Below, piece by piece: positions 1-64,000 of a stretch of 64,000 nt of DNA. The notes under the pieces were generated by a model. It was given only the letters and a program-made list of their open reading frames with translations, did no database searches and was not told where the DNA came from. Source of the DNA: a virus; IMG/VR virus record IMGVR_UViG_3300044527_000952, positions 1 to 64,000 of that record; one strand, written 5' to 3'. Every line of letters begins with the position of its first letter. The stretch's first letter is position 1. The position numbers were made by a program, and so were the translations under genes.

Positions 1-1
1 T

Positions 2-310
2 ACAGTAAGCAACTTTAATGTTTATTACATGCCTGAATATGCGGCATGGGCAGCAAGTAAAAATTTATTTGTGCATTATAATATATTGCATACTAGTGAA
101 AAATACTGTATACGTAATTTACCAACAATAGTTAAGGCACAACTTGTAGAACGATTAGTAGATTTTCCGATCATAGCAAATTTTGTTATGCTCCCACAGC
201 AAGAAGGTCATTGGAAAAAGTTTTTGGATGAACTTGAAATATTAGATAATTATCGTGGTCAAAGCTTTGTTGATACGTTCCCAAAATGGAGTGAGGTACT
301 AGGACTATAA
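2..310 (+). CDS. C-terminal fragment of a radical SAM family protein (5' end outside window)
   Basis: The frame is open from the first bases of the window, so this is the end of a longer gene and the ATG at 29 need not be its start. The C-terminal pattern (R-G-Q-S-F-x-D-T-F-P-K-W) matches the ends of the next radical SAM proteins (N-F-E-A-T-F-P-E at 324; N-F-L-K-T-F-P-Q at 4250). I therefore infer another member of the same paralogous family. No catalytic motif is inside the visible part. Confidence 0.6.
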   Translation, partial: TVSNFNVYYMPEYAAWAASKNLFVHYNILHTSEKYCIRNLPTIVKAQLVERLVDFPIIANFVMLPQQEGHWKKFLDELEILDNYRGQSFVDTFPKWSEVLGL

Positions 311-317
311 CTAAATA
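310..317 (+). promoter_or_regulatory. T4-type late promoter octamer, leaderless arrangement
   Basis: ACTAAATA ends 6 nt before the ATG at 324. No Shine-Dalgarno can fit in between. Confidence 0.5.
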
Positions 318-323
318 AAACTT

Positions 324-1739
324 ATGAATAAAGTCATTGAAATAAAACGTGAGGGCGATCTAAAAAATACAGTGTGTCAATTTGCATGGGATTATAGTGT
401 ATTAAATATCTCACGTAACGAATTACGTAATTGTTGTCGTTCACGAAGTCATAAAATACTACCTGAGGATTGGCGATTAGAGCGTGGACTATTTACGCAC
501 TTCCCACCTATTGTTAATGTGCGTAAAGATATGTTACGTGGTATACGCAATGAAGCATGTGGCGTATGTTGGGATATTGAAGATAGTGGTGCAAAAAGTG
601 CTAGAACAAGTTGGGATAGATTTGTCAACTTCATACAATCTAAAAAACTGTGGCCTACTTTATCACGTGATGAACTAAAAGAAAAGTTACAAAGTTTGAA
701 TGATAATGAAATAGAAATGCTAAGTCGTTTACCTCATACTAATATGATTGAAATTAGTTTAGGTAATATATGCGATTTAAAATGTTTATATTGTCATCAC
801 CATTATAGCTCACAATGGGCAGCAGAAGTTCTTAAATATGGTGAAATCAAGCCTGAAGAAATGGAAGCAGAACTTCCTAAAATTAAAGATACGATATATG
901 AAACATATTGGTGGGATTGGTTTGAAAACGAAAGTGGTTGGAACACTTATTGTATTAACTTTATTGGTGGTGAACCATTAATTATTGAAAAATTTTATAG
1001 CTATGCGGATAGAATATGTCAGTTTTATGAAGACCATAAGACTGAACAGAAGAATATAGATTTTAGTATTGTTACTAATTTCAACACACCTAAAAAGTTT
1101 TATGATCGCTTTTTAGATACAACGATGCGTATTGTTGCGGTGGAACAATTTACATTGGACTTTAACGTAAGCTGTGAAAGTATTGGCAAACGTGCAGAAT
1201 ATATTCGTACGGGCACTGATTGGGAAGTCATGACAGAAAATATAGAACATTATATTGAGTTTATTAATTTGATTGATCCTGAACAAAAGCGTATTATTTT
1301 TAATCTTCAAGTAGCGTTGAATGCATTGTGTATTTCAGATTTACCAAACTTTATGCGTTGGATCATTGATTTACAAGAGCGCACTAATAGAAAAATACAT
1401 TTACGTCAAAACCAAGTTAGTCATCCACATTGGCTAAGTCCATATATTTTACCCACTGAGTATTCAAAATATGTACAAGAAGCTATTGATATTATGGCAG
1501 AATCATTAAAAACATCTAAAGTTTCAGCAGGTACTTATAATTTATTTGGTCGATGGGATCATTATATGAGTTTCTTACAAACAGTAAAACGTGGGTTAGA
1601 AAATCCTGAAAAAAATACTAAAGCAAGAATAGAGTTTGCTGAGAATGTTGAAAAAATGCGTCAAAGACGTAATTTAAACTTTGAAGCTACATTCCCTGAA
1701 ATGATTCCATTTTTAATTGAGTGTAAAAAATTATCATGA
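324..1739 (+). CDS. Radical SAM protein with N-terminal twitch-like Cys region, subfamily A
   Basis: A 471-residue radical SAM enzyme. Cys150-x3-Cys154-x2-Cys157 (CDLKCLYC) is the SAM [4Fe-4S] motif and GGEP (215-218) is the SAM amino-group motif. Upstream lie Cys18, Cys37-Cys38 and Cys79-x2-Cys82-Trp, a pattern expected to bind an auxiliary cluster as in N-terminal twitch radical SAM proteins. It ends in an ATGA overlap with 1736, so the two are translationally coupled. It is paralogous to 4250..5605 (same N-terminal Cys layout, TFPE-type C-terminus). The substrate is unknown; neighbours suggest protein or glycan modification. Confidence 0.85.
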   Translation: MNKVIEIKREGDLKNTVCQFAWDYSVLNISRNELRNCCRSRSHKILPEDWRLERGLFTHFPPIVNVRKDMLRGIRNEACGVCWDIEDSGAKSARTSWDRFVNFIQSKKLWPTLSRDELKEKLQSLNDNEIEMLSRLPHTNMIEISLGNICDLKCLYCHHHYSSQWAAEVLKYGEIKPEEMEAELPKIKDTIYETYWWDWFENESGWNTYCINFIGGEPLIIEKFYSYADRICQFYEDHKTEQKNIDFSIVTNFNTPKKFYDRFLDTTMRIVAVEQFTLDFNVSCESIGKRAEYIRTGTDWEVMTENIEHYIEFINLIDPEQKRIIFNLQVALNALCISDLPNFMRWIIDLQERTNRKIHLRQNQVSHPHWLSPYILPTEYSKYVQEAIDIMAESLKTSKVSAGTYNLFGRWDHYMSFLQTVKRGLENPEKNTKARIEFAENVEKMRQRRNLNFEATFPEMIPFLIECKKLS

Positions 1740-3082
1740 ATTGGGATGAATATAAACGAGCAATAGCAGAAAATAGATTATTTGAATACATTGATCATGA
1801 ATATCAATGGGGGTTATCTAAGACTGAAGATTGGGAATCTTCTATACCAAGTAACTTTTGTGTTGCACCTTTTGTTAATATGACAATTACATCAGAAGGA
1901 ACTAACCGTCCATGCTGTAAATATGACGCATTTAAATCAGATGATTCTACCGAAACGGTAGCCAATACATCATTGATTAAATTATATAACAGTGATGAAA
2001 TTGAATCGCTTCGTGAGCAATTCATGAAAAACGAAAAACCCGACAAATGCAAAGTATGTTGGCTTGAGGAAGATAATAATATTAAAAGTTTAAGACAGTT
2101 ATATAATCATAATTGGATAAACAAACCATCATGGGGAAAACCACCTGAACCCAAGAAAGTAAATTTTGCTCAAGCATTTTACGGACAGCCAACTAATTTA
2201 GATTTAAAGTTGAGTAATTTATGTAATTTACGATGTAGAATTTGTGGTCCATGGTCAAGCACACAATGGATTAAGGATTATAACAACTTAGGTTGGGCAG
2301 ACAAACGTGCAATTAAAGTATGGACTGAAAATGCAAAAGAAAAACTATTAGTCAGTGATGAAAATAAACAAATATTAATGACTTGGGCTGAACGATTGTT
2401 ACGTATAGAGTTTTTTGGTGGTGAACCTATGATGCAACAAGAACACCATGACGTATTAGATTTGATGATAAATTCAGGTTCAAGTGAAAAACAAGCATTA
2501 TGCTATAACACCAATGGTACTATCTTTAGTCAAGATATCGTTGAAAAATGGCTTAATTTTGATTTTATTGTGGTAAATTTTAGTATTGATGATATCGGTC
2601 AACGTTTTGAATATCAAAGAAAAAACGCTGTATATCATGAAGTATTAAGTAATTTAGAAAATTATAAATTACTTTCATCACTATATAATTTTAAACATAA
2701 ATTTTTCATTTATATCACTGTAAGTATTTACAACGTTTTTTACCTTAAAGAAATTATTGAAGAACTTAGTTATTTGGAATTTCCTTTTATCTTAAATATA
2801 TTGCATCACCCACAAGATTTATCGATACTAAATATTCCAACTACTATAAAAAAAATAATAACAGAAAAACTTGCAGATGTTAGCAATGTAAACTATCACA
2901 CTCAAACCATTAAAGTAAATGATATTGTTGAATTTATGAATAGTAAAGAGTATGATGAAAAAGAATGGGTTAAATTTTGCAATTATAATACTAAAGTTGA
3001 TGGGTTAAGAGATGAAAAATTTAAAAACATATTTCCTGAATTTTATGAATTAATATTAGATGAAATACCAAGAATTTTATGA
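1736..3082 (+). CDS. Radical SAM protein with N-terminal twitch domain, subfamily B
   Basis: 448 residues. The SAM cluster motif is Cys163-x3-Cys167-x2-Cys170 (CNLRCRIC), followed by GGEP. The N-terminal twitch signature is Cys42-APF, Pro-Cys60-Cys61 and Cys105-x2-Cys108-Trp, typical of the N-terminal twitch radical SAM family. The start overlaps the stop of the previous gene (ATGA), as does the next gene, giving a coupled three-gene string. The C-terminus again has F-P-E-F. Substrate unknown. Confidence 0.85.
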   Translation: MNWDEYKRAIAENRLFEYIDHEYQWGLSKTEDWESSIPSNFCVAPFVNMTITSEGTNRPCCKYDAFKSDDSTETVANTSLIKLYNSDEIESLREQFMKNEKPDKCKVCWLEEDNNIKSLRQLYNHNWINKPSWGKPPEPKKVNFAQAFYGQPTNLDLKLSNLCNLRCRICGPWSSTQWIKDYNNLGWADKRAIKVWTENAKEKLLVSDENKQILMTWAERLLRIEFFGGEPMMQQEHHDVLDLMINSGSSEKQALCYNTNGTIFSQDIVEKWLNFDFIVVNFSIDDIGQRFEYQRKNAVYHEVLSNLENYKLLSSLYNFKHKFFIYITVSIYNVFYLKEIIEELSYLEFPFILNILHHPQDLSILNIPTTIKKIITEKLADVSNVNYHTQTIKVNDIVEFMNSKEYDEKEWVKFCNYNTKVDGLRDEKFKNIFPEFYELILDEIPRIL

Positions 3083-4257
3083 AAGTATTATGTAGCGCAC
3101 CATTTAATAGTTTAACTATTAATCCCAATAAAAGTGTAAACCCATGTTGTGCATGGGATTATAAAAAATCTGTTGGAAATCTAAACTTACAATCAATACA
3201 AGAAATTAGATCTAGTCCGTTGATGAAGGAAGTCAAGCAACACATGCTTGATGGTGTATGGCATGCAAGTTGCCGACATTGTAAACATCGTGAAAACGAA
3301 ACTAACACTAGTGTTCGATTAAATGTTTATAATAAAATACCTTATGATGAAACAGAAAAGATATTATATCTTGAATACAGTAGTACAAATACTTGTAATT
3401 TGGCGTGCTCAATGTGTGACGAAGATTGGAGTAGTACGTGGGTAGAACTATCTAATAAACATGGTTGGAACAATGATGGAAAGTATAAAATAGAACCTAT
3501 AAACCGTGATGTTGCACAGAAGTTGTTAGATAATATTGATTTATCAAATTTAATGACACTTTGGTTAAAGGGTGGTGAGCCATTCTTAAACAAAGAAAAT
3601 ATATTAGTATTAGAAAAATTAAAAGATATTGGTCAATTACCTAATGTTAATATTATGGTCACTACAAATTGTACTGTTATTAATGAGCCTATTTTAGAAC
3701 TATTAGAATTAGCTAAACAAGTTACGTTTGTTTGTAGTATTGATGCAGTAGGTATACTAAATGAATGGATTAGATTTGCTCCAAATACACAATTTAAAAG
3801 TAATACTGATAATATTACAAAAACATTGAAGCGTTTTTCATCTTTAAAGAATTTAAGCCATTTAACATTAAGTTGTGCAGTATCTGTTTTTAATATATTC
3901 AACTTACATGATCTAAGATTATGGTGGGAAAATGAAATTGTGCCTTTGTTTGCACATAAACTTAAAGAGGTAGGACCTAAAAAGGTTAGATTTGTTCATT
4001 TTGTTGTTGGTCCTGAAAATCAATCAGCAAGAGTTCTTACTCAACAGACATTAAATAATTTGATAGACTATTATACAAATTTGCATGTGAATCATAATCA
4101 TCACTATGAAACTGTCATTGAATATTTGAAAAAAGGTTACCTTGGAAATAAAATTCATAATTCATGGGTAAGTAGAACCGAGATATTAAATAAACTTAGA
4201 CCTTATAGAATAGAGGATATTGTCCCACAATTAGTGGATGAACTAATTACTAAGTAA
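3079..4257 (+). CDS. Radical SAM protein with N-terminal twitch domain, subfamily B
   Basis: 392 residues. N-terminal Cys5-SAPF, Pro-Cys23-Cys24 and Cys65-x2-Cys68 form the twitch-type auxiliary cluster site. The SAM motif is Cys106-x3-Cys110-x2-Cys113 (CNLACSMC), followed by GGEP (LKGGEPFL). Coupled to 1736 by ATGA overlap. Its 3' end converges on and overlaps by a few bases the 3' end of the minus-strand radical SAM gene at 4250. Closest relative in the window is 1736..3082. Confidence 0.85.
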   Translation: MKVLCSAPFNSLTINPNKSVNPCCAWDYKKSVGNLNLQSIQEIRSSPLMKEVKQHMLDGVWHASCRHCKHRENETNTSVRLNVYNKIPYDETEKILYLEYSSTNTCNLACSMCDEDWSSTWVELSNKHGWNNDGKYKIEPINRDVAQKLLDNIDLSNLMTLWLKGGEPFLNKENILVLEKLKDIGQLPNVNIMVTTNCTVINEPILELLELAKQVTFVCSIDAVGILNEWIRFAPNTQFKSNTDNITKTLKRFSSLKNLSHLTLSCAVSVFNIFNLHDLRLWWENEIVPLFAHKLKEVGPKKVRFVHFVVGPENQSARVLTQQTLNNLIDYYTNLHVNHNHHYETVIEYLKKGYLGNKIHNSWVSRTEILNKLRPYRIEDIVPQLVDELITK

Positions 4258-5605
4258 TCCATTCACTAAATTGCGGAAATGTTTTCAAAAAATTTGTATT
4301 TCTGCGATTATCTAATTCTTCAAAAAATATGGCAACTTCTTCACCCATATCTTTAGTTTCATTTATTGAACGATTGACTAATATAGCATCACGTGTTTGT
4401 ACTAAAAAATCTCTAAATACTACCCAATTATTATAAGGTTTAACTTTTTTATATCGTTCATCATTAAGTAGTTCGTTAAAGGTGTTAATGGGTGCATCAA
4501 GATATTGGGCAAACTCTTTTGGTGCATTCATTGGGCTTTGTTCTTTAGGCCAAGTAACAATGTTTCTATGAATATGAATAGGGTAATAAGTTTCAACACA
4601 ATGTTTAAAATAATCAGTATACTTATATAATGATGGTAACCCAACTAAGTTAATACATGGCATAAAATCTATAGATACTAAATCTTGTAATGACAATAAT
4701 TTTTCTAGATTATTTTTAAATCGGTTCCACTTTACACCATATCGTATGTACTCAAGTTCCTCTCCAATATTTTCACCACTTACTTGTATGATGACATTAA
4801 AATGTTCATTAAGTTTTGGTAGATAAGCTAAAAACTTTTTGAAATATGCCTCAGGTGTGTTCATATTAGTAGTAATACATAACTCGATCTTACTAATACC
4901 ATCACCATTTAATAAGTTTTCTACAGGTTGTAATCTTGGGTTTTTATTATGTATCTCGATAAGTTTATCAAAGCATTCATAAATTAAATCAGTAATAAGT
5001 GGCTCACCACCGATAAAACCAAACCGTATCAATTGTTTCATACCAACATCTGTGTACCATTGCCAAAACAATTCTTCTACTCTAGGGTCACGTGAACCAA
5101 TTTGACTACTTTCACGTGTCATTGCAATATTAAATTTTTTCTTTTCAGCATACCATTGTGTGCTATAATGTTCACTACAATAGGTACACTTAGCATCACA
5201 TGTATTATTAAGTACAATTTCTATAATATTAGCATAAGAACTTAGTTCTAAAGATGCATTAGTCAGTAATTCGTTTTTTGATTGTGGTTTATGACCTGTG
5301 TTACGATGCATGTATTCTTCAAATTTAATATCATTACGTGCACTTTTAAATCCTTTATTCTCTAAACTCCAACATGTATTACAATCACTGTGTTGATGAT
5401 TACGTAATAAACTATTCCTACGTTCAATATGTTCAGGCAGATTAGAAAACAAATCACTACCAAAAGATTGATATATTTCAGGAGTAATTTTTGTTCGCTC
5501 TGTTCTACAACAATATGTAAAACTAGGCTCACTCATATAGAATAGCAAGTAATCCCAAGCATAATTACACAATGTGTTAGGACGGTCGGGATAAATTGGT
5601 ATCAT
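4250..5605 (-). CDS. Radical SAM protein with N-terminal twitch-like Cys region, subfamily A
   Basis: 451 residues on the minus strand. N-terminal Cys13, Cys32-Cys33 and Cys75-x2-Cys78-Trp repeat the layout of 324..1739. The SAM motif CDAKCTYC lies near residue 140 and is followed by FIGGEP. The C-terminus N-F-L-K-T-F-P-Q matches the family. The start overlaps the TGA of 5602..6657 (ATGA), so the two minus-strand radical SAM genes form one unit facing the plus-strand trio. Confidence 0.85.
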   Translation of the reverse strand: MIPIYPDRPNTLCNYAWDYLLFYMSEPSFTYCCRTERTKITPEIYQSFGSDLFSNLPEHIERRNSLLRNHQHSDCNTCWSLENKGFKSARNDIKFEEYMHRNTGHKPQSKNELLTNASLELSSYANIIEIVLNNTCDAKCTYCSEHYSTQWYAEKKKFNIAMTRESSQIGSRDPRVEELFWQWYTDVGMKQLIRFGFIGGEPLITDLIYECFDKLIEIHNKNPRLQPVENLLNGDGISKIELCITTNMNTPEAYFKKFLAYLPKLNEHFNVIIQVSGENIGEELEYIRYGVKWNRFKNNLEKLLSLQDLVSIDFMPCINLVGLPSLYKYTDYFKHCVETYYPIHIHRNIVTWPKEQSPMNAPKEFAQYLDAPINTFNELLNDERYKKVKPYNNWVVFRDFLVQTRDAILVNRSINETKDMGEEVAIFFEELDNRRNTNFLKTFPQFSEWIT

Positions 5606-6657
5606 TTACGATCACCAAACAAAACATAATGTTCAGGTGCATATCCTTCCATAATTTCTGCACCACTATCATCTTCGGGTTTGGCAAACTTATTTTGCAT
5701 ACCTCCACGAATTGGTACAAATGCCCATGTACATAACTCAGTAAAATGTGGTATGCGTTTTAATTCTTCTTCTAGTGATAAAGATTCTTCAACATATTGT
5801 GGTGGCATCATAAATTTTACTTCAAGATGACCTACATTAAAGTTATTAGCTTTATACTTTTCATCTGTTACAGCTTCTACAACTTTAACAAATCTTGCTC
5901 GATCATAAAACTCAAAATGCACTGATAAGTTTAAATCACCATAATGTATAACCTCACGGTAATAGTCAGGCTTACGTGAACCATTACTGTGTAAGCTAAC
6001 ATGATGACCAAATGCGTTTAAATATCGTAACCAATCTAGAAAATCTTTATTAACCGTAGGCTCACCCCCACTAATAATAAAGTTAACACTATCACCATGC
6101 ATAAACTTTTCTTCAAGTAAGTTAGTTGCTTTAATTAAATCTTCTAATGGCTTATGTGGATCAGTATTGTTATGTATCCAAGGCCAACAATAAGAACAAT
6201 CGTAATTACATCGTCTGCCAATTTCCCAATAAATTTGTTTTTGGTTACTAGCATGTGTACGTTCCATAGCTACAAAGTTTGTAAGTTCAGGATTATTTCT
6301 ATCCATCAAGGTGTCTAATTCTTGACTTTGACGCAATAGTATGATTTTCTTTTCATCGGCTGCTTTAGGGATGAATAAATCTGCACCACATGAACAAACA
6401 TTTTTAGTACAATCAATCCATTTATTGGGTACTTCAAATGTATCCCATACACTGCCTAAGCGTCCACCAACACGGCAACTTGCAGTCCATACATATCCAT
6501 CCATATCAATGAATAAGCTATCGACACCTGCCCCGCATTTCCATCCTTGTAAGTAATTTAATTTTGCACCAACGAGTTCATCAGTGCTCCAATCTCGCCA
6601 ATTACCGTTGTCATCATAGGTACGAATTGGTTTACCTGCTGTTTTATGTAATCCCAT
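5602..6657 (-). CDS. Radical SAM protein with divergent N-terminal Cys region
   Basis: 351 residues. The SAM motif is CNYDCSYC, followed by W-P-W and then ISGGEP. About 100 residues upstream carry separate cysteines (K-C-G-A-G, S-C-R-V-G-G, C-T-K-N-V-C-S-C-G) that could hold an auxiliary cluster, spaced differently from the four other paralogs. First gene of the minus-strand pair. Shares a divergent promoter region with the giant repeat protein at 6703. Confidence 0.85.
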   Translation of the reverse strand: MGLHKTAGKPIRTYDDNGNWRDWSTDELVGAKLNYLQGWKCGAGVDSLFIDMDGYVWTASCRVGGRLGSVWDTFEVPNKWIDCTKNVCSCGADLFIPKAADEKKIILLRQSQELDTLMDRNNPELTNFVAMERTHASNQKQIYWEIGRRCNYDCSYCWPWIHNNTDPHKPLEDLIKATNLLEEKFMHGDSVNFIISGGEPTVNKDFLDWLRYLNAFGHHVSLHSNGSRKPDYYREVIHYGDLNLSVHFEFYDRARFVKVVEAVTDEKYKANNFNVGHLEVKFMMPPQYVEESLSLEEELKRIPHFTELCTWAFVPIRGGMQNKFAKPEDDSGAEIMEGYAPEHYVLFGDRK

Positions 6658-6665
6658 AGTAAAGA

Positions 6666-6673
6666 TATTTATT
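6666..6673 (-). promoter_or_regulatory. T4-type late promoter for the minus-strand radical SAM pair
   Basis: Read on the minus strand the octamer is AATAAATA and ends 8 nt before the ATG at 6657. No Shine-Dalgarno is visible. Confidence 0.5.
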
Positions 6674-6689
6674 GAGTTAATTTATGATT

Positions 6690-6697
6690 ATTAAATA
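6690..6697 (+). promoter_or_regulatory. T4-type late promoter, leaderless, for the repeat protein
   Basis: ATTAAATA ends exactly 5 nt before the ATG at 6703. Divergent from the minus-strand octamer about 17 bp away. Confidence 0.55.
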
Positions 6698-6702
6698 ATG
6701 TC

Positions 6703-9700
6703 ATGTATATTGAGCAAGAAGAACTAGATCGTAGAGAAGAATTATGGGAACAAGGTTATTGGGAAGTTCCTGAAGGTTTGGACACCACAGATTTTAATTT
6801 TAATTGGCGACCTGATCGCTTTGATCGTCCTTACATACACATATTTGGTACACAATGGCAACGTAGTGGTGGTCCACGATTCATTGTTCCAAATAATGAA
6901 GGTTATAAATTTCAATCAAACCAAATAGCAAAGAAATTGCCTAATATGAATAATTGGGTAATTAATAAAAAATATACAATTGAGTTTGATTATAGTTGGC
7001 ATCCTGATGACTTTGAACCACCTTATATTTGGACATTTGGTAATCAATATGTAAACGCATATGAAATGCCTACCGTTGAATATGTTGTAGAAGGTGCAAA
7101 AGAACGAAAATATATTACGGATATTATTGCAACATTAGTTAGTCGAGAAGATAATTGGAAAATATTGCACAATGTTCGAATTAATAAAGAAACGTTAAAG
7201 TGGTATCCTCATCCATATGAACCACCATATATTTATGTGTGGGGTAATCAATATTTAACGGCTGAAGAAATGCCTACTGTTGAGTATCATCAACCCACTG
7301 CTACAGAAAGAAAATACATACATGATTATCAATTTAAATTGATAGGGGATTCAAATAATTGGGTTATACATGAGGATATTGAAGATTTTCAAATTGATCC
7401 TTTATGGACCCCGCACCCACATGATCCACCTTATATCTATGTTTGGGGTAATAAATGGGTTAGTGGTAATATAAAACCAACGGTTGAATACCGTGTGCCA
7501 AATGCAGTAGATTATAAGTTTATGGGTGATAATATTCAATTAAAACCTGCAACAAAATGGAAGCAATTATTACCTATTGATACCACGTCATTTGATTTAA
7601 CATGGCGACCTAATCCTACTGAACCACCATACATTTATACTTGGGGGCATAAGTATGCTCCTATTGAAATTGAACCTGCGTTAGAATATTACGTAGAAGG
7701 TGCAACTGAACGAAAATATATGGTCGATCAGGTAGTGAAACTATTACCTGATATGGAAAAATGGAAAGTATTACTTCCTATTAATAAAGATAAATTTGAT
7801 TTAAGTTGGCGACCTGATCCACGTGAACCTGCATTTATCTATGTATGGGGCCATAAATTCTGTGACCCATCTATTGAGCCTGTATTAGAATTTCATGTAG
7901 AAGGTGCCACCGAACGCAAATACATGTCGGAAATTGTTGAACTATTACCTGACATGAATAATTGGCAATTATTACTACCAATTAATAAAGATAAGTTTGA
8001 TTTTAGTTGGAGACCCGATCCTACATCTCCACCTTATATCTATGTTTGGGGGCATAAGTATTGTGATGTTACGTTAGATCCTGCGTTAGAGTATCACGTA
8101 GTAGGCGCAACTGAACGCAAATATATGTCAGAAATTGTTGATTTATTACCTGATATGAGTCATTGGAAAGTATTAATTGCAGGAGCAGAGTTTAATTATG
8201 ATTGGCGACCTGACCCACGAGAACCCGCACTTATCTATGTATGGGGTAATAAATGGAATGATGCAGCCACCGAACCAACAGTAGAATATCACGTAGAAGG
8301 TGCAACTGAACGTAAATATATGTATGATAGTATTGCACTTTTGCCACAAGATACATCAAATTGGACTGTGCATAATGATGAAGATCGTCAAACGTTTGAC
8401 TTTAGTTGGCGACCAAACCCACATAGCCCACCACAAATTTACCAATGGAGCGATGGTGGACCAACCTATACAGTACAAGGTGGTACAGAAATTGTACTCA
8501 TCATGCGTGATGAATCGTATACATTAAAGAAAACACCACAATACTATATACAAACTACATTGGAAGATTTGATTGCTGAACATTTACATGAAGAATTTTG
8601 GGCATTAAATCCTGACATTGACTATTCTAATTTTGATTTTAATTGGAAACCAAATAGCGAAAACTTTAGACACATCAATGTATTTGGTAATGAACAATCT
8701 AAGAACACACAAACATATTATGTCAATGGTGTGATGTATGAACGTGGTTATCGTGAATATAATTATATTGAAAGTAGTAGCAAGCTTGATACTAAATTAG
8801 ATATCTTTTTTATTGACAAAAGCAATGCTTCTAGTAAAGAGAATTTACAACAGTTACAAACAAGATATCCAAATATCCAAACAACAAGATATCTTACAAA
8901 TTGGGTAGATACTATCTCACGCTGTGTTAAAAAAGCAAAGACAAAATTTGTATGGATTGTAAGTAGTGAATTAGACTATACCGAGTTTCAATTTGATTTT
9001 TATCCTGCACCATGGCAGGAAAATATGATACATGTTTTTGGTACACAATGGAGTCATTGGGGTAATACTTATCTAATCAATACCGAATTATGGGAATCAC
9101 AAATTGGCAATATTAAGATTGTTGAACATCTAAAGAATATAAACCATGTTCGTTCTAGAACAGCTACAATTGTAGAAAATGTATATGATACATTGTTGAT
9201 TAAGTTTTTAGGCACAGATTCTATTAATGCAAAGTATACAATAGATTATCGTGGTAGTTATCTTAATACTATTGATACTTGGTTAGAGCAAAACCCAACC
9301 ATTAAAGATAAGAAAAATTACAGTGCATGGGTATGTACTGACATTGTTGATTATAGTAACTTTGATTTTACATACCAATGTGATCCATTTCAACGTGAAC
9401 AAATTCATGTTTTTGCAAGTGAATTACATGGTATGAAACAAAAGTTTGGTGATACATTTTTATTAAATGTCAGTGAATATCTCAAGCATAGAAAAACATT
9501 TGAAAAGATAGAAGATTACCCACAAAAAGTAAACTATATTACGCATTTATATTCAACAAGGGTGCAACATCCTATTGTTGAACACAATGATGATACACAT
9601 GTTCAAAAAGTATTAGAGACTGATTTTAATAATTTTCCGTATATAGAATTTAAGAACAATGATTCGGTTGATAATATTACAATGATTCCTAGTTTATGGG

Positions 9701-10542
9701 ATGAAAGTCATCGTACAATTATTGTAGGTAATAATTCATCAACAAACATTATCGTACCAAGTGTAGCCAAATCAATGATTAAAAAAGAGTTGTATGATTA
9801 CCCATACGTAGAAAAGATAGTTAAAGTTGTACATGGTAATGCATTAGATATAGTTTTTATTAGTAATGGTGAACCCAATGCAGAAGAACATTGGGAGCAT
9901 TTAAGCAAAGTTATTAGAGAAAACCGTAATGCAAAGAATAGATTGGTGCGAGTTGATGGAGTAAATGGTCGTGTTGCTGCTTATCATGCTGCAGCAAATG
10001 CTAGTCAAACATCTTGGTTTTTTGCAGTATTTGCCAAGTTGCGTGTTAATCCAACGTTTGATTGGAATTGGCAACCTGATCGTTTACAGCAACCCAAGCA
10101 TTATATTTTTACTGCAATTAATCCTATTAATCGTTTGAACTATGGACACCAAGCAATGATTGCGTATAATAAGCGTATTACTCTAGCCAATCATGGTATT
10201 GGTTTAGACTTTACTTTGGATAGTGAACATGAGGTTGTTAATATTAATAGTGGCATTGCTGTATACAATACAGACGCATGGACAACATGGCGAACCGCAT
10301 TCCGTGAAGCAGTCAAGTTACAAGATTTGGTCAGCAAAGGAACAGATTCAAACGCAGTAAAGCGTTTAGCACGTTGGTGTGGTGCAGGTATTGGAGAACA
10401 TGCGGAGTGGAGCCAACGTGGTGCTAACGATGGTGTAGCATATTACAATGAAGTTGGTGGTGATTTCAATCAGTTAAGATTGAGTTATGATTGGGCTTGG
10501 TTAAGAAATAGGTTTGATTTATTAAGCCATAATCCTAAATAA
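6703..10542 (+). CDS. Giant aromatic-repeat protein with conserved C-terminal domain
   Basis: 1279 residues. From about residue 31 to 585, nine recognisable copies of F-x-W-x-P-[DN]-P-x-x-P-x-I-Y-x-W-G-x-K-[WY] occur, the later ones spaced about 70 residues apart and several followed by E-[YF]-H-V-x-G-A-T-E-R-K-Y-M. Three decayed copies follow near 644, 763 and 886. The last about 230 residues (I-V-F-I-S-N-G-E-P... R-V-D-G-V-N-G-R-V-A) form a separate domain that ends the repeat series with F-D-W-N-W-Q-P-D. I recall similar domains in large phages called glycosyltransferase-like, but this is recall only. No signal peptide. Lies divergently next to the radical SAM cluster. Could be a virion protein or a modification substrate. 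Confidence 0.75.
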   Translation: MYIEQEELDRREELWEQGYWEVPEGLDTTDFNFNWRPDRFDRPYIHIFGTQWQRSGGPRFIVPNNEGYKFQSNQIAKKLPNMNNWVINKKYTIEFDYSWHPDDFEPPYIWTFGNQYVNAYEMPTVEYVVEGAKERKYITDIIATLVSREDNWKILHNVRINKETLKWYPHPYEPPYIYVWGNQYLTAEEMPTVEYHQPTATERKYIHDYQFKLIGDSNNWVIHEDIEDFQIDPLWTPHPHDPPYIYVWGNKWVSGNIKPTVEYRVPNAVDYKFMGDNIQLKPATKWKQLLPIDTTSFDLTWRPNPTEPPYIYTWGHKYAPIEIEPALEYYVEGATERKYMVDQVVKLLPDMEKWKVLLPINKDKFDLSWRPDPREPAFIYVWGHKFCDPSIEPVLEFHVEGATERKYMSEIVELLPDMNNWQLLLPINKDKFDFSWRPDPTSPPYIYVWGHKYCDVTLDPALEYHVVGATERKYMSEIVDLLPDMSHWKVLIAGAEFNYDWRPDPREPALIYVWGNKWNDAATEPTVEYHVEGATERKYMYDSIALLPQDTSNWTVHNDEDRQTFDFSWRPNPHSPPQIYQWSDGGPTYTVQGGTEIVLIMRDESYTLKKTPQYYIQTTLEDLIAEHLHEEFWALNPDIDYSNFDFNWKPNSENFRHINVFGNEQSKNTQTYYVNGVMYERGYREYNYIESSSKLDTKLDIFFIDKSNASSKENLQQLQTRYPNIQTTRYLTNWVDTISRCVKKAKTKFVWIVSSELDYTEFQFDFYPAPWQENMIHVFGTQWSHWGNTYLINTELWESQIGNIKIVEHLKNINHVRSRTATIVENVYDTLLIKFLGTDSINAKYTIDYRGSYLNTIDTWLEQNPTIKDKKNYSAWVCTDIVDYSNFDFTYQCDPFQREQIHVFASELHGMKQKFGDTFLLNVSEYLKHRKTFEKIEDYPQKVNYITHLYSTRVQHPIVEHNDDTHVQKVLETDFNNFPYIEFKNNDSVDNITMIPSLWDESHRTIIVGNNSSTNIIVPSVAKSMIKKELYDYPYVEKIVKVVHGNALDIVFISNGEPNAEEHWEHLSKVIRENRNAKNRLVRVDGVNGRVAAYHAAANASQTSWFFAVFAKLRVNPTFDWNWQPDRLQQPKHYIFTAINPINRLNYGHQAMIAYNKRITLANHGIGLDFTLDSEHEVVNINSGIAVYNTDAWTTWRTAFREAVKLQDLVSKGTDSNAVKRLARWCGAGIGEHAEWSQRGANDGVAYYNEVGGDFNQLRLSYDWAWLRNRFDLLSHNPK
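10534..10541 (+). promoter_or_regulatory. T4-type late promoter octamer
   Basis: CCTAAATA overlaps the stop of the repeat gene and precedes AGGAGG and the ATG at 10559. Confidence 0.4.
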
Positions 10543-10558
10543 TAGTAGGAGGTGTCCC

Positions 10559-10879
10559 ATGAAACATATTATAACAGGTTTATTAATTACATTTTTATCA
10601 ACTTTTTCTACGGTAGTATACTCACAACATAGACATGGGCACCATCCACATTTTCACCATCATCATCGTGCACCTGTTGTAGTTTATCGTAATCATTGGG
10701 TGGCACCTGCTGTGGTAGGTGGCTTAATTGTAGGCGCAGCAATTGCTCATGCTTCACAAACAAATGTTGTTTATGTAGAACAAACTCCTGTACAAAAAGT
10801 TACAGAATGTACAGAATGGCGTGAAGTATTGACAGTTGATGGAAACATTGTTAAAGAACGTACTTGTTATCAAAGGTAA
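10559..10879 (+). CDS. Small secreted His-rich protein
   Basis: 106 residues. The first about 22 residues (K-H then a hydrophobic run ending S-Q) look like a Sec signal peptide. Then comes a His cluster (H-R-H-G-H-H-P-H-F-H-H-H-H-R), a Gly/Ala-rich hydrophobic stretch (V-V-G-G-L-I-V-G-A) and a C-terminal part with two Cys. A strong AGGAGG sits before the start. A periplasmic metal-binding or envelope role is possible but unproven. Confidence 0.7.
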   Translation: MKHIITGLLITFLSTFSTVVYSQHRHGHHPHFHHHHRAPVVVYRNHWVAPAVVGGLIVGAAIAHASQTNVVYVEQTPVQKVTECTEWREVLTVDGNIVKERTCYQR

Positions 10880-10883
10880 TATA

Positions 10884-11054
10884 ATGAATTATACGCAACG
10901 TGAATGGGATCGTGTAGTAGGAATTGGTAATCCACCTGAGGATGAATTACACAAACCTGAAAAATTAGAAGATACTAGTACTACTGAAAATACGATAAAC
11001 CCTGATGAAGAAGCAGAGTTATTAAAAAAATTACGTGTTATTAGGGGTATATAA
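10884..11054 (+). CDS. Small acidic hypothetical protein
   Basis: 56 residues starting MNYTQREWDRVVG. The ATG at 10884 was preferred over an upstream in-frame ATG at 10836 that overlaps the previous gene. Acidic, no known motif. Its stop overlaps the next start (TAATG). Confidence 0.6.
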   Translation: MNYTQREWDRVVGIGNPPEDELHKPEKLEDTSTTENTINPDEEAELLKKLRVIRGI

Positions 11055-11137
11055 TGGTAGATCCTGATGATAAATCAACAACAGTATGGTTTTCAGTCAT
11101 TATTGTTACTTTTATTGTAGCTATTATTTTAATATAA
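11054..11137 (+). CDS. 27-residue single-pass membrane peptide
   Basis: The ATG overlaps the preceding stop. The peptide is a short polar N-terminus (M-V-D-P-D-D-K) followed by one hydrophobic helix to the end (F-S-V-I-I-V-T-F-I-V-A-I-I). Coupling and membrane-helix content support it as a real small gene. Function unknown. Confidence 0.5.
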   Translation: MVDPDDKSTTVWFSVIIVTFIVAIILI

Positions 11138-11149
11138 TAAGACGTATGA

Positions 11150-11157
11150 TCTAAATA
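11150..11157 (+). promoter_or_regulatory. T4-type late promoter, leaderless
   Basis: TCTAAATA ends 5 nt before the ATG at 11163, with no Shine-Dalgarno. Confidence 0.5.
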
Positions 11158-11162
11158 GGTTC

Positions 11163-11897
11163 ATGCTTGATCCTACGCAACTTCAACATGATTATTTATA
11201 TAACTTAGGTTACACTGACCCGAACATTGTTGAATATGAAAAAAATGGGCTTTCAGTACGCTTTGAAAACGATAACTATCGATTAGTTCAAGATGGTTCT
11301 ACTTGGATGAACTATCATGTTCCTAGTATGGAACAAGTTTTTCAGCTTTACTATCATTGGAAATTAGCAGAGGGGCATTGTATTTGTACAGGTATGGGGT
11401 TTTTACTTCGTGAAAATTGGTTACTTTCAAAGAAAGAAGTTACTAAAATCACTGTAATTGAAACAAATAGAAATATTATTCAGTATCATTGGGAACACAA
11501 TCCACATATTATGGAGCGATTAAATATTGTAAACATGGATGCCTATAATTACCACGGCTCTTGTGATACTTTATTAATTGATCATTGGGAAGGCTTTAGA
11601 AATAATGATATTACCTGTGGAGATTATTCATATCTTATTAGTCAAAAAATAAAACACAAGCAATTGTGGTTTTGGCCTTTAGATGGAATTATAAGTGGTT
11701 ATTACAGAGATTACTTAGGAATTAATTTAAAAGATTTCTATGATCGTTATAAAAGTTATTTTCAGCTTACGACCTTACCAAATTTAACAGAAGAAGAATT
11801 GTTTCATATTTGTTATGTTTATAATGGTGGTAAGTTTAATTATTGTAACTTTAATAAAAAAACATATCGTTCAGCAATAGAATTGTCTAAATCTTGA
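11163..11897 (+). CDS. Spermidine-synthase/methyltransferase-fold-like protein
   Basis: 244 residues. The middle reads like a Rossmann methyltransferase or spermidine-synthase fold: C-T-G-M-G-F-L-L-R in the glycine-loop position, V-T-K-I-T-V-I-E-T-N-R-N as the acidic end of strand 2 (Glu), and D-T-L-L-I-D-H-W-E-G as a strand-4 motif. Catalytic residues of true spermidine synthases are not obvious. Function is inferred from the fold only. Confidence 0.6.
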   Translation: MLDPTQLQHDYLYNLGYTDPNIVEYEKNGLSVRFENDNYRLVQDGSTWMNYHVPSMEQVFQLYYHWKLAEGHCICTGMGFLLRENWLLSKKEVTKITVIETNRNIIQYHWEHNPHIMERLNIVNMDAYNYHGSCDTLLIDHWEGFRNNDITCGDYSYLISQKIKHKQLWFWPLDGIISGYYRDYLGINLKDFYDRYKSYFQLTTLPNLTEEELFHICYVYNGGKFNYCNFNKKTYRSAIELSKS

Positions 11898-11910
11898 TAT
11901 TGTCATATAA

Positions 11911-11929
11911 GTTTTTAACCGTTAAAAAC
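11911..11929. other. Perfect 8-bp inverted repeat
   Basis: GTTTTTAA-CCG-TTAAAAAC lies between the 11163 gene and the late promoter at 11933. It could be a terminator-like hairpin, but there is no distinct T run after it. Confidence 0.35.
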
Positions 11930-11932
11930 TCA

Positions 11933-11940
11933 CATAAATA
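11933..11940 (+). promoter_or_regulatory. T4-type late promoter octamer
   Basis: CATAAATA upstream of the BMP lipoprotein, with a separate Shine-Dalgarno (AAAGGA) before the ATG at 11966. Confidence 0.5.
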
Positions 11941-11965
11941 TGATTTTTATTAAAGGAAATGATCA

Positions 11966-13102
11966 ATGATTTTAAATAAGCGAAAGCTTTTTAGTGCGGT
12001 ACTTGCTATAACTGCAGTACTTACGCTTGCAAGTTGCGGTAAGAAAGAAGAAACAGCACCACCTTCATTAGGAAAAGATGCCCCCAAAACCACTGAACCA
12101 CTAAAAGTAGGATTTATTTACGTTGGGCCTGTTGGCGATGCAGGGTGGACATTTGCTCACGACAATGGTCGTAAGCATATTGAAGCTAAGTTTGGTGACA
12201 AAATTAAAACTACGTTTGTAGAGAAAGTACCTGAAGGTGCTGATGCTGAACGTGTTATTCGTGATTTAGTTAGCCAAGGTAATAAACTTATTTTCGCTAC
12301 ATCATTTGGTTTTGGTGATGCTATGGAAAAAGTAGCTAAAGATCATCCTGATGTTAAGTTTGAACATGCAACAGGTTATAAGACTGCAGAAAATTTACGT
12401 GTATATGAAGCTAAATTTTATGAAGATGCTTATATGGCAGGTATTGTTGCAGGTAGTATGACAAAAACTAATACGCTAGGATTTGTAGCGAGCTTCCCTA
12501 TTCCTGAAGTTTTGCGTAATATCAATGCGTTTACTATGGGAGCAAGAAGTGTTAATCCTAAAGTTACTACTAAAGTTGTTTGGGTAAACACATGGTTTGA
12601 TCCACCTAAAGAAGGTGAAGCAGCACAAGCTTTGATCAATCAAAAAGCAGATGTATTGTTACAAAATACAGATTCTACTGCGGTATTGCTTACTGCTGAG
12701 AAAAATGGTAAATTTGCTTTTGGTTGGGATAGTGACATGAGCGCATTTGCTCCTAAAGCACATCTTGGATCAGCCATTGTTAATTGGGGACCATACTACG
12801 AAAAAGCAGTTGGCGAAGTATTAAATGGTACGTGGAAAACTGCGGATACCAAATGGGGAACCAAAGAAGGTGCTAATGATTTAATTAAGATTAATGATGT
12901 TGTTAGCGATACTGCTAAGAAAAAGGTTGAAGAAGTTAAAGCAGGATTAAAAGCAGGTACTTTTGAAGTATTTAAAGGACCACTTAAAGACAATACAGGT
13001 AAAGTTGTATTAGAAAAAGATATGGTTGGTGATGATGCATGGAAAGGTAGGATTAACTTTTACATTGAAGGTGTAGAAGGTAAGATTCCAAGCGGTAAAT
13101 AA
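11966..13102 (+). CDS. BMP/PnrA-type substrate-binding lipoprotein
   Basis: 378 residues. A lipoprotein signal peptide ends in L-A-S-C with lipidated Cys24. The mature part has the BMP (basic membrane protein) family fold: V-G-F-I-Y-V-G-P-V-G-D-A-G-W-T near its start, F-A-T-S-F-G-F-G-D central, and F-G-W-D-S-D-M. BMP proteins bind nucleosides or related small molecules for ABC import. It would sit in the periplasm and feed a host transporter, since no permease is seen here. Flanked by a late promoter and a hairpin. A metabolic gene probably acquired from a bacterium. Confidence 0.9.
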   Translation: MILNKRKLFSAVLAITAVLTLASCGKKEETAPPSLGKDAPKTTEPLKVGFIYVGPVGDAGWTFAHDNGRKHIEAKFGDKIKTTFVEKVPEGADAERVIRDLVSQGNKLIFATSFGFGDAMEKVAKDHPDVKFEHATGYKTAENLRVYEAKFYEDAYMAGIVAGSMTKTNTLGFVASFPIPEVLRNINAFTMGARSVNPKVTTKVVWVNTWFDPPKEGEAAQALINQKADVLLQNTDSTAVLLTAEKNGKFAFGWDSDMSAFAPKAHLGSAIVNWGPYYEKAVGEVLNGTWKTADTKWGTKEGANDLIKINDVVSDTAKKKVEEVKAGLKAGTFEVFKGPLKDNTGKVVLEKDMVGDDAWKGRINFYIEGVEGKIPSGK

Positions 13103-13106
13103 TTAC

Positions 13107-13127
13107 TAGGGGGGGGTTTACCCCCTA
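13107..13127 (+). terminator. GC-rich hairpin after the BMP gene
   Basis: TAGGGGG pairs with CCCCCTA around a short loop, directly after the BMP stop. An AT-rich stretch follows, but not a clean T run. Confidence 0.55.
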
Positions 13128-13146
13128 ATTAATTATAGGGATTTAT

Positions 13147-13362
13147 GTGAATAATTATCATATAAGATATAATACACAGCATGCTGAATCTGATTTAGTA
13201 TGGCGCATTTTTGAAAATGGTACAGAACATTTAGTAAAAAACTTTCATATCACTGTGCCAATGTATGGTGAATCGACCATAGAAAATGGTATACAAAAAT
13301 GGAACGTAGCATGCAAAGGTGTAATGAAAATTGTTGATGGTGTAGCGATTATTGAACCTTAA
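13147..13362 (+). CDS. Conserved phage hypothetical protein
   Basis: 71 residues with a GTG start preceded by AGGG. The sequence (Y-H-I-R-Y-N-T... D-L-V-W-R-I-F-E-N-G... I-T-V-P-M-Y) resembles a small protein I recall from T4-like phages of aquatic bacteria. No function known. It ends 3 nt before the tmRNA promoter. Confidence 0.65.
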   Translation: MNNYHIRYNTQHAESDLVWRIFENGTEHLVKNFHITVPMYGESTIENGIQKWNVACKGVMKIVDGVAIIEP

Positions 13363-13365
13363 TAC

Positions 13366-13394
13366 TTTACAGTTTATAGAAATAAATATATACT
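13366..13394 (+). promoter_or_regulatory. Sigma70-type promoter of the tmRNA gene
   Basis: TTTACA, 17-bp spacer, TATACT. A start site near 13401 would fit the 5' end of the acceptor piece. Confidence 0.7.
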
Positions 13395-13400
13395 GTAAGT

Positions 13401-13700
13401 TATTGTTGTATGAAGTTGATGGAAAAGTATTGCGGACGGGGCTTCGATGCCCCCTGGTCCACCAAGTATGCTAGTACGGTAGCAATAGTGTGAGTGACTA
13501 CTGTCTTGTGCGAGTCAAGACCATACCTTATGGGCCAGACATGGTTTCGACGGGGTAACAAGTACTAATATGGACAACACGATAGGCGAAGAACGTAATT
13601 CTAGCAAATCAAATAATCGCAAATGACGATTACTTTGGAGAAGTTCGCTTAGCTGCGTAACCTCCACGAGGTAGGAAAGACCTTGTAACCAAACCCACCA
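13401..13700 (+). ncRNA. ssrA: Permuted (two-piece) tmRNA
   Basis: The tRNA-like 3' piece comes first: T-stem GGGGC/GCCCC (13438-13453) with loop TTCGAT, acceptor strand CTGGTCC (13454-13460), then A and encoded CCA (13462-13464). After a 67-nt intervening segment the 5' piece begins at 13532 with GGGCCAG, which pairs with CTGGTCC with one G-U, followed by the diagnostic GGTTTCGACGGGG. The tag frame starts at GCA 13619 and reads ANDDYFGEVRLAA, ending TAA 13658-13660. CAAGTACT (13559) can pair with AGTATTG (13426), and ACAAC (13574) with GTTGT (13405), as the P2 helix joining the pieces. tmRNA rescues stalled ribosomes and tags the peptides for proteolysis. The exact ends of both pieces are estimates. 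Confidence 0.9.
13465..13531 (+). other. Intervening segment of the permuted tmRNA
   Basis: 67 nt between the encoded CCA and the 5' end of the coding piece, presumably removed by host RNases as in bacterial two-piece tmRNAs. Confidence 0.7.
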
Positions 13701-13727
13701 ATAGGGGCATTCGTGCCCCTATTTTTT
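13701..13727 (+). terminator. Rho-independent terminator of the tmRNA
   Basis: Nine-bp stem ATAGGGGCA/TGCCCCTAT with a TTCG loop, followed by a T run. Confidence 0.9.
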
Positions 13728-13746
13728 GTTTATAGTAGAGTTTATG

Positions 13747-13754
13747 AATAAATA
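13747..13754 (+). promoter_or_regulatory. T4-type late promoter octamer
   Basis: AATAAATA upstream of the virion-type gene at 13785, which has its own Shine-Dalgarno (AAAAGGA). Confidence 0.5.
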
Positions 13755-13784
13755 CATACCTTACTTATTAAAAAGGACACACTC

Positions 13785-14702
13785 ATGGCTAAAGGCGCAA
13801 CAACAATTACAATTAAAGACAATCCAATTAATGAAACATATAATAACGTTACAGGACTTACAGGTGGTACAGATCTTGGAGCGAAATTTGATGTAGTAAA
13901 AACTGATGGTACATATGCAGTTACTCTTGATTCAGCACCAACTAGCGCAGGTGCAGGATATCAAGCAGGAGATACCATTACAATTCTCGGAACAGATCTT
14001 GGTGGTGCTTCTCCACAAAATAACTTAATTGTTACCGTAGGCACTGTAGGCGTAGGCGGTAAAGTTGCTACTTTTGGTACAGTTGGCAGTGGTCGAGTTG
14101 GTGATGGTGTTATTGATATTAATATCGATATTGAAGGTTCAACAGGCATTGATGCATATCGTGTATATGGTGATAGCACTGATTACGGTATTTCATACGA
14201 TGAAGGTGATATTATTGCTACAAGCCATTTAGTTCCAAATTTGACTTTTACAATGCATGATCACGAACGTGTACAATTTGATGATAAACATCTTGCATTT
14301 GACACTGTTGATAGTGATTTAGGACAAATTATTGCATTAATGGCTGCAGCAATTGGTGAGGATGATGTTACACCTGAATATATTGGTGCAGGTATGTACT
14401 TGAGAGAAACACTTGGTTGGAGCATTAAAGAAATTGCTGCAAAAATTTTAACAAGTGATGAATATTTAGATGATGCAGGTGATGCAAAAAATGCAACATT
14501 TGCTAAACACGTATGGAAAAATACATTTGGTCGTGATGGTACATATGATGAAATTGCTATGGTAGTAGAAGTTATCGAAAAGCATGGTTATTCACAGGCT
14601 GATGTGCTCATGGTTGCTGCAAGTCGTGAAGAATTATTAAATGTAATTGATTTAGTTGGTATGCAAACTACAGGTGTAGAATACGTTCCATTCGGTGGTT
14701 AA
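13785..14702 (+). CDS. Probable virion or adhesin-like protein with C-terminal DUF4214-like region
   Basis: 305 residues. The N-terminal two thirds is Gly/Asp/Thr-rich, beta-type, with no Cys (T-I-T-I-K-D-N-P... G-Y-Q-A-G-D-T-I). The C-terminal about 100 residues are helical (I-A-A-K-I-L-T-S-D-E-Y-L... W-K-N-T-F-G-R-D-G), resembling DUF4214-type modules of surface proteins. Isolated by terminators on both sides, with a late promoter and good ribosome-binding site, so probably highly expressed late. Exact role unknown. Confidence 0.65.
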   Translation: MAKGATTITIKDNPINETYNNVTGLTGGTDLGAKFDVVKTDGTYAVTLDSAPTSAGAGYQAGDTITILGTDLGGASPQNNLIVTVGTVGVGGKVATFGTVGSGRVGDGVIDINIDIEGSTGIDAYRVYGDSTDYGISYDEGDIIATSHLVPNLTFTMHDHERVQFDDKHLAFDTVDSDLGQIIALMAAAIGEDDVTPEYIGAGMYLRETLGWSIKEIAAKILTSDEYLDDAGDAKNATFAKHVWKNTFGRDGTYDEIAMVVEVIEKHGYSQADVLMVAASREELLNVIDLVGMQTTGVEYVPFGG

Positions 14703-14723
14703 TTATTTTTTGTAGTATTTTAG

Positions 14724-14747
14724 AGGCACCTTCGGGTGCCTTTTTTT
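14724..14747 (+). terminator. Rho-independent terminator
   Basis: AGGCACC-TTCG-GGTGCCT followed by T7, right after the 13785 gene. Confidence 0.9.
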
Positions 14748-14754
14748 ATAAATA
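14747..14754 (+). promoter_or_regulatory. Consensus T4-type late promoter TATAAATA
   Basis: Perfect octamer starting in the T run of the terminator, 20 nt before the ATG at 14775, with AGGAG between. Confidence 0.7.
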
Positions 14755-14774
14755 TCTTACGATAGGAGATATTT

Positions 14775-15200
14775 ATGTACATTTATCGTTGTAGAATTAA
14801 CAAGGTTGTAGATGGTGATACCGTTGAAATAGATTTGGATCTTGGTTTCAACATTATATTAGCTAATCAAAAAGTACGTATGGCAGGTATTGATACACCT
14901 GAAAGTAGAACATCTATAACTGAAGAAAAAGAACGTGGTTTATTATCAAAGAAAAAACTAGCAGAAAAATTACCTGTTGGTAGTTGGCAACGTATTCAAA
15001 CTATGAAAGCAGATAGTAACGATGATAAATTTGGTCGTATACTAGGTGTTTTTGTTATGGAAGATGGCATGAGTTTAAATCAATGGATGATTGATAATAA
15101 CTATGCTGTATTATATCAAGGCGAAAATAAAGAACTAGTACAAGAAGGTCATCGTTATAATAAACAAAAGTTAATTGAAAGGGGTGAATTAAAGGGCTAA
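14775..15200 (+). CDS. Staphylococcal-nuclease-like (SNase/TNase) endonuclease
   Basis: 141 residues. The start V-V-D-G-D-T-V-E-I-D and V-R-M-A-G-I-D-T-P-E-S-R are the metal and active-site signatures of thermonuclease-fold enzymes (Asp of DGDT, Arg of VRMAGID, Asp-Thr-Pro-Glu). No signal peptide, so it would act in the cytoplasm, perhaps on host nucleic acid. Transcribed from the consensus late promoter just upstream. Confidence 0.85.
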   Translation: MYIYRCRINKVVDGDTVEIDLDLGFNIILANQKVRMAGIDTPESRTSITEEKERGLLSKKKLAEKLPVGSWQRIQTMKADSNDDKFGRILGVFVMEDGMSLNQWMIDNNYAVLYQGENKELVQEGHRYNKQKLIERGELKG

Positions 15201-15203
15201 ATA
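15196..15203 (+). promoter_or_regulatory. T4-type late promoter, leaderless
   Basis: GCTAAATA overlaps the stop of the nuclease gene and ends 7 nt before the ATG at 15211. Confidence 0.45.
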
Positions 15204-15210
15204 CCCGCAC

Positions 15211-16530
15211 ATGAAACCCATAACTTTCTTATATGATCAAGAACCATTTGTAGAAACAGATGGTTCTTATTTTAGTAAACAACTAAACGCACATATACCA
15301 ATTAATGGTTTAAGTATAGGACAAATTAAAAAAGCAAATACAGAAAAATTAGCAATGTTGCAACAACGACATACTATTGGATTATTTGCAAAAGAAGTTT
15401 TCTTACCTATACCACATATCTTATCATATCATTGTGAAGTAAAACATTGTTCAATAAATTCAGCTAATGGTAAAGCTATTTACGAATTGCGAGTACGTGC
15501 CCCTTTAGAATTCATTGAATATTGTGAATCCAATGAAAATGTTCTTAAATTATTACCATCGAATTTAGTTGATTCTATTAACTATGGGAGTACATTACTT
15601 TTATATAAAGAAATGCAAGATTATAGTTATGAAACAAATAAGTTCTTACGATTAAAAACTCTTTTTATAGATGCAGGTATAGACATAAACAATGTTATCA
15701 TATTATCTAATGAGTGCCATAAAACTATTGACACTTATGATATGAACGTCATCTTTTGGGATTTTTATCAAAGTGTTGTGCGCTATGATATGCCCTATGA
15801 TTTACAAACAGTAAACCAACATTATGATTACAGAATAAACAATGATAGTAAACGGTTTATATGTTTAAATCGTGTACCAAGATCACAACGAGTTGCATTT
15901 GTTTATTTTTTATACGCACAGAAGTTATTAAAATATTTTAATGCAAGTTTGTCTAATTTAATGGAATTTACCGGAGATACTAAGAAAAGATCTTTTAATT
16001 ATGCCACTCCGCTTATGAAGTCTATTGTGACTTATAACGAAGCAAATTTTGAAAAATTTAAAAAAATATTACCATTACAATATGATCAAGATGACCCTAT
16101 GAAGTTTTGGAGTTGGGATATTTACAATGAAAACATGTGTAAAAATAATCATATCTTTATTGTAACCGAAACATGGTGGAATGAAAAACCATTACCTATA
16201 TTAACAGAAAAAACTTTTAAATCAATTGCATTAAAGATGCCATTTATTTTACTCGCACAACCACATTCATTATCTAAACTTAAACGTGATGGTTATCAAA
16301 CATTCAGTGAATTATGGGATGAAAGTTATGACAGTGAGGAAGATGATGTAAAAAGATTTACTAAGGTATGTGCATTAGTTAAAAAACTATGTAGTATGTC
16401 AGATACAGCTTTTATGAGCATGATTGCAAAAAGCAAATCAATAGTAGATTATAATTATGACATACTAAAAAATAATACAAAAGATCAAGAAATAGTAGAC
16501 AATTTAATTAAATGGAACAATACTCCTTAG
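15211..16530 (+). CDS. Putative glycosyltransferase-like protein
   Basis: 439 residues. The best clue is the C-terminal third: L-T-E-K-T-F-K-S-I-A-L-K-M-P-F-I-L, then G-Y-Q-T-F-S-E-L-W-D-E-S-Y-D, a pattern I associate with fucosyltransferase/exostosin-type sugar-nucleotide sites in large viruses and phages. The N-terminal half is not recognisable. The 3' end overlaps the radical SAM/SPASM gene at 16512 by 19 nt. A role in glycan decoration is an inference. Confidence 0.5.
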   Translation: MKPITFLYDQEPFVETDGSYFSKQLNAHIPINGLSIGQIKKANTEKLAMLQQRHTIGLFAKEVFLPIPHILSYHCEVKHCSINSANGKAIYELRVRAPLEFIEYCESNENVLKLLPSNLVDSINYGSTLLLYKEMQDYSYETNKFLRLKTLFIDAGIDINNVIILSNECHKTIDTYDMNVIFWDFYQSVVRYDMPYDLQTVNQHYDYRINNDSKRFICLNRVPRSQRVAFVYFLYAQKLLKYFNASLSNLMEFTGDTKKRSFNYATPLMKSIVTYNEANFEKFKKILPLQYDQDDPMKFWSWDIYNENMCKNNHIFIVTETWWNEKPLPILTEKTFKSIALKMPFILLAQPHSLSKLKRDGYQTFSELWDESYDSEEDDVKRFTKVCALVKKLCSMSDTAFMSMIAKSKSIVDYNYDILKNNTKDQEIVDNLIKWNNTP

Positions 16531-17537
16531 TTGCAAGATGGCTACAAGGTCATATCCCTAAAAAAATATTACCATGGCAAATAGATATTGATACAACTAA
16601 TATTTGTAATCAAGATTGCTATTATTGTTACACAAGTGATTTTAGAGAACAACAACCTGTATATCAAACGTCTGAACAATACATTAAGTTAATAGATCAA
16701 TTGTACCATTGGAGTGAACATGATCCAAACACAATTGGTACCATATCAAATGTTATATTCAGTGGAGGAGGTGAGCCAACATTGTTACCACGTTACGAGG
16801 AAGTAATTGAGCATACGATTGATTGTGGTTATGTTGCTGCCATGAATACCAATGGAACAAAACTAGATAAGTTATTAACTATATCACCACATAAACTTAA
16901 ACGTATGGCATATATAGGGTTAGACATTGATAGCGCAATTGAATATACATATGAAGAAATTAGACGTAGTAAAATGACTCAGAGTCCTTTTAGTAAGGTT
17001 AAAGAAATAGCTAAAGAGTTAGGAAAAATGGGCGCACCTATTGATATCAAAGCATTGCTTATGCCACAAAATACAACTGATGATGAAATACGAGCACTAG
17101 TATTATATGCAAAAGAAGTTAATGCTAGAGAGATACATGCTAGACCTGTTGTATTAAATGAAGAATGTTTTACTGTTACACCTAGTATAATAAAAACATT
17201 TGAGCATTATGCGTCTATTTATAACGTTAAAGTTGATATAAGGTTGGCAAGAATAGGTGCACGAGATTATAAACAATGTCATCAATTTTTTCTATTTCCA
17301 TCATTCTCTGCTGATGGTAAAATTTATGTATGTTGTGAATATAAAGGTAGGAAAGATATTTGTTTAGGATCGTGGGTAGATGATGATTGGCGTGATTTGT
17401 GGTGTGGTGAAAAACACAAAGAAATATATAAACATTTCAAGACTGTTTTTTGCAGACCATGTAGACCAAACCACACCAATAATCAAATAGAATATGCCTT
17501 AAAAGATTATAACAAAGTATTACGTGGTTTTATATAA
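16512..17537 (+). CDS. Radical SAM/SPASM-type enzyme
   Basis: 341 residues. The SAM cluster motif is CNQDCYYC near residue 34, followed by FSGGGEP. The C-terminal third has C-H-Q-F-F, V-C-C-E-Y, D-I-C-L-G, L-W-C-G and C-R-P-C, a SPASM-like auxiliary cluster set. Unlike the 0.3-6.6 kb paralogs, its extra cysteines are C-terminal. Overlaps the glycosyltransferase-like gene and converges with the papain-like gene at 17530. Substrate unknown. Confidence 0.8.
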   Translation: MEQYSLVARWLQGHIPKKILPWQIDIDTTNICNQDCYYCYTSDFREQQPVYQTSEQYIKLIDQLYHWSEHDPNTIGTISNVIFSGGGEPTLLPRYEEVIEHTIDCGYVAAMNTNGTKLDKLLTISPHKLKRMAYIGLDIDSAIEYTYEEIRRSKMTQSPFSKVKEIAKELGKMGAPIDIKALLMPQNTTDDEIRALVLYAKEVNAREIHARPVVLNEECFTVTPSIIKTFEHYASIYNVKVDIRLARIGARDYKQCHQFFLFPSFSADGKIYVCCEYKGRKDICLGSWVDDDWRDLWCGEKHKEIYKHFKTVFCRPCRPNHTNNQIEYALKDYNKVLRGFI

Positions 17538-18294
17538 GTGAAGATACTTGATCACTTATTGTAAATGCCCATGACTCTGTTACATATTTTATGTAATAAT
17601 CAAATGGAATATGGCAATAACCAACCATGCCCCATTCTTCACCCCATACATTTTTAGCTATAAAATATTGTTCATCAATGTTATAACCTACTAATACCAT
17701 AGTATGTAGTCCATAATATAACTGACCAAATTTTGGGTGTTTTACATGATAATTATCTTTATTATATCCAAGAAAATCTTCGTAAATGTTGATACCAATT
17801 ACAGGTGGTTTATTAACTGATATAGAATCTACTGCATCATTTATGTTATATAGTGAATAATATTCTGTGATATAACGATACTTTGCATCTTCGTAAGCAG
17901 CATCGCTAGGTTTTTCATCGACTTTAGTTAGGTCATAGGGCCATAATTTTTCGTCACATGCACCGTAGTAATATACTGCACGTAATCCGCTGCGTAATGA
18001 TATACTGTAGTCTTGTGCAGATACACCTTCTAAGTAACGTGCATTATAGAAAATAAACAAACTACTTAAATCCACATATTTGTCAGGATAATAATACATT
18101 AATTGCATTTGGTAAGAATCTGCAATAACTTTACCTACGCTAGTACCAATATAATTTGGATTTTCTATAATATCACTTTTACGTAAATCCATCGTTTCTC
18201 TTGTTGGAACACGTGGTTTTTTAAACCTAAAATCACGCTTATCGTATCTACTAGGTTTAACTGTAAACTTTTTAAGTAATTTAATATCAATCAT
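17530..18294 (-). CDS. Papain-like (C1-type) protein with catalytic Cys replaced
   Basis: 254 residues. The start is ATG 18294, overlapping the upstream TGA. The fold is recognised from G-L-H197-T-M-V-L-V-G-Y, A-K-N215-V-W-G-E-E-W-G and an N-terminal R-Y-D-K-R-D segment as in C1 peptidases. Where active members have G-S-C, this one reads I-G-T-S52-V-G, so the nucleophile Cys appears to be Ser. Last gene of a minus-strand string of fibre-like proteins. Possibly a binding protein rather than a protease. Confidence 0.7.
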   Translation of the reverse strand: MIDIKLLKKFTVKPSRYDKRDFRFKKPRVPTRETMDLRKSDIIENPNYIGTSVGKVIADSYQMQLMYYYPDKYVDLSSLFIFYNARYLEGVSAQDYSISLRSGLRAVYYYGACDEKLWPYDLTKVDEKPSDAAYEDAKYRYITEYYSLYNINDAVDSISVNKPPVIGINIYEDFLGYNKDNYHVKHPKFGQLYYGLHTMVLVGYNIDEQYFIAKNVWGEEWGMVGYCHIPFDYYIKYVTESWAFTISDQVSSLI

Positions 18295-19016
18295 ATTATC
18301 CACCAATTACCTGCACGTGAAACTAAGCTTACACTTTGATAAGGTGTACTAATAATATAATTTGCCTTATTATCAATTTTTTGAACACCCGTTGGAGTAA
18401 TTGTAATTTTACCACTACCTTGACCAAACTCATCTTTAATAGTATAAACACGCCCATCAAATCCTGATGGTAAAGTAACTGTTACAGCATTTGCAGAACT
18501 TACGCCAATGTACTCATCCATTACATCTGCGGTATAATTTGCTGATATGCCTACAACATTAATTAAATCAGCACCAAAACTACTAATAGTAATATTTCCT
18601 GTATTGGCTGTTAATGATATACCACTTCCTGCGGTTAGTTGTAATACACCTGTATTAGTTACCGTAAAAGAAGCAGCATAACCATTACTAACTACATTAG
18701 ATAACGCAATACCTGCACCATTAGAAGGAGTAACGCTAGTAACTACTAGTGCTCCATTTGCAGTTAAATTACCTGAAAAACTTCCATTATTACCAACTAA
18801 GTTACCACTTACATTTGCATTGTCTGCATTTAATGTAGTGATGTTACCTGTATTTGCTGTAAGTAAGTTACTAACATTAGCATTAAAGAATGTTACGTTT
18901 GCGTTAGGTGATAAATCTTGTGATAAAGAAATTACACCATTAGATACGTTGATGTAGTTTCCAACTTCTACAACACCGTAATCTGTTGTTGATCCAAAGG
19001 GGGCTAGGTATGACAT
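18291..19016 (-). CDS. Fibre-like virion protein
   Basis: 241 residues. The N-terminal part has repeated T/N/G-rich short strands (A-N-V-S-G-N-L, A-N-T-G-N-I-T) typical of trimeric fibre stalks. The C-terminal about 85 residues (D-E-Y-I-G-V-S-S... T-V-T-L-P... G-N-W-W-I-I) are homologous to the C-terminus of the neighbouring collagen-like protein, with D-Y-Y-I-G-V and G-N-W-Y-I-I. AAGGA precedes the start. Probably a tail or head fibre. Confidence 0.7.
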   Translation of the reverse strand: MSYLAPFGSTTDYGVVEVGNYINVSNGVISLSQDLSPNANVTFFNANVSNLLTANTGNITTLNADNANVSGNLVGNNGSFSGNLTANGALVVTSVTPSNGAGIALSNVVSNGYAASFTVTNTGVLQLTAGSGISLTANTGNITISSFGADLINVVGISANYTADVMDEYIGVSSANAVTVTLPSGFDGRVYTIKDEFGQGSGKITITPTGVQKIDNKANYIISTPYQSVSLVSRAGNWWII

Positions 19017-19028
19017 TTTTAATTTTCC

Positions 19029-19706
19029 TTATATAATATACCAATTTCCATCACGACAAAACAAATTAATGGTTTGCCATGGCACTTCCATAACGTAGGT
19101 TGTATTGCCATCAATCGTGCTGCCATCTGATGTAGCAATAGTAACTTTACGATTGCCTAATGGTGGACCCATTTCAGCTTTTATAATAATTTCGTCACAA
19201 GTTGCGCAATTTGCGGGTAATGTGATAGTAGTCGGTCTATCACTATTAACGCCAATATAGTAATCATCCATTTGAGCAATGTAGTCTTGTGATACCAAAA
19301 TTGCCTTGCACTCGCAACTACAGTTTCCAGGCGGTCCAATAGGTCCTTGAGGCCCTGGTTCGCCTGGAGGACCTTGCTCTCCACGTTCGCCAATCGGTCC
19401 TTGATCTCCCTTAGGTCCTTGTTCTCCACTTGGTCCAACCTCGCCTTGATCTCCTTTAGGTCCTTGCTCACCTTGCGGACCTGGGGGTCCAGGGGGTCCA
19501 GGTGGTCCTGGGGGGCATTTGTCACATTCATCTCCATTATTATTAATTATAACGGTATCGTTACCTGCACCTGTATCAATAGGTATTTTCCCACCTGCTA
19601 GCTGTAACTGTGCATTTTGTAATAGTTTTGGATTTACAGGTTTACCATCAGTTAATGCAAGTAATGCTTGTTGTAGTTCAATAAGTCTACGATCATGTCC
19701 GTCCAT
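19029..19706 (-). CDS. Collagen-like fibre protein
   Basis: 225 residues. Residues 67-127 are 20 uninterrupted Gly-X-Y triplets, rich in GPP, GEQ and GPK. They are bracketed by Cys61/Cys64 and Cys129/Cys131/Cys133, which could lock a triple helix. The C-terminal domain (Y-Y-I-G-V... T-I-T-L-P... G-N-W-Y-I-I) is shared with 18291..19016. AAAGGAG precedes the ATG. Collagen-like stalks are known in phage fibres; receptor contact is an inference. Confidence 0.75.
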
Positions 19707-19725
19707 AATAACTCCTTTTAAACAA

Positions 19726-19752
19726 GGGCAACTTCCTTGTGAGAAGTTACCC
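19726..19752 (-). terminator. Possible hairpin between coiled-coil and collagen-like genes
   Basis: GGGCAACTTC faces GAAGTTACCC with one mismatch. On the minus strand TTGTTT follows. Weak terminator or RNA structure. Confidence 0.4.
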
Positions 19753-19778
19753 CTGCCTTAGCACAACAATGTTATAGA

Positions 19779-20447
19779 TTAGCCAACGTTATTGCTTGTG
19801 GCTCTTTGACCAACACCTAATTGTGTTCCAAAGTTAACCATGCTATTACGAGCATCACTTAATTGACTACCAAAAGCTTGAATTTGTGACTGTAGAGCAG
19901 CCCACTGACCTTGATTTTGAGACTGTTCAGCGTGATATCTCCAATGACGGTGACCTTCACGCTCTTCAACGATTTCAGCATTACGCTCAATTAACATACG
20001 ATTTAAATCTTGTGTTTTTAAATCATTGATAAGTGCACGTGTTGCCTCAGCTTGATTGTCAATCTTGTCGCTCAAGTAGGTTGACTGTTGCTGTATAGCA
20101 ACTTGTGTCTTAAGTGCGTTGATTTCAGCATCTTTAGCTGCGCCCATGAAACCAGCAACCATGGCCTGTTGTGCTGAAATAATTTGAGCACGAATATCTT
20201 GTGTGTCACGAGCTACATCAAAGAACCTTGCGTCAAGACGATCAGCATTACGATCTACATCTGATGTAACTCTTGCTGTTGAATCTGAGACACGCTGATT
20301 AATATCAAATCGTGCGTCTTTGATAGCACCTTGTGTGTTATAGTCGCCTTTTAGGCCTTCTTTAACGATTTCATTGGTATGCTCTACTGCTTCACGACGA
20401 ATATCGCTATGTTGATCGGCCAAATAATTTGTATCTACTTCTGCCAT
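19779..20447 (-). CDS. Long-helix coiled-coil protein, probable virion component
   Basis: 222 residues, almost entirely predicted helix with heptad-like spacing and high Ala, Gln, Asp and Arg content (Q-R-V-S-D-S-T-A-R-V... I-I-S-A-Q-Q-A-M-V-A-G-F), no Cys. AGGAG precedes the start. First of four same-strand genes with the fibre proteins, so a structural role is likely. No specific family assigned. Confidence 0.6.
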   Translation of the reverse strand: MAEVDTNYLADQHSDIRREAVEHTNEIVKEGLKGDYNTQGAIKDARFDINQRVSDSTARVTSDVDRNADRLDARFFDVARDTQDIRAQIISAQQAMVAGFMGAAKDAEINALKTQVAIQQQSTYLSDKIDNQAEATRALINDLKTQDLNRMLIERNAEIVEEREGHRHWRYHAEQSQNQGQWAALQSQIQAFGSQLSDARNSMVNFGTQLGVGQRATSNNVG

Positions 20448-20466
20448 TTTTTTCTCCTAGGTTAAT

Positions 20467-20482
20467 GAAGATTCCAATCTTC
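20467..20482. promoter_or_regulatory. Palindrome GAAGATT-CC-AATCTTC
   Basis: Perfect 7-bp arms in the gap between the LuxR-type regulator gene and the coiled-coil gene. An operator or RNA hairpin is possible. Confidence 0.35.
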
Positions 20483-20533
20483 AATAGTACTTAAGAGAAT
20501 TTTCGGCGTTATTTTCTATAATTTAGGACATAT

Positions 20534-21247
20534 CTATACATGAGTATAGCTTTTACCAAAAATAGCCAATTGTGTTCTATTTCTTACGCCAAATTTTTTT
20601 AAAATTGTACCTATATGTAATTTCACTGTACTTTCACTAATATTTAAAGTTTTAGCTATCATTTTATTACTCGCACCACGATTAGTTACCATGTCAAGAA
20701 TTTGATTTTGCCTTGAAGTTAATTTAATTGTATTTTTACTTATAACCACTTTAGTAACTTTATTCTTTTTAGGATGTAACAAATCGTGGGTATGTTTGGG
20801 TATATGATATTTGTTTGCTAATAAATCGTTAATAGATTCTTTTGCCTCTTGAGGCGTAAAACCATAAACTCTTGCAATAAACCCTGAAATATGAATATTG
20901 CTAATAGCATCTCTTATAAGTTTTAAATCAGTATTTTTTGTTATCGCTGCTACTATTTTTGTTTTTGAATTTATACTTCTAATTAATGTTGCTAATGTAT
21001 GAATAATTTCAAACATACCAACACCTGCCATATTATAAAGATCTTCAATATCAATTGATACCCACGCAAAATTATTTTTTTCGTTAATGATGTATGAATA
21101 AGATTCTTGTATAGTGTTTACTCTAACAACATTAAAATTAAAATACTCAATTAATTTCATGTTTTCCTCACATGTAGTATGGTGAGGTCTTGTTGAGCTA
21201 ATAACAAGTATATTGATTTTTTGTTGGTTCTCTGACGCTAGCATCAT
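20534..21247 (-). CDS. LuxR/FixJ-type DNA-binding regulator with receiver-like N-terminus
   Basis: 237 residues. The C-terminal about 60 residues are a GerE/LuxR helix-turn-helix: L-T-S-R-Q-N-Q-I-L-D-M-V, then A-K-T-L-N-I-S-E-S-T-V-K-L-H-I. The N-terminal about 140 residues look like a response-regulator receiver (strand I-N-I-L-V-I-S-S, V-S-I-D-I-E-D with a candidate acidic site, I-V-A-A-I-T-K), but the usual phospho-acceptor context is poor. AAGGG before the first of two ATGs supports 21247. Iterated repeats upstream suggest autoregulation. Predicted transcription factor, target genes unknown. Confidence 0.8.
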   Translation of the reverse strand: MMLASENQQKINILVISSTRPHHTTCEENMKLIEYFNFNVVRVNTIQESYSYIINEKNNFAWVSIDIEDLYNMAGVGMFEIIHTLATLIRSINSKTKIVAAITKNTDLKLIRDAISNIHISGFIARVYGFTPQEAKESINDLLANKYHIPKHTHDLLHPKKNKVTKVVISKNTIKLTSRQNQILDMVTNRGASNKMIAKTLNISESTVKLHIGTILKKFGVRNRTQLAIFGKSYTHV

Positions 21248-21287
21248 AATTTTCCCTTGATGTTACTGCTATTAGTACTTAAGTAAA

Positions 21288-21345
21288 GTATAGACCTTAA
21301 TTTACGTACTAATGTCTATACCTATACTTGTACATACCTATACTT
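21288..21345. promoter_or_regulatory. Operator-like repeat cluster upstream of the LuxR-type gene
   Basis: GTATAGAC (21288-21295) and GTCTATAC (21314-21321) are inverted. TACCTATACTT occurs at 21319-21329 and again at 21335-21345, 16 bp apart. Placed between the divergent regulator and kinase genes. Confidence 0.5.
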
Positions 21346-21422
21346 CGATCCGTTTAGTTTTTATACTTAAACTTTGAACGGTTTATTGTCACAGAAGATC
21401 GATTTATTTCCAAGCGAATTAA

Positions 21423-21430
21423 GATAAATA
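21423..21430 (+). promoter_or_regulatory. T4-type late promoter, leaderless
   Basis: GATAAATA ends 5 nt before the ATG at 21436. Confidence 0.5.
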
Positions 21431-21435
21431 ATATT

Positions 21436-22083
21436 ATGAAAATTCAAGAGATTATGTTACTTAATGAGGGTGTTAATGACCCTAACATTTTTAAGGCTGT
21501 GTTTATGGCAGGTGGCCCAGGCTCAGGCAAAAGCTTTGTTGCCCGTAAACTTGGCTTGCAAGCAGCAGGACTACGTACCATTAATAGTGATGATGCTTTT
21601 GAATTTCTTCTTAGAAAACATCAACTTGATCCCAAAATGCCACCTGCAGAACAAGAAAAGCGTGACATTGTAAGACAACGTGCTAAACAAATGACCAAAG
21701 AACGTGAAAAGAACTATTTCCAAGGTCGTTTAGGTGTTATCATTGATGGTACTGCTAAGGATGCTGAAAAAACTGCTAAGACAAAAGCAGGTTTAGAAGC
21801 ACTTGGGTACCAAACCATGATGGTGTTTGTCAATACTAGCTTACCCGTTGCATTAGAACGTAATCGCCAACGTGAACGCAGCGTACCTGATGAGGTTGCT
21901 AAACAAGCCCATGCTGAAGTACAAGTGGGTAAAGATGCACTACAACAAGTATTTGGCTCAAATTTTGTAGTTGTTTTAAATGATATAGAGCCTGATTTCA
22001 AACCTGCTTACAAAAAAGTACAAAGCTTTTTAAGGCAACCACTTACTCCAACCGCACAACGTTGGATCAACCAAAATAGCTAA
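21436..22083 (+). CDS. Zeta-toxin-like P-loop kinase with possible capsid-targeting N-terminus
   Basis: 215 residues. Walker A is GGPGSGKS (26-33), followed by I-N-S-D-D-A-F-E-F (substrate-pocket acid) and G-V-I-I-D-G-T-A, as in zeta-toxin/polynucleotide-kinase-like enzymes. The N-terminus M-K-I-Q-E-I-M-L-L-N-E resembles the leader of T4 internal head proteins with an L-x-E cleavage site. Similar G-V-N-D-P...F-K-A-V-F proteins occur in T4-like phages by my recall. Substrate unknown; phosphorylation of a nucleotide or nucleotide-sugar is inferred. Confidence 0.75.
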   Translation: MKIQEIMLLNEGVNDPNIFKAVFMAGGPGSGKSFVARKLGLQAAGLRTINSDDAFEFLLRKHQLDPKMPPAEQEKRDIVRQRAKQMTKEREKNYFQGRLGVIIDGTAKDAEKTAKTKAGLEALGYQTMMVFVNTSLPVALERNRQRERSVPDEVAKQAHAEVQVGKDALQQVFGSNFVVVLNDIEPDFKPAYKKVQSFLRQPLTPTAQRWINQNS

Positions 22084-22106
22084 TCTATCCAATTTGTTTG
22101 CAAAAT

Positions 22107-22114
22107 TATAAATA
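22107..22114 (+). promoter_or_regulatory. Consensus T4-type late promoter TATAAATA
   Basis: Perfect octamer upstream of ahpC. The predicted leader is about 55 nt with an AAAGGA before the ATG at 22176. Confidence 0.65.
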
Positions 22115-22175
22115 ATGTGTGAATATTATGTCTTGGACATATATTCATTTTTCACACACAGAAAGGAAAAAACAA

Positions 22176-22715
22176 ATGAAAACAGTAGGTGATAAACTCA
22201 CACCATTCGCAATTACAGGGGTAAAACCCCACCAACCTGAAGATACATTCTTCACAATCACAGAAAAAAGTTTTGAAGGTAAATGGAAAATTATCGTTTA
22301 CTATCCAAAATCATTTACTTTTGTTTGCCCGACAGAAATTGTCGGATATGATAAGCTATATCATGATTTCGAAGATCGTGATGCAGTTCTACTTACAGGT
22401 TCTATTGATAATGAATTCTGTGCTTTAGCTTGGCAAAATAATCATTTAGACCTTAAAAAAATCAAACATATCCAATTTGCTGATACACAAAGAGGTGACT
22501 TAAGTTTGGTTGAACAATTAGGAGTATTTTACAATACTGCTGGCGCTCCCTTAAGAGCAACATTTATTATTGATCCTGATAATGTTATTCAACATGTTAC
22601 TGTTAATAATTTAAATGTCGGACGTTCACCTGAAGAAACTTTACGAATTTTAGACGGATGTCAAACTAATGAGCTTTGCGCTTGTAATCGTGCTGTAGGG
22701 GGAGAAACTTTATAA
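22176..22715 (+). CDS. ahpC: AhpC-type peroxiredoxin
   Basis: 179 residues. F-T-F-V-C51-P-T-E-I carries the peroxidatic Cys. The C-terminus N-E-L-C168-A-C170-N-R holds the resolving cysteines, in the arrangement of AhpC proteins reduced by AhpD. Reduces peroxides in the cytoplasm. ATG 22176 was chosen because AAAGGA lies just upstream; an ATG at 22119 would add an unrelated N-terminus. A phage-encoded AhpD follows at 23751, with a homing endonuclease between. Confidence 0.9.
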   Translation: MKTVGDKLTPFAITGVKPHQPEDTFFTITEKSFEGKWKIIVYYPKSFTFVCPTEIVGYDKLYHDFEDRDAVLLTGSIDNEFCALAWQNNHLDLKKIKHIQFADTQRGDLSLVEQLGVFYNTAGAPLRATFIIDPDNVIQHVTVNNLNVGRSPEETLRILDGCQTNELCACNRAVGGETL

Positions 22716-22729
22716 ATCAGTAGGGCAGA

Positions 22730-22737
22730 CATAAATA
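22730..22737 (+). promoter_or_regulatory. T4-type late promoter octamer
   Basis: CATAAATA before the GIY-YIG gene, with AAGGAG between octamer and ATG 22755. Confidence 0.5.
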
Positions 22738-22754
22738 CTCTAGAAGGAGTGTTT

Positions 22755-23507
22755 ATGTCACATCGTATACCTTACACCTATTATGTATTTCATAGACCAA
22801 CAGGCTTAAAATATTATGGCTCGAAATATGGAAAAAATGCAAATCCTAACACTTTTTGGAAACCTAATGGGTATTTTACATCATCTAAAAAAGTCAAAAA
22901 ACTTATTATAGAATATGGCATCGATTCATTTGACGCAGAGGTTAGGAAAATTTTTGATAGTCCTGATAAAGCTATAAATTATGAATACAAATTTTTAAAG
23001 AAAGTGAAAGCTTTATTAAAAGATGATTGGCTAAATGATAATTATGGAGGAGAAAAATTTAGAAATATTGGTCCTGCTAGTGAAAAAACTTTGCAAGCAC
23101 AAAGAAATAAAAAACAATCACTTGAAAGTAATATTAAAAGATCTAAAGCTCTTAAAGGAAAAGAAGTATCAAATGAAACTAGAGAAAAAATGTCAGTGGT
23201 GCAAAAAAATCGTTCACCTGAAAAAGAAGAGGAAAGACGAGGTAAAATTAGAGCAAAAGCAATAGGTCGTGGGCACAGTGACGAGACGAAATCTAAACTA
23301 TCAAAAATATTTACTGGTACAAAGTGGATCAACAATGGTACTAATCAAAAAACAGTTAGGTTCGATGAATTAAACCAATATTTAGATTCAGGTTGGAAAT
23401 TAGGAAGGATACTTACTATAGTGACATGTCCACATTGTGGAACTAGTGGTGTAAACTATAATTTAACAAGAAACCACTTTGATAAGTGTAAACAGAAAAA
23501 AATTTAA
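22755..23507 (+). CDS. GIY-YIG homing endonuclease with NUMOD3 repeats
   Basis: 250 residues. The N-terminus has the GIY-YIG-type core (Y-T-Y-Y-V-F... L-K-Y-Y-G-S-K-Y-G). The middle has NUMOD3-like DNA-binding repeats (G-K-E-V-S-N-E-T-R-E-K-M-S and G-H-S-D-E-T-K-S-K-L-S), then W-I-N-N-G-T. The C-terminus has a Cys/His finger (C-P-H-C...H-F-D-K-C). ATG 22755 sits 6-7 nt after AAGGAG. A free-standing mobile gene, inserted between ahpC and ahpD. Confidence 0.85.
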   Translation: MSHRIPYTYYVFHRPTGLKYYGSKYGKNANPNTFWKPNGYFTSSKKVKKLIIEYGIDSFDAEVRKIFDSPDKAINYEYKFLKKVKALLKDDWLNDNYGGEKFRNIGPASEKTLQAQRNKKQSLESNIKRSKALKGKEVSNETREKMSVVQKNRSPEKEEERRGKIRAKAIGRGHSDETKSKLSKIFTGTKWINNGTNQKTVRFDELNQYLDSGWKLGRILTIVTCPHCGTSGVNYNLTRNHFDKCKQKKI

Positions 23508-23517
23508 GGATTAGAAC

Positions 23518-23649
23518 ATGTTCAATTATGAATCTTTGTGGGATTTATATGAAATGAAATTTATCATAATTTTTCTATCAATAGTTGTAACCATTGTTCT
23601 TGCAACATGGTTATATGATAAGAAAAAGGATAAAGATAATCATGATTGA
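23518..23649 (+). CDS. 43-residue single-pass membrane protein
   Basis: Translation gives a short N-terminus, a hydrophobic helix (F-I-I-I-F-L-S-I-V-V-T-I-V-L-A-T) and a Lys/Asp-rich tail. AAGGA lies 5 nt before the ATG. The next small gene overlaps its end. Function unknown. Confidence 0.55.
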   Translation: MFNYESLWDLYEMKFIIIFLSIVVTIVLATWLYDKKKDKDNHD

Positions 23650-23767
23650 ACTTATTTGGGCACTTGGTGCAATTATTTTAATTGATGTAGTATTAGGTGG
23701 TGAAAATGCGGCTGAACCATTGTTACAAGAATATATAGGAGAATTTAAAAATGTCAGCATGGGTTAA
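23642..23767 (+). CDS. 41-residue small membrane-type protein
   Basis: Overlaps both the preceding small gene and the start of ahpD. The N-terminal half is hydrophobic (L-I-W-A-L-G-A-I-I-L-I). Possibly only a coupling ORF for AhpD translation. Confidence 0.4.
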   Translation: MIELIWALGAIILIDVVLGGENAAEPLLQEYIGEFKNVSMG

Positions 23768-24266
23768 TGTATTAAAAGAAGGATTGCCTGATTACGCAAA
23801 AGATATACGTCTAAATTTAGATGCAGTAATTTTACGTTCAAGCTTAGATCCTATCGTAGCTGAAGGATGTGCGCTAGCTGCAGCAGTTGCAACAGGTAAT
23901 GGTGGTATTGTGGGTAGAATTTATCCTTCAATAACTGATGAAGTAGAACGTGATGCAGCAATGGCAGCAGCAAGCCTTATGGCACAAAATAATGTATGGT
24001 ATCCATATGTTGAAATGGCAGAAGATGAAAATTTAAAAGGTTTACCTGCTCAGTTACGAATGAATGCAATATTATCACACGGTGGTACTACTAAAGTACG
24101 ATTTGAAGCGTATAGTTTGTGTGCTAGTATTGTTGGCAAGTGTCACTTTTGTGTAAAAGCACATTATGAAACACTTAAAAAAGAAGGCTACACTGTGGAA
24201 CAATTACGTGATATTGGACGCATTGCAGCAGTGATTAACGCAGCATGTAAAATATTAGTTGGGTAA
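23751..24266 (+). CDS. ahpD: AhpD-like alkylhydroperoxidase / carboxymuconolactone decarboxylase family
   Basis: 171 residues. G-K-C131-H-F-C134-V-K-A-H138 is the AhpD CxxC active site plus His. The helical surroundings (S-H-G-G-T-T-K... R-I-A-A-V-I-N-A-A) fit the family. AhpD reduces AhpC, so with 22176 it forms a complete thiol peroxidase module. AGGAG before the start. The D-amino-acid dehydrogenase follows after 3 nt. Confidence 0.85.
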   Translation: MSAWVNVLKEGLPDYAKDIRLNLDAVILRSSLDPIVAEGCALAAAVATGNGGIVGRIYPSITDEVERDAAMAAASLMAQNNVWYPYVEMAEDENLKGLPAQLRMNAILSHGGTTKVRFEAYSLCASIVGKCHFCVKAHYETLKKEGYTVEQLRDIGRIAAVINAACKILVG

Positions 24267-24269
24267 TTA

Positions 24270-25448
24270 ATGAGAATAGCAATTATTGGCGCAGGTATTG
24301 CAGGAGTAGTACCTGCATATTTTTTGTCCAAAAATGGACACGATGTTACAATTTTTGAGCAAGAACGTTACGCAGCAATGCGCACAAGTTATGCTAATGG
24401 TGGACAAGTTAGTGTAAGTAATAGCGAAGTATGGACAACATGGGCTAATGTATTAAAAGGATTAAAATGGATGCTAAAAAAAGATGCACCATTGCTTATC
24501 CATCCATCATTAGATCTTGATAAGATAAAATGGATTACAAAATTCCTAGCTAATACTGCTAGTCGAGTATATAAACAAAATACTATTGAAACCATTAAGC
24601 TTGGTCTAGAAAGTAGATTGTTATATAAACAAATTATAAAAGATGAAAATTTAGAATTTGATCAAAGCAATTGTGGTATTCTACATATTTACAAAGATGC
24701 AAAATACCTAAATGCTGCTTTTGATGCGCAAGATATCTATGAACCACATGGGTGTGAGTGGAAAATGCTTGTCAACCATGATGATATTCTTGCAATCGAA
24801 CCTAATCTTAAAGATATGGGTGGTTTAATTGGGGCAGCATGGACTGCTGACGATTGGGTAGGAGATATTCATAAATTTTGTAAACATTTATTGGATGTTA
24901 TACGTTTAAAATATAATGGATGTGTTTCATTCAATCATGGCATTATAGACCCTAGAGCATTAACAGAGAATTTTGACAAAGTAATAATTGCTGCAGGAGT
25001 TGAAAGTGTACAACTTGCAAAAGAATTTGGTGAAAATTTACCAATTTACCCTGTAAAAGGTTATAGCATTACCATTGATGCAGAAGATGTTAAATCATAT
25101 AAAGCAATGCCGAAAGTCAGTTTGTTAGATGATCAAGCAAAAATTGTCAGTGCAACACTAGGTACAAAATTACGTGTGGCAGGTACTGCTGAATTGTGTG
25201 GTTATAATCGTGACATTACAAGAAGTAGAATTGAACCATTGTTAAATTGGGTAAATGAAAACTTCCCTAATGTGGACACAAGCTGTTATAGTAGTTGGGC
25301 ATGTTTGCGACCAATGACTCCAAATATGATGCCAATCGTGCGTGAAAGTAAAGTTAAAAATATTTACTATCATACAGGACATGGACATTTAGGTTGGACC
25401 ATTAGCCCCGCAACAGCATTAAATTTAGTGAAACAACTTGAAAATTGA
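24270..25448 (+). CDS. D-amino-acid dehydrogenase (DadA-like FAD enzyme)
   Basis: 392 residues. The N-terminal FAD fold is I-I-G-A-G-I-A-G (G7, G9, G12) with Glu at the end of strand 2 (F-E-Q-E). R-T-S-Y-A-N-G-G-Q-V and the C-terminal G-H-G-H-L-G-W-T are DadA signatures. DadA oxidatively deaminates D-amino acids such as D-Ala to keto acids. No signal peptide; peripheral inner-membrane attachment is usual. Tightly linked to ahpD, which may handle oxidants. A metabolic gene of bacterial type. Confidence 0.85.
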   Translation: MRIAIIGAGIAGVVPAYFLSKNGHDVTIFEQERYAAMRTSYANGGQVSVSNSEVWTTWANVLKGLKWMLKKDAPLLIHPSLDLDKIKWITKFLANTASRVYKQNTIETIKLGLESRLLYKQIIKDENLEFDQSNCGILHIYKDAKYLNAAFDAQDIYEPHGCEWKMLVNHDDILAIEPNLKDMGGLIGAAWTADDWVGDIHKFCKHLLDVIRLKYNGCVSFNHGIIDPRALTENFDKVIIAAGVESVQLAKEFGENLPIYPVKGYSITIDAEDVKSYKAMPKVSLLDDQAKIVSATLGTKLRVAGTAELCGYNRDITRSRIEPLLNWVNENFPNVDTSCYSSWACLRPMTPNMMPIVRESKVKNIYYHTGHGHLGWTISPATALNLVKQLEN

Positions 25449-25454
25449 TAAATA
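25447..25454 (+). promoter_or_regulatory. T4-type late promoter, leaderless
   Basis: GATAAATA overlaps the stop of the dehydrogenase gene and ends 5 nt before the ATG at 25460. Confidence 0.5.
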
Positions 25455-25459
25455 TTAGT

Positions 25460-25711
25460 ATGAGCGAAGAACACGACAAAATTAAACACAGTCGTCGTAG
25501 ACTTAAAGACGAAAATGCTGTCAATAAGCAAGTAAGAATCGCTAAAGAACATGGTTTTAATGTTGAGGAACCACACAAATTTGCTAAACATCATGCAATG
25601 AATTGTGGTAATCCAAAATGTTTGTTATGCGCTAATCCTAGAAAGATTTTTAATGAAAAAACTATACAGGAACAGCGTCATGAACAGAAAAAACTATGGG
25701 AAGATGAGTAG
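25460..25711 (+). CDS. Small Zn-finger-like phage protein
   Basis: 83 residues. C-G-N-P-K-C-L-L-C-A-N-P-R-K holds three closely spaced Cys, with His residues upstream (H-K-F-A-K-H-H), consistent with one zinc site. Highly charged. I recall this Cys pattern from many phages without known function. ATG 25460 was chosen because the late octamer ends 5 nt before it. Confidence 0.7.
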   Translation: MSEEHDKIKHSRRRLKDENAVNKQVRIAKEHGFNVEEPHKFAKHHAMNCGNPKCLLCANPRKIFNEKTIQEQRHEQKKLWEDE

Positions 25712-25765
25712 TATTCGTAGTTATTACGTAAGAAATTTGTTTATTTGTGGTTAATTTAGATCATA

Positions 25766-25773
25766 AGTAAATA
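25766..25773 (+). promoter_or_regulatory. Possible T4-type late promoter for the porin
   Basis: AGTAAATA, 48 nt before the porin ATG. First base differs from consensus. Confidence 0.3.
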
Positions 25774-25779
25774 TCTGGC

Positions 25780-25803
25780 ACACATTTTTTAATGTGTTTT
25801 TTA
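25780..25803 (+). terminator. Terminator-like hairpin
   Basis: ACACATT-TTTT-AATGTGT followed by a T run, between the Zn-finger gene and the porin. It lies downstream of the possible late octamer at 25766, so it could also act as an attenuator. Confidence 0.6.
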
Positions 25804-25821
25804 ATTTAAGAGGAATCAAGT

Positions 25822-26841
25822 ATGAAAAAACTTTTAATTGCAGCATTAGTTGCAGGTGCGTCTACAGTAGCGGTTGCGCAAACATCCATTTATGGATTAG
25901 CAGATGCTTTCTATGGACAAACATCAGCAAAACAGTCAACAAATCAAGTTAGCGCAGGTGGTATGACTACTAGCTATATTGGTGTTCGTTCAAGCGAAAA
26001 AATTGGTGATGTTACTGCCACTGCAGTTCTTGAAACATTTTTACGTCCTGACACAGCAGCACAAGGTCGTTTTAATGGTGACACATTTTATGCAAGAAAC
26101 GCATACGTTGGATTAAGTTCAAAAGCAGGTGAAGTACAAGTTGGTCGTGTAACCACACCAATGTTTATTTCCACTATTGCATTTAATGCTTTAGGTGATA
26201 GCTTTGTTTTTAGCCCAATGGTTACTGCAAGATATGGTGCAAGTAATTTTAACTTGGGTGGTGGTGGTTCTGACACAGGTTGGAACAATTCTGTATTAGT
26301 TAAAACCAATGCAGGTCCATTAGCACTTACAGGTGTTTATAGCGCAGGTGTTCAGGATGATGCAACAGGCACTAAACAAGCAGGTAAGAGTGTTGGTGCA
26401 ATGTACTTTGCAGGACCAATTGGTTTAACAGCAACATGGCAAGATGTTGAGCAAGGTGCAGGTAAGCCAAGCATGACTTCAACTATTGTTGGTGCATCAT
26501 ATGACTTAAAAGCAGCAAAATTGTTCGCACAGTATAATCGTGTACAACATAGTGACGCAGTAACTAAAGAAGATCAAGGTTATAGCGTTGGTGCTACTAT
26601 GCCATTAAGCAAAGCCAATACCGTTATGGTAAGCTATGCTAAGCATGGGCATACAATGATCAGCAACAAAACTTCAGAAACAGCATCATGGGCAATTGGT
26701 TTGTCACATGCACTAAGCAAGCGTACAGATTTGTATGCGGCAGTTCGTGATACAAGCTATACTAATGATGGAGTACATCGTACAAACGCAGCATGGGCAG
26801 ACACTCGTGTAACAGGTGTTGGCGTACGTCATCGTTTCTAA
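25822..26841 (+). CDS. Gram-negative outer-membrane porin
   Basis: 339 residues. A signal peptide ends in V-A-V-A-Q, followed by T-S-I-Y-G-L-A-D, the start typical of betaproteobacterial porins. Alternating beta strands run throughout, and the chain ends in V-G-V-R-H-R-F with C-terminal Phe, the outer-membrane insertion signal. AGGAA before the start, strong terminator after. Would form a trimeric pore in the host outer membrane. Unusual cargo for a phage; probably host-derived. Confidence 0.9.
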   Translation: MKKLLIAALVAGASTVAVAQTSIYGLADAFYGQTSAKQSTNQVSAGGMTTSYIGVRSSEKIGDVTATAVLETFLRPDTAAQGRFNGDTFYARNAYVGLSSKAGEVQVGRVTTPMFISTIAFNALGDSFVFSPMVTARYGASNFNLGGGGSDTGWNNSVLVKTNAGPLALTGVYSAGVQDDATGTKQAGKSVGAMYFAGPIGLTATWQDVEQGAGKPSMTSTIVGASYDLKAAKLFAQYNRVQHSDAVTKEDQGYSVGATMPLSKANTVMVSYAKHGHTMISNKTSETASWAIGLSHALSKRTDLYAAVRDTSYTNDGVHRTNAAWADTRVTGVGVRHRF

Positions 26842-26862
26842 ATTTTGCTAAATTTAGGTGGT

Positions 26863-26890
26863 AAAAAAGGGGGCATTGCTCCCTTTTTTT
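26863..26890 (+). terminator. Rho-independent terminator of the porin gene
   Basis: A6-GGG-GGC...GCT-CCC-T7 hairpin with an uninterrupted T run. Confidence 0.85.
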
Positions 26891-26897
26891 ATAAGTA
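26890..26897 (+). promoter_or_regulatory. T4-type late promoter variant TATAAGTA, leaderless
   Basis: Ends 5 nt before the ATG at 26903. The same variant occurs at 38677. Confidence 0.4.
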
Positions 26898-26902
26898 ATG
26901 GT

Positions 26903-27160
26903 ATGATTAACAGTGTGTATGAATGGACTGAAAAGCGTGAAGAACTATATCGCCATATTAAAAATTTAAATGGTTACTATGGTGATGCACATAAGTTATT
27001 GAAAAATATAGATAAATTGGTTCGTGAGCTTAATATTTTAAATGTTCAATATCGTAATCGTGAAAAACCTTCAATTGCACAACAGGAAAAACTGTTGGAA
27101 ATTAACAACGCAATTGATGTGTTGGAAAAATGGTTGCTCGTTGTAACCTTAACCCAATAA
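26903..27160 (+). CDS. Small helical hypothetical protein
   Basis: 85 residues. The ATG at 26903 lies 5 nt after TATAAGTA; the upstream in-frame codon at 26858 falls in the porin terminator and is rejected. Helical and charged (E-K-R-E-E-L-Y-R-H-I-K... L-V-R-E-L-N-I-L), coiled-coil-like. Function unknown. Confidence 0.5.
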   Translation: MINSVYEWTEKREELYRHIKNLNGYYGDAHKLLKNIDKLVRELNILNVQYRNREKPSIAQQEKLLEINNAIDVLEKWLLVVTLTQ

Positions 27161-27165
27161 AAGGC

Positions 27166-27194
27166 TTGACAACAATCTAAGATCTCGCTAATAT
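27166..27194 (+). promoter_or_regulatory. Sigma70-type promoter of the MoxR gene
   Basis: TTGACA, 17-bp spacer, TAATAT; about 50 nt before the ATG at 27244. Confidence 0.65.
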
Positions 27195-27243
27195 ACCCAT
27201 ATTGCAGAACGCAATTATCTAGACAACTTACTAAGGAATACAA

Positions 27244-28398
27244 ATGGGAAAAATTGATACTAGTTTTAGCTTAACAATCGATGAAGCAGAAAGTGCGCTT
27301 CATAGCCTTATTGATACCAAACTATCCATGTTCTTATGGGGTCCCCCAGGTATCGGTAAAAGCGATCTTATCCGTTCTATCGCACGTAAAAATAAATGGG
27401 CAGTACGTGAAGTACGCTTGGGTCAAATCGATCCAACCGATATTAAAGGTATACCCTTCTTTAACGCAGATAAAACATATTTTGCGTATAACGAAAACAC
27501 TAAAGAATTTGAAGAAACCAAGGGTACTCTTGATTGGGCACCTCCTTCAGAATTTCCTGATGCTAAATTTGCTGAGCAATATGAGCGTGTTCTTCTGTTC
27601 TTGGATGAAATGAACGTTGCTGCGCCTACTGTTCAAGCTGCTGCTTATCAGTTAGTTCTTGATCGTCGTGTTGGTAAGTACCGTGTACCTGACAATGTTA
27701 TTATCGTTGCAGCAGGTAATCGTGATAGTGACAAAGGTGTTACTTATCGTATGCCTTCACCCTTGTCTAACCGTTTTGTTCATATGGATGTGCGCCCTGA
27801 CTTTAATGTGTGGCAAACATGGGCAGTACAAAATAATGTGCATAAAGATGTAGTTGGTTACTTGTCATTCGCTAAAAATGACATGTACGATTTCGATGGT
27901 CGTAACAGTGGTCATGCGTTTGCCACTCCTCGTAGTTGGTGCGCAGTGAGCAAAATTCTGCAAGAATGCGATAAAGTTCCTACAGATTTGCTTACTAAGA
28001 TTGTTGCGGGTACTGTTGGTGAAGGTCTTGCTGTAAAGTTTATGGCACACCGTAAGCTTGTTGACAAAATGCCTGATCCTATGGATATTCTTGAGGGTAA
28101 AGTTAGCGAACTTCAAGTTAAAGAAGTTAGTGCCATGTACTCACTCACTGTTAGTATGTGCTACGAATTGAAAGACTTGAGTGACAACAACAAAGTACCT
28201 GAGAAAAAGTTTCACGAAATGTGCGACAATTTCTTTAAATTTATGATGGATAATTTTGAAACTGAGTTGGTTATTATGGGTGCAAGGATTGCACTGAAAA
28301 CTTACAAGTTGAACATGGACCCAACCAAACTTAAGACTTTGACTGACTTCCATAAAAAATATGGTAAGTACATCAAGGAAGCAGTAACACCAAAGTAA
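27244..28398 (+). CDS. MoxR-type AAA+ ATPase
   Basis: 384 residues. Walker A is G-P-P-G-I-G-K-S (33-40), Walker B is L-L-F-L-D-E-M-N. A sensor-like A-A-G-N-R-D and M-P-S-P-L-S-N-R-F arginine-finger region follow, as in MoxR/AAA_5 ATPases. Such ATPases remodel partner complexes together with VWA proteins; the partner is the next gene. Own sigma70 promoter and AAGGAA before the start. Confidence 0.85.
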   Translation: MGKIDTSFSLTIDEAESALHSLIDTKLSMFLWGPPGIGKSDLIRSIARKNKWAVREVRLGQIDPTDIKGIPFFNADKTYFAYNENTKEFEETKGTLDWAPPSEFPDAKFAEQYERVLLFLDEMNVAAPTVQAAAYQLVLDRRVGKYRVPDNVIIVAAGNRDSDKGVTYRMPSPLSNRFVHMDVRPDFNVWQTWAVQNNVHKDVVGYLSFAKNDMYDFDGRNSGHAFATPRSWCAVSKILQECDKVPTDLLTKIVAGTVGEGLAVKFMAHRKLVDKMPDPMDILEGKVSELQVKEVSAMYSLTVSMCYELKDLSDNNKVPEKKFHEMCDNFFKFMMDNFETELVIMGARIALKTYKLNMDPTKLKTLTDFHKKYGKYIKEAVTPK

Positions 28399-28406
28399 GT
28401 TGCTAG

Positions 28407-28438
28407 ATCAAGGGGGCTGAGATGCCCCCACTTGATTT
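28407..28438 (+). terminator. Hairpin terminator after the MoxR gene
   Basis: ATCAAG-GGGGC pairs with GCCCC-(CA)-CTTGAT, followed by TTT. Confidence 0.65.
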
Positions 28439-28460
28439 AAAATAGTAACCGTGTTATCAT
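28432..28460 (+). promoter_or_regulatory. Possible sigma70-type promoter for the VWA gene
   Basis: TTGATT, 17-bp spacer, TATCAT. The -35 overlaps the terminator stem. Confidence 0.4.
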
Positions 28461-28485
28461 GTTGCTATTACCTAAAGGAACATTT

Positions 28486-29781
28486 ATGACAACCACCGCA
28501 AATACCAAAGAAAACAAAAAACTCAAAAAAGAATTTGAAGATCTTATCGGACCATTTGATCCTGTACTTGATCGTGAAGCACGTGATATTCTTACAAGCG
28601 CACGTGTAGCATTGCTGCTCAAACATTCATTTTTTGGTAATCTTGCTACCCGTTTGAAACTAATCAATGGGGATGAATGGTTAGCTACAGCAGCAACTGA
28701 TGGTAAACGTTTTTATTACAATAGTCGTTTTATCAAGAAGCTTACACGTGGTGAGGTAGAGTTTCTTGTTGGTCATGAAGTACTTCACGTTGTATATGAT
28801 CACATTGGTAGGATCGGTCACCGTGACCGTCAAATGTTTAATATTGCAAATGATTACGCAGTAAACGCTGACCTTAAACGACATAATGTAGGTCAGTTTA
28901 TTACCACTGTGCCATGCTTGTATGAAGCTAAGTACGATGGTAAATCATCTGAAGAAATCTATGATGATTTGATGAAGAACATCAAGACAATCAGTATGGA
29001 TGCACTGATCGATAAAATGATCGATGAACACCTTGAAGGTGATGGTGAAGGTGAGTCTGATGATGATGATGGAGATATGGATAAAACAGGTCGCAGTAAG
29101 AATGGACCTAAGAAAATGACTGATGCTGAGCGTGAGGAATTGCGTCAGGAAATTAAACAAAATATCATCAATGCCGCACGTAGTAGCGAAGCAGGTTCAA
29201 TTCCTAGAGGTGTTGAGCGCATGATTAAGGACATTACAGATCCTAAAATGCCTTGGAGAGAATTGCTTCAAACCAATATAGTTTCTACTATGCGTGATGA
29301 TTACACTTTCCTACGTCCAAGCAAGCGTGGTTGGCACCTTGATGCTATCTTACCCTCTATGAACTTTAGCGAAGAAATTGATATTTGTGTAGGGATTGAT
29401 ATGAGTGGTAGTATCAGTGATGCACAAGGTAAGGATTTCCTTAGTGAAATTCAAGGTATCATGGATATGTTCAGCCATTACAAAATTCATGTGTTTTCAT
29501 TCGATACTAAATGCTATAACTTGCAAGAGTTTAATTCTGATAATATGGATAGCATTACTGAGTATGAGTTAAAAGGTGGTGGTGGAACAGACTTTGATGC
29601 AATCTTTAACTTCCTAAAAGATGAAGCTATCGAGCCTAAACGATTGGTAGTGTTTACTGATGGTTATCCTTGTGGTTCATGGGGGGATGCAAATTATTGC
29701 GATACAACGTGGATCATTCATGGTGATAAAAACCCTAACCCACCATTTGGTACATGGGCACTTTATGATGATGGTAAGTAA
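28486..29781 (+). CDS. Metallopeptidase-like plus VWA domain protein (DUF2201 type), MoxR partner
   Basis: 431 residues from ATG 28486, chosen because AAAGGA lies just upstream. The N-terminal half has H97-E-V-L-H101, a zincin HExxH motif. The middle (about 185-230) is Asp/Glu/Lys-rich. The C-terminal half is a von Willebrand A fold with the MIDAS motif D-M-S-G-S and T-D-G-Y. This pairing with a MoxR ATPase is a recognised two-gene chaperone or remodelling module. Target unknown. Confidence 0.8.
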   Translation: MTTTANTKENKKLKKEFEDLIGPFDPVLDREARDILTSARVALLLKHSFFGNLATRLKLINGDEWLATAATDGKRFYYNSRFIKKLTRGEVEFLVGHEVLHVVYDHIGRIGHRDRQMFNIANDYAVNADLKRHNVGQFITTVPCLYEAKYDGKSSEEIYDDLMKNIKTISMDALIDKMIDEHLEGDGEGESDDDDGDMDKTGRSKNGPKKMTDAEREELRQEIKQNIINAARSSEAGSIPRGVERMIKDITDPKMPWRELLQTNIVSTMRDDYTFLRPSKRGWHLDAILPSMNFSEEIDICVGIDMSGSISDAQGKDFLSEIQGIMDMFSHYKIHVFSFDTKCYNLQEFNSDNMDSITEYELKGGGGTDFDAIFNFLKDEAIEPKRLVVFTDGYPCGSWGDANYCDTTWIIHGDKNPNPPFGTWALYDDGK

Positions 29782-30038
29782 TGGATGTATTTTGGTCTAA
29801 TACTTTCAGTGCCAACAAGATAGGATCATACAATTCTTTCCTTACTCAAGATGGTGAGGAAAGAATTTTTAAATCGGTTCAAAATGGTGCAACTACACAA
29901 GATTGGGCATTTACTAAAAATTGCACAGGTCTAAATTTAGAAGATTATTTAAATTGTAGAGAGTTGGCTAAAACTGATGAACGTATAGCCCACTTATTAG
30001 AAGAACTTGAAACTGTTTATTTTTTAATTAAAAAATGA
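29781..30038 (+). CDS. Hypothetical protein downstream of the VWA gene
   Basis: 85 residues. The start overlaps the VWA stop (TAATG) and its stop overlaps the next start, so it belongs to the same transcript. Mixed charged sequence with F-W-S-N-T-F-S and a C-terminal helix. Not recognised. Confidence 0.6.
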   Translation: MDVFWSNTFSANKIGSYNSFLTQDGEERIFKSVQNGATTQDWAFTKNCTGLNLEDYLNCRELAKTDERIAHLLEELETVYFLIKK

Positions 30039-30370
30039 GTAATTTTAATTATATTGCAAGTTGGGATGAATTTGGTTTGGAAGCATTGTTTAACGTGACA
30101 AAAATGGATGAAAACAATGTTTGGAAAATCTTAAAAGATGAAAAAGCACAACCAGAAACTGTTCCATTGCGTCAATTAATTTTACGAGCACAATTTAACC
30201 CACAACGTGCATATGAAATATATGCATTTGTTTCTCCTTTAACTGAAGAAGATATTAGGTTATGTTTTGAGCATACACCACAAGTTATTGTTGAACAAAT
30301 TAGGCAAGTTGGACATAAATTTTTTTCTAATCATGACCCACACATTAAAAGTAAAATAAAAATCACATAA
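30035..30370 (+). CDS. Hypothetical protein, MoxR-VWA transcript
   Basis: 111 residues coupled by ATGA overlap to the previous gene. Helical, with P-L-R-Q-L-I-L-R-A-Q-F-N-P-Q. Not recognised; context suggests cotranscription with the VWA gene. Confidence 0.6.
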   Translation: MSNFNYIASWDEFGLEALFNVTKMDENNVWKILKDEKAQPETVPLRQLILRAQFNPQRAYEIYAFVSPLTEEDIRLCFEHTPQVIVEQIRQVGHKFFSNHDPHIKSKIKIT

Positions 30371-30379
30371 TGCTATGCC

Positions 30380-30387
30380 CCTAAATA
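30380..30387 (+). promoter_or_regulatory. T4-type late promoter octamer
   Basis: CCTAAATA, 30 nt before the ATG at 30418 which has TTAGGAG. Confidence 0.4.
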
Positions 30388-30417
30388 TTTGTGGTACTAG
30401 ATATTAGGAGAATACCA

Positions 30418-31113
30418 ATGGCAAGATTTCTTAAACATATTGGGATGCATGGTGATCGTAAGGTAGCAGTGGTGTTTAGACAGCTTCCTGGTGAGGAGCA
30501 TATGGCACTTGTTGTTTACACCCAATTGTTAAATCAAAATATTCATGACCCACTTATTGCAAGTATTGAAAGCGATATTGGTCAAGCAAGTAAAGAGTTA
30601 GCTGACGCACTTAACCGTACACATACACGTGATGGTAAGATTATCCTTCAAGTATTGCACAATGAAGGTATGCTTAAAAAAGTTAACACAGAGTCAATTA
30701 TAATGACTCCTGCTCCTAAGCAACATATACGTTTAAACGAACTAAACAAGCTATTAAACGAAATGGAGCAAGGCGAGGCAGCAGTACGCAGACTTGCTGA
30801 AATTGATGCTAGCAAGGGGCTACAGGACCCTGCAGACATTGCTAAGCGTATGCGTGGTGAACAACCTGCAGCAGATCGAATGTTTGGGTCACAGGATACA
30901 TTAGGTGATAATGAATTAGCTAATAATTTGCGCCAACAAGCAGCTAGAATGAGCGCAGAGGCTAAGGGATTACTTGCAGAGGCAGATCGTTTAATAAAAG
31001 AAGCAGCACAAATGGAAGGCAGTGTAGTTGAAAAAGCACCTGTACCTAAGAAAGCAGCAGCAAAAAAGGCAGCACCAAAACGAACAACTAAGGCAAAAGC
31101 AGTAGCAGCATAA
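30418..31113 (+). CDS. Phage protein with histone-like Lys/Ala tail
   Basis: 231 residues. ATG 30418 follows TTAGGAG; an upstream in-frame TTG/GTG-type start (30391) overlaps the ribosome-binding site. The N-terminus M-A-R-F-L-K-H-I-G-M-H-G-D-R-K resembles conserved T4-like phage proteins by recall. The middle is coiled-coil. The last 30 residues (K-K-A-A-A-K-K-A-A-P-K-R) resemble histone H1-like DNA-binding tails. A nucleic-acid-associated role is an inference. Confidence 0.65.
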   Translation: MARFLKHIGMHGDRKVAVVFRQLPGEEHMALVVYTQLLNQNIHDPLIASIESDIGQASKELADALNRTHTRDGKIILQVLHNEGMLKKVNTESIIMTPAPKQHIRLNELNKLLNEMEQGEAAVRRLAEIDASKGLQDPADIAKRMRGEQPAADRMFGSQDTLGDNELANNLRQQAARMSAEAKGLLAEADRLIKEAAQMEGSVVEKAPVPKKAAAKKAAPKRTTKAKAVAA

Positions 31114-31118
31114 TTATC

Positions 31119-31415
31119 ATGTCCCCTGAAATTTTCCAAAAATGGGAACAAATTGTTGATGATGTTGACAAGATTAAAATCCCTGTAGAGTTTATTAAAA
31201 AACTAGTAATTCGCTTGGAAGGTAGGAAACAACGTACGTTAAACATTCAATCACTTATTAAATCAGGTCATGAACCCGATGAAGTTGAAGAAATTATTGC
31301 TGACAAACTTCGTGAGTTAGATGATGATATGGTAAGCATTGAATTTATTCTTGATATAGAAAATATAGCAGAAACGGTACAGCCTACCACTGACAATTTA
31401 CTTAAAAATCTATAA
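31119..31415 (+). CDS. Hypothetical protein
   Basis: 98 residues, starts 5 nt after the previous gene. Acidic and helical (D-E-V-E-E-I-I-A-D-K-L-R-E-L-D-D-D). No recognised domain. Confidence 0.6.
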   Translation: MSPEIFQKWEQIVDDVDKIKIPVEFIKKLVIRLEGRKQRTLNIQSLIKSGHEPDEVEEIIADKLRELDDDMVSIEFILDIENIAETVQPTTDNLLKNL

Positions 31416-31433
31416 ACTTAGATAACTTCATGT

Positions 31434-31461
31434 TTGATTTTATAAAATGTATATGTATAAT
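31434..31461 (+). promoter_or_regulatory. Sigma70-type promoter of thyX
   Basis: TTGATT, 16-bp spacer, TATAAT; about 20 nt before the ATG at 31483. Confidence 0.6.
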
Positions 31462-31482
31462 ACATGATTAAAAGGATCAAAC

Positions 31483-32166
31483 ATGAATGTAAAATTAGTA
31501 TCTTATTCTCAACCAACAGAAGAATTTAAAAGTCTTGGTCTTGAAGATGCCCAAGATTTAATTGCATATTGTGCAAGAGTTAGTAATCCATCTAACCAAC
31601 TTAATACTGAAACTAGTGATAAACTAATACGTTATCTTATTAAGAACGCACATTGGTCACCATTAGAAATGGTCAGTGCATGTATGGAAATCACAACTAC
31701 ACGTGATATTGCAAGACAAATATTGCGTCATCGTTCTTTTTCATTCCAAGAATTTTCACAACGTTATGCAGACCCAACTAAAGATTTAAATTTTGTTGTA
31801 CGTGAGGCACGTTTGCAAGACACCAAAAATCGTCAAAATAGTATTGAATTAGAAAATACTGTTGAACATGGCATACTGCAAGAAGAATGGGCACTTAAAC
31901 AACTTGAAGTTATTGTTTCAGCAAAAAATGCTTATACATGGGCAGTAAATAATGGTATTGCTAAAGAACAAGCACGTGCAGTATTGCCCGAAGGATTGAT
32001 GGAAAGCAGACTATACATGAGTGGGACCATTCGTTCATGGATACACTTCATCGAGCTACGCAGTGGTAATGGCACACAAAAAGAGCATCAATTAATTGCA
32101 GAAGAATGCGCAAAGGTTATCGCAAATGTCTTTCCTATGGCAACCGAATTGGTCACCAATGATTAA
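31483..32166 (+). CDS. thyX: FAD-dependent thymidylate synthase
   Basis: 227 residues. The ThyX signature R82-H-R-S-F-S-F-Q-E-F-S-Q-R-Y is intact. The enzyme makes dTMP from dUMP with methylene-THF and NADPH, supporting phage DNA synthesis. AAAGGA precedes the start. It has its own host-type promoter and is followed by an overlapping small gene. Confidence 0.92.
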   Translation: MNVKLVSYSQPTEEFKSLGLEDAQDLIAYCARVSNPSNQLNTETSDKLIRYLIKNAHWSPLEMVSACMEITTTRDIARQILRHRSFSFQEFSQRYADPTKDLNFVVREARLQDTKNRQNSIELENTVEHGILQEEWALKQLEVIVSAKNAYTWAVNNGIAKEQARAVLPEGLMESRLYMSGTIRSWIHFIELRSGNGTQKEHQLIAEECAKVIANVFPMATELVTND

Positions 32167-32452
32167 AAACTTACTTGAACCTACTAATGGTAAAGTAGCG
32201 CACCTTATGCAAAATGTAACCTATGTTGAAGTTTGCAATTTTAGGATGGGTGATGTAGAAGATCCTGAATTATATGCATCAATACCATTGGGTGAATGGT
32301 TGACTACTGAAAAAGGTAAATGGGTCAAACAACATAGTAGTGATATGGTATACGCAATAATGATTGATGTTGAATTTTATGGTTATCGTTGTGTTGTACG
32401 TGCAGCATTTGATGATAATGCATTAGATTTATATATATTAAAATGGAAATAG
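32159..32452 (+). CDS. Hypothetical protein
   Basis: 97 residues from the ATG at 32159, which overlaps the thyX stop. The longer frame from 32096 lies inside thyX and is rejected. Beta-rich (H-L-M-Q-N-V-T-Y-V-E-V, A-I-M-I-D-V-E-F-Y-G-Y-R). Not recognised. Confidence 0.65.
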   Translation: MIKNLLEPTNGKVAHLMQNVTYVEVCNFRMGDVEDPELYASIPLGEWLTTEKGKWVKQHSSDMVYAIMIDVEFYGYRCVVRAAFDDNALDLYILKWK

Positions 32453-32453
32453 T

Positions 32454-33422
32454 ATGATTTTTGTAACAGGTGGGTTGGGGTTTATTGGACATAATGTCGT
32501 ACGACAATTAGAAAAGCGTAATCATGAAGTACGTATTATTGATAATTGCACTGATTATGGTTTTATCCCAAAAGATGAATTATGCTATCTAGTTAAAGAA
32601 CGTAAACAAGAACTCAAATCAATCGTACATAATTTCCATATTGCAGATAAACAATTGCATATGGTGTTCAATATGCTTAAACCACATACTGTCATACATC
32701 TTGCAGCTATGCCACGTTCAAAAATAGTTAATGCTAATCCTACATACGGTGCATATACTCTAACAGAAGGATTATTAAATTTATTAGAATTATGTAAAAA
32801 CCATAATGTTAAACGGTTTGTTTATGTCAGTAGCAGCATGGTATATGGCAATTGGAGCGGAACAATTGATGAATCTCACCCCACCAACCCAATCGATATA
32901 TACGGTACGCTGAAATTAACAGGTGAAAAGTTAGTTAAATTATGGGCAAAACAACATAATCGTGAATATACAATACTTCGACCAAGCGCAGTATACGGTC
33001 CATTAGACGTAGAAGATAGGGTATTAAGTAAGTTTGTTCTTAATGCCATGCGTGGACAAGATCTTGTTGTACAAGGTGAACATGAAGTATTAGACTTTAG
33101 TTATGTTGAAGATGTAGCATGGGGTGTAACAAATGCTTCTATTTCTAAGAACGCAGTAAATAAAACTTATAATCTTACTAGAAATCAAACTGATTCAATC
33201 ACGTTATATGATGCTGCCAAGTTAGCGGCACAGATAGTTGGTAAAGGAAATATAGTTATTAATCCTAAAAACATTGACTATCCTAGTAGGGGTAAGTTAA
33301 ATTCAGAATTAGCAAAAATAGACTTTGAGTATAATCCATATGTTGACCTTGAAATCGGTTTGGAATGCTATTACAAGTGGCTCGCAGACAGCACCTATTG
33401 GCAATCAAAAATTAGAAAATAG
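32454..33422 (+). CDS. NAD-dependent sugar-nucleotide epimerase/dehydratase
   Basis: 322 residues. The N-terminal NAD loop is T-G-G-L-G-F-I-G (5-12). The SDR catalytic set is S-S-S-M (127 region) and Y150-x3-K154 (I-Y-G-T-L-K). Family: extended SDR, GalE-like. Likely converts an NDP-sugar. The next gene, an aminotransferase of the DegT type, overlaps it, so together they may make an amino sugar. Confidence 0.85.
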   Translation: MIFVTGGLGFIGHNVVRQLEKRNHEVRIIDNCTDYGFIPKDELCYLVKERKQELKSIVHNFHIADKQLHMVFNMLKPHTVIHLAAMPRSKIVNANPTYGAYTLTEGLLNLLELCKNHNVKRFVYVSSSMVYGNWSGTIDESHPTNPIDIYGTLKLTGEKLVKLWAKQHNREYTILRPSAVYGPLDVEDRVLSKFVLNAMRGQDLVVQGEHEVLDFSYVEDVAWGVTNASISKNAVNKTYNLTRNQTDSITLYDAAKLAAQIVGKGNIVINPKNIDYPSRGKLNSELAKIDFEYNPYVDLEIGLECYYKWLADSTYWQSKIRK

Positions 33423-34557
33423 TATTCCATTTATTCGTTTAGATCGTCAATACGAGTCTATTAAAGATGAATTGCTCAGTGTTACTGATGAAGTATTAAA
33501 AAGTGGTAAATTAGTCAATGGTAAGTACAAGTTTGATTTAGAAGAATATTTTTGTGAGTATTTACATTATAAACATGCATTTGCAGTGCATAGTGGAACA
33601 CAAGCTTTAGAAATTATTGCTGAAGCTAATAAATTAGTAACATCATACAGAAAAAAAGAAAGTCATATCCTTTTACCTGATGTAAGCTATAAAGCTACAT
33701 TACATGCTTTTATTCGTCATGGTTACAATGTTACCTTAGTTGATGTTGATGCTTATGGTATGATGAAGTGGGATGAAGTTACAAAAATTGTCGAACAAAA
33801 TCCTGATATTATTTTTGATATTTGTATTGTAGGGTTATATGGTGCAAAACCATATTACAATAATCATAAAGAAAATGATTTACGATTTAAAGCATTGAGC
33901 ACAATTACTATACGTGGTGGTAAAGTATATGAAGATGGTGCGCAACATTGGTTAAGTGGTAAAAATGAAATGTCTACTGCTATGGCAATTAGTTTAGATC
34001 CTACAAAAAACTTAAATGCTAGTGGTAATGGTGGTGTTATTGTAACTAGTTATGCTGATTTAGCAAATCATATTAGAGCAATTTGCAAAAATGGTTCAGA
34101 AAACAGTCTATTTTCTACACAAATAGGAACCAATAGTAAGTTAAGTGAAATTGATTGTGCACATGTTTTAGTACGTACTAAGCATATTGAAGCATGGCAA
34201 CAACGCAGAAAAGATATTGCTGCCTATTATATGCGTGAATTCGCTAAACATGATATTGAAAACTTATGTGAATCAAAAGAAGAACGTATGTATGCATATC
34301 ATAGCGTTAACAAGTTTGCGATTAGTGTAGAGAATCGTGATCGTTTGCAAGAATATCTACAGTTACATGGTATAGAGACTAAAATACATTACAAACAAAA
34401 TTTATCAAGACATAGATTAGCTAAGAATAACTGTTCCTTTTTAGAGAATTCTTGGCAATTTTGTGCGCATACATTATCTTTACCAATCTATCCTGAACTA
34501 ACTGATGGTGAAGTTGAGCGAATAACACAGACAATTATCAAATTCATGCATAAATAA
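33325..34557 (+). CDS. DegT/DnrJ/EryC1 sugar aminotransferase
   Basis: PLP-dependent enzyme: S-G-T-Q-A-L-E cofactor loop and D-P-T-K-N-L-N-A-S-G-N-G-G with the Schiff-base Lys. The recognisable domain begins at I-P-F-I-R-L-D-R-Q-Y near 33422. The open frame extends upstream about 100 nt into the epimerase gene, so the start is uncertain (ATGs at 33325 and 33340, no clear Shine-Dalgarno). Transfers an amino group to a keto-sugar nucleotide, presumably on the product of an epimerase/dehydratase. Confidence 0.8.
   Translation: MSIIHMLTLKSVWNAITSGSQTAPIGNQKLENSIPFIRLDRQYESIKDELLSVTDEVLKSGKLVNGKYKFDLEEYFCEYLHYKHAFAVHSGTQALEIIAEANKLVTSYRKKESHILLPDVSYKATLHAFIRHGYNVTLVDVDAYGMMKWDEVTKIVEQNPDIIFDICIVGLYGAKPYYNNHKENDLRFKALSTITIRGGKVYEDGAQHWLSGKNEMSTAMAISLDPTKNLNASGNGGVIVTSYADLANHIRAICKNGSENSLFSTQIGTNSKLSEIDCAHVLVRTKHIEAWQQRRKDIAAYYMREFAKHDIENLCESKEERMYAYHSVNKFAISVENRDRLQEYLQLHGIETKIHYKQNLSRHRLAKNNCSFLENSWQFCAHTLSLPIYPELTDGEVERITQTIIKFMHK
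34549..34556 (+). promoter_or_regulatory. T4-type late promoter, leaderless
   Basis: CATAAATA ends 5 nt before the ATG at 34562 and overlaps the end of the aminotransferase gene. Confidence 0.5.
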
Positions 34558-34561
34558 GTTT

Positions 34562-35068
34562 ATGTGGATATTATCTTTATTACCTGAATGGGCGATTCAT
34601 GCAATATTTGCAGCAGGTGCAGTTGGAATAATTCTAGGTTTTGTACTAGGATTTATCCCATTCATAAACAAATACAAACTTCCTATACAAATTATAAGCA
34701 TTTTAGTCTTTGCTTTTGGTGTATACCTTGAAGGTGGATATGCTAATGAAATGATTTGGCAGATGAAAGTCAAAGAAATGGAAGTAAAGATTAAAGAGGC
34801 TGAAGTCAAGGCTGCACAAAAGAATGTAGAAATCCAAGAAAAAGTAGTCACTCAAACTCAAATTGTAAAAGAAAAAGGTCAGGATATTATTAAATATGTG
34901 GATAGATATAGAGACCGTGAAGTTCTCAAGACAGTAGAAGGACCTGAACGTGTTAAGATTGAAGAGGTCATTAAGTTTGTAGAAAATTGTCCTATTCCAC
35001 AAGATATAATTGATGCACATAATTCTGCTGCTAAAATGAACGAAGCAGCAAAAGGTGATAAAAAATGA
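34562..35068 (+). CDS. Inner-membrane spanin-like (Rz-type) protein
   Basis: 168 residues. Two hydrophobic segments at the N-terminus (residues about 8-33 and 41-55), then a long charged coiled coil (K-V-K-E-M-E-V-K-I-K-E-A-E) reaching into the periplasm. Overlaps a lipoprotein gene at its 3' end, the arrangement of i-spanin/o-spanin pairs that fuse inner and outer membranes at lysis. Two N-terminal segments are more than the usual one, so topology is uncertain. Confidence 0.65.
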   Translation: MWILSLLPEWAIHAIFAAGAVGIILGFVLGFIPFINKYKLPIQIISILVFAFGVYLEGGYANEMIWQMKVKEMEVKIKEAEVKAAQKNVEIQEKVVTQTQIVKEKGQDIIKYVDRYRDREVLKTVEGPERVKIEEVIKFVENCPIPQDIIDAHNSAAKMNEAAKGDKK

Positions 35069-35373
35069 CAATCTCTAAAGATGTACGTTTTTTAATCATT
35101 GTGTGCTTTATTATGCTGTTAATGACATTGGGTGGTTGCTCATTATTCGAAAAGCAACCTATTCCTGTCAAGCGTGAATTTCCTCAAGCTACCCCTGAAT
35201 TAATGAAAAAATGTGAGCAACTTAAAACCATACAAGGTGACAAAGTTGCTATTACAGAAATGTTAAAAACTGTAGTAGAAAACTATACTTTATATTATCA
35301 GTGCTCAACTAAAGTAGAAGGTTGGCAAGAGTGGTATACTGAACAGAAAAAGATTTTTGATGAAGTAAAATGA
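35065..35373 (+). CDS. Outer-membrane spanin-like (Rz1-type) lipoprotein
   Basis: 102 residues. A signal peptide with L-G-G-C25 lipobox, then K-Q-P-I-P-V-K and a helix. The C-terminus has C-S-T-K-V-E-G-W-Q-E-W-Y, a pattern common in Rz-linked phage proteins. The start overlaps the 34562 gene by ATGA. Lysis o-spanin is the best assignment. Confidence 0.65.
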   Translation: MTISKDVRFLIIVCFIMLLMTLGGCSLFEKQPIPVKREFPQATPELMKKCEQLKTIQGDKVAITEMLKTVVENYTLYYQCSTKVEGWQEWYTEQKKIFDEVK

Positions 35374-35558
35374 AAGTCGCAGACATTGCAAAAGATTACA
35401 AGTTGTACATGGCTAAGGTCACTGTAAAGCAGCAAGGTTATAGTGGGCAGGTTGAATTCACTGTAACTGCACAAAACTTAAACATGGCTAAAATCCTAAT
35501 GAAAAGACAATATAATTTACAAGATCACCAAATTGGCTCAATTAGAGAAGTCAAGTAA
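35370..35558 (+). CDS. Hypothetical protein
   Basis: 62 residues, ATGA-coupled to the o-spanin-like gene. Predicted beta-alpha-beta mix (V-E-F-T-V-T-A-Q-N, A-K-I-L-M-K-R-Q-Y). Not recognised. Confidence 0.6.
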   Translation: MKVADIAKDYKLYMAKVTVKQQGYSGQVEFTVTAQNLNMAKILMKRQYNLQDHQIGSIREVK

Positions 35559-35567
35559 GGAATTATT

Positions 35568-35822
35568 ATGAAAAACATTGCATTAATTGGTTTCGTAGTT
35601 TTGTTAGCAGGATGCGCATCAACTAAAGATCAACTATACTATGATGCTGCTAAGGCTATTAGCAAAGACAATACCATGAGTCAAACTGCTTGTTGGGCAG
35701 CTATTTCAGATATTGCCAAAGGTGGTGGTGAAGGTGCTAAAGTTGGTGCAATTAGTCTTGCTGACAAGTGTAAGAACGAAACCATGAAGATTGAACGTCC
35801 TAGAAATTGGATGGGACTATAA
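35568..35822 (+). CDS. Small lipoprotein
   Basis: 84 residues. The signal ends L-A-G-C16-A-S-T, a clear lipobox. The mature part contains two Cys (Q-T-A-C-W, D-K-C-K) and a helix. AAGGA precedes the start. Probably membrane anchored; may belong to the lysis or envelope group with the spanins. Confidence 0.65.
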   Translation: MKNIALIGFVVLLAGCASTKDQLYYDAAKAISKDNTMSQTACWAAISDIAKGGGEGAKVGAISLADKCKNETMKIERPRNWMGL

Positions 35823-36578
35823 TAGTTTAGCTATTTGTATAGCTAGTTCATCATTACGTGGTGCATCAGGTAAATCGTTATTGTTTATATCACGATATCC
35901 AATGATTGGAAACTCTACGTTTTCATTTCTAATAAATCGTTGTATAAGTTCTTTTGGTGCAGCAATACCATCAGCATCCATTAATTGACCATTAGGCAAT
36001 TCTAACACAGCATGATCAGCACGTTTGCCATATGGTGTGTCAGCAATTAGTACAACCACTTTACCACCATATTTTTTCTGTAATGCTTGGGCAAAGACTA
36101 CGCATCCACCATCAAACGGTCCGCTATCAGTTTGTTGTACTAATAATGTATATATTTTGTTCTTATTTTTAAATGGAAATTTACCTTCATGTATGATTTT
36201 TCTAGCTACTATACCATGACCAACAGGATATTCTTTATTAAACCTAATAGGTTGTAGCATTGGATAGAGGTATTTTGTTGTACCACTTTGTATATCAAAC
36301 TTAGAACCACGTGGTACAAGGTGTTTACGCTCTAGTTTTCTGAATGTTTCTTCATCTACAACAATAGGTTCGCCAACAATAACAGAACCTATAGCAACTG
36401 CCTTACCTGTACCTGTACGAACGATGCCAACACGTTTACCTATGTATGGGTTTAACGATGGCCCACGCCTACTTTCATAATGTTTTTTACCATCTACAAT
36501 AAGGTCAGCATAGTGTATGTCACCATCACTACGTATGTTTATGCCAATTGATGGTATATCAAACTCATGAAACTTCAT
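35817..36578 (-). CDS. ASCH/PUA-like plus cysteine-peptidase-like fusion
   Basis: 253 residues from ATG 36578, chosen over an upstream TTG at 36602. The N-terminal part (Y-A-D-L-I-V-D-G-K-K-H-Y-E-S-R-R-G... Y-I-G-K-R-V-G-I-V) resembles ASCH/PUA RNA-binding folds. The C-terminal half has F-D-G-G-C-V-V-F-A-Q-A-L, D-H-A-V-L-E-L and L-M-D-A-D-G, a Cys-His-Asp arrangement like papain/NlpC folds. Converges with the lipoprotein gene. Function unproven. Confidence 0.5.
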   Translation of the reverse strand: MKFHEFDIPSIGINIRSDGDIHYADLIVDGKKHYESRRGPSLNPYIGKRVGIVRTGTGKAVAIGSVIVGEPIVVDEETFRKLERKHLVPRGSKFDIQSGTTKYLYPMLQPIRFNKEYPVGHGIVARKIIHEGKFPFKNKNKIYTLLVQQTDSGPFDGGCVVFAQALQKKYGGKVVVLIADTPYGKRADHAVLELPNGQLMDADGIAAPKELIQRFIRNENVEFPIIGYRDINNNDLPDAPRNDELAIQIAKLL

Positions 36579-36795
36579 TTTTAATTTGTTCTCGTTTTGC
36601 AATATACTCTTGATATAGTTCTATTTCTTTCATATTGATTAGGTATGACTTGCCACCTGTCATATGGTTTTTCAACATACCTTCACTTAGCCATTGTAAT
36701 CTTTGTTTAAATTCTTCCAAATTAGAACATTTCATATATTCATATGAATTCATGAGTTCTTTTCTTAGCGCATTTAATTTTTGTTGTTTAGTCAT
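36565..36795 (-). CDS. Small helical hypothetical protein
   Basis: 76 residues. The ATG at 36795 overlaps the end of a 33-residue ORF upstream. Helical and charged (L-N-A-L-R-K-E-L-M... E-E-F-K-Q-R-L-Q-W-L). Overlaps the ASCH-type gene. Not recognised. Confidence 0.55.
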   Translation of the reverse strand: MTKQQKLNALRKELMNSYEYMKCSNLEEFKQRLQWLSEGMLKNHMTGGKSYLINMKEIELYQEYIAKREQIKNEVS

Positions 36796-36889
36796 GATCT
36801 ACCGTTATATGTCCATAATTCCATCGACTCAAATTGTAATATTGAGTGGTTTCTTCTCTTGATTCAGTAATAAATTCAGTAGCTCTCAT
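36788..36889 (-). CDS. 33-residue peptide with capsid-targeting-like N-terminus
   Basis: The reading starts M-R-A-T-E-F-I-T-E-S, like the leader of T4 internal head proteins with I-x-E before Ser. A minus-strand late octamer (36895-36902) ends 5 nt before its ATG. Overlaps the start of 36565..36795 (ATG within TGA region), suggesting coupling. Confidence 0.5.
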   Translation of the reverse strand: MRATEFITESREETTQYYNLSRWNYGHITVDHD

Positions 36890-36894
36890 TTATA

Positions 36895-36902
36895 TATTTA
36901 TG
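36895..36902 (-). promoter_or_regulatory. T4-type late promoter, leaderless, minus strand
   Basis: Minus-strand CATAAATA ends 5 nt before ATG 36889. Divergent from the plus-strand octamer at 36909. Confidence 0.5.
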
Positions 36903-36908
36903 AGCAAC

Positions 36909-36916
36909 GCTAAATA
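36909..36916 (+). promoter_or_regulatory. T4-type late promoter, leaderless
   Basis: GCTAAATA ends 5 nt before ATG 36922. Confidence 0.5.
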
Positions 36917-36921
36917 TTATA

Positions 36922-37839
36922 ATGGATAAAAAGCACAAAAAATTACTAAAGTTTACTGATTGGGTTATTGGTCGTTTAGGCATAAAAAATAAACCACAGA
37001 TACGATTTAGTGATGACAAAACAGAAGTTACCAAACATAGAACATTTGGTTCGACCACCCCTAATAATACCATATGGGTCCATGTTGGTGACCGTAATAC
37101 CGCAGATGTAATGCGTACGTTATGCCATGAACTAGTACATGCTAAACAATTTGAAATTGGTACCGCTAAACCACAGATGGACCCAAAGCGTGAACAAGGC
37201 ATAGAAGATGAAGCAAATGCTATGGCAGGACGTATGATGCGTAAGTATGGTAAAATGGATGCTACCATATATGAGAGTAAAGAACGAGCATGTTGTGCAG
37301 AATTGCGTCATGGTTTGCTTAAGTTAGAAAAGACTGATTACGATACGATTGATCGTTTAATGAAGAAAATAGCTAAAAAACATAACATTACTCCAAAACA
37401 ATTACATGATTACTTTGTTGAAACACATGGTGTTATACCTGATACATGGATTAAGAAGCAAAAAAAGTTAAAGGAAAGTCGTGAAGGGTCATTAACACAT
37501 GAAGTAGCAGATAGTTTGCCACATGCTTATATTATGCCTGATTTAGATAGTGGTAATCCATATTTACAGTATAAATTTGGTGTAGCGATTGCTTCAGCAC
37601 GTGGCGCACAAGCACGTAAAGATGATAAAATTAACCCATTTGAAGAAGATGGTATGGGTGATGTATTTTCAGATAAAGAATTAGTAGTTAGTTTTGATCC
37701 ACACATTGATCAAATTATTAGTGCAGCATTAAAGAAAATTGGTATGCCTGACAATAAAAAATTAGTTGGGGTAAAAGGTAGTAAAGAAGATACCGATGTT
37801 GGAAAACAAAGTCCTGTACAGGGCTTTAAGGGGTTTTAA
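36922..37839 (+). CDS. Zincin-like metallopeptidase-domain phage protein
   Basis: 305 residues. C-H-E-L-V-H in the first third is an HExxH zincin motif, with E-D-E-A-N-A-M-A following as a third ligand candidate. The central S-L-P-H-A-Y-I-M-P-D... Q-Y-K-F-G-V-A-I-A resembles T4-like phage head-associated proteins by recall. The C-terminus S-P-V-Q-G-F-K-G-F is shared with 38283..38654 (S-P-I-Q-A-F-K-G-F). A head-associated protease role is an inference. Confidence 0.6.
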   Translation: MDKKHKKLLKFTDWVIGRLGIKNKPQIRFSDDKTEVTKHRTFGSTTPNNTIWVHVGDRNTADVMRTLCHELVHAKQFEIGTAKPQMDPKREQGIEDEANAMAGRMMRKYGKMDATIYESKERACCAELRHGLLKLEKTDYDTIDRLMKKIAKKHNITPKQLHDYFVETHGVIPDTWIKKQKKLKESREGSLTHEVADSLPHAYIMPDLDSGNPYLQYKFGVAIASARGAQARKDDKINPFEEDGMGDVFSDKELVVSFDPHIDQIISAALKKIGMPDNKKLVGVKGSKEDTDVGKQSPVQGFKGF

Positions 37840-37840
37840 A

Positions 37841-38275
37841 GTGAGAATATACGAAATATTAAAAGAAGAAACTGAAGATCGCCCACATTTATCTGCGGAA
37901 CAATTAGCAGCAGTTGAGCGTTTTGCTGATAAGTTATGGGAAAAATTAGGTATTGATGTAAAATTTGGTACCCATTTTTTAGAACGATTATATCGTTATG
38001 AAAACGATCCACCTATTTCAGGCGCAGAATTAGTTCGTTTATTTAAACAAGAATATCAAAAATACGGTAAAGAAATTGCTTCGCTACCACCTGAAACTGA
38101 AGGTGTGTTTATGGATTTACTCACTAACGTAAACTTACCATTTGTTATTAAGCAACGTGACGTAGATGAACCTAAGAAAATATTAGGGCAAACCATTATG
38201 CGTAAACCTAGTAATACTGCAAAAGGACAATTTGTTCCAAAAGGTCCTGCTTTTAAAATTGGTAGAACGGATTAA
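37841..38275 (+). CDS. Conserved phage protein with capsid-targeting-like N-terminus
   Basis: 144 residues from GTG 37841, with AAGGGG about 8 nt upstream and only one base after the previous stop. The N-terminus (M)-R-I-Y-E-I-L-K-E-E fits the T4 internal-protein leader with an L-x-E cleavage point. The rest is helical with a central Y-E-N-D-P-P-I-S. Function unknown. Confidence 0.55.
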   Translation: MRIYEILKEETEDRPHLSAEQLAAVERFADKLWEKLGIDVKFGTHFLERLYRYENDPPISGAELVRLFKQEYQKYGKEIASLPPETEGVFMDLLTNVNLPFVIKQRDVDEPKKILGQTIMRKPSNTAKGQFVPKGPAFKIGRTD

Positions 38276-38278
38276 ATA
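38271..38278 (+). promoter_or_regulatory. T4-type late promoter, leaderless
   Basis: ATTAAATA ends 4 nt before ATG 38283. Confidence 0.45.
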
Positions 38279-38282
38279 CAAT

Positions 38283-38654
38283 ATGCGAGCTAAAGAATTC
38301 ATAGCAGAACACAATCCTACAGGTAAACCACATCCTAATGCTAAAGAAGCATCAAGAGGTTTACATAAGTTTCGTGATATCAATGCACAAGACCGTATCT
38401 ATGAATTAAATCGTGTCATGATGGCAGTTGCATGTACTGATGGTAAAGTTCCTGTTAATTTAGACTCTGAGAGTTATACAGGTCGTAATAATACTGCACA
38501 TCCTTATACAAAAGAAGAACAAGACATGCTCAAAATTGCATATGCAGCAGTAGGTTCCGAAGTACATGATTTAAATAATGGTGATATGCGTAGTTTAGAA
38601 GTAAAAGATACCAATAAAACAAGCCCAATACAAGCATTTAAAGGCTTCAAATAA
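38283..38654 (+). CDS. Phage protein with capsid-targeting-like N-terminus
   Basis: 123 residues from ATG 38283; the longer frame from 38232 overlaps the previous gene. The N-terminus M-R-A-K-E-F-I-A-E-H closely matches T4 internal head protein leaders. The C-terminus S-P-I-Q-A-F-K-G-F-K is shared with 36922..37839. Probably a head-packaged or head-assembly protein. Confidence 0.6.
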   Translation: MRAKEFIAEHNPTGKPHPNAKEASRGLHKFRDINAQDRIYELNRVMMAVACTDGKVPVNLDSESYTGRNNTAHPYTKEEQDMLKIAYAAVGSEVHDLNNGDMRSLEVKDTNKTSPIQAFKGFK

Positions 38655-38676
38655 TTTTTCAACCCGTCCTACTATG

Positions 38677-38684
38677 TATAAGTA
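38677..38684 (+). promoter_or_regulatory. T4-type late promoter variant TATAAGTA
   Basis: 18 nt before ATG 38703 with AGAGGA between. Same variant as at 26890. Confidence 0.4.
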
Positions 38685-38702
38685 GTGTTACAGAGGAACA
38701 CT

Positions 38703-39398
38703 ATGAAAAATATTGATATTAATAAAACGATTGATGCTATTAAACTAAAATGGTACCACGAGTGGCTAGCTACACATATCTATGATGAAGGTCCTAGCGG
38801 TTTTCACAAAGAACTTACCAAATCAGTAGTTACAAAATATATCGATCCACTTAACATACCAAAAAATGCAAGAATCTTGGACATGGGATGCGGACCTGGA
38901 TACTTTCTTGATGAAATCAAAGAACGTGGATATCATAACTATATGGGTATTACCCTTAGTGATGGTGATATTCAAATGTGTCGTGGCAATGGACATGAAG
39001 TTGAAGCATATGATTTAAGTTTCCTACCACAGAATAAAGGGTTTATTGATGAAAGTGTTGACTTAATTTTTTGTCGCCATGCATTAGAACATAGTCCATA
39101 TCCATTGTTTACCTTAGTAGAATATAATCGTGTATTAAAGCAGAATGGATTAATTTATATTGAAGTACCTGCACCTAACTGTGATCGTTTACATGAATAT
39201 AACATGAATCATTACAGTATTATGGGTGAACGTATGTTAGCAGCATTGTTACAACGTACAGGATTTGATGTTAAAGTATTTGAAAATCTTGAGTTTGAAT
39301 TGGTCGTTGCCAAAGATGAAGAAGGTAATGACAAAAAAGTTAAAGAACACTTTTTCTGTATTGTTGCATCAAAAGCAAGACCACTTGATCTAAAATAA
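38703..39398 (+). CDS. Class I SAM-dependent methyltransferase
   Basis: 231 residues from ATG 38703, with AGAGGA upstream. Motif I is L-D-M-G-C-G-P-G-Y-F, then the post-I region, C-R-H-A-L-E-H-S (motif IV-type) and E-Y-N-R-V-L-K-Q-N-G-L-I-Y-I-E-V-P. Methyltransferase_11/23-like, of the kind often acting on small molecules or sugars. Target unknown. Confidence 0.8.
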   Translation: MKNIDINKTIDAIKLKWYHEWLATHIYDEGPSGFHKELTKSVVTKYIDPLNIPKNARILDMGCGPGYFLDEIKERGYHNYMGITLSDGDIQMCRGNGHEVEAYDLSFLPQNKGFIDESVDLIFCRHALEHSPYPLFTLVEYNRVLKQNGLIYIEVPAPNCDRLHEYNMNHYSIMGERMLAALLQRTGFDVKVFENLEFELVVAKDEEGNDKKVKEHFFCIVASKARPLDLK

Positions 39399-39409
39399 TA
39401 AAAAACACT

Positions 39410-39417
39410 CATAAATA
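39410..39417 (+). promoter_or_regulatory. T4-type late promoter, leaderless
   Basis: CATAAATA ends 5 nt before ATG 39423. Confidence 0.5.
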
Positions 39418-39422
39418 TCTTT

Positions 39423-39620
39423 ATGAGTGATGAGTTAAATGATTTAAGAAAATTGGCAGGTATCACCCTGCCAAATTCTTCTGATTATGGTGCAGCAATT
39501 AGTATGACTGCAACCCAAAAAGCACAAATTATGCGTGAAAAGAATATAAGACCTGGGGATCCTGCTTGGTTCAGACTATGGTTTGCCCAAACTCATCTAA
39601 CAGGTGAAAAACCAATTTAG
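39423..39620 (+). CDS. Conserved small phage protein
   Basis: 65 residues. E-L-N-D-L-R-K-L-A-G-I at the start, then M-T-A-T-Q-K-A-Q-I-M-R-E-K-N-I-R-P-G-D-P-A-W-F-R-L-W. I recall close relatives in T4-like phages of marine bacteria, function unknown. The R-K-L-A-G-I type motif recurs at the C-terminus of 42783..45218. Confidence 0.65.
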   Translation: MSDELNDLRKLAGITLPNSSDYGAAISMTATQKAQIMREKNIRPGDPAWFRLWFAQTHLTGEKPI

Positions 39621-39627
39621 ATAAATA
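39620..39627 (+). promoter_or_regulatory. T4-type late promoter octamer
   Basis: GATAAATA overlaps the previous stop, about 21 nt before ATG 39649. Confidence 0.45.
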
Positions 39628-39648
39628 CTATATTATTATGGTATTTAC

Positions 39649-41148
39649 ATGGAACCCGATCCTTCAGCAGTAGCTCCTTGGTATTTAAGAAACATTAATC
39701 AAGCACTTGCCTTAGATGAAACTACAGGCAATGTATACCTTCGTACTGATGCACAGATTGGTGATGTTACGATTACGGGTAATGTAAATATACCTGGTAA
39801 CGTGGCGGCGACACAAAGCGGTAATTGGAATGTAGGGTTATTAGGTAATTTAGCAGGTATTACAGGTAATGTAACAGTAGTTGATGGTGGTGGTAGTTTA
39901 ACTATTGATGGTAATGTAGGTATTTCAGGTACAGCAAATGTATCGTTAGGATCATCAAGTACGGATGCTTTTGGACGTTTACGAGTTAGTAATCCAACTA
40001 CACTATTTGATACACAATCTAGATACTATGATCATGAACAATTCGCAAGCAATACCGCAGGAAGCGGTAGTGTTCTATATAATGCAAATTCTAGTACGTA
40101 TGAGTTAAACGTAACTACAGGCGCAACAGATAGCGTAATACAAGAAACCTATAAGGTCTTCCCCTATCAACCAGGTAAAAGTCTACTCATTTTCGCTACA
40201 TTTTGTATGTCCACTGCCAAAGCTAATCTACGTCAACGTGTAGGTTATTTTAATTCAAATAATGGTATATTTTTTGAACAAAATGGTACAACACTTAATA
40301 TGGTTATTCGTAGTAGCAGTACGGGAAGTATTGTTGAAGACAGAATACCACAGAGTAATTGGAACGGTGACAACTTAAGTGGTACAGGTGGTTCTAGCAA
40401 CCCAAGCGGTATTGCGTTAAACACTGCAGTAGATCAAATATGGTTTACAGATGTTGAATGGTTAGGTGTGGGCAGCGTACGAGTTGGTTTTGTAATAAAT
40501 GGTGTGTTTTATATTGTTCATACATTTAATCATGCTAACGTTGTAGGTAATACAACTACTTATATGTCTACAGCATGTCTGCCATTGCGTTATGAAATTA
40601 CGAATACAGGTGTAACGTCAAGTAGTAGTATGTTACGCCAAATTTGTGCAAGTGTTATATCTGAAGGTGGTTATAGTTTATCAGGAACTCCTGCATCAAT
40701 AGGGCATAATTTAGGCGCACCTATACGATTACCTAATGATCAATCTTTTTTACCGCTACTTTCTATACGATTAAAGAGTACAATGCCTGATGCTATTGTA
40801 ATACCAAAATATTATACAGTTGCTCCTGTAGGACAAAGTGTTTTTAAGTATAGAATTTATAGTAGAGCAGTTACAACAGGTGGAACATTTACTTCAATGG
40901 GAGTTAATAGTCCTGTAGAGTATAATTTAGCACCACTTGCAGTAAGTAGTGGAACCATTGTTGCAGAAGGATATATTGTTTCATCAAACCAAAGTTCAGC
41001 AGCACCCATGCAAGTTCCGTTAGGGTTTGAAGTACAGCTACAACGTCAACCATTTACAGGTGTAACATACGAATATGTTATAACTGCTGCTACAACAGGC
41101 ACTAATCAAGACGTATATGCTAGCTTAGAATGGCAAGAAGTTAGTTAA
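39649..41148 (+). CDS. Phage structural protein
   Basis: 499 residues, no Lys-rich tail, beta-rich. The N-terminal part has glycine/asparagine strand repeats (G-N-V-N-I-P-G-N-V, G-N-V-T-V-V-D-G), and F-G-R-L-R-V-S-N-P-T-T-L-F-D is a conserved motif of head or tail fibre-type proteins in large phages. Located next to terminase in the morphogenesis region. Structural role inferred from composition and context. Confidence 0.7.
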   Translation: MEPDPSAVAPWYLRNINQALALDETTGNVYLRTDAQIGDVTITGNVNIPGNVAATQSGNWNVGLLGNLAGITGNVTVVDGGGSLTIDGNVGISGTANVSLGSSSTDAFGRLRVSNPTTLFDTQSRYYDHEQFASNTAGSGSVLYNANSSTYELNVTTGATDSVIQETYKVFPYQPGKSLLIFATFCMSTAKANLRQRVGYFNSNNGIFFEQNGTTLNMVIRSSSTGSIVEDRIPQSNWNGDNLSGTGGSSNPSGIALNTAVDQIWFTDVEWLGVGSVRVGFVINGVFYIVHTFNHANVVGNTTTYMSTACLPLRYEITNTGVTSSSSMLRQICASVISEGGYSLSGTPASIGHNLGAPIRLPNDQSFLPLLSIRLKSTMPDAIVIPKYYTVAPVGQSVFKYRIYSRAVTTGGTFTSMGVNSPVEYNLAPLAVSSGTIVAEGYIVSSNQSSAAPMQVPLGFEVQLQRQPFTGVTYEYVITAATTGTNQDVYASLEWQEVS

Positions 41149-41161
41149 TCTAATTTTACTC

Positions 41162-41169
41162 CATAAATA
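41162..41169 (+). promoter_or_regulatory. T4-type late promoter, leaderless
   Basis: CATAAATA ends 5 nt before ATG 41175 of the terminase. Confidence 0.55.
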
Positions 41170-41174
41170 GTTTC

Positions 41175-42746
41175 ATGAATATGCAAAATGGTGTGCAACT
41201 CATTAAGAATCCTTATGAACTTACATCGTTCAAGGATGATAAACAATTACAAGACTTTTTAAAATGCTGTAATCCTGATACAGGTTATCTATATTTTATG
41301 GATAACTTTTTTATGATACAACACCCTACACAAGGTAGTATGTTATATCACCCATGGGCTTATCAAAAACGATTAATAGAAACATACCATAACTATCGTT
41401 TTAGTATATCTCTAATGCCACGCCAAAGTGGTAAATCTACAAGTGCAGCAGGTTATTTGCTATGGTATGCAATGTTTGTACCTGACAGTACGATTCTTAT
41501 TGCTGCACATAAGTATGCAGGTTCGCAAGAAATAATGCAACGTATACGTTATGGTTATGAGAATTGTCCACTACATATTAAAGCAGGTGTTGTAACTTAT
41601 AACAAAGGATCACTAGACTTTGAAAATGGTAGTAGAATTATTAGTGCTACCACTACAGAAAATACAGGTCGTGGTCTTTCTATATCGTTATTATATCTTG
41701 ATGAGTTTGCATTTGTTCGCCCAGGCATTGCTAAAGAATTTTGGACCTCTATCGCCCCTACTCTAGCAACAGGTGGTAAAGCAATTATAACAAGTACCCC
41801 AAATAGTGATGAAGATCAGTTTGCTATAATTTGGAAAGGTGCAAATAAAACACAGGATGAATACGGTAATACTACTGAATTAGGTGTTAATGGTTTTAAA
41901 GCGTACAAGGCACATTGGAGCGAACAACCAGGTCGTGATGAACAATGGGCTGAATCTATGAAAGCACAACTTGGTGATGAACGATTCAGGCGTGAAATTG
42001 GTTGTGAATTTGTTATCGCTGATGAAACATTGATCAATCCATTAATACTTACCACACTAGAGGGTATGGAACCCATTGAGCGTATGGGTCAAGTACGTTG
42101 GTTTTCTAAACCACAAAAAGGTAATATCTATTGTGTTGGGCTAGATCCAAGCTTGGGTACAGGTAGCGATCCTGCTGCTATACAAATATTTGAAGCAAAT
42201 ACTACTAAACAAATTGGTGAATGGAAACATAATAGAACTACCATACCTGAACAAATTAAACTATTAGCCAAAATAAATGAATACATTGTTGATATAACCA
42301 ATGAACCTAATAATTTATATTACAGTTTAGAAAATAATACTATTGGTGAAGCAGCACTTATATCATTAGCAGAATATGGCGAAGAAAATATTAAAGGCAC
42401 CATGCTAAGCGAACCTAAACAAGTAGGTGCAACTAGACGTTATAGAAAAGGGTTTAATACCACTCAAAAAAGTAAGTTAGCAGCATGCAGTAAACTAAAA
42501 AACTTGATTGAAAGTGGTAAAATGTCGCTGAGAAGTAATGCACTAATCACAGAATTAAAGTCATTTGTAGCTGCTGAAGGTAGTTATGCTGCAAAAATAG
42601 GTGAAACTGATGACTTAGTAATGGCAACATTATTGGTTATACGTATTTTACAACATCTTCAAAACTATCATAGTGACCTAGATACGCACATTAGAGATCA
42701 CAGCGAATACATTGAACCCATGCCATTTATAATGACATTAAGTTAA
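41175..42746 (+). CDS. terL: Large terminase subunit (T4 gp17-like)
   Basis: 523 residues. The ATPase Walker A is R-Q-S-G-K-S (83-88) and Walker B is L-L-Y-L-D-E (LDE 175-177). The nuclease RNase H fold starts at V-G-L-D-P-S with further acids (T-D-D-L-V-M-A). Packages DNA through the portal and cuts concatemers. Shorter than T4 gp17 but within the family range. Preceded by a leaderless late promoter. Confidence 0.92.
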   Translation: MNMQNGVQLIKNPYELTSFKDDKQLQDFLKCCNPDTGYLYFMDNFFMIQHPTQGSMLYHPWAYQKRLIETYHNYRFSISLMPRQSGKSTSAAGYLLWYAMFVPDSTILIAAHKYAGSQEIMQRIRYGYENCPLHIKAGVVTYNKGSLDFENGSRIISATTTENTGRGLSISLLYLDEFAFVRPGIAKEFWTSIAPTLATGGKAIITSTPNSDEDQFAIIWKGANKTQDEYGNTTELGVNGFKAYKAHWSEQPGRDEQWAESMKAQLGDERFRREIGCEFVIADETLINPLILTTLEGMEPIERMGQVRWFSKPQKGNIYCVGLDPSLGTGSDPAAIQIFEANTTKQIGEWKHNRTTIPEQIKLLAKINEYIVDITNEPNNLYYSLENNTIGEAALISLAEYGEENIKGTMLSEPKQVGATRRYRKGFNTTQKSKLAACSKLKNLIESGKMSLRSNALITELKSFVAAEGSYAAKIGETDDLVMATLLVIRILQHLQNYHSDLDTHIRDHSEYIEPMPFIMTLS

Positions 42747-42753
42747 TTAAGCT

Positions 42754-42761
42754 GATAAATA
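42754..42761 (+). promoter_or_regulatory. T4-type late promoter octamer
   Basis: GATAAATA, 21 nt before ATG 42783. Confidence 0.45.
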
Positions 42762-42782
42762 CACTATAAAAGTGGATTTATC

Positions 42783-45218
42783 ATGCCAAAAAATAATGAA
42801 CTGATTAACGTTGACCTAGAAAACTTTCTTGATGCTAAAGGTATGGATGCTGTTCCATATGATAGCAGTGGTAAGCAAGTTCCTATTCCCGATGAAGCTG
42901 AACTATTTCAGTTTAAGTTTGCCCCTGATGGTGAAGAAAGAGGTACCGCAACTGTATCAATTGATGGTACAAAATCACTAAATCTTTATTACGATGATGC
43001 TATTATGACTGAAAATGAAGGTAGCGATGAATGGTTTCAGTTTGTTAAGCAATTAAAACGATTTGCTATGATGCATCAACTTGATTTTAAAACAAAAAAT
43101 ATGGATAGGTTGGCTACAGATATGAAAAAACGTGAATATCAGAAAAAACTAGATGAAGGTTATTACGGTACACGCCATACAAGTTATAGCGACAAAAACC
43201 CAGGTACCGTCAAAATGATCCTCAAACACAACCGTCCACTTGAAGAAACTGATGCACGTTTTCGTAATATTGAAAAGATCTTTCTAGAAACTGAAACAGG
43301 AGAACGCTTTTTATTAGATACTAAAAAGCCAAGCATTGCTAGAGCATATGCTAGACATTTAGCAGAAGGTGGTCGTTATAACGATGAACGTTGGAATCAT
43401 ATTGGTCAAATAGCTGAAGATATTAACCGTTTAGGTGGATTTGTACGTGCTACACGTAACAAACAATTTAATGAAGGTGCAGTAAAATTAGTCAACGAAG
43501 CGCAAAATCATTATCAAGCATTGCGTGAAACCATCAAACACTTACAAGGTTCACGTGGTTATAATAAGTATTTCGAAAGTTGGAAACCAACATTAAACGA
43601 AGATAATGAAGATAATTCTATCTCTGAAATGTTTTTAACACAACGTTTAGACCCACGTGTTGAAAGTGCGTTACCTGTACTTAATCGTTTGGCAAAAAAT
43701 ATTACTGAAATGTCTGAGCTAAATGAATTTGAAAATTGGGCAAGTGATATTGTAAAAGAAGTATTGCACCCAACTTCAGCAGGATCATTAGACGATCTAG
43801 TAGATCTACTTGGTGCTGATAGTGAATTCTTAACACTAGGACCTGATGGTAAAAACGCAATCAATGAGATTGAAGGTATTATTGATGAACCTGCGTTAAA
43901 TTCACGTTTGCAAAAAGCAGGTATGAGCAAACCTGATCAAGATGCACGTCCTATTATTATTGGTTGGATGCAGGAAAATGCTAAAGACAAACATTATGAA
44001 GAAATCTTAAGCAAAATAGAAGTGGAAGAAGAACCCGCCGCAAAACCTGAGCCTAAACCTGCACCACAACCAAAGAGGGTAGCACCTAGCGATAAAATGC
44101 CTGCTCCACCAAATGTTGAGGAAGATTATGACCCACGTTTGTCACAGAAAACACAAATTGCAGGTACATTACCTACCTATCGTTATGCAAAAGGGTTGCT
44201 TGATAAGGTAGAAGGTCCACAAGGTAAGACATTAGACTTTGGTGCGGGATTAGGATTAGGATCAGCAGAGATTGGTGCTGATAGTTATGAAATGCACCCT
44301 AAGGCAGGATTCAAGCCTAACTTTGATCGTGTTGATAGTATACCTGATGAAAGCTATGCAAAAATTGTATCATTAAATGTTCTCAATGTTATACCTAACG
44401 ATAAAGGTTGGCGTGACGCAGCAGTAAAAGACATTGGTCGTATATTGATGCAAGGTGGTTCTGCACTTATTACAACACGTGGCAAGGATGTACTATCAGC
44501 AAAAGGTACACCACAAGATGAACCAAATAGTATTGTTACAACTGCGGGAACGTTTCAAAAAGGATTTACCCCACAAGAGTTAAAAGGTTATGTACAAAGT
44601 GTGCTTGGTGGTGGGTTTCAAGTAAAGACAGTAAAAGTTGGTAGTGCACCCGCAGCAATTTTAGTTACTAAAGGTGGCGAACAAGTTAATGAACTTAAAG
44701 GTAAGATGCCTACACCTGATGAAGTGCGAGCATTGTTATTAAAACAAAAGAAACGTTTTGATGATCAAGGATTTGTACGTGCTGCAGATGATACCGCAAA
44801 ATTACTCAAACAACGTACACCACAACCTAGCCAACAACCTAGTGCAAAAGTTGAAGAATATTTGCGTGAGTTTGAAGGTGAAATTGATGAAGCATGTTGG
44901 AAAGGCTATCACAAAGAGGGTATGAAAACAATGTTTGGTAAAGAATATCCTAATTGTGTTAAAAATAAGAAAGCCAATGAAGAACTTCAAAATGAAAGTC
45001 CTGTAAAAGAAGCATCTAAAGATAATGAATCTTCAGTAACCGTACGCAATCCTGTAGCCAAAAATGCTATGGCAGGAATTGGTGGAGGTGGTATGGGTAA
45101 ACATAAGGATAAAAAACAAGCTGACAAGCGTGGCGAAGTAAAACACAAAAAAGATAAAGTCCCAATGGATCTTGAAGAAGGATCACTTGATAGGATTAAA
45201 AAACTATCAGGTCTATAA
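42783..45218 (+). CDS. Large multidomain phage protein with embedded methyltransferase-like domain
   Basis: 811 residues. The N-terminal about 260 residues are unknown. The middle has acidic and Pro/Lys-rich linkers (about 417-450). Residues near 483 show L-D-F-G-A-G-L-G-L-G with downstream I-V-S-L-N-V-L-N, a class I SAM-methyltransferase core. The C-terminus has W-K-G-Y-H-K-E-G-M-K-T-M-F-G and ends L-D-R-I-K-K-L-S-G-L, patterns seen in other T4-like phage proteins by recall. Role unknown. Confidence 0.6.
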   Translation: MPKNNELINVDLENFLDAKGMDAVPYDSSGKQVPIPDEAELFQFKFAPDGEERGTATVSIDGTKSLNLYYDDAIMTENEGSDEWFQFVKQLKRFAMMHQLDFKTKNMDRLATDMKKREYQKKLDEGYYGTRHTSYSDKNPGTVKMILKHNRPLEETDARFRNIEKIFLETETGERFLLDTKKPSIARAYARHLAEGGRYNDERWNHIGQIAEDINRLGGFVRATRNKQFNEGAVKLVNEAQNHYQALRETIKHLQGSRGYNKYFESWKPTLNEDNEDNSISEMFLTQRLDPRVESALPVLNRLAKNITEMSELNEFENWASDIVKEVLHPTSAGSLDDLVDLLGADSEFLTLGPDGKNAINEIEGIIDEPALNSRLQKAGMSKPDQDARPIIIGWMQENAKDKHYEEILSKIEVEEEPAAKPEPKPAPQPKRVAPSDKMPAPPNVEEDYDPRLSQKTQIAGTLPTYRYAKGLLDKVEGPQGKTLDFGAGLGLGSAEIGADSYEMHPKAGFKPNFDRVDSIPDESYAKIVSLNVLNVIPNDKGWRDAAVKDIGRILMQGGSALITTRGKDVLSAKGTPQDEPNSIVTTAGTFQKGFTPQELKGYVQSVLGGGFQVKTVKVGSAPAAILVTKGGEQVNELKGKMPTPDEVRALLLKQKKRFDDQGFVRAADDTAKLLKQRTPQPSQQPSAKVEEYLREFEGEIDEACWKGYHKEGMKTMFGKEYPNCVKNKKANEELQNESPVKEASKDNESSVTVRNPVAKNAMAGIGGGGMGKHKDKKQADKRGEVKHKKDKVPMDLEEGSLDRIKKLSGL

Positions 45219-45219
45219 T

Positions 45220-47121
45220 ATGTCAACATCAATACTGTTGGAATCTGCTAAACCACCTGTTGGTCGTGAATTCCAACACCTTGAAGATTTAGTATACATA
45301 GAAGGCGCACGTGGTATAAAACGTGTGCTTGAATGTATCGCAGGTATTATCAAACGTCAACCATTAGAAGTGAAATGGGATGGTAGCCCCGCAATACTAT
45401 TTGGTAGAACAGACAATGGTCGTTTTCACTTTGGTGACAAATATAGTCGTGACATTATAGACAGCCCACAAGCAGTATATCAACAGTATATTGGGCGCAA
45501 ACCTAAACGCACCTTTGAGCGTGAGCAATTTGCACGTGATATGGCAGCATTGTATGAAGTATATGAAGCAGCCACTCCAAAAGATTTTCGTGGATTCTTA
45601 GAAGCAGGATTGTTATATAAAAATTCACCAACCTTAACTGAAAATAGTTTTCAATGTAATCCTAATACGGTAATTTATAAGATTAATAACAGTACTGATT
45701 TAGGTAAGCGTATAGCCAACAGTGTTAGTGGATGTGCAGCAACCGCATATTTTCGTGACTTACCTGCTACAGGTGGTAGACGATATCCTGTAGGAGATTA
45801 TGCCAATAGCTTTACAGGTGGGCAAGTTGTTGTTATCCCACCTTTACATACAAGTGATTCACCAAAATTAGAACGTACTTTGTTAGAAAAATATTGGAAC
45901 TTCGTCAAACAAAAGCGTGATAGTATTAATGAATTTGTATCACCAATGGTTATAAAAAAGATATTGTATGAATACGTTAATAGTCAAATTAATGAAAATG
46001 ACCTAAGCGCATTACATAATTTAGGAGATAATTTCACTACCTATGCACGTGATAGTTTATCTGCTAAAGAACAAAACATACTAGCTGAACATTTAAAAAC
46101 GCATTTAGATGGGGCTAATGATACTTTTAGGATGATACGTGCTACTATGAAAATTAAAGATTTGATTGTTGATCAACTTGAAGAAAGCACATTACGTAAG
46201 TTAGGCATTCAGGCAGAATTACCTGATGGACAACGTGGTGGTGAAGGGTTTGTATATGATATAAACGAAGGTATCAACCCTATTAAATTAGTTAAACGTG
46301 GTGCATTTACTAGAGCAAATAAATTTAAGAATGAGTCAAAATATTTAAAAGAATCAATCAGTCGTAATGGTAAGAGTGATCGTGCGGTAATTACTTTTGG
46401 TCGTTGTATGGGTCATCGTGGGCATATGTACCTAGCTAATAGTGTGTTTACTACGGCTAAAGAACAAGGTGCTGACCCTTATGTTATTATCAGTAGAACA
46501 ATGGGTGAGGATGATCCACTTACACCTAATGAGAAATTATCAATCTATCATAAAGTATTTCCTAATCATAAACAATGTTTTGTATCTGCAGACGATAGTA
46601 TGCCAACGATGATGAGCGCATTAAAAAAGTTAAATGAATTAGGATATAAGCATATTACCGCAATATTTGGCAATGATCGTGCTGATAGTATGCAACATGT
46701 AAAAGAGTATAATGGGCGCAGTTATAATTTTGAAACATTAGATGTGCTCAGTAGGCAACAAACTAATGATCCATATAAAAACATTAATGGCCCACGTGGC
46801 ACTGATATGCGTAATGTACTAAGCGATCCTAATTTATCTGAAGAACAAAAATTTGGATATTGGCGCAAATGTATGAGTCCACAATTGAGTGATGATGATG
46901 TACAATATATTATGGACATAGTGAAAAAACGTATTGGGCATGAACTACATGAAGCTGATAATCCAAATTATTTTGGCGGCAGCAGTTTAAGCCCAATTGG
47001 TGGAACACCTGAAGATTTACAAGATACACGTACACCTGCGCAAAAGCGTAAAGATGCCAAGCGAGCAATTAAACAAGCACGTGAATTACGTAAATTTATG
47101 GGTCATAATGAAGTACGTTAA
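45220..47121 (+). CDS. Ligase-like nucleotidyltransferase fused to an NMN-adenylyltransferase-like domain
   Basis: 633 residues from ATG 45220, two bases after the previous stop. The N-terminal half has V-K52-W-D-G55, the KxDG adenylation motif, with G-G-E-G-F-V-Y-D near 340 and I-K-L-V-K near 356 as motif IV and V-like elements of the ligase superfamily. The C-terminal half has G-R-C-M-G-H-R-G-H near 398 and I-S-R-T-M, the HxGH and ISRTxxR elements of nucleotidylyltransferases. Likely transfers AMP or NMP; the combined reaction is unknown. Confidence 0.7.
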   Translation: MSTSILLESAKPPVGREFQHLEDLVYIEGARGIKRVLECIAGIIKRQPLEVKWDGSPAILFGRTDNGRFHFGDKYSRDIIDSPQAVYQQYIGRKPKRTFEREQFARDMAALYEVYEAATPKDFRGFLEAGLLYKNSPTLTENSFQCNPNTVIYKINNSTDLGKRIANSVSGCAATAYFRDLPATGGRRYPVGDYANSFTGGQVVVIPPLHTSDSPKLERTLLEKYWNFVKQKRDSINEFVSPMVIKKILYEYVNSQINENDLSALHNLGDNFTTYARDSLSAKEQNILAEHLKTHLDGANDTFRMIRATMKIKDLIVDQLEESTLRKLGIQAELPDGQRGGEGFVYDINEGINPIKLVKRGAFTRANKFKNESKYLKESISRNGKSDRAVITFGRCMGHRGHMYLANSVFTTAKEQGADPYVIISRTMGEDDPLTPNEKLSIYHKVFPNHKQCFVSADDSMPTMMSALKKLNELGYKHITAIFGNDRADSMQHVKEYNGRSYNFETLDVLSRQQTNDPYKNINGPRGTDMRNVLSDPNLSEEQKFGYWRKCMSPQLSDDDVQYIMDIVKKRIGHELHEADNPNYFGGSSLSPIGGTPEDLQDTRTPAQKRKDAKRAIKQARELRKFMGHNEVR

Positions 47122-47150
47122 GAATATATATTTTTTGCGCACCTTGTTAT

Positions 47151-47188
47151 CCTAAATACATTGACCACAGAAAAAAATGATGTATATT
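47151..47188 (+). promoter_or_regulatory. Promoter region of the gp32-like gene
   Basis: CCTAAATA at 47151-47158 is a possible late octamer. TTGACC (47161-47166), 16-bp spacer, TATATT (47183-47188) is a sigma70-type candidate. The ATG at 47269 is about 80 nt downstream. Confidence 0.45.
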
Positions 47189-47268
47189 TAATCTGTGTTC
47201 GTTGTTCTCACAACTACACTTAGGTCTCAATTTTAGCTACACTTTTAACTTTTTAAGGAGAATGAAAA

Positions 47269-48252
47269 ATGTCATTAGCTGCAATTCGTGCAAAATTGGC
47301 TGCACAAGAAGCCAAATCAAATCCCCAAAATAACACTCAGTATGTAGGCGATAATGCCATCTATCCATTTTGGAACATGGAAGAAAATACAACCACTACA
47401 GTTCGTTTCTTACCTGATGCTGATGGATTGAATGATTATTTTTGGGTTGAGCGTAATTTAATTACGTTAGAATTTAGTGGTATTAAGGGTCAATCATCAA
47501 ACAAAGTATTTGTCAAAGTACCTTGTGTTGAGATGTATGGTGACAATTGTCCTATACTTGCTGAAGTACGTACATGGTATAAAGACGCATCATTGAAAGA
47601 AATTGCCAACAAGTATTGGAAAAAGCGTACTTATATTTTTCAAGGTTTTGTGCGTGATAGCAAGATGAAAGAAGATAGTTTGCCTGAAAATGCAATTCGT
47701 CGCTTTATCATTTCACCACAAATTTTTGGTGTAATTAAGAGTAGTTTGATGGATCCTGATATTGAAGAAAATCCTACAGATTATTTGCGTGGTTTAGATT
47801 TTAGAATCGTTAAAACTAGCAAAGGTGGATATGCTGATTACAGTACAAGTGGATGGGCACGTAAAGAAACTGCACTCAACGAAACTGAGCAAGCTGCCAT
47901 TGAAAAGCATGGGTTATTTAATTTAAAAGATTTCTTACCTAAAAAACCTAGCGAAATCGAACTTCGTGTTATGAAAGAAATGTTTGACGCTAGTGTTAAT
48001 GGTGAAGAATATGATACAGACAAGTGGGGAGCATATTTCCGTCCACGTGGTGTACAAGCATCAAATAGTGCTGCTGACCATGATGACGATTCATATGTTG
48101 TTGCACCACGCCAACAATTTTCGACTCCTGTAGTAGATGAGGATGAGGAACCTGTTGTAACCTCTGAAGTAAAGGTTACAACCCCTCAAACCTCCGATAC
48201 AACTGCAAACATTCTTGCTATGATTCGTAGCAAGAAAACTTCCCAAGCGTAA
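47269..48252 (+). CDS. Single-stranded DNA-binding protein, T4 gp32-like
   Basis: 327 residues. The N-terminus S-L-A-A-I-R-A-K-L-A matches gp32. The core holds V-R-F-L-P-D, conserved Cys (V-P-C-V-E-M, N-C-P-I) and aromatics. The C-terminal acidic linker (D-E-D-E-E-P) is followed by a tip with M-I-R-S-K-K. Coats ssDNA in replication and recombination and works with UvsX/UvsY encoded just downstream. AAGGAG before the start. Confidence 0.85.
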   Translation: MSLAAIRAKLAAQEAKSNPQNNTQYVGDNAIYPFWNMEENTTTTVRFLPDADGLNDYFWVERNLITLEFSGIKGQSSNKVFVKVPCVEMYGDNCPILAEVRTWYKDASLKEIANKYWKKRTYIFQGFVRDSKMKEDSLPENAIRRFIISPQIFGVIKSSLMDPDIEENPTDYLRGLDFRIVKTSKGGYADYSTSGWARKETALNETEQAAIEKHGLFNLKDFLPKKPSEIELRVMKEMFDASVNGEEYDTDKWGAYFRPRGVQASNSAADHDDDSYVVAPRQQFSTPVVDEDEEPVVTSEVKVTTPQTSDTTANILAMIRSKKTSQA

Positions 48253-48264
48253 ATAGCAGTGAAT

Positions 48265-48290
48265 AAAGTGGTGGGTAGTTCCACCACTTT
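48265..48290 (+). other. Strong hairpin between the gp32-like gene and the next gene
   Basis: Perfect 10-bp stem AAAGTGGTGG / CCACCACTTT around a 6-nt loop. No T run follows, so it is not a standard terminator. Confidence 0.6.
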
Positions 48291-48308
48291 ACACTTTAGG
48301 AGAATAAT

Positions 48309-48542
48309 ATGACATTACCTGATGAAAGATACAGGGCACTCAAGCAAGGTAAAAGATTGTTGGAGGAATTGTGCGACCCAGGCCGCACCCCACGTGTGCC
48401 TAGCGCAGTACGTGATCGAGCTAGAGCAACACTAAAACATTTCCCCAATGATTATGAAATTGATTGTCTTGCTGATTCTGCTCCAACAATTTTAGATAAA
48501 CAATTGTTGCGAGTATTTACAAATAATACAATGGCAAAGTAG
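48309..48542 (+). CDS. BPSL0761-like small protein
   Basis: 77 residues. The layout L-P-D-E-R-Y-R-A-L... F/L-L-E-E-L, R-T-P-R-V-P, R-A-R-A-T-L-K-H-F-P-N-D-Y matches a small family I know from Burkholderiales (BPSL0761). No function is established. It lies between the gp32-like gene and uvsX and has AGGAG before the ATG, supporting a betaproteobacterial link. Confidence 0.6.
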   Translation: MTLPDERYRALKQGKRLLEELCDPGRTPRVPSAVRDRARATLKHFPNDYEIDCLADSAPTILDKQLLRVFTNNTMAK

Positions 48543-48547
48543 AGATT

Positions 48548-49612
48548 ATGGGAAAACCCTTTGATATATCAAAATTTAGAAAAGAAGTTACAAAAAGTAT
48601 AGAAGGTATTAGCGTAGGATTTCATGATCCCACTGATTGGATTTCAACAGGCAACTATGCATTGAATTATCTTATCAGTGGTGATTTTAATAAAGGTGTA
48701 CCACTTGGTAAAGTTACTGTATTTGCAGGTGAAAGTGGTAGTGGCAAATCATATATTTGCAGTGGAAATATCGTAAAAAATGCACAAGAGCAAGGTATAT
48801 TTGTTGTACTAATTGATAGCGAAAACGCATTAGATGAAAGTTGGTTGCATGCGTTAGGTGTTGATACAAGCGATGATAAATTGCTAAAACTAAATATGGC
48901 AATGATTGATGATGTTGCAAAAACTATTTCAACATTTATGAAAGATTATAAAGAAACACCACTTGCAGAGCGACCCAAAGTATTGTTTGTTATAGATAGT
49001 TTAGGCATGCTTATGAGTCCAACTGAAGTAAACCAATTTGATAGTGGTGATATGAAAGGTGATATGGGACGTAAAGCTAAAGCACTAAAAGCATTAGTTA
49101 CAAATTGTGTAAATATGTTTGGTAGTTATAATGTAGGATTAGTTGCCACTAACCATACGTATGCTTCGCAGGATCCATACAATCCTGACCCTAACGTAAG
49201 TGGTGGACAAGGTTTTGTATTTGCTAGTAGTATTCTAGTAGCAATGAAAAAACTAAAGTTGAAGGAAGATGAAGAAGGTAACAAAACATCAGATGTGCTA
49301 GGCATACGTGCAGGTTGTAAAGTAATGAAAACACGTTTTGCCAAACCATTTGAAGATGTTGAAGTACAAATTCCGTATGAAAAAGGCATGAATCCTTACA
49401 GTGGTTTTTTTGATTTGATTGAGAAAAAAGGGTTTGTTACTAGAGAAGGTAACCGTTATATGTATACTGACTTGCATGGTGAAGTACATCGTTACTTCCG
49501 TAAAGAATGGTCAAAAAATGAAAACGGTATTATGGATTTAGTCATGAAAGAATTTTCACAACGAGAAAAAATTGTAACTACAGAACTAGCAGAGGAAGAA
49601 CAAAATGCTTGA
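48548..49612 (+). CDS. uvsX: UvsX-type recombinase (RecA-like)
   Basis: 354 residues. Walker A is G-E-S-G-S-G-K-S (61-68), Walker B is L-F-V-I-D-S, and G-G-Q-G-F-V-F sits in the second loop area. RecA/UvsX family, of usual length. Catalyses strand exchange for recombination-dependent replication. Overlaps the next small gene (AAATGCTTGA) and is followed by a UvsY-like gene. Confidence 0.88.
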   Translation: MGKPFDISKFRKEVTKSIEGISVGFHDPTDWISTGNYALNYLISGDFNKGVPLGKVTVFAGESGSGKSYICSGNIVKNAQEQGIFVVLIDSENALDESWLHALGVDTSDDKLLKLNMAMIDDVAKTISTFMKDYKETPLAERPKVLFVIDSLGMLMSPTEVNQFDSGDMKGDMGRKAKALKALVTNCVNMFGSYNVGLVATNHTYASQDPYNPDPNVSGGQGFVFASSILVAMKKLKLKEDEEGNKTSDVLGIRAGCKVMKTRFAKPFEDVEVQIPYEKGMNPYSGFFDLIEKKGFVTREGNRYMYTDLHGEVHRYFRKEWSKNENGIMDLVMKEFSQREKIVTTELAEEEQNA

Positions 49613-49856
49613 CACAGTTGCAGCAGTGTATGAAGTTTTAAAACGATACATTAGTACAACCGATATGCGTGATGCTGCGGAAGATGTACTAAATGTATTA
49701 ATCGATCATGATGTACACCCTGATGAGGTACGTGAAACATTCGCAGGTGAGAAAGAAATGGTTACTGCATTGAAAGCTTACCAAGATGATGAAGCAGATT
49801 ATGACGATGATGAGGACTTCGCTGAAGATGAAGATGATTGGTACGATAATGAGTAG
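49605..49856 (+). CDS. Acidic small protein
   Basis: 83 residues overlapping the uvsX stop. The last third is almost all Asp/Glu (D-D-E-A-D-Y-D-D-D-E-D-F), like a DNA mimic or acidic tail. Not recognised; possible modulator of recombination from context only. Confidence 0.6.
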   Translation: MLDTVAAVYEVLKRYISTTDMRDAAEDVLNVLIDHDVHPDEVRETFAGEKEMVTALKAYQDDEADYDDDEDFAEDEDDWYDNE

Positions 49857-49859
49857 GCC

Positions 49860-50321
49860 ATGGGTTGGTTCAATACAGTAACTCAAAACTTATCCGCACT
49901 ACCCGAATTTATTGACCATTATCAAGAAGAACTAAACCAAGCCAAACATGAAGTAAGAATTATTAAAGGTGAACGTGTTGAACGATTGCTCGCCATGCTC
50001 CCAGGCATCACCGAGCACCGTTTCAACCAACTACAAGAAATCGAGGCTGTTCTAGATTATATGAATGGACAACTTCGTAAAACACGTAGCTTAGCCTTTA
50101 AAAAATATCTTGAAAATTATCCACGCCAATTAACATCACGTGATGCTGAACGATATGCTGATGCTGAGCAAGATGTTATTGACATGGAAACATTGGTCAA
50201 TGAAGTTGCATTGATGCGTAACCAATGGTTGGGTGTTATGAAAGCATTGGAGAGCAAGAACTTTATGCTAGGGCACATTGTGCGTTTACGTGTTGCAGGT
50301 ATGGAGGATATTACGATATAG
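49860..50321 (+). CDS. uvsY: UvsY-like recombination mediator
   Basis: 153 residues, helical. The C-terminal half (A-L-E-S-K-N-F-M-L-G-H-I-V-R-L-R-V-A-G) parallels the end of T4 UvsY (A-I-K-S-R-G-F-A-I-K-H-I), and the position right after uvsX fits. UvsY loads UvsX on gp32-coated ssDNA. Assignment rests on partial similarity and context. Confidence 0.55.
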   Translation: MGWFNTVTQNLSALPEFIDHYQEELNQAKHEVRIIKGERVERLLAMLPGITEHRFNQLQEIEAVLDYMNGQLRKTRSLAFKKYLENYPRQLTSRDAERYADAEQDVIDMETLVNEVALMRNQWLGVMKALESKNFMLGHIVRLRVAGMEDITI

Positions 50322-50334
50322 CGTAAAAAAACGC

Positions 50335-50363
50335 TTGACAAGATATCCTAATTCACTTATACT
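50335..50363 (+). promoter_or_regulatory. Early-type sigma70 promoter, ATATCC class
   Basis: TTGACA, 17-bp spacer containing GATATCCTAA, TATACT. Confidence 0.7.
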
Positions 50364-50397
50364 TCCCATATAGTCAGTCAACACCAAGGGGAATACG

Positions 50398-50691
50398 ATG
50401 AAAATTGCAGTGTACACTCAATACTCCGAAAACTACGGTTCCGCTGAACTTCCCAAATGGAAGTCAAAAGGTGGTGCAACCTATCTTATTAACAACCTTA
50501 CTGTTGCTGACGTTTTCTTTTTCAAAGACGACCTCACACTTTTTACCAACAAATTTAACTTTAGCAATGAGTTTGCTGAGGAGTGTGTTGTAAACTTCAA
50601 CATTCTTGATGATGACGATATGTCATTCTGTAAAGAGTGGGAATTACCATTCTTAAAACAGTTTACACGCAGTGACTTTGTTGCTGCTTGA
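50398..50691 (+). CDS. Hypothetical early protein
   Basis: 97 residues. M-K-I-A-V-Y-T-Q-Y-S-E-N-Y-G and W-K-S-K-G-G-A-T-Y resemble phage proteins I recall without known function. AGGGGA precedes the start. Own ATATCC-type promoter. Confidence 0.65.
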   Translation: MKIAVYTQYSENYGSAELPKWKSKGGATYLINNLTVADVFFFKDDLTLFTNKFNFSNEFAEECVVNFNILDDDDMSFCKEWELPFLKQFTRSDFVAA

Positions 50692-50716
50692 CAGTAACTA
50701 AGTTTCAATCTATAAT
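50688..50716 (+). promoter_or_regulatory. Early-type sigma70 promoter
   Basis: TTGACA, 17-bp spacer, perfect TATAAT. The -35 overlaps the previous stop codon. Confidence 0.7.
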
Positions 50717-50750
50717 TCCTGTATAGTAAATACTTCAAGAGGAAATAAAA

Positions 50751-51464
50751 ATGTACGTTAATCGTGAAGCTGAAGAAACGATGATTTTTGTGCGTTCTCG
50801 TATTAAGTATTCACAGGGTGTTTTTACCTCAACAGGACAACGTTGGTTTTGGATGGAACGTAACAAAGATGCCATTCAACAAGAAGATGGTGTTACACCC
50901 TATGGTGTACCCTTCAAAAAAGGTGACCGTGTACTTTCTATTGACCAAGTAGTATCATGGGCAAGTTATGGTACACGTAGTCAAATGCCTCTTGTTCATG
51001 TTGCAATCGTTGATCGTGTTGGTGTACGTGCGTTTTACAAGTTAGGTGGTAAGGGTAACCTACGTGATGGTTGGGGACCTGATCCCAAAAAAACTAAACT
51101 ATTGTGGGAGCGTCCTGCAAGTGTAGTAGGATTGCCCGAAGAAGAACCAAAAGAAGTAAAAAAATCTACCAAGGTAGGTAATGTTGGTGATGAAATTATT
51201 GTAGAAGGTACTGTCATCAAACATGAAGTTTTATCTACAAATTATGGTACAGTTAATAAGTTTATTATTAAAGATACTAGTGAGAACTTGTATATGTACA
51301 AGGGTTCTAAGTATTTGACTGAGAAAGGTGGTTTTGTAAAAGTTGAGACCAAAGTAAAAGATCACTTTGAGATGGGTGAAGGAACAGGTTCTTGGTTGAC
51401 AATTTTAGGTGGTAAAGGTAAAAATACAATGAACATACTAATTCAAGAAAGTTTTCAAACATGA
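50751..51464 (+). CDS. Hypothetical early protein
   Basis: 237 residues. A basic Trp-rich N-terminal part (R-W-F-W-M-E-R-N) and a C-terminal beta-rich domain from about 145 (G-D-E-I-I-V-E-G-T-V-I-K-H) that could be OB-like. Acidic/Lys-rich linker between. AGAGGA before the start. Not recognised. Confidence 0.6.
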   Translation: MYVNREAEETMIFVRSRIKYSQGVFTSTGQRWFWMERNKDAIQQEDGVTPYGVPFKKGDRVLSIDQVVSWASYGTRSQMPLVHVAIVDRVGVRAFYKLGGKGNLRDGWGPDPKKTKLLWERPASVVGLPEEEPKEVKKSTKVGNVGDEIIVEGTVIKHEVLSTNYGTVNKFIIKDTSENLYMYKGSKYLTEKGGFVKVETKVKDHFEMGEGTGSWLTILGGKGKNTMNILIQESFQT

Positions 51465-51604
51465 AATTATTGATTAAAAACAACAAGTTCACACCGCTAG
51501 GTCTGTTTTTAGCTCTGTTGGTTGGGTTGTTTTATATCCCAATATGGGCACTATTTCATCCTAAAGAATTTTGGGCAGAATGTAAAAAGCCATGGTTTAG
51601 ATAA
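51461..51604 (+). CDS. 47-residue single-pass membrane protein
   Basis: ATGA-coupled to the previous gene. One hydrophobic helix (L-G-L-F-L-A-L-L-V-G-L-F-Y-I-P) between charged ends. Its stop overlaps the next ATG. Confidence 0.5.
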   Translation: MKLLIKNNKFTPLGLFLALLVGLFYIPIWALFHPKEFWAECKKPWFR

Positions 51605-51816
51605 TGAATAGTCATTTACGCAACATTGCGACCAAAGCAAGTCGTGATATAGACTGTGCTTATATGGGTGATGCTTATGCTATTGCCCTTACTAAAGCCA
51701 TTGTAAAGGACTTAACAGATGAACTAGGCAAGGTTAAGTGGATGGGTGATGATGAAGGATGGGACAAGGCAATTGATGCTGTAAAGAAAGAATTAAAGTC
51801 TAGGTACGGGACATAA
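51604..51816 (+). CDS. Small hypothetical protein
   Basis: 70 residues, coupled to the preceding membrane peptide by TAATG. Helical, charged (K-A-S-R-D-I-D... A-V-K-K-E-L-K-S-R). Not recognised. Confidence 0.55.
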   Translation: MNSHLRNIATKASRDIDCAYMGDAYAIALTKAIVKDLTDELGKVKWMGDDEGWDKAIDAVKKELKSRYGT

Positions 51817-51817
51817 T

Positions 51818-51955
51818 ATGTTTAATTTAGTTATTAGCTTGTCATGTTTATACTTCGCCAAAAAAGATTTTGAAGATGGTAATAGCAAACTAGGATGGTT
51901 TAGTCTTGTCATATCTGCCTGTAACTTTTCTATTTTTTTAGCAGAATATTTCTAA
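51818..51955 (+). CDS. 45-residue membrane protein
   Basis: Two hydrophobic stretches (F-N-L-V-I-S-L-S-C-L-Y-F and W-F-S-L-V-I-S-A-C-N-F-S-I-F) around a short charged loop with K-K-D-F-E-D. Starts 2 nt after the previous stop. Function unknown. Confidence 0.5.
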   Translation: MFNLVISLSCLYFAKKDFEDGNSKLGWFSLVISACNFSIFLAEYF

Positions 51956-51958
51956 ATA
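51951..51958 (+). promoter_or_regulatory. T4-type late promoter, leaderless, inside the early region
   Basis: TCTAAATA overlaps the previous stop and ends 5 nt before ATG 51964. Confidence 0.4.
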
Positions 51959-51963
51959 ACTTT

Positions 51964-52098
51964 ATGAGTAATATTATTTGGGTTATACTAGGTGCGCTAT
52001 TATGTCTCTTACTTGGAGCTATCATAGGATTTTGGGTTGAAGAATTAACTTATTCGCCACTTACACGTGGTTTTTATGAATGTAAAGGATGTTGGTAA
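51964..52098 (+). CDS. 44-residue membrane protein
   Basis: The N-terminal half is one hydrophobic helix (I-I-W-V-I-L-G-A-L-L-C-L-L-L-G-A), followed by a soluble tail ending C-K-G-C-W. Its stop overlaps the next ATG. Confidence 0.5.
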   Translation: MSNIIWVILGALLCLLLGAIIGFWVEELTYSPLTRGFYECKGCW

Positions 52099-52325
52099 TG
52101 AAATTGTTTGATACGTATGAAACTATTGATGCTATGAAACCATGTATGAAGCGACCTATTGTTGTACATGCGGTACAAGTTAATGAAGAATTTAGGGTAA
52201 ATAGTTTAGAAGGTGATTACGCACAAGGTAAAGCAGGTGACTATCTTATGCGTGGTATTAACGGTGAATTGTATATTTGCGACCGTGAAGTATTTGAAAA
52301 AACATATGATTTTGTAAATGGCTGA
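52098..52325 (+). CDS. Conserved phage hypothetical protein
   Basis: 75 residues from ATG 52098 (AAAGGA upstream). G-D-Y-L-M-R-G-I-N-G-E-L-Y-I-C-D is a pattern I recall from many phage proteins. Overlaps the next gene. Function unknown. Confidence 0.65.
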   Translation: MKLFDTYETIDAMKPCMKRPIVVHAVQVNEEFRVNSLEGDYAQGKAGDYLMRGINGELYICDREVFEKTYDFVNG

Positions 52326-52554
52326 TAAATTAGTTGAATTAATTAAACGTGCGGGATTTAGCAGTACTTACGAACAAGTTCGACTTGAACGTTTGATATG
52401 GCTAACTGCCTTAGAAATTAGCCCACTATTATCTGCTGAAGATTGGCTAAAAGTAAAAGAATTGTTGCAGTTACCTGATGATGTACAGCAACGTAAAAAC
52501 TTTAATTACCTGACAAAATTTAAACAAGAAGATCCTGAAGAATATATGAAGTAG
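52318..52554 (+). CDS. Small helical hypothetical protein
   Basis: 78 residues overlapping the previous gene by 8 nt. Helical (E-R-L-I-W-L-T-A-L-E-I... W-L-K-V-K-E-L-L-Q). Not recognised. Confidence 0.6.
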   Translation: MADKLVELIKRAGFSSTYEQVRLERLIWLTALEISPLLSAEDWLKVKELLQLPDDVQQRKNFNYLTKFKQEDPEEYMK

Positions 52555-52568
52555 TTGTAAAAATACAA

Positions 52569-52597
52569 CTTGACAGTATATCCAATTTTTACTATAA
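52569..52597 (+). promoter_or_regulatory. Early-type sigma70 promoter, ATATCC class
   Basis: TTGACA, 17-bp spacer with GTATATCCAA, TATAAT. Confidence 0.75.
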
Positions 52598-52627
52598 TTT
52601 CTCTATAGTCAGATATAGGAGATTGAC

Positions 52628-52987
52628 ATGCCACTAGTTCAATATATGGATCACACCCACCCTGATGCATTCGTAGATTTCGAAAAGCTTGAACCAATGG
52701 TTAATACAGGTTATACCAAACCATGTCCTGTATGCCAATGTTACGGTGGTTGGAATCTTAAACTCAATGCATATCCTTTACACAATTATCCTAATACTGC
52801 TGAAAATCGTCATCGTTATTCACACTTCCGTTCAAACTGCTCACATTGTAACGGGTATGGTTATACGTTACCTACTGAAACTTGCAGTGGTCATGAGTGG
52901 GAGCGCAAGCAAAACCTAGGTCGATGCTACACTTTATACGTGTGTAAAAAATGCAACAAGAATATGGAAGTTGATTCTAGCGATTGA
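52628..52987 (+). CDS. Zn-ribbon protein with DnaJ-type Cys pairs
   Basis: 119 residues. C-P-V-C-Q-C-Y-G-G-W, C-S-H-C-N-G-Y-G-Y and C-K-K-C-N-K form repeated CxxC(xGxG) pairs as in the DnaJ zinc domain. AGGAG before the start. Probably a small zinc-binding host-takeover or chaperone-like protein; function not shown. Confidence 0.6.
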   Translation: MPLVQYMDHTHPDAFVDFEKLEPMVNTGYTKPCPVCQCYGGWNLKLNAYPLHNYPNTAENRHRYSHFRSNCSHCNGYGYTLPTETCSGHEWERKQNLGRCYTLYVCKKCNKNMEVDSSD

Positions 52988-53012
52988 CAACATATCCTAA
53001 TTCATATACAAT
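52984..53012 (+). promoter_or_regulatory. Early-type sigma70 promoter, ATATCC class
   Basis: TTGACA, 17-bp spacer with ACATATCCTAATT, TACAAT. Confidence 0.75.
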
Positions 53013-53044
53013 ACATATATTGATTGATCTTTTGGAGAGTAGAA

Positions 53045-53353
53045 ATGGCAATAACGCCCCTGACAGAACGCCAAAAATCCTTGATTGTTAACAATGTTGT
53101 AGCAGCATGTAAAGACATTAAAAAATTAAATAAAACGGGATATAATTTCTTGTATCTTTGCAGTGGGTTTATCGCTCACTATAATTTAGGTGGATTTATT
53201 TCTGCTTATGATTATCCTAACGCTTTAGTGCGTAATATTATGTCTAATGTACGGGTCAATCAATGGAATAATTTTTCTCCCTCTGATCCTGATTATGCAT
53301 ACATGATGTCAAAAAAAGACGTTTACAATAGAATTGTTGCAAAAATATCCTAA
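53045..53353 (+). CDS. Hypothetical early protein
   Basis: 102 residues from ATG 53045 (GGAGAG upstream); the frame from TTG 53024 is rejected. Contains V-A-A-C-K-D-I-K-K-L-N and Y-L-C-S-G-F-I-A-H-Y. Not recognised. Confidence 0.6.
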   Translation: MAITPLTERQKSLIVNNVVAACKDIKKLNKTGYNFLYLCSGFIAHYNLGGFISAYDYPNALVRNIMSNVRVNQWNNFSPSDPDYAYMMSKKDVYNRIVAKIS

Positions 53354-53365
53354 CTGATGTACAAT
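53337..53365 (+). promoter_or_regulatory. Early-type sigma70 promoter, ATATCC class (weak -35)
   Basis: TTGCAA, 17-bp spacer with AAATATCCTAACT, TACAAT; overlaps the end of the previous gene. Confidence 0.6.
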
Positions 53366-53401
53366 AGTTTTTGTGGTGATTAATTCTTAACGGAGATTGA
53401 A

Positions 53402-53698
53402 ATGAGTAAAGCCCTAGTAAACAAACTTGCCAAGATTCGTGCTGAAATTGCTCTCTTGAAAGTAGCAGAAAAGAAGGTTGAAACTGCGTTGATTACTGCT
53501 GCCAATTTCGATAGCATGACGTTTTTCGGTACTGCTACGGTTGCCACGGTAGTTCCCCAACACGAACGTGCTAGTGTTAAATATGAAGCTATGGTGCGTG
53601 ATGTACTTGGTGATGCCAAAGTAGACTCGCTTGCTGAAGCATATACCAAAATTAGCAAAGTTAGTGCTGCTGTAAAATTGTCAACCTTAGTTAAGTAA
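53402..53698 (+). CDS. Small Ala/Val-rich hypothetical protein
   Basis: 98 residues. Helical N-terminus (L-V-N-K-L-A-K-I-R-A-E-I-A-L-L) then T-V-A-T-V-V-P-Q-H-E-R. CGGAGA before the start. Not recognised. Confidence 0.55.
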   Translation: MSKALVNKLAKIRAEIALLKVAEKKVETALITAANFDSMTFFGTATVATVVPQHERASVKYEAMVRDVLGDAKVDSLAEAYTKISKVSAAVKLSTLVK

Positions 53699-53705
53699 GG
53701 TACAT

Positions 53706-53972
53706 ATGAAAGTTCAATCAGTAGGTTCAGCAGATTCAAGTGGAGCACGTAACGTGATGATGGAGTTATGGCGTATGACCATGACTCAACGTGTTCAACA
53801 TGATTTACAACAACGAGTATCAGGTAGAAAAAGTGAGCCTGAACCACGTAAAGTTGAACCTGCAGTAAAGATAGAAATTAGTGATAGCGCACGTTATATT
53901 TTAGCTACACAAGCTGCTGAGAAGCATAAATTGGAACAAAAAAATGAACGAACGAATTCGAGAACTTGCTGA
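53706..53972 (+). CDS. Small basic hypothetical protein
   Basis: 88 residues, Arg/Gln/Lys-rich, with W-R-M-T-M-T-Q-R-V-Q-H-D-L and R-K-S-E-P-E-P-R-K. Overlaps the next gene by 29 nt, which may mean its true end or that of the next gene is misjudged. Not recognised. Confidence 0.5.
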   Translation: MKVQSVGSADSSGARNVMMELWRMTMTQRVQHDLQQRVSGRKSEPEPRKVEPAVKIEISDSARYILATQAAEKHKLEQKNERTNSRTC

Positions 53973-53978
53973 ACAGGC
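53944..53978 (+). repeat. 35-bp direct repeat, copy 1 (second copy at 54317-54351)
   Basis: The first 35 bases of the two MNERIRELAEQA genes are identical, which points to recent duplication or gene conversion. Confidence 0.8.
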
Positions 53979-54159
53979 TGGTGATATTATTTCAGAATTC
54001 CATTTTGGAGATTATAATATTCCGAATGAGTTTATTGAAAAGTTCGCCGAGTTGATTGTTAGAGAATGTGCTAACATAGCATTTGAGGAATGGCAACATA
54101 ACGGTGGTAGTGCTTCGGGCGAATCTGCTATATTAAAATATTTTGGAGTTGAAGAATGA
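53944..54159 (+). CDS. MNERIRELAEQA family small protein, copy 1
   Basis: 71 residues: leader M-N-E-R-I-R-E-L-A-E-Q-A, F-A-E-L-I-V-R-E-C in the middle, F-G-V-E-E end. Three paralogs stand here (54317, 55205). The first 35 bp are identical to copy 2. I recall this family as common in phages without a known function. Confidence 0.7.
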   Translation: MNERIRELAEQAGDIISEFHFGDYNIPNEFIEKFAELIVRECANIAFEEWQHNGGSASGESAILKYFGVEE

Positions 54160-54320
54160 GAAAATTCACTGAAGTATTGGAAGAGTATTTGGACGAGCGT
54201 GAACGTCAGAGTAATGATTATTATGATAATCGCTATATTAAATCAAAAATGGAGGGTTGGTATCGTATGAATGACTTGGCAAAAGAATTGGACGAAATGG
54301 TTCAAGGAATTAAAGAATGA
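54156..54320 (+). CDS. Small helical protein between two paralogs
   Basis: 54 residues, ATGA-coupled to copy 1 and overlapping the start of copy 2. Highly charged (L-E-E-Y-L-D-E-R-E-R-Q). Not recognised. Confidence 0.5.
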   Translation: MRKFTEVLEEYLDERERQSNDYYDNRYIKSKMEGWYRMNDLAKELDEMVQGIKE

Positions 54321-54351
54321 ACGAACGAATTCGAGAACTTGCTGAACAGGC
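54317..54351 (+). repeat. 35-bp direct repeat, copy 2
   Basis: Identical to 53944-53978. Confidence 0.8.
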
Positions 54352-54673
54352 ATCACATCAAAGTCCCGATGGGTATCCCGTGACCATTCCATATAGTAAA
54401 GACTTTGCAGAAAAGTTCGCCGAGTTGATTGTACGGGAATGTGCTGAAATTTCAGAACAAAGTCAATGGAGTGAAGCCAAGGGAGAATATTATGAAGGCT
54501 TTAATGAGGCTATGATTTATGTTTCCAATAAGATTAAAGAACATTTCGGAGTTGAAGAATCTCTTGGTTGGGTATGTTCTAAGTGTGGCACTGATCGCAC
54601 CAAGGCTGTTTGCCCACTAGGTAACAGTGCCGCAATTGATGGTCGATGCCCTATGGTATTGACTACCAAATAA
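54317..54673 (+). CDS. MNERIRELAEQA family protein, copy 2 with C-terminal Zn-finger-like extension
   Basis: 118 residues. Shares leader, F-A-E-L-I-V-R-E-C-A-E and K-E-H-F-G-V-E-E with copy 1. Extra C-terminal C-S-K-C-G-T-D-R-T-K-A-V-C-P and C-P-M could bind zinc. Same family, function unknown. Confidence 0.65.
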   Translation: MNERIRELAEQASHQSPDGYPVTIPYSKDFAEKFAELIVRECAEISEQSQWSEAKGEYYEGFNEAMIYVSNKIKEHFGVEESLGWVCSKCGTDRTKAVCPLGNSAAIDGRCPMVLTTK

Positions 54674-54686
54674 CTAAGGAACAATT

Positions 54687-54890
54687 ATGAGTTGTAAAAT
54701 AATTACAGCAGAAATTAAGATGGGCGAAGATCGCTATACTATTGTGCATGGCAAGACTATTGAAGAAGTTATTGACAAAATTCATGAATATCATACGTTC
54801 TCGGAGTTTTTAAAACAGCATTTTACCAAGAAGGGTACATTATCAAAAGAACTTAAATCAGGTTGGTATCTTAAAAACGCAGCTAAGTAA
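54687..54890 (+). CDS. Hypothetical protein
   Basis: 67 residues. Begins M-S-C-K-I-I-T-A-E-I-K-M; C-terminal W-Y-L-K-N-A-A-K. AAGGAA before the start. Not recognised. Confidence 0.55.
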   Translation: MSCKIITAEIKMGEDRYTIVHGKTIEEVIDKIHEYHTFSEFLKQHFTKKGTLSKELKSGWYLKNAAK

Positions 54891-54899
54891 CCCTACAGG

Positions 54900-54928
54900 T
54901 TGACAGGGTATTCGAACGGTAGTATACT
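54900..54928 (+). promoter_or_regulatory. Early-type sigma70 promoter, CCCTACAGG class
   Basis: TTGACA, 17-bp spacer, TATACT, preceded by CCCTACAGG. Confidence 0.75.
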
Positions 54929-54958
54929 ATGGTTATAGTGAACAACAAGGAGCAGACG

Positions 54959-55150
54959 ATGAGCATTTTCAAGAAGATCAAAGAGTTTTTCAATGAACCA
55001 GATCAAATGGAGTTGATTGAAGAGCGATTCTACAAGAAGTTGGAAGACATGAAGGCTCACCCTGAAAAGTATCAACACATTCTGAACAAGAACTCTGCCC
55101 AATCTAAGATTCCTCCAGTGTCTCTGTTTTGTTTTAACCCTACAGGTTGA
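54959..55150 (+). CDS. Small helical hypothetical protein
   Basis: 63 residues from ATG 54959 (AAGGAG upstream); the frame from 54929 falls in the promoter. I-F-K-K-I-K-E-F-F and E-E-R-F-Y-K-K-L-E-D-M. Its last codons lie in the next CCCTACAGG promoter. Confidence 0.55.
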   Translation: MSIFKKIKEFFNEPDQMELIEERFYKKLEDMKAHPEKYQHILNKNSAQSKIPPVSLFCFNPTG

Positions 55151-55175
55151 CGGGTCTTTGGACTAGTGCTATACT
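55147..55175 (+). promoter_or_regulatory. Early-type sigma70 promoter, CCCTACAGG class
   Basis: TTGACG, 17-bp spacer, TATACT, preceded by CCCTACAGG. Confidence 0.7.
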
Positions 55176-55204
55176 GTGCTTACAGTAAACAAAAGGAGCA
55201 GCAA

Positions 55205-55411
55205 ATGAACGAACGAATTAAAGAACTATTAACTCAATCTGGTCTACAGCCATACTACGATGCTCAACAAGGGCAGATTGAAAAGTTTGCCGAGTTGATT
55301 GTTAGGGAATGTATTGTAGATTTTTACAGAAATTGCCTAGACACCTCCAGCAACGAAGATATTACAGTCCAAGTTGATAGATATGTAAAAGAACATTTCG
55401 GAGTTGAATAA
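55205..55411 (+). CDS. MNERIRELAEQA family small protein, copy 3
   Basis: 68 residues from ATG 55205 (AAAGGAG upstream). M-N-E-R-I-K-E-L-L, F-A-E-L-I-V-R-E-C and K-E-H-F-G-V-E match copies 1 and 2, but the middle differs. Own CCCTACAGG promoter. Confidence 0.65.
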   Translation: MNERIKELLTQSGLQPYYDAQQGQIEKFAELIVRECIVDFYRNCLDTSSNEDITVQVDRYVKEHFGVE

Positions 55412-55420
55412 CCCTACAGG

Positions 55421-55449
55421 TTGACAGGTCTTTTGAACTCTGTTATACT
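55421..55449 (+). promoter_or_regulatory. Early-type sigma70 promoter, CCCTACAGG class
   Basis: TTGACA, 17-bp spacer, TATACT, preceded by CCCTACAGG. Confidence 0.75.
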
Positions 55450-55480
55450 ATGTTCTGTAGTGATTGATAAGGAACTTGAG

Positions 55481-55660
55481 ATGAAATTTGTTAAATGCTA
55501 TGCTTGTGATGGTCGCCATGATATAAACTTCATCAAAATTCTTGAAACCAAAGAAATTAAATATAGTGGTACCTCAGTTAAATTTAAATGCCCTGATGAC
55601 AACAGTGAGCAAATAAACAACTCATTTGTCTTTGAGGTTAAAGAACCAAAAACTGCTTGA
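55481..55660 (+). CDS. Small Cys-containing hypothetical protein
   Basis: 59 residues from ATG 55481. M-K-F-V-K-C-Y-A-C-D-G-R-H-D gives one CxxC, and K-C-P-D-D-N a further Cys, so a partial zinc site is possible. A TTG at 55421 lies in the -35 box and is rejected. Confidence 0.55.
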   Translation: MKFVKCYACDGRHDINFIKILETKEIKYSGTSVKFKCPDDNSEQINNSFVFEVKEPKTA

Positions 55661-55685
55661 CAACATATCCTAATTTTGCTATACT
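55657..55685 (+). promoter_or_regulatory. Early-type sigma70 promoter, ATATCC class
   Basis: TTGACA, 17-bp spacer with ACATATCCTAATT, TATACT. Confidence 0.8.
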
Positions 55686-55715
55686 TGTTTCTGTTAGATA
55701 ACTAGTGAGGAATAT

Positions 55716-56042
55716 ATGAACGACACTCAAATTCATGATGTAATTAACAGTGCTTTCCAAGCTGCTCGCACCGCTACTAAGGAATATCTTGCCACACATG
55801 GTGATGCGGATGCATGTGGGTTTGCATGGGTAAGTATTCGCCCTGCTACAAAAAAAGTAGCAAAAATTCTTAAAAATTATGGTGCTGACACATCATTTGA
55901 AGGTGGGTTGAAATTGTGGAACCCAAGTTATTCCCCTGTGCAATCAATTTCTGCAAAGGAAGAAGGTGCGTACGCATTTGTTAATGTGATGCGTGAAGCG
56001 TTCCCTGATGTTACTTTTACTGTTGGTAGTCGGATGGATTAA
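55716..56042 (+). CDS. Hypothetical early protein
   Basis: 108 residues. C-G-F-A-W-V-S-I-R-P-A-T-K-K and A-Y-A-F-V-N-V-M-R-E-A resemble a phage or plasmid family I recall without function. TGAGGA before the start. Confidence 0.6.
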   Translation: MNDTQIHDVINSAFQAARTATKEYLATHGDADACGFAWVSIRPATKKVAKILKNYGADTSFEGGLKLWNPSYSPVQSISAKEEGAYAFVNVMREAFPDVTFTVGSRMD

Positions 56043-56053
56043 AGGAGATGACA

Positions 56054-56275
56054 ATGTATACTGAATTAACTGTACAATATACTCGCCATGGTGGTGCTTA
56101 TGATCGTGGTAACGCAGATGCATACTATGGTCGTGTATTTGACCCACATTACTTCATTGGTGCAACATATAGCACTGAACGTGTAGTTGCCCTACAAGGT
56201 ACACCTGAGTATGATGCATACAAACGTGGGTTTGAGGAGTGCACAGATTTTAAAGATTGGGGTGGAGATGAATAG
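56054..56275 (+). CDS. Small conserved phage protein
   Basis: 73 residues from ATG 56054, 6 nt after GGAG; an ATG at 56048 overlaps that ribosome-binding site. A-Y-D-R-G-N-A-D-A-Y-Y-G-R and F-D-P-H-Y are family-like. Overlaps the next start. Confidence 0.6.
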   Translation: MYTELTVQYTRHGGAYDRGNADAYYGRVFDPHYFIGATYSTERVVALQGTPEYDAYKRGFEECTDFKDWGGDE

Positions 56276-56477
56276 ACGTTTACTTAAAATAGCCACTGAA
56301 CATAAGATTTTACCTCATGATTATATCGTAGGATCAGATCTACCATTAGAAAATACAATTGAAAAAATTGGATTGGCAGTGGCAAATGATTGCATGCTTA
56401 ATGCTTGGTGGACTGAAGGATACAAAGATCCTGAAAAAACCATATCTAACAAACTTAAACAATTATACAATTTATGA
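56268..56477 (+). CDS. Small hypothetical protein
   Basis: 69 residues from ATG 56268 (GGTGGAG upstream), overlapping the previous stop. The frame from 56187 lies inside the previous gene. M-N-R-R-L-L-K-I-A-T-E-H-K. Not recognised. Confidence 0.55.
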   Translation: MNRRLLKIATEHKILPHDYIVGSDLPLENTIEKIGLAVANDCMLNAWWTEGYKDPEKTISNKLKQLYNL

Positions 56478-56686
56478 ACGAAGAAATGATAGAAAAGATA
56501 ACATTAAATTATACTGACTTACAAAAATTGATGGATACACTAAAAGAGTTTGAAGTCAACCATTTTAGTATTATCAAAACAGGTGGTAGTGGTATTGGGT
56601 ATGAAGTAGACTTAGAATTTCATCAACAATTTAAAGGTAGAATGGCAACAATTCGTATCCCAATTACAACAACTGATGAGTGGTAA
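56474..56686 (+). CDS. Small hypothetical protein
   Basis: 70 residues, ATGA-coupled. I-I-K-T-G-G-S-G-I-G-Y-E-V-D-L-E is beta-like. Not recognised. Confidence 0.55.
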   Translation: MNEEMIEKITLNYTDLQKLMDTLKEFEVNHFSIIKTGGSGIGYEVDLEFHQQFKGRMATIRIPITTTDEW

Positions 56687-56694
56687 AAAACTGC

Positions 56695-56723
56695 TTGACA
56701 GTATATCCACATTGTGGCATAAT
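56695..56723 (+). promoter_or_regulatory. Early-type sigma70 promoter, ATATCC class
   Basis: TTGACA, 17-bp spacer with GTATATCCACATT, CATAAT. Confidence 0.65.
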
Positions 56724-56762
56724 TATTTCTGTAGTGATTGATAACCAACTAGGAGATGCCAA

Positions 56763-57155
56763 ATGGCTTACGTTTCCCAAGAAAAGAAGCAAAACCTCGC
56801 AGTTGCCATCAAAACCGTTCTTAAGAAATACGGTGTAAAAGCCACGTTAGGTGTGCATTATCACAGCACGTTAGTTCTTAATATTAAGTCTAGTAAGATT
56901 GACTTTCTAGGTAACTTTAACGAAACATGCAAGCAAAGTCTAAAAGCTGACCGTGATTACCTTGACGTAAACCCTTATTGGTTCCAAGAACACTTTAGCG
57001 GTGTTGCAAAAGAGTTTCTTACTGAAGTAACACAAGCGATGTACGGTCCTGATTACTACGATGAAAGCGATGCCCAAATTGATTACTTCAATTGCTCGCA
57101 CTATATTCGGGTAAATATCGGTAAGTGGAACAAACCCTATGTTCTAGAGCAGTAA
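56763..57155 (+). CDS. Hypothetical protein of LPD29-like type
   Basis: 130 residues. K-Y-G-V-K-A-T-L-G-V-H-Y-H-S-T-L-V-L and D-Y-F-N-C-S-H-Y-I-R-V-N-I-G match the layout of large-polyvalent-protein domain 29 small proteins by recall. AGGAG before the start. Weak assignment. Confidence 0.55.
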   Translation: MAYVSQEKKQNLAVAIKTVLKKYGVKATLGVHYHSTLVLNIKSSKIDFLGNFNETCKQSLKADRDYLDVNPYWFQEHFSGVAKEFLTEVTQAMYGPDYYDESDAQIDYFNCSHYIRVNIGKWNKPYVLEQ

Positions 57156-57173
57156 ATACAAATTTTAACCACC

Positions 57174-57193
57174 ATGGGGCGTAATGCCCCTAT
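57174..57193 (+). terminator. Weak hairpin
   Basis: GGGGC-GTAAT-GCCCC (5 bp) followed by an AT-rich stretch, not a clear T run. Confidence 0.4.
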
Positions 57194-57210
57194 AATTTTA
57201 TGAGGATATT

Positions 57211-57426
57211 ATGGAAGAAAATACAACATCAAATGCATTGCCACCTTTTGTTAGCAGATTTATTCGTGATGAAGAAGGTAAGTTAAATATTGATCCTGAG
57301 TGCAAAATTCTAGCTGAGAAACATTATTGGAAAGATCGCCCTGCTTATAGTAAAGATGATCGTAGGGTGATGATTGGTCGCTATGATGAAAACGGTAATT
57401 TAATCCCATTTAAAAATACACGATAA
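57211..57426 (+). CDS. Hypothetical protein
   Basis: 71 residues. P-F-V-S-R-F-I-R-D-E-E-G-K, W-K-D-R-P-A-Y-S-K-D-D. GAGGAT precedes the start. Not recognised. Confidence 0.55.
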   Translation: MEENTTSNALPPFVSRFIRDEEGKLNIDPECKILAEKHYWKDRPAYSKDDRRVMIGRYDENGNLIPFKNTR

Positions 57427-57428
57427 TC

Positions 57429-57779
57429 ATGGCAGGATATAATTTAATCCAAGAAATACGTAGGCTTGAAGAAGATTGTGAGCGTCTTGGTCTAATGATG
57501 TGTCACGCACAGCATTTTTATAATGAATTTGGTGATGTAGTTGCAGTAAAACCAAAAGATGATGAAGCATTACCTTTGTATTCACGTGATGCTGAAGTTT
57601 TTATTGGAACCATAAAAGATTTACAAATGTGGTTACGTGGTATAGAATGGGCACGTGGTTATGATGGTATGATATTTGGTAAAAACCATGATAAAAACCG
57701 CACAAATAAAGAAGAAAAGTATCGTGCAGGTCAAACATTTAAACGATTAGTAGAAGGAAAAGAAAGTGATAAACCTTGA
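57429..57779 (+). CDS. Hypothetical protein
   Basis: 116 residues starting 2 nt after the previous stop and overlapping the next. R-R-L-E-E-D-C-E-R-L-G-L and W-L-R-G-I-E-W-A-R-G-Y-D. Not recognised. Confidence 0.55.
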   Translation: MAGYNLIQEIRRLEEDCERLGLMMCHAQHFYNEFGDVVAVKPKDDEALPLYSRDAEVFIGTIKDLQMWLRGIEWARGYDGMIFGKNHDKNRTNKEEKYRAGQTFKRLVEGKESDKP

Positions 57780-58281
57780 AGATTACATGAAAGCAATTAA
57801 TTACAGAATATCTGAGGGTACAGAATACCTTTGGAAATGTTTTGGTGACAACCCATTTACCCTATCATATTGGGATAATGATCATGATGGAGTAAGTGCT
57901 GATATTACTTTTGACACACAAACACAAGAGGTATATTACGCCACTGTACATGATTACGCAAAAAGACGGTCATATCGTTTGATCAATCCTGATTACGTTG
58001 AAGCATATCGTCAAGAATGTAAAGATAAAAATGTAGTTGAGAATAATGCTTATGATGAAGTTAATTATGTTACGTTAGAAACTGATGAGGACTTTATTGA
58101 AAAACTTACTGCTATTGTAAATAAACAACCATACAATACCAAAGTGCAAGTACCACTTGAATTAGATAAAGAAGAAATGTATAATCTAATGAGTTTAGCC
58201 CATGAGCGTGACATAACGCTAAACCAACTAGTGGAAAACATGTTATGGGAAGCTATCAACAACCACAAAACTAAGGTGTAA
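57766..58281 (+). CDS. Protein with C-terminal ribbon-helix-helix-like domain
   Basis: 171 residues with a GTG start and AAGGA upstream. The C-terminal about 40 residues (V-P-L-E-L-D-K-E-E-M-Y-N-L-M, I-T-L-N-Q-L-V-E-N-M-L-W-E-A-I) have the strand-helix-helix pattern of Arc/CopG DNA-binding domains. The N-terminal part is unknown. Possible early regulator. Confidence 0.6.
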   Translation: MINLEDYMKAINYRISEGTEYLWKCFGDNPFTLSYWDNDHDGVSADITFDTQTQEVYYATVHDYAKRRSYRLINPDYVEAYRQECKDKNVVENNAYDEVNYVTLETDEDFIEKLTAIVNKQPYNTKVQVPLELDKEEMYNLMSLAHERDITLNQLVENMLWEAINNHKTKV

Positions 58282-58283
58282 TT

Positions 58284-59627
58284 ATGCTTGAATCATGGAT
58301 CTATAAGCTGAACGAGAGTAATAGTCGGTTACATAAAGAATCAGTTATACAAGAAGTTTTAAATTTAGCTACGCTAGGTGATGAAAATTGTAAACACTTT
58401 CTTAAATTTGTATACTTTGCTTATGATCCATTTACCACTTTTGGTGTAAAAGCTGTAGAACCAACTGTTGGTATTATCAATGCTGAAAACCCATGGCAAG
58501 ACTTTAGCTCATTGTTAATAGAATTAGCTTTACGTACTTTAACAGGTAATGCTGCACATGATGCTATTGAAGCTATGAGCGTAAGATTTAATAGCCCAAC
58601 ATGGAATGATTTCTGTATCAATGTGATTGGCAAAGATTTACGTTGTGGTATATCTGATAAAACTATCAACAAGATTTGTAAAAATACTGAATACGAAATA
58701 CCGATTTTTTCTTGCCAACTTGCCACTGATAGCGAAGGTCGCCCTGAAATGGTGGGTGTTAAACGTCTTGAACCTAAACTAGATGGTGTACGAGTATTAA
58801 TGGTTGTTATACCACCCTCTGACTATGATGATAAAATTGTCGTAACATGCTACAGTCGTAATGGTAAAGTATTCAATAATTTTACACACATTGAAGAAGA
58901 AGTAAAAAATAATTTTGTCCGTATGATTCGCCTAGCATCATCAAGTAATTTAAATACAGGATTTGTGCTTGATGGTGAAGTAATGGGTGAATCATTTCAA
59001 GACTTAATGCGACAAGCACGTAGAAAAGACAATGCTGATGCTAGCGATAGTGTGTTCCATGTATTTGATATTCTTCCGCTAGCAGATTTTAGGCGTGGAT
59101 ATTGGAACGCACAATTAAGCAAACGAATTAAGATCTTAGAAGATATGCGTCCTGCCCTAGAAAATATGCCACATGTCAAATTGTTGCCACATATTGTCGT
59201 TGATTTAGACATTGCTGAGGGTAAGGATCAACTAGAGCGTTATGCCAACGATTGTGTTGCACAAGGGTTTGAGGGCATTATGATTAAAAGTGTAGATGCT
59301 CCATATGAGTGCAAACGTAATAAATTTTGGTTAAAATGGAAACCAACCATTTCAGTAGATTTAGAGATTGTTGGGGTAGAAGCAGGTACAGGACGTAATA
59401 AAAATCGATTAGGCGCATTAATTTGCGAAGGTGAAGATCATGGAAAGCACATTGTGGTTAACGTTGGTAGTGGGTTTAGTGATGTTGATCGTGATGATTA
59501 TTGGGTAAACCGTAATGTGATTGTTGGTCGCACTGTAGAAATTCTTGCTGATGCAGTAACGCAAAATCAGGATGGTACACATTCATTGAGATTTCCAAGG
59601 TTTCTACGATTTAGGGATGATAAATGA
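58284..59627 (+). CDS. ATP-dependent DNA ligase
   Basis: 447 residues. Motif I is E-P-K165-L-D-G-V-R. Motifs F-V-L-D-G-E-V, Y-D-type F-H-V-F-D-I-L, Q-G-F-E-G-I-M-I-K and K-F-W-L-K-W-K-P are motifs III, IIIa, IV and V. Like T4 gp30 and other phage ATP ligases; seals nicks in replication and repair. Starts 2 nt after the previous stop. Confidence 0.9.
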   Translation: MLESWIYKLNESNSRLHKESVIQEVLNLATLGDENCKHFLKFVYFAYDPFTTFGVKAVEPTVGIINAENPWQDFSSLLIELALRTLTGNAAHDAIEAMSVRFNSPTWNDFCINVIGKDLRCGISDKTINKICKNTEYEIPIFSCQLATDSEGRPEMVGVKRLEPKLDGVRVLMVVIPPSDYDDKIVVTCYSRNGKVFNNFTHIEEEVKNNFVRMIRLASSSNLNTGFVLDGEVMGESFQDLMRQARRKDNADASDSVFHVFDILPLADFRRGYWNAQLSKRIKILEDMRPALENMPHVKLLPHIVVDLDIAEGKDQLERYANDCVAQGFEGIMIKSVDAPYECKRNKFWLKWKPTISVDLEIVGVEAGTGRNKNRLGALICEGEDHGKHIVVNVGSGFSDVDRDDYWVNRNVIVGRTVEILADAVTQNQDGTHSLRFPRFLRFRDDK

Positions 59628-59872
59628 TTGTCAATGTTTTTAATATTGATGAACCATGGGTGTTTAATTGGTTTACGTCATTATGTAAAGCACATGAATA
59701 TAAGTTCATTGTTAAATTAACATTAAAAGATTCATTAGCTATTAAAGTAAGTGATCGTTTAAATGAGTTATCCAAAATTACTAACTATAACTTTTATTTA
59801 AGTAATGAAAGTGATATTATGGTAGACATACCTGACGAGGAAATTACGTACATTAAATTGAAATATTCATAA
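59624..59872 (+). CDS. Small hypothetical protein
   Basis: 82 residues overlapping the ligase stop (ATGA). V-F-N-W-F-T-S-L-C-K-A-H-E-Y and I-M-V-D-I-P-D-E-E. Not recognised. Confidence 0.55.
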   Translation: MIVNVFNIDEPWVFNWFTSLCKAHEYKFIVKLTLKDSLAIKVSDRLNELSKITNYNFYLSNESDIMVDIPDEEITYIKLKYS

Positions 59873-59881
59873 AGGAAAAAT

Positions 59882-61075
59882 ATGGTTACTTTAGTTAAAC
59901 ATGAATGGCATAGTGTTGATAGTCAATTTGCCGTTGAGCTTGATATAGACTTGTTACAAGAAATTTATCCTGATAAGGATGAAGATGAACTACAATCAAT
60001 TCTTGATGCGGTAGAAGATGGCTCATATGATATTGATGAGCTTATTGAACATGCTTGGGATAATGATGTTGAAATTATGTGGGAACGCCAATATGATGAT
60101 TGGTATAGTGACCGCAAAGGTGGTTATGAAATTACATATGAATTAGGTGATGAAAATAGTTGGCATAGTGAACCTGAACCTCCTTCACCTACACATAAAT
60201 GCACCAAATGTCGTTGGAAAGGTAGCAAATACGAAACTAAAACTGAATTTTATAATGAAGATGGATCTATTCACACTGATGATGAACTAGAATTTCATCA
60301 CACAGGTGATGTATGCCCAATGTGCGATAGTGCGTTAGAACTTACCCCTGAAGGTGTTGAGCAAGAAGCCAAAATGCAAAAACTGTACCAAGAACTTGAT
60401 GATATTGAGTTGGATGATGATACTGAAGCTGAATCAGAATATCAACGTATACATCCCGCAGGTGAATATATTATCCGTATTTTTGGTCGTACCACTGAAG
60501 TTGGTGTTGGAAGAATTACTAAAGAACAATACGAACATTGGAGCATGGATGAACATGAATTAGACTTAGGTGCTGCTATTAATGAAGAATATGATTTCGA
60601 TGAAAATGAAACTCCTGAAGCTGCACGTTTTACTAGTAGTGGATACTATGAATTCAATGATGTAGCAGACTTTTATGGGATTGAAGAAGATTGTACGGTA
60701 GAAATTATTAATAGCGATGGTGAAACTATCTTTGAAGGTGAATTCTCTGAAATTTTTAATATCGGACATGGTGAAGAAGATTCAAGGGAAGAATGTTGTG
60801 AAGAAGTTGATGAATTGTATGCACATTCATACGGATCAGGTTACTTTCTTATGTACAAACAAGGTGGTAAAGGTGGGTCATATCAACATACATTAGTTGT
60901 TAATGAAGATTTAGACTTAGCTAAATTTAAAATTACCACGGTAGATGTTGATGGTACTAGTCATATTAAAGGTATTTTTTATGACAATGAACAGCTTGAT
61001 GATGAAGGTATTGATGAGGAGTACAATAATTGGAGAGGACAGTGGGCAGATTATTCTGTACATGAGGTAAAATAA
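59882..61075 (+). CDS. Acidic protein with central zinc ribbon
   Basis: 397 residues, strongly acidic. A zinc-ribbon candidate is C-T-K-C-R-W-K-G-S... C-P-M-C-D-S (about 107-145). F-G-R-T-T-E-V-G-V-G and N-I-G-H-G-E-E-D are in the C-terminal part. The stop overlaps the next start (ATAATG). AAAGGA before the start. No function known. Confidence 0.6.
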   Translation: MVTLVKHEWHSVDSQFAVELDIDLLQEIYPDKDEDELQSILDAVEDGSYDIDELIEHAWDNDVEIMWERQYDDWYSDRKGGYEITYELGDENSWHSEPEPPSPTHKCTKCRWKGSKYETKTEFYNEDGSIHTDDELEFHHTGDVCPMCDSALELTPEGVEQEAKMQKLYQELDDIELDDDTEAESEYQRIHPAGEYIIRIFGRTTEVGVGRITKEQYEHWSMDEHELDLGAAINEEYDFDENETPEAARFTSSGYYEFNDVADFYGIEEDCTVEIINSDGETIFEGEFSEIFNIGHGEEDSREECCEEVDELYAHSYGSGYFLMYKQGGKGGSYQHTLVVNEDLDLAKFKITTVDVDGTSHIKGIFYDNEQLDDEGIDEEYNNWRGQWADYSVHEVK

Positions 61076-62034
61076 TGTTTAAAAAATTTGTAATTGGTTT
61101 GTCTTTGGTTTTAAGTAGTATAACGTTTGCACAGGATAAATGGGTTCCATCATATACAGTAACGATGTTAAACCCATTTCCTGCAGGTGGGGTAACTGAC
61201 CAACAACTACGATATATTGCAACAAAATTATCTGAACGTTGGAAACAACCTGTCATTGTGCAAAATAGGTTAGGTGCTGCGGGAACATTAGCTGCAGCAT
61301 CACTGACCACTGCTAAGCCTGATGGACATACACTAGCTATTTTGACGGTGAATAGTTGGCGATATCCACACTATAATGAACTGTCATGGCACCCAATACG
61401 TGATTTTAAGTATGTGGTTGGTATGAATGCTTATACGTTGGGTATTATTGTTCGTGCTGATAGTCCATGGAAATCATTAGATGATTTGATTGCTGCGGGT
61501 AAAGCTGAACCTAATAAGTATAACTATGCTACCGTAGGAGTTGGGGGTGGTGGTCAACTTATGATGATAGAAATTGATAATACCACTAATGCTAAATTTA
61601 CTAACGTGCCTTATAAAGGTGGCACTGAATTTAACCAAGCATTACTAGCAGGTGAGGTACAATTTGTGGCTGATGCATCTAATTGGGCACCATTTGTTGA
61701 TAGTGGACAATTTAGGGCATTAGCGATGGCAACAGAAAAACGTGTTGCAAAGTATCCTAATGTGCCTACGTTAACTGAAAAAGGTATTAAAGTAATTGGT
61801 CAAAGTCCATATGGATTAGTTGCGCCAAAAGGTACACCTGATCATGTTGCACAAGCTATACATGATGCGGTTACTGATATTTTAAAAGAACCTGAAATGC
61901 AGGAATTGATGAAAAAGTTTGTATTAGTTCCATGGACTAAAACACCACAAGAATTTGAAGCATATGCTGCACAATATTTTCGTGATGTTAGACCATTATT
62001 AATCAAGGCAGGGTTAGTTAAAGATGCAAAATAA
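61075..62034 (+). CDS. TctC/Bug-type periplasmic solute-binding protein
   Basis: 319 residues. Signal peptide ends I-T-F-A-Q. Mature-part signatures are N-P-F-P-A-G-G-V-T-D, R-L-G-A-A-G-T-L-A-A, P-Y-K-G-G-T-E-F and F-G-L/Y-G-L-V-A-P-K-G-T. Bug proteins bind carboxylates or other small ligands and are expanded in Burkholderiales. No TctA/TctB membrane genes are here. Overlaps the nitroreductase gene. A bacterial-type metabolic gene in a phage. Confidence 0.88.
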   Translation: MFKKFVIGLSLVLSSITFAQDKWVPSYTVTMLNPFPAGGVTDQQLRYIATKLSERWKQPVIVQNRLGAAGTLAAASLTTAKPDGHTLAILTVNSWRYPHYNELSWHPIRDFKYVVGMNAYTLGIIVRADSPWKSLDDLIAAGKAEPNKYNYATVGVGGGGQLMMIEIDNTTNAKFTNVPYKGGTEFNQALLAGEVQFVADASNWAPFVDSGQFRALAMATEKRVAKYPNVPTLTEKGIKVIGQSPYGLVAPKGTPDHVAQAIHDAVTDILKEPEMQELMKKFVLVPWTKTPQEFEAYAAQYFRDVRPLLIKAGLVKDAK

Positions 62035-62713
62035 CTACCATACGGTAGTAGATGTTGTGATTGCTAGTAGGAAAAGTGTACGTGGGTTTACGGAGCAATC
62101 TGTTGACCCACAATTAATTAAACATATACTTACTGTAGCATCACGTAGCCCAAGTGGAACCAATATACAACCATGGAAAGTACATGTGTTAACAGGTAAT
62201 TTTCTAGTAGAATTTGGGCAAGGTGCGATGGAAACTTATGCTAATCCTGAGTTGATGGCTAAGCAACCTAAAAAACCATTTGACTACTATCCTACTGAGT
62301 GGTTTAGTCCATATATTGAACGTAGGCGTAAAGTAGGATATGATCTTTATGCAGTGTTAGGTATAGAGAAAAAAGACAAAGATGCTATGCAAACCCAACA
62401 TACCAAAAATTATAATTTTTTTGGTGCGCCTGTAGGATTAATTTTCACAATGAATCCAAAATTATCTATAGGATCGTTGTTAGACTTTGGTATGTTTATA
62501 CAAAGTATAATGATATCAGCACAATCTCATGGTTTGGCAACATGTCCACAAGCAGCATGGATTTTAATTCAAGGTTACATACGTGAAAAATTAAATTTAA
62601 ACGATGATCTTGTAATTTGTGGTATGGCTATGGGATATGAAAACCAACAAGAACTTGCCAACAAATTAACAACAGAGCGAGAAATAGTTGACAATTTTGC
62701 TCAATTTTATTGA
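62024..62713 (+). CDS. FMN-dependent nitroreductase
   Basis: 229 residues overlapping the TctC-type gene by 11 nt. R-K-S-V-R-G-F, S-R-S-P-S-G-T-N-I-Q-P-W are the FMN-binding N-terminal signature; C-terminal G-Y-I-R-E-K-L... V-I-C-G-M-A-M-G-Y. Reduces nitro or quinone compounds with NAD(P)H. Cotranscription with the solute-binding gene is likely. Confidence 0.85.
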   Translation: MQNNYHTVVDVVIASRKSVRGFTEQSVDPQLIKHILTVASRSPSGTNIQPWKVHVLTGNFLVEFGQGAMETYANPELMAKQPKKPFDYYPTEWFSPYIERRRKVGYDLYAVLGIEKKDKDAMQTQHTKNYNFFGAPVGLIFTMNPKLSIGSLLDFGMFIQSIMISAQSHGLATCPQAAWILIQGYIREKLNLNDDLVICGMAMGYENQQELANKLTTEREIVDNFAQFY

Positions 62714-62738
62714 CTCAACTCGGTAATTTTGATACAAT
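62710..62738 (+). promoter_or_regulatory. Sigma70-type promoter
   Basis: TTGACT, 17-bp spacer, TACAAT. The -35 overlaps the nitroreductase stop. Confidence 0.7.
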
Positions 62739-62762
62739 AGTATTATTCTTAAGGAGAATTTA

Positions 62763-63014
62763 ATGGGATCATTCAATCGTAAGATAGTTGAATCACTTGA
62801 TGTTTTGAATAAATTATTGGCACTTATATTTGTTGTTATGGCAGGTATAACATTTTTCGGTGAAATGTTTGATAACTTTTTACCTGCAGTTATGTCTGCA
62901 CTAGGTATTCTTATTGTTGGTATTGTCACATGTGGCTATACTGCAATTCTTATCAATGTTAATCAAAACATTGAAGCTATGCGTGATAAAATCAACCCCG
63001 CACCAAAGGAATAA
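62763..63014 (+). CDS. Small two-helix membrane protein
   Basis: 83 residues with two hydrophobic helices (L-L-A-L-I-F-V-V-M-A-G-I-T-F-F and V-M-S-A-L-G-I-L-I-V-G-I-V). AAGGAG before the start. Function unknown. Confidence 0.65.
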   Translation: MGSFNRKIVESLDVLNKLLALIFVVMAGITFFGEMFDNFLPAVMSALGILIVGIVTCGYTAILINVNQNIEAMRDKINPAPKE

Positions 63015-63016
63015 AA

Positions 63017-63259
63017 ATGCGTAATATATTAGGTTATATCGTATGGTCAGCTAGTCAATGGGAAAAAGAAACTTGGTTGGTTATTTTTTGTTTTGTAGTA
63101 GGTGTTTCTAGTTTAATTGTTCAGCAACCATTAATATTTTTTGCATGTATGGCTTTAGTTCCAATAATTGGTTTAGGTTATATGATTAAAGAAAAAGTAA
63201 CCAAGAGTTATATCAAATACAAACGTATTAAAGAAGCTAGTGAAGATTGTCCGTTATGA
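63017..63259 (+). CDS. Small membrane protein
   Basis: 80 residues, two hydrophobic segments (W-L-V-I-F-C-F-V-V-G-V-S-S-L and L-I-F-F-A-C-M-A-L-V-P-I-I-G-L) and a basic C-terminus. AAGGAA upstream. Overlaps the next start. Confidence 0.6.
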   Translation: MRNILGYIVWSASQWEKETWLVIFCFVVGVSSLIVQQPLIFFACMALVPIIGLGYMIKEKVTKSYIKYKRIKEASEDCPL

Positions 63260-63702
63260 GCGAAACTTATTATAAAAAAGTTGGGAGTAAGTATATACCT
63301 ATTTCTGAACATGATCCTAGTTTAGATCATGCCTTTAGTGAAGGATGCCATTTGGTCATCAGTCGCCCAGGCCACCATATCCGAAAGTACAACATAGACC
63401 CTGAATTTGCTCCATTAATTGCAGCAGCAACATTTGCACGTGAGGAGATTAGTAAATCATTGCGTAAAAGTTTGGAAATGCGTCCTAGTAAAGTTCCAAT
63501 TACTGAAGAACAAAATATTGCTTGGATAAGATTGTCTGAAGCTTTTGGAGAAGAATGTCATCCACTTCAATATCCTAGTATATACGAAGCAGTCGAGAGT
63601 GGATTAGCTGCACTTGTGTATGAAGCTGCACAAAAATTACAAAACCCCGCAGTAAAAGCAGCATACGATAATTTTATGATGGTTTATCAACTCACTAAAT
63701 GA
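63256..63702 (+). CDS. Conserved phage hypothetical protein
   Basis: 148 residues from ATG 63256 (a TTG at 63247 is rejected). V-I-S-R-P-G-H-H-I-R-K-Y-N-I-D-P-E and I-A-W-I-R-L-S-E-A-F-G. I recall related proteins in phages, function unknown. ATGA-coupled to the next gene. Confidence 0.6.
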   Translation: MSETYYKKVGSKYIPISEHDPSLDHAFSEGCHLVISRPGHHIRKYNIDPEFAPLIAAATFAREEISKSLRKSLEMRPSKVPITEEQNIAWIRLSEAFGEECHPLQYPSIYEAVESGLAALVYEAAQKLQNPAVKAAYDNFMMVYQLTK

Positions 63703-63902
63703 TGTCATTTTTATATAGAACTATAACTGTATGTGCGGTTGTTTTGTTTGCACGTAATGTTATATTGTTTTTAGATAAAACTTATGCGGATAAAGACATA
63801 CTTCCACCGCATGATTTGCGATATTATCATACGGATCACTCGGCACTTTGCGCCGATGGTATAAGAAAGTATGGTTATTGCAGTCAAAAAATCGATAAAT
63901 AA
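63699..63902 (+). CDS. Membrane-anchored small protein
   Basis: 67 residues: an N-terminal hydrophobic helix (T-V-C-A-V-V-L-F-A-R-N-V-I-L-F) and a soluble domain with two Cys. Not recognised. Confidence 0.55.
   Translation: MMSFLYRTITVCAVVLFARNVILFLDKTYADKDILPPHDLRYYHTDHSALCADGIRKYGYCSQKIDK
63894..63901 (+). promoter_or_regulatory. T4-type late promoter, leaderless
   Basis: GATAAATA overlaps the previous stop and ends 7 nt before ATG 63909. Confidence 0.4.
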
Positions 63903-63908
63903 TATTCT

Positions 63909-64000
63909 ATGCTCAAAGATTTTTTTACTTATAGTAGGTTTACGCTATTTGTTGCATTAGCCATTAGTGTTATTGCAGCGTATTATAGTATTATTGGATT
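63909..64000 (+). CDS. Partial membrane protein, cut by the window end
   Basis: The open frame runs from ATG 63909 through 30 codons to the window end with no stop. The peptide is a short N-terminus then a hydrophobic helix (F-T-L-F-V-A-L-A-I-S-V-I-A-A-Y-Y). The gene continues outside. Confidence 0.5.
   Translation, partial: MLKDFFTYSRFTLFVALAISVIAAYYSIIG

Follow-up and report, generated by a model that had tools for sequence, protein, structure and literature searches.

A permuted tmRNA gene of a probable jumbo phage, and relatives with protein genes between the two RNA pieces

Results

The locus and its phage

The window, by which we mean the whole 64,000-nucleotide stretch analysed here, covers bases 1-64000 of a 93,057-base IMG/VR virus record (G000). 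The large terminase of this record is 73-77% identical to those of many IMG/VR contigs and 92% identical to one, and the nearest named phages by this protein are the jumbo phages PA5oct and Paride (51%), Phosso (50%) and Atu_ph07 (52%, over part of the protein). The record also encodes UvsX, UvsY, a phage SSB and an ATP-dependent ligase. Because of the terminase kinship and these four genes, the record probably represents part of a T4-like jumbo phage genome. The region of interest contains the following features, all on the plus strand.

11966-13102, +: PnrA-like ABC transporter substrate-binding protein (Bmp; PF02608, E 1.4e-56), upstream flank
13147-13362, +: 71-aa ORF adjoining the tmRNA upstream; a homologue is the cargo of the L303 intervening segment
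13366-13394, +: sigma-70-like TTTACA-N17-TATACT; hexamers present, not above chance, not conserved in relatives
13382-13388, +: ATAAATA, a T4-late-like motif and candidate promoter, 19 nt upstream of the putative 5' end of the RNA
13401-13464, +: acceptor piece, from the RF04321/RF01850 alignments, the sequence and our parser; 5' end approximate, CCA at 13462-13464
13438-13453, +: T arm, inside the acceptor piece; loop TTCGAT, 6 nt
13465-13531, +: 67-nt intervening segment; non-coding here, a protein-gene slot in relatives
13532-13699, +: coding piece; acceptor strand 13532-13538, 3' end approximate
13619-13660, +: tag reading frame ANDDYFGEVRLAA plus TAA, read from the sequence
13700-13727, +: intrinsic terminator; 10-bp stem at 13700-13723, TTCG loop, T run
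13785-14702, +: 305-aa gene product, downstream flank

The gene at 11966-13102 served to retrieve syntenic relatives; that a phage encodes a PF02608 PnrA-like protein at the upstream flank of a tmRNA region is an observation in its own right. We also noticed that six proteins of the radical SAM type are encoded not far from the tmRNA (window 324-6657 and 16512-17537), three of which are twitch-domain proteins scoring over the NF033640 cut-off.

Anatomy of the permuted tmRNA

The Rfam covariance model RF04321 (tmRNA_permuted) matched positions 13404-13660 over its full length (1-213 of 213) with 118.3 bits (E 1.8e-22; gathering threshold 47), and RF01850 (beta_tmRNA) matched 13353-13725, terminator included, with 107.3 bits against a gathering threshold of 84. 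Judged by these models, the stretch 13404-13660 is a permuted tmRNA and a member of the family. A sequence-only reading of this DNA had claimed such an RNA in a virus and had named a covariance search as the check, and the two scores agree with it. The CCA at 13462-13464, the GGGCCAG that begins at 13532 and the GGTTTCGACGGGG that follows, on which that reading relied, can all be read directly in the sequence. The acceptor strands 13532-13538 and 13454-13460 pair at 7 of 7 positions and, as it also stated, with a single G-U (13534:13458). This pair corresponds to G3 (13534):U70 (13458), the alanine identity pair recognised by AlaRS, and A73 is present. The tag frame ANDDYFGEVRLAA begins with an Ala codon and ends in LAA and a stop, and the predicted piece sizes of ~64 and ~170 nt are compatible with the sequence anatomy.

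Two P2-type pairings had been proposed to connect the pieces. GTTGT/ACAAC is part of the Rfam structure (13404-13408 with 13575-13579), whereas CAAGTACT/AGTATTG is absent from it; instead, the structure pairs 13428-13434 with 13551-13557, and this helix covaries across 143 relatives. The window shares with the RF04321 and RF01850 families the piece order, acceptor, T arm, P2 and tag, while it differs in a G-G mismatch within P2 and in its T arm, which has a 5-bp stem and a 6-nt loop (TTCGAT) rather than the canonical 7-nt loop found in most relatives. The same T arm was seen again in L211, L208 and L227, and is thus not an error of one contig. The 6-nt loop is a variant detail within the tolerance of the family models and no defining failure. 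ARAGORN missed the tmRNA gene in the window, plausibly because of this loop. The intervening segment was also considered as a tRNA: relaxed ARAGORN gives a Leu-like cloverleaf, which we rejected as its fold was no better than shuffles, and an Rfam scan of the locus, in which overlapping clan matches were suppressed, reported no tRNA in the segment.

Promoter and terminator

The sequence-only reading had assigned the RNA its own promoter and terminator. The TTCG-loop terminator was borne out, with 8 terminator-like sites in a 2.9-kb region against 1.7 in shuffles. As for the promoter, the sigma-70 hexamers do exist, but shuffles of the same region give 11.1 such sites and the region itself holds 8; the pair is also not conserved among relatives, and we rejected it. 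Several relatives have the RNA directly after a gene or tRNA. The motif ATAAATA is rarer than chance over the whole window (20 sites against 45) and concentrated ahead of genes: 12 of the 20 precede a same-strand start by at most 50 nt, where the expected fraction is 0.028, with a p-value that is indicative only because the start list consisted of mechanical ORFs plus the tmRNA start. Examples of sites in the window are at 11934, 13748, 14748, 39621, 41163 and 42755. Close relatives carry a similar AAATAAATA ahead of the RNA. These patterns suggest that the ATAAATA at 13382-13388 is a likelier tmRNA promoter than the sigma-70 pair.

Covariation and tags among phage relatives

Of 28 records that have a flanking gene in common with the window, 20 scored over the RF04321 cut-off, as did 8 of 23 terminase relatives, many of which are fragments. 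The clade pattern TGTATGAAG-N6-GAA-N10-GAC, combined with the parser, yielded 146 distinct phage permuted tmRNAs after exclusion of one outlier. All 146 acceptor stems pair at 7 of 7 positions; 16 different forms occur, and pairs 4-6 change on both strands. Since the parser accepted only stems with at least 6 pairs and G3:U70, the constancy of these two features is partly built in, which does not apply to the variety of compensated forms. When acceptor partners were exchanged between phages, 7 of 7 pairs formed in 24%. P2, which the parser did not use, forms 6.7 of 7 pairs with its own partner compared with 5.7 when swapped, with replacements GC/AT and TA/AT/CG. The TGTATGAAG element is common to the phage copies; it did not appear in 31 of the 32 bacterial loci with a permuted tmRNA. 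(A contig search pattern also matched standard tmRNAs, which share the T arm, and was used only for reaching bacterial genomes.)

The relatives contain 57 tag types, nearly all of which end in AA, with a few in LAANA or similar. Ends of the form LLAANA or LVAANA occur in L205, L283, L301, L306, L275 and L291, and may change ClpXP recognition. We also observed that the T-loop variants GGCAGTG and TGCGAAT tend to accompany a D-loop GGATCGATT in place of GTTTCGAC (L282, L264, L263, L261 and others), as if the two loops were co-varying.

Protein genes between the two pieces

The phage intervening segments measure 23-382 nt (median 76) and are longer than the bacterial ones: the CCA is followed by 4-47 nt in 31 of the 32 bacterial permuted tmRNAs that were parsed, and by 115 nt in the remaining one. 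The span of 101 bacterial matches is at most 337 nt, and the bacterial segments sampled are short and non-coding. About 30 of the 146 phage relatives have a coding segment, with ORFs of 23-122 aa; some of these were assigned by reading the translations, and the ORFs of L235, L310 and L345 were excluded as doubtful. The typical layout is CCA-tAAGGA-spacer-ATG ... TGA-t-GGG, in which the Shine-Dalgarno (SD) sequence usually stands immediately (1-2 nt) after the CCA and the frame stops 1 nt ahead of the coding piece.

The strongest coding evidence comes from L303 and the ORF at 13147-13362. The two proteins are identical at 53 of 71 residues (75%), their genes differ at 13, 8 and 33 nucleotides by codon position, and in the window this gene immediately precedes the tmRNA, while in L303 it is contained within it. 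Homologues outside the segment were likewise found for the cargo of L366, L336 and L320. The cargo of L261, L299 and L343 are mutually homologous membrane peptides, those of L214 and L219 are membrane peptides homologous to each other, L207 and L210 carry a 55-aa protein, and L205 and L206, which are closely related to the window phage, carry an 83-aa membrane protein. L308 encodes an 86-aa CxxCxxCC protein (Pfam E 1.3e-6, above cut-off) and L267 a 122-aa protein; the latter was suspected by eye to be an acetyltransferase, which Pfam did not support. It is very improbable that the cargo ORFs are chance open frames of a variable spacer: in segments shorter than 80 nt, SD+ORF combinations are indeed no commoner than in shuffles (1 against 3.0), but segments of at least 80 nt contain 21 against ~2.5 expected from dinucleotide shuffles, those of at least 150 nt have a spanning ORF in 12 of 12 cases, the L308 product is a Pfam match, and homologous cargo is found again in different phages as well as away from the tmRNA, the longest such pair showing third-position bias.

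The ends of the segments pair with each other (own score 20.9 against 11.0 when swapped, sd 3.5), and in coding segments this closing stem usually includes the SD. Because the SD sits in the stem, translation of the cargo may be held back until the stem opens. In L261, L299, L343 and L316 the cargo frame extends beyond the expected cut, so that the processed message would be without a stop codon. The clade that includes the window RNA is a new form of the permuted tmRNA gene, able to hold protein genes between its two pieces.

ClpX, ClpP and SmpB

Two further genes of the record lie beyond the window.

67346-68599 of the record: ClpX (TIGR00382, 501.8 bits against a cut-off of 370.75)
74131-74727 of the record: ClpP (PF00574, E 1.5e-77; PRK00277, 302.9 against a cut-off of 249)

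ClpX is full-length, with the C4 zinc finger (PF06689), the AAA+ domain (PF07724) and the GYVG, RKH and IGF loops in the alignment. ClpP is also full-length, and its Ser-His-Asp triad can be seen by eye in the alignment; against the TIGR00493 clpP equivalog model it scores 293.4, under the cut-off of 308.6, and it is a member of the ClpP subfamily uncertified as equivalog. Among 36 records checked for co-occurrence, tmRNA, ClpX and ClpP are found together in G000, G001, G007, G015, G032, G038, G391, G392, G395 and Phosso, and all six tmRNA-bearing records larger than 250 kb that were tested have both proteins. PA5oct and Atu_ph07 have ClpX without an RF04321 match, and HTVC008M and the menderaviruses have the RNA without ClpX or ClpP; by gene content, then, the link between tmRNA and ClpXP is not obligate. 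Tags that end in LAA are ClpXP degrons.

No SmpB was found in 39 records searched, the window record included, many of which are fragments; host SmpB would therefore be required. The suggestion of the sequence-only reading that the phage tmRNA redirects ribosome rescue is a reasonable one.

Discussion

A probable working phage gene with a variable slot

For processing, charging, timing, tagging, ClpXP coupling and cargo translation, we infer the following scheme. The locus would be a working permuted ssrA gene of a jumbo T4-like phage, a reading to which we give a probability of roughly 0.75. A single transcript, running probably from the ATAAATA promoter to the TTCG terminator, would fold so that the acceptor piece pairs with the coding piece, and host tRNA-processing enzymes would excise the intervening segment to leave a two-piece tmRNA. 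Host AlaRS would charge this RNA via G3:U70, host SmpB would carry it to stalled ribosomes, and the stalled chains would gain Ala plus ANDDYFGEVRLAA. With their LAA end, the tagged chains could be degraded by the phage ClpX and ClpP or by those of the host. Since the intervening segment is discarded, it would be free to vary, and the lineage seems to accommodate either structured RNA or a small protein gene there.

A more ambitious version, which we offer tentatively and think rather unlikely, makes this a composite gene. Here, cutting of the precursor would yield both the two-piece tmRNA and a small mRNA with its ribosome-binding site in the closing stem, coupling cargo synthesis to tmRNA maturation; the product of L261, L299, L343 or L316, whose stop lies past the cut, would itself be a trans-translation substrate; and the phage's own ClpX and ClpP would make up a near-complete tag-and-degrade pathway minus SmpB. 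In a simpler account, about as likely as not, the cargo genes are real but parked in a slot that tolerates insertions, with tmRNA maturation and cargo expression uncoupled. Parking fits with cargo that is diverse, unrelated between phages and has homologues outside the tmRNA, and with the fact that non-coding segments are common too, whereas the recurrent placement (SD 1-2 nt past the CCA, stop 1 nt ahead of the coding piece, SD within the closing stem) speaks against it, although this may reflect slot shape only.

Alternatively, the phage RNA could act as a decoy, binding the SmpB of the host and thereby blocking its trans-translation; this has been proposed for the DS6A phage RNA, which lacks a tag (PMC11915505). 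The lack of an SmpB match in the phage records, and competition with the host tmRNA for SmpB, would suit such a role. We consider it improbable in that a decoy has no need of a tag, while full tag frames with AA ends and stops are retained in nearly all relatives. Still less probable is that the gene is a passenger, a host tmRNA acquired by the phage that never functioned or no longer does. Phages do acquire tmRNA fragments, as discussed in PMC9004378, and the presence of the RNA is patchy, with matches in 8 of 23 terminase relatives, a set that includes many fragments. However, the compensatory acceptor and P2 changes in 146 phages, the intact tags with stops and the synteny in 20 of 28 records indicate selection on the RNA, and the TGTATGAAG element unites the phage copies apart from nearly all of the bacterial loci.

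For the working ssrA gene that we prefer, the presence of phage ClpX and ClpP in the same genomes gives a concrete lead on the purpose of phage permuted tmRNAs, which were already known: proteins from ribosomes stalled on decaying messages may be sent to a phage-controlled protease. The protein genes fitted exactly between the RNA pieces would be an example from nature in which tRNA-type processing of a single transcript yields both an mRNA and a stable non-coding RNA.

Comparison with known systems

The sequence-only reading was aware of no well-described phage example, which is contradicted by PMC9004378 and PMC11915505, and in our own searches HTVC008M and the Stenotrophomonas menderaviruses scored over the cut-off. 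PMC9004378 describes a two-piece tmRNA in the Methylophilales phage Melnitz and 53 two-piece tmRNAs suggested by ARAGORN in phage genomes, and PMC11915505 lists 79 phage tmRNAs. The bare claim of a phage permuted tmRNA is not new, because Melnitz is already published. ClpX and ClpP have been reported in jumbo phages (PMC7824862), and a study of Sinorhizobium jumbo phages found a tmRNA together with Clp genes in AP-J-162 (PMC11242549). Our search, confined to the open-access literature and to the terms used, turned up neither a description of protein genes within permuted tmRNAs nor one that treats phage tmRNA and phage ClpXP as a single pathway.

Like the window, Melnitz, a lytic myophage, has a complete permuted tmRNA. 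That RNA is described as standing under a glutamine riboswitch, for which the window has no Rfam match, and neither a cargo gene nor a ClpXP link is reported in the available text on Melnitz (PMC9004378). Isolates with parts of the present system exist in Phosso and the menderaviruses. The menderaviruses (Marzo, our L002, and Bhz51) have a permuted tmRNA that scores 119 bits, contains the TGTATGAAG element and is located in a tRNA cluster, and they lack ClpX and ClpP. The host family of these phages has the standard one-piece tmRNA: in 38 of 40 genomes the RF00023 score exceeds the cut-off.

Phosso and AP-J-162 of Sinorhizobium are, as here, jumbo phages with tmRNA and Clp genes (PMC11242549). 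In Phosso, which has both ClpX and ClpP, RF04321 scores 113 bits at the following position.

349596-350198 of PV764938.1, minus strand: Phosso permuted tmRNA, missing from the deposited annotation of that stretch

Its intervening segment of ~400 nt looks non-coding and seems to contain two closed RNA domains. PMC11915505 also describes permuted genes with an insert in the intervening sequence, a tRNA-Ala in one gene and a repeat in another. The first of these genes, in GCA-2688965__sp002688965.2, resembles our phage relatives in having a gene within the intervening sequence; its cargo is a tRNA-Ala and is unique according to the authors, whereas the phages described here carry protein genes, and do so recurrently.
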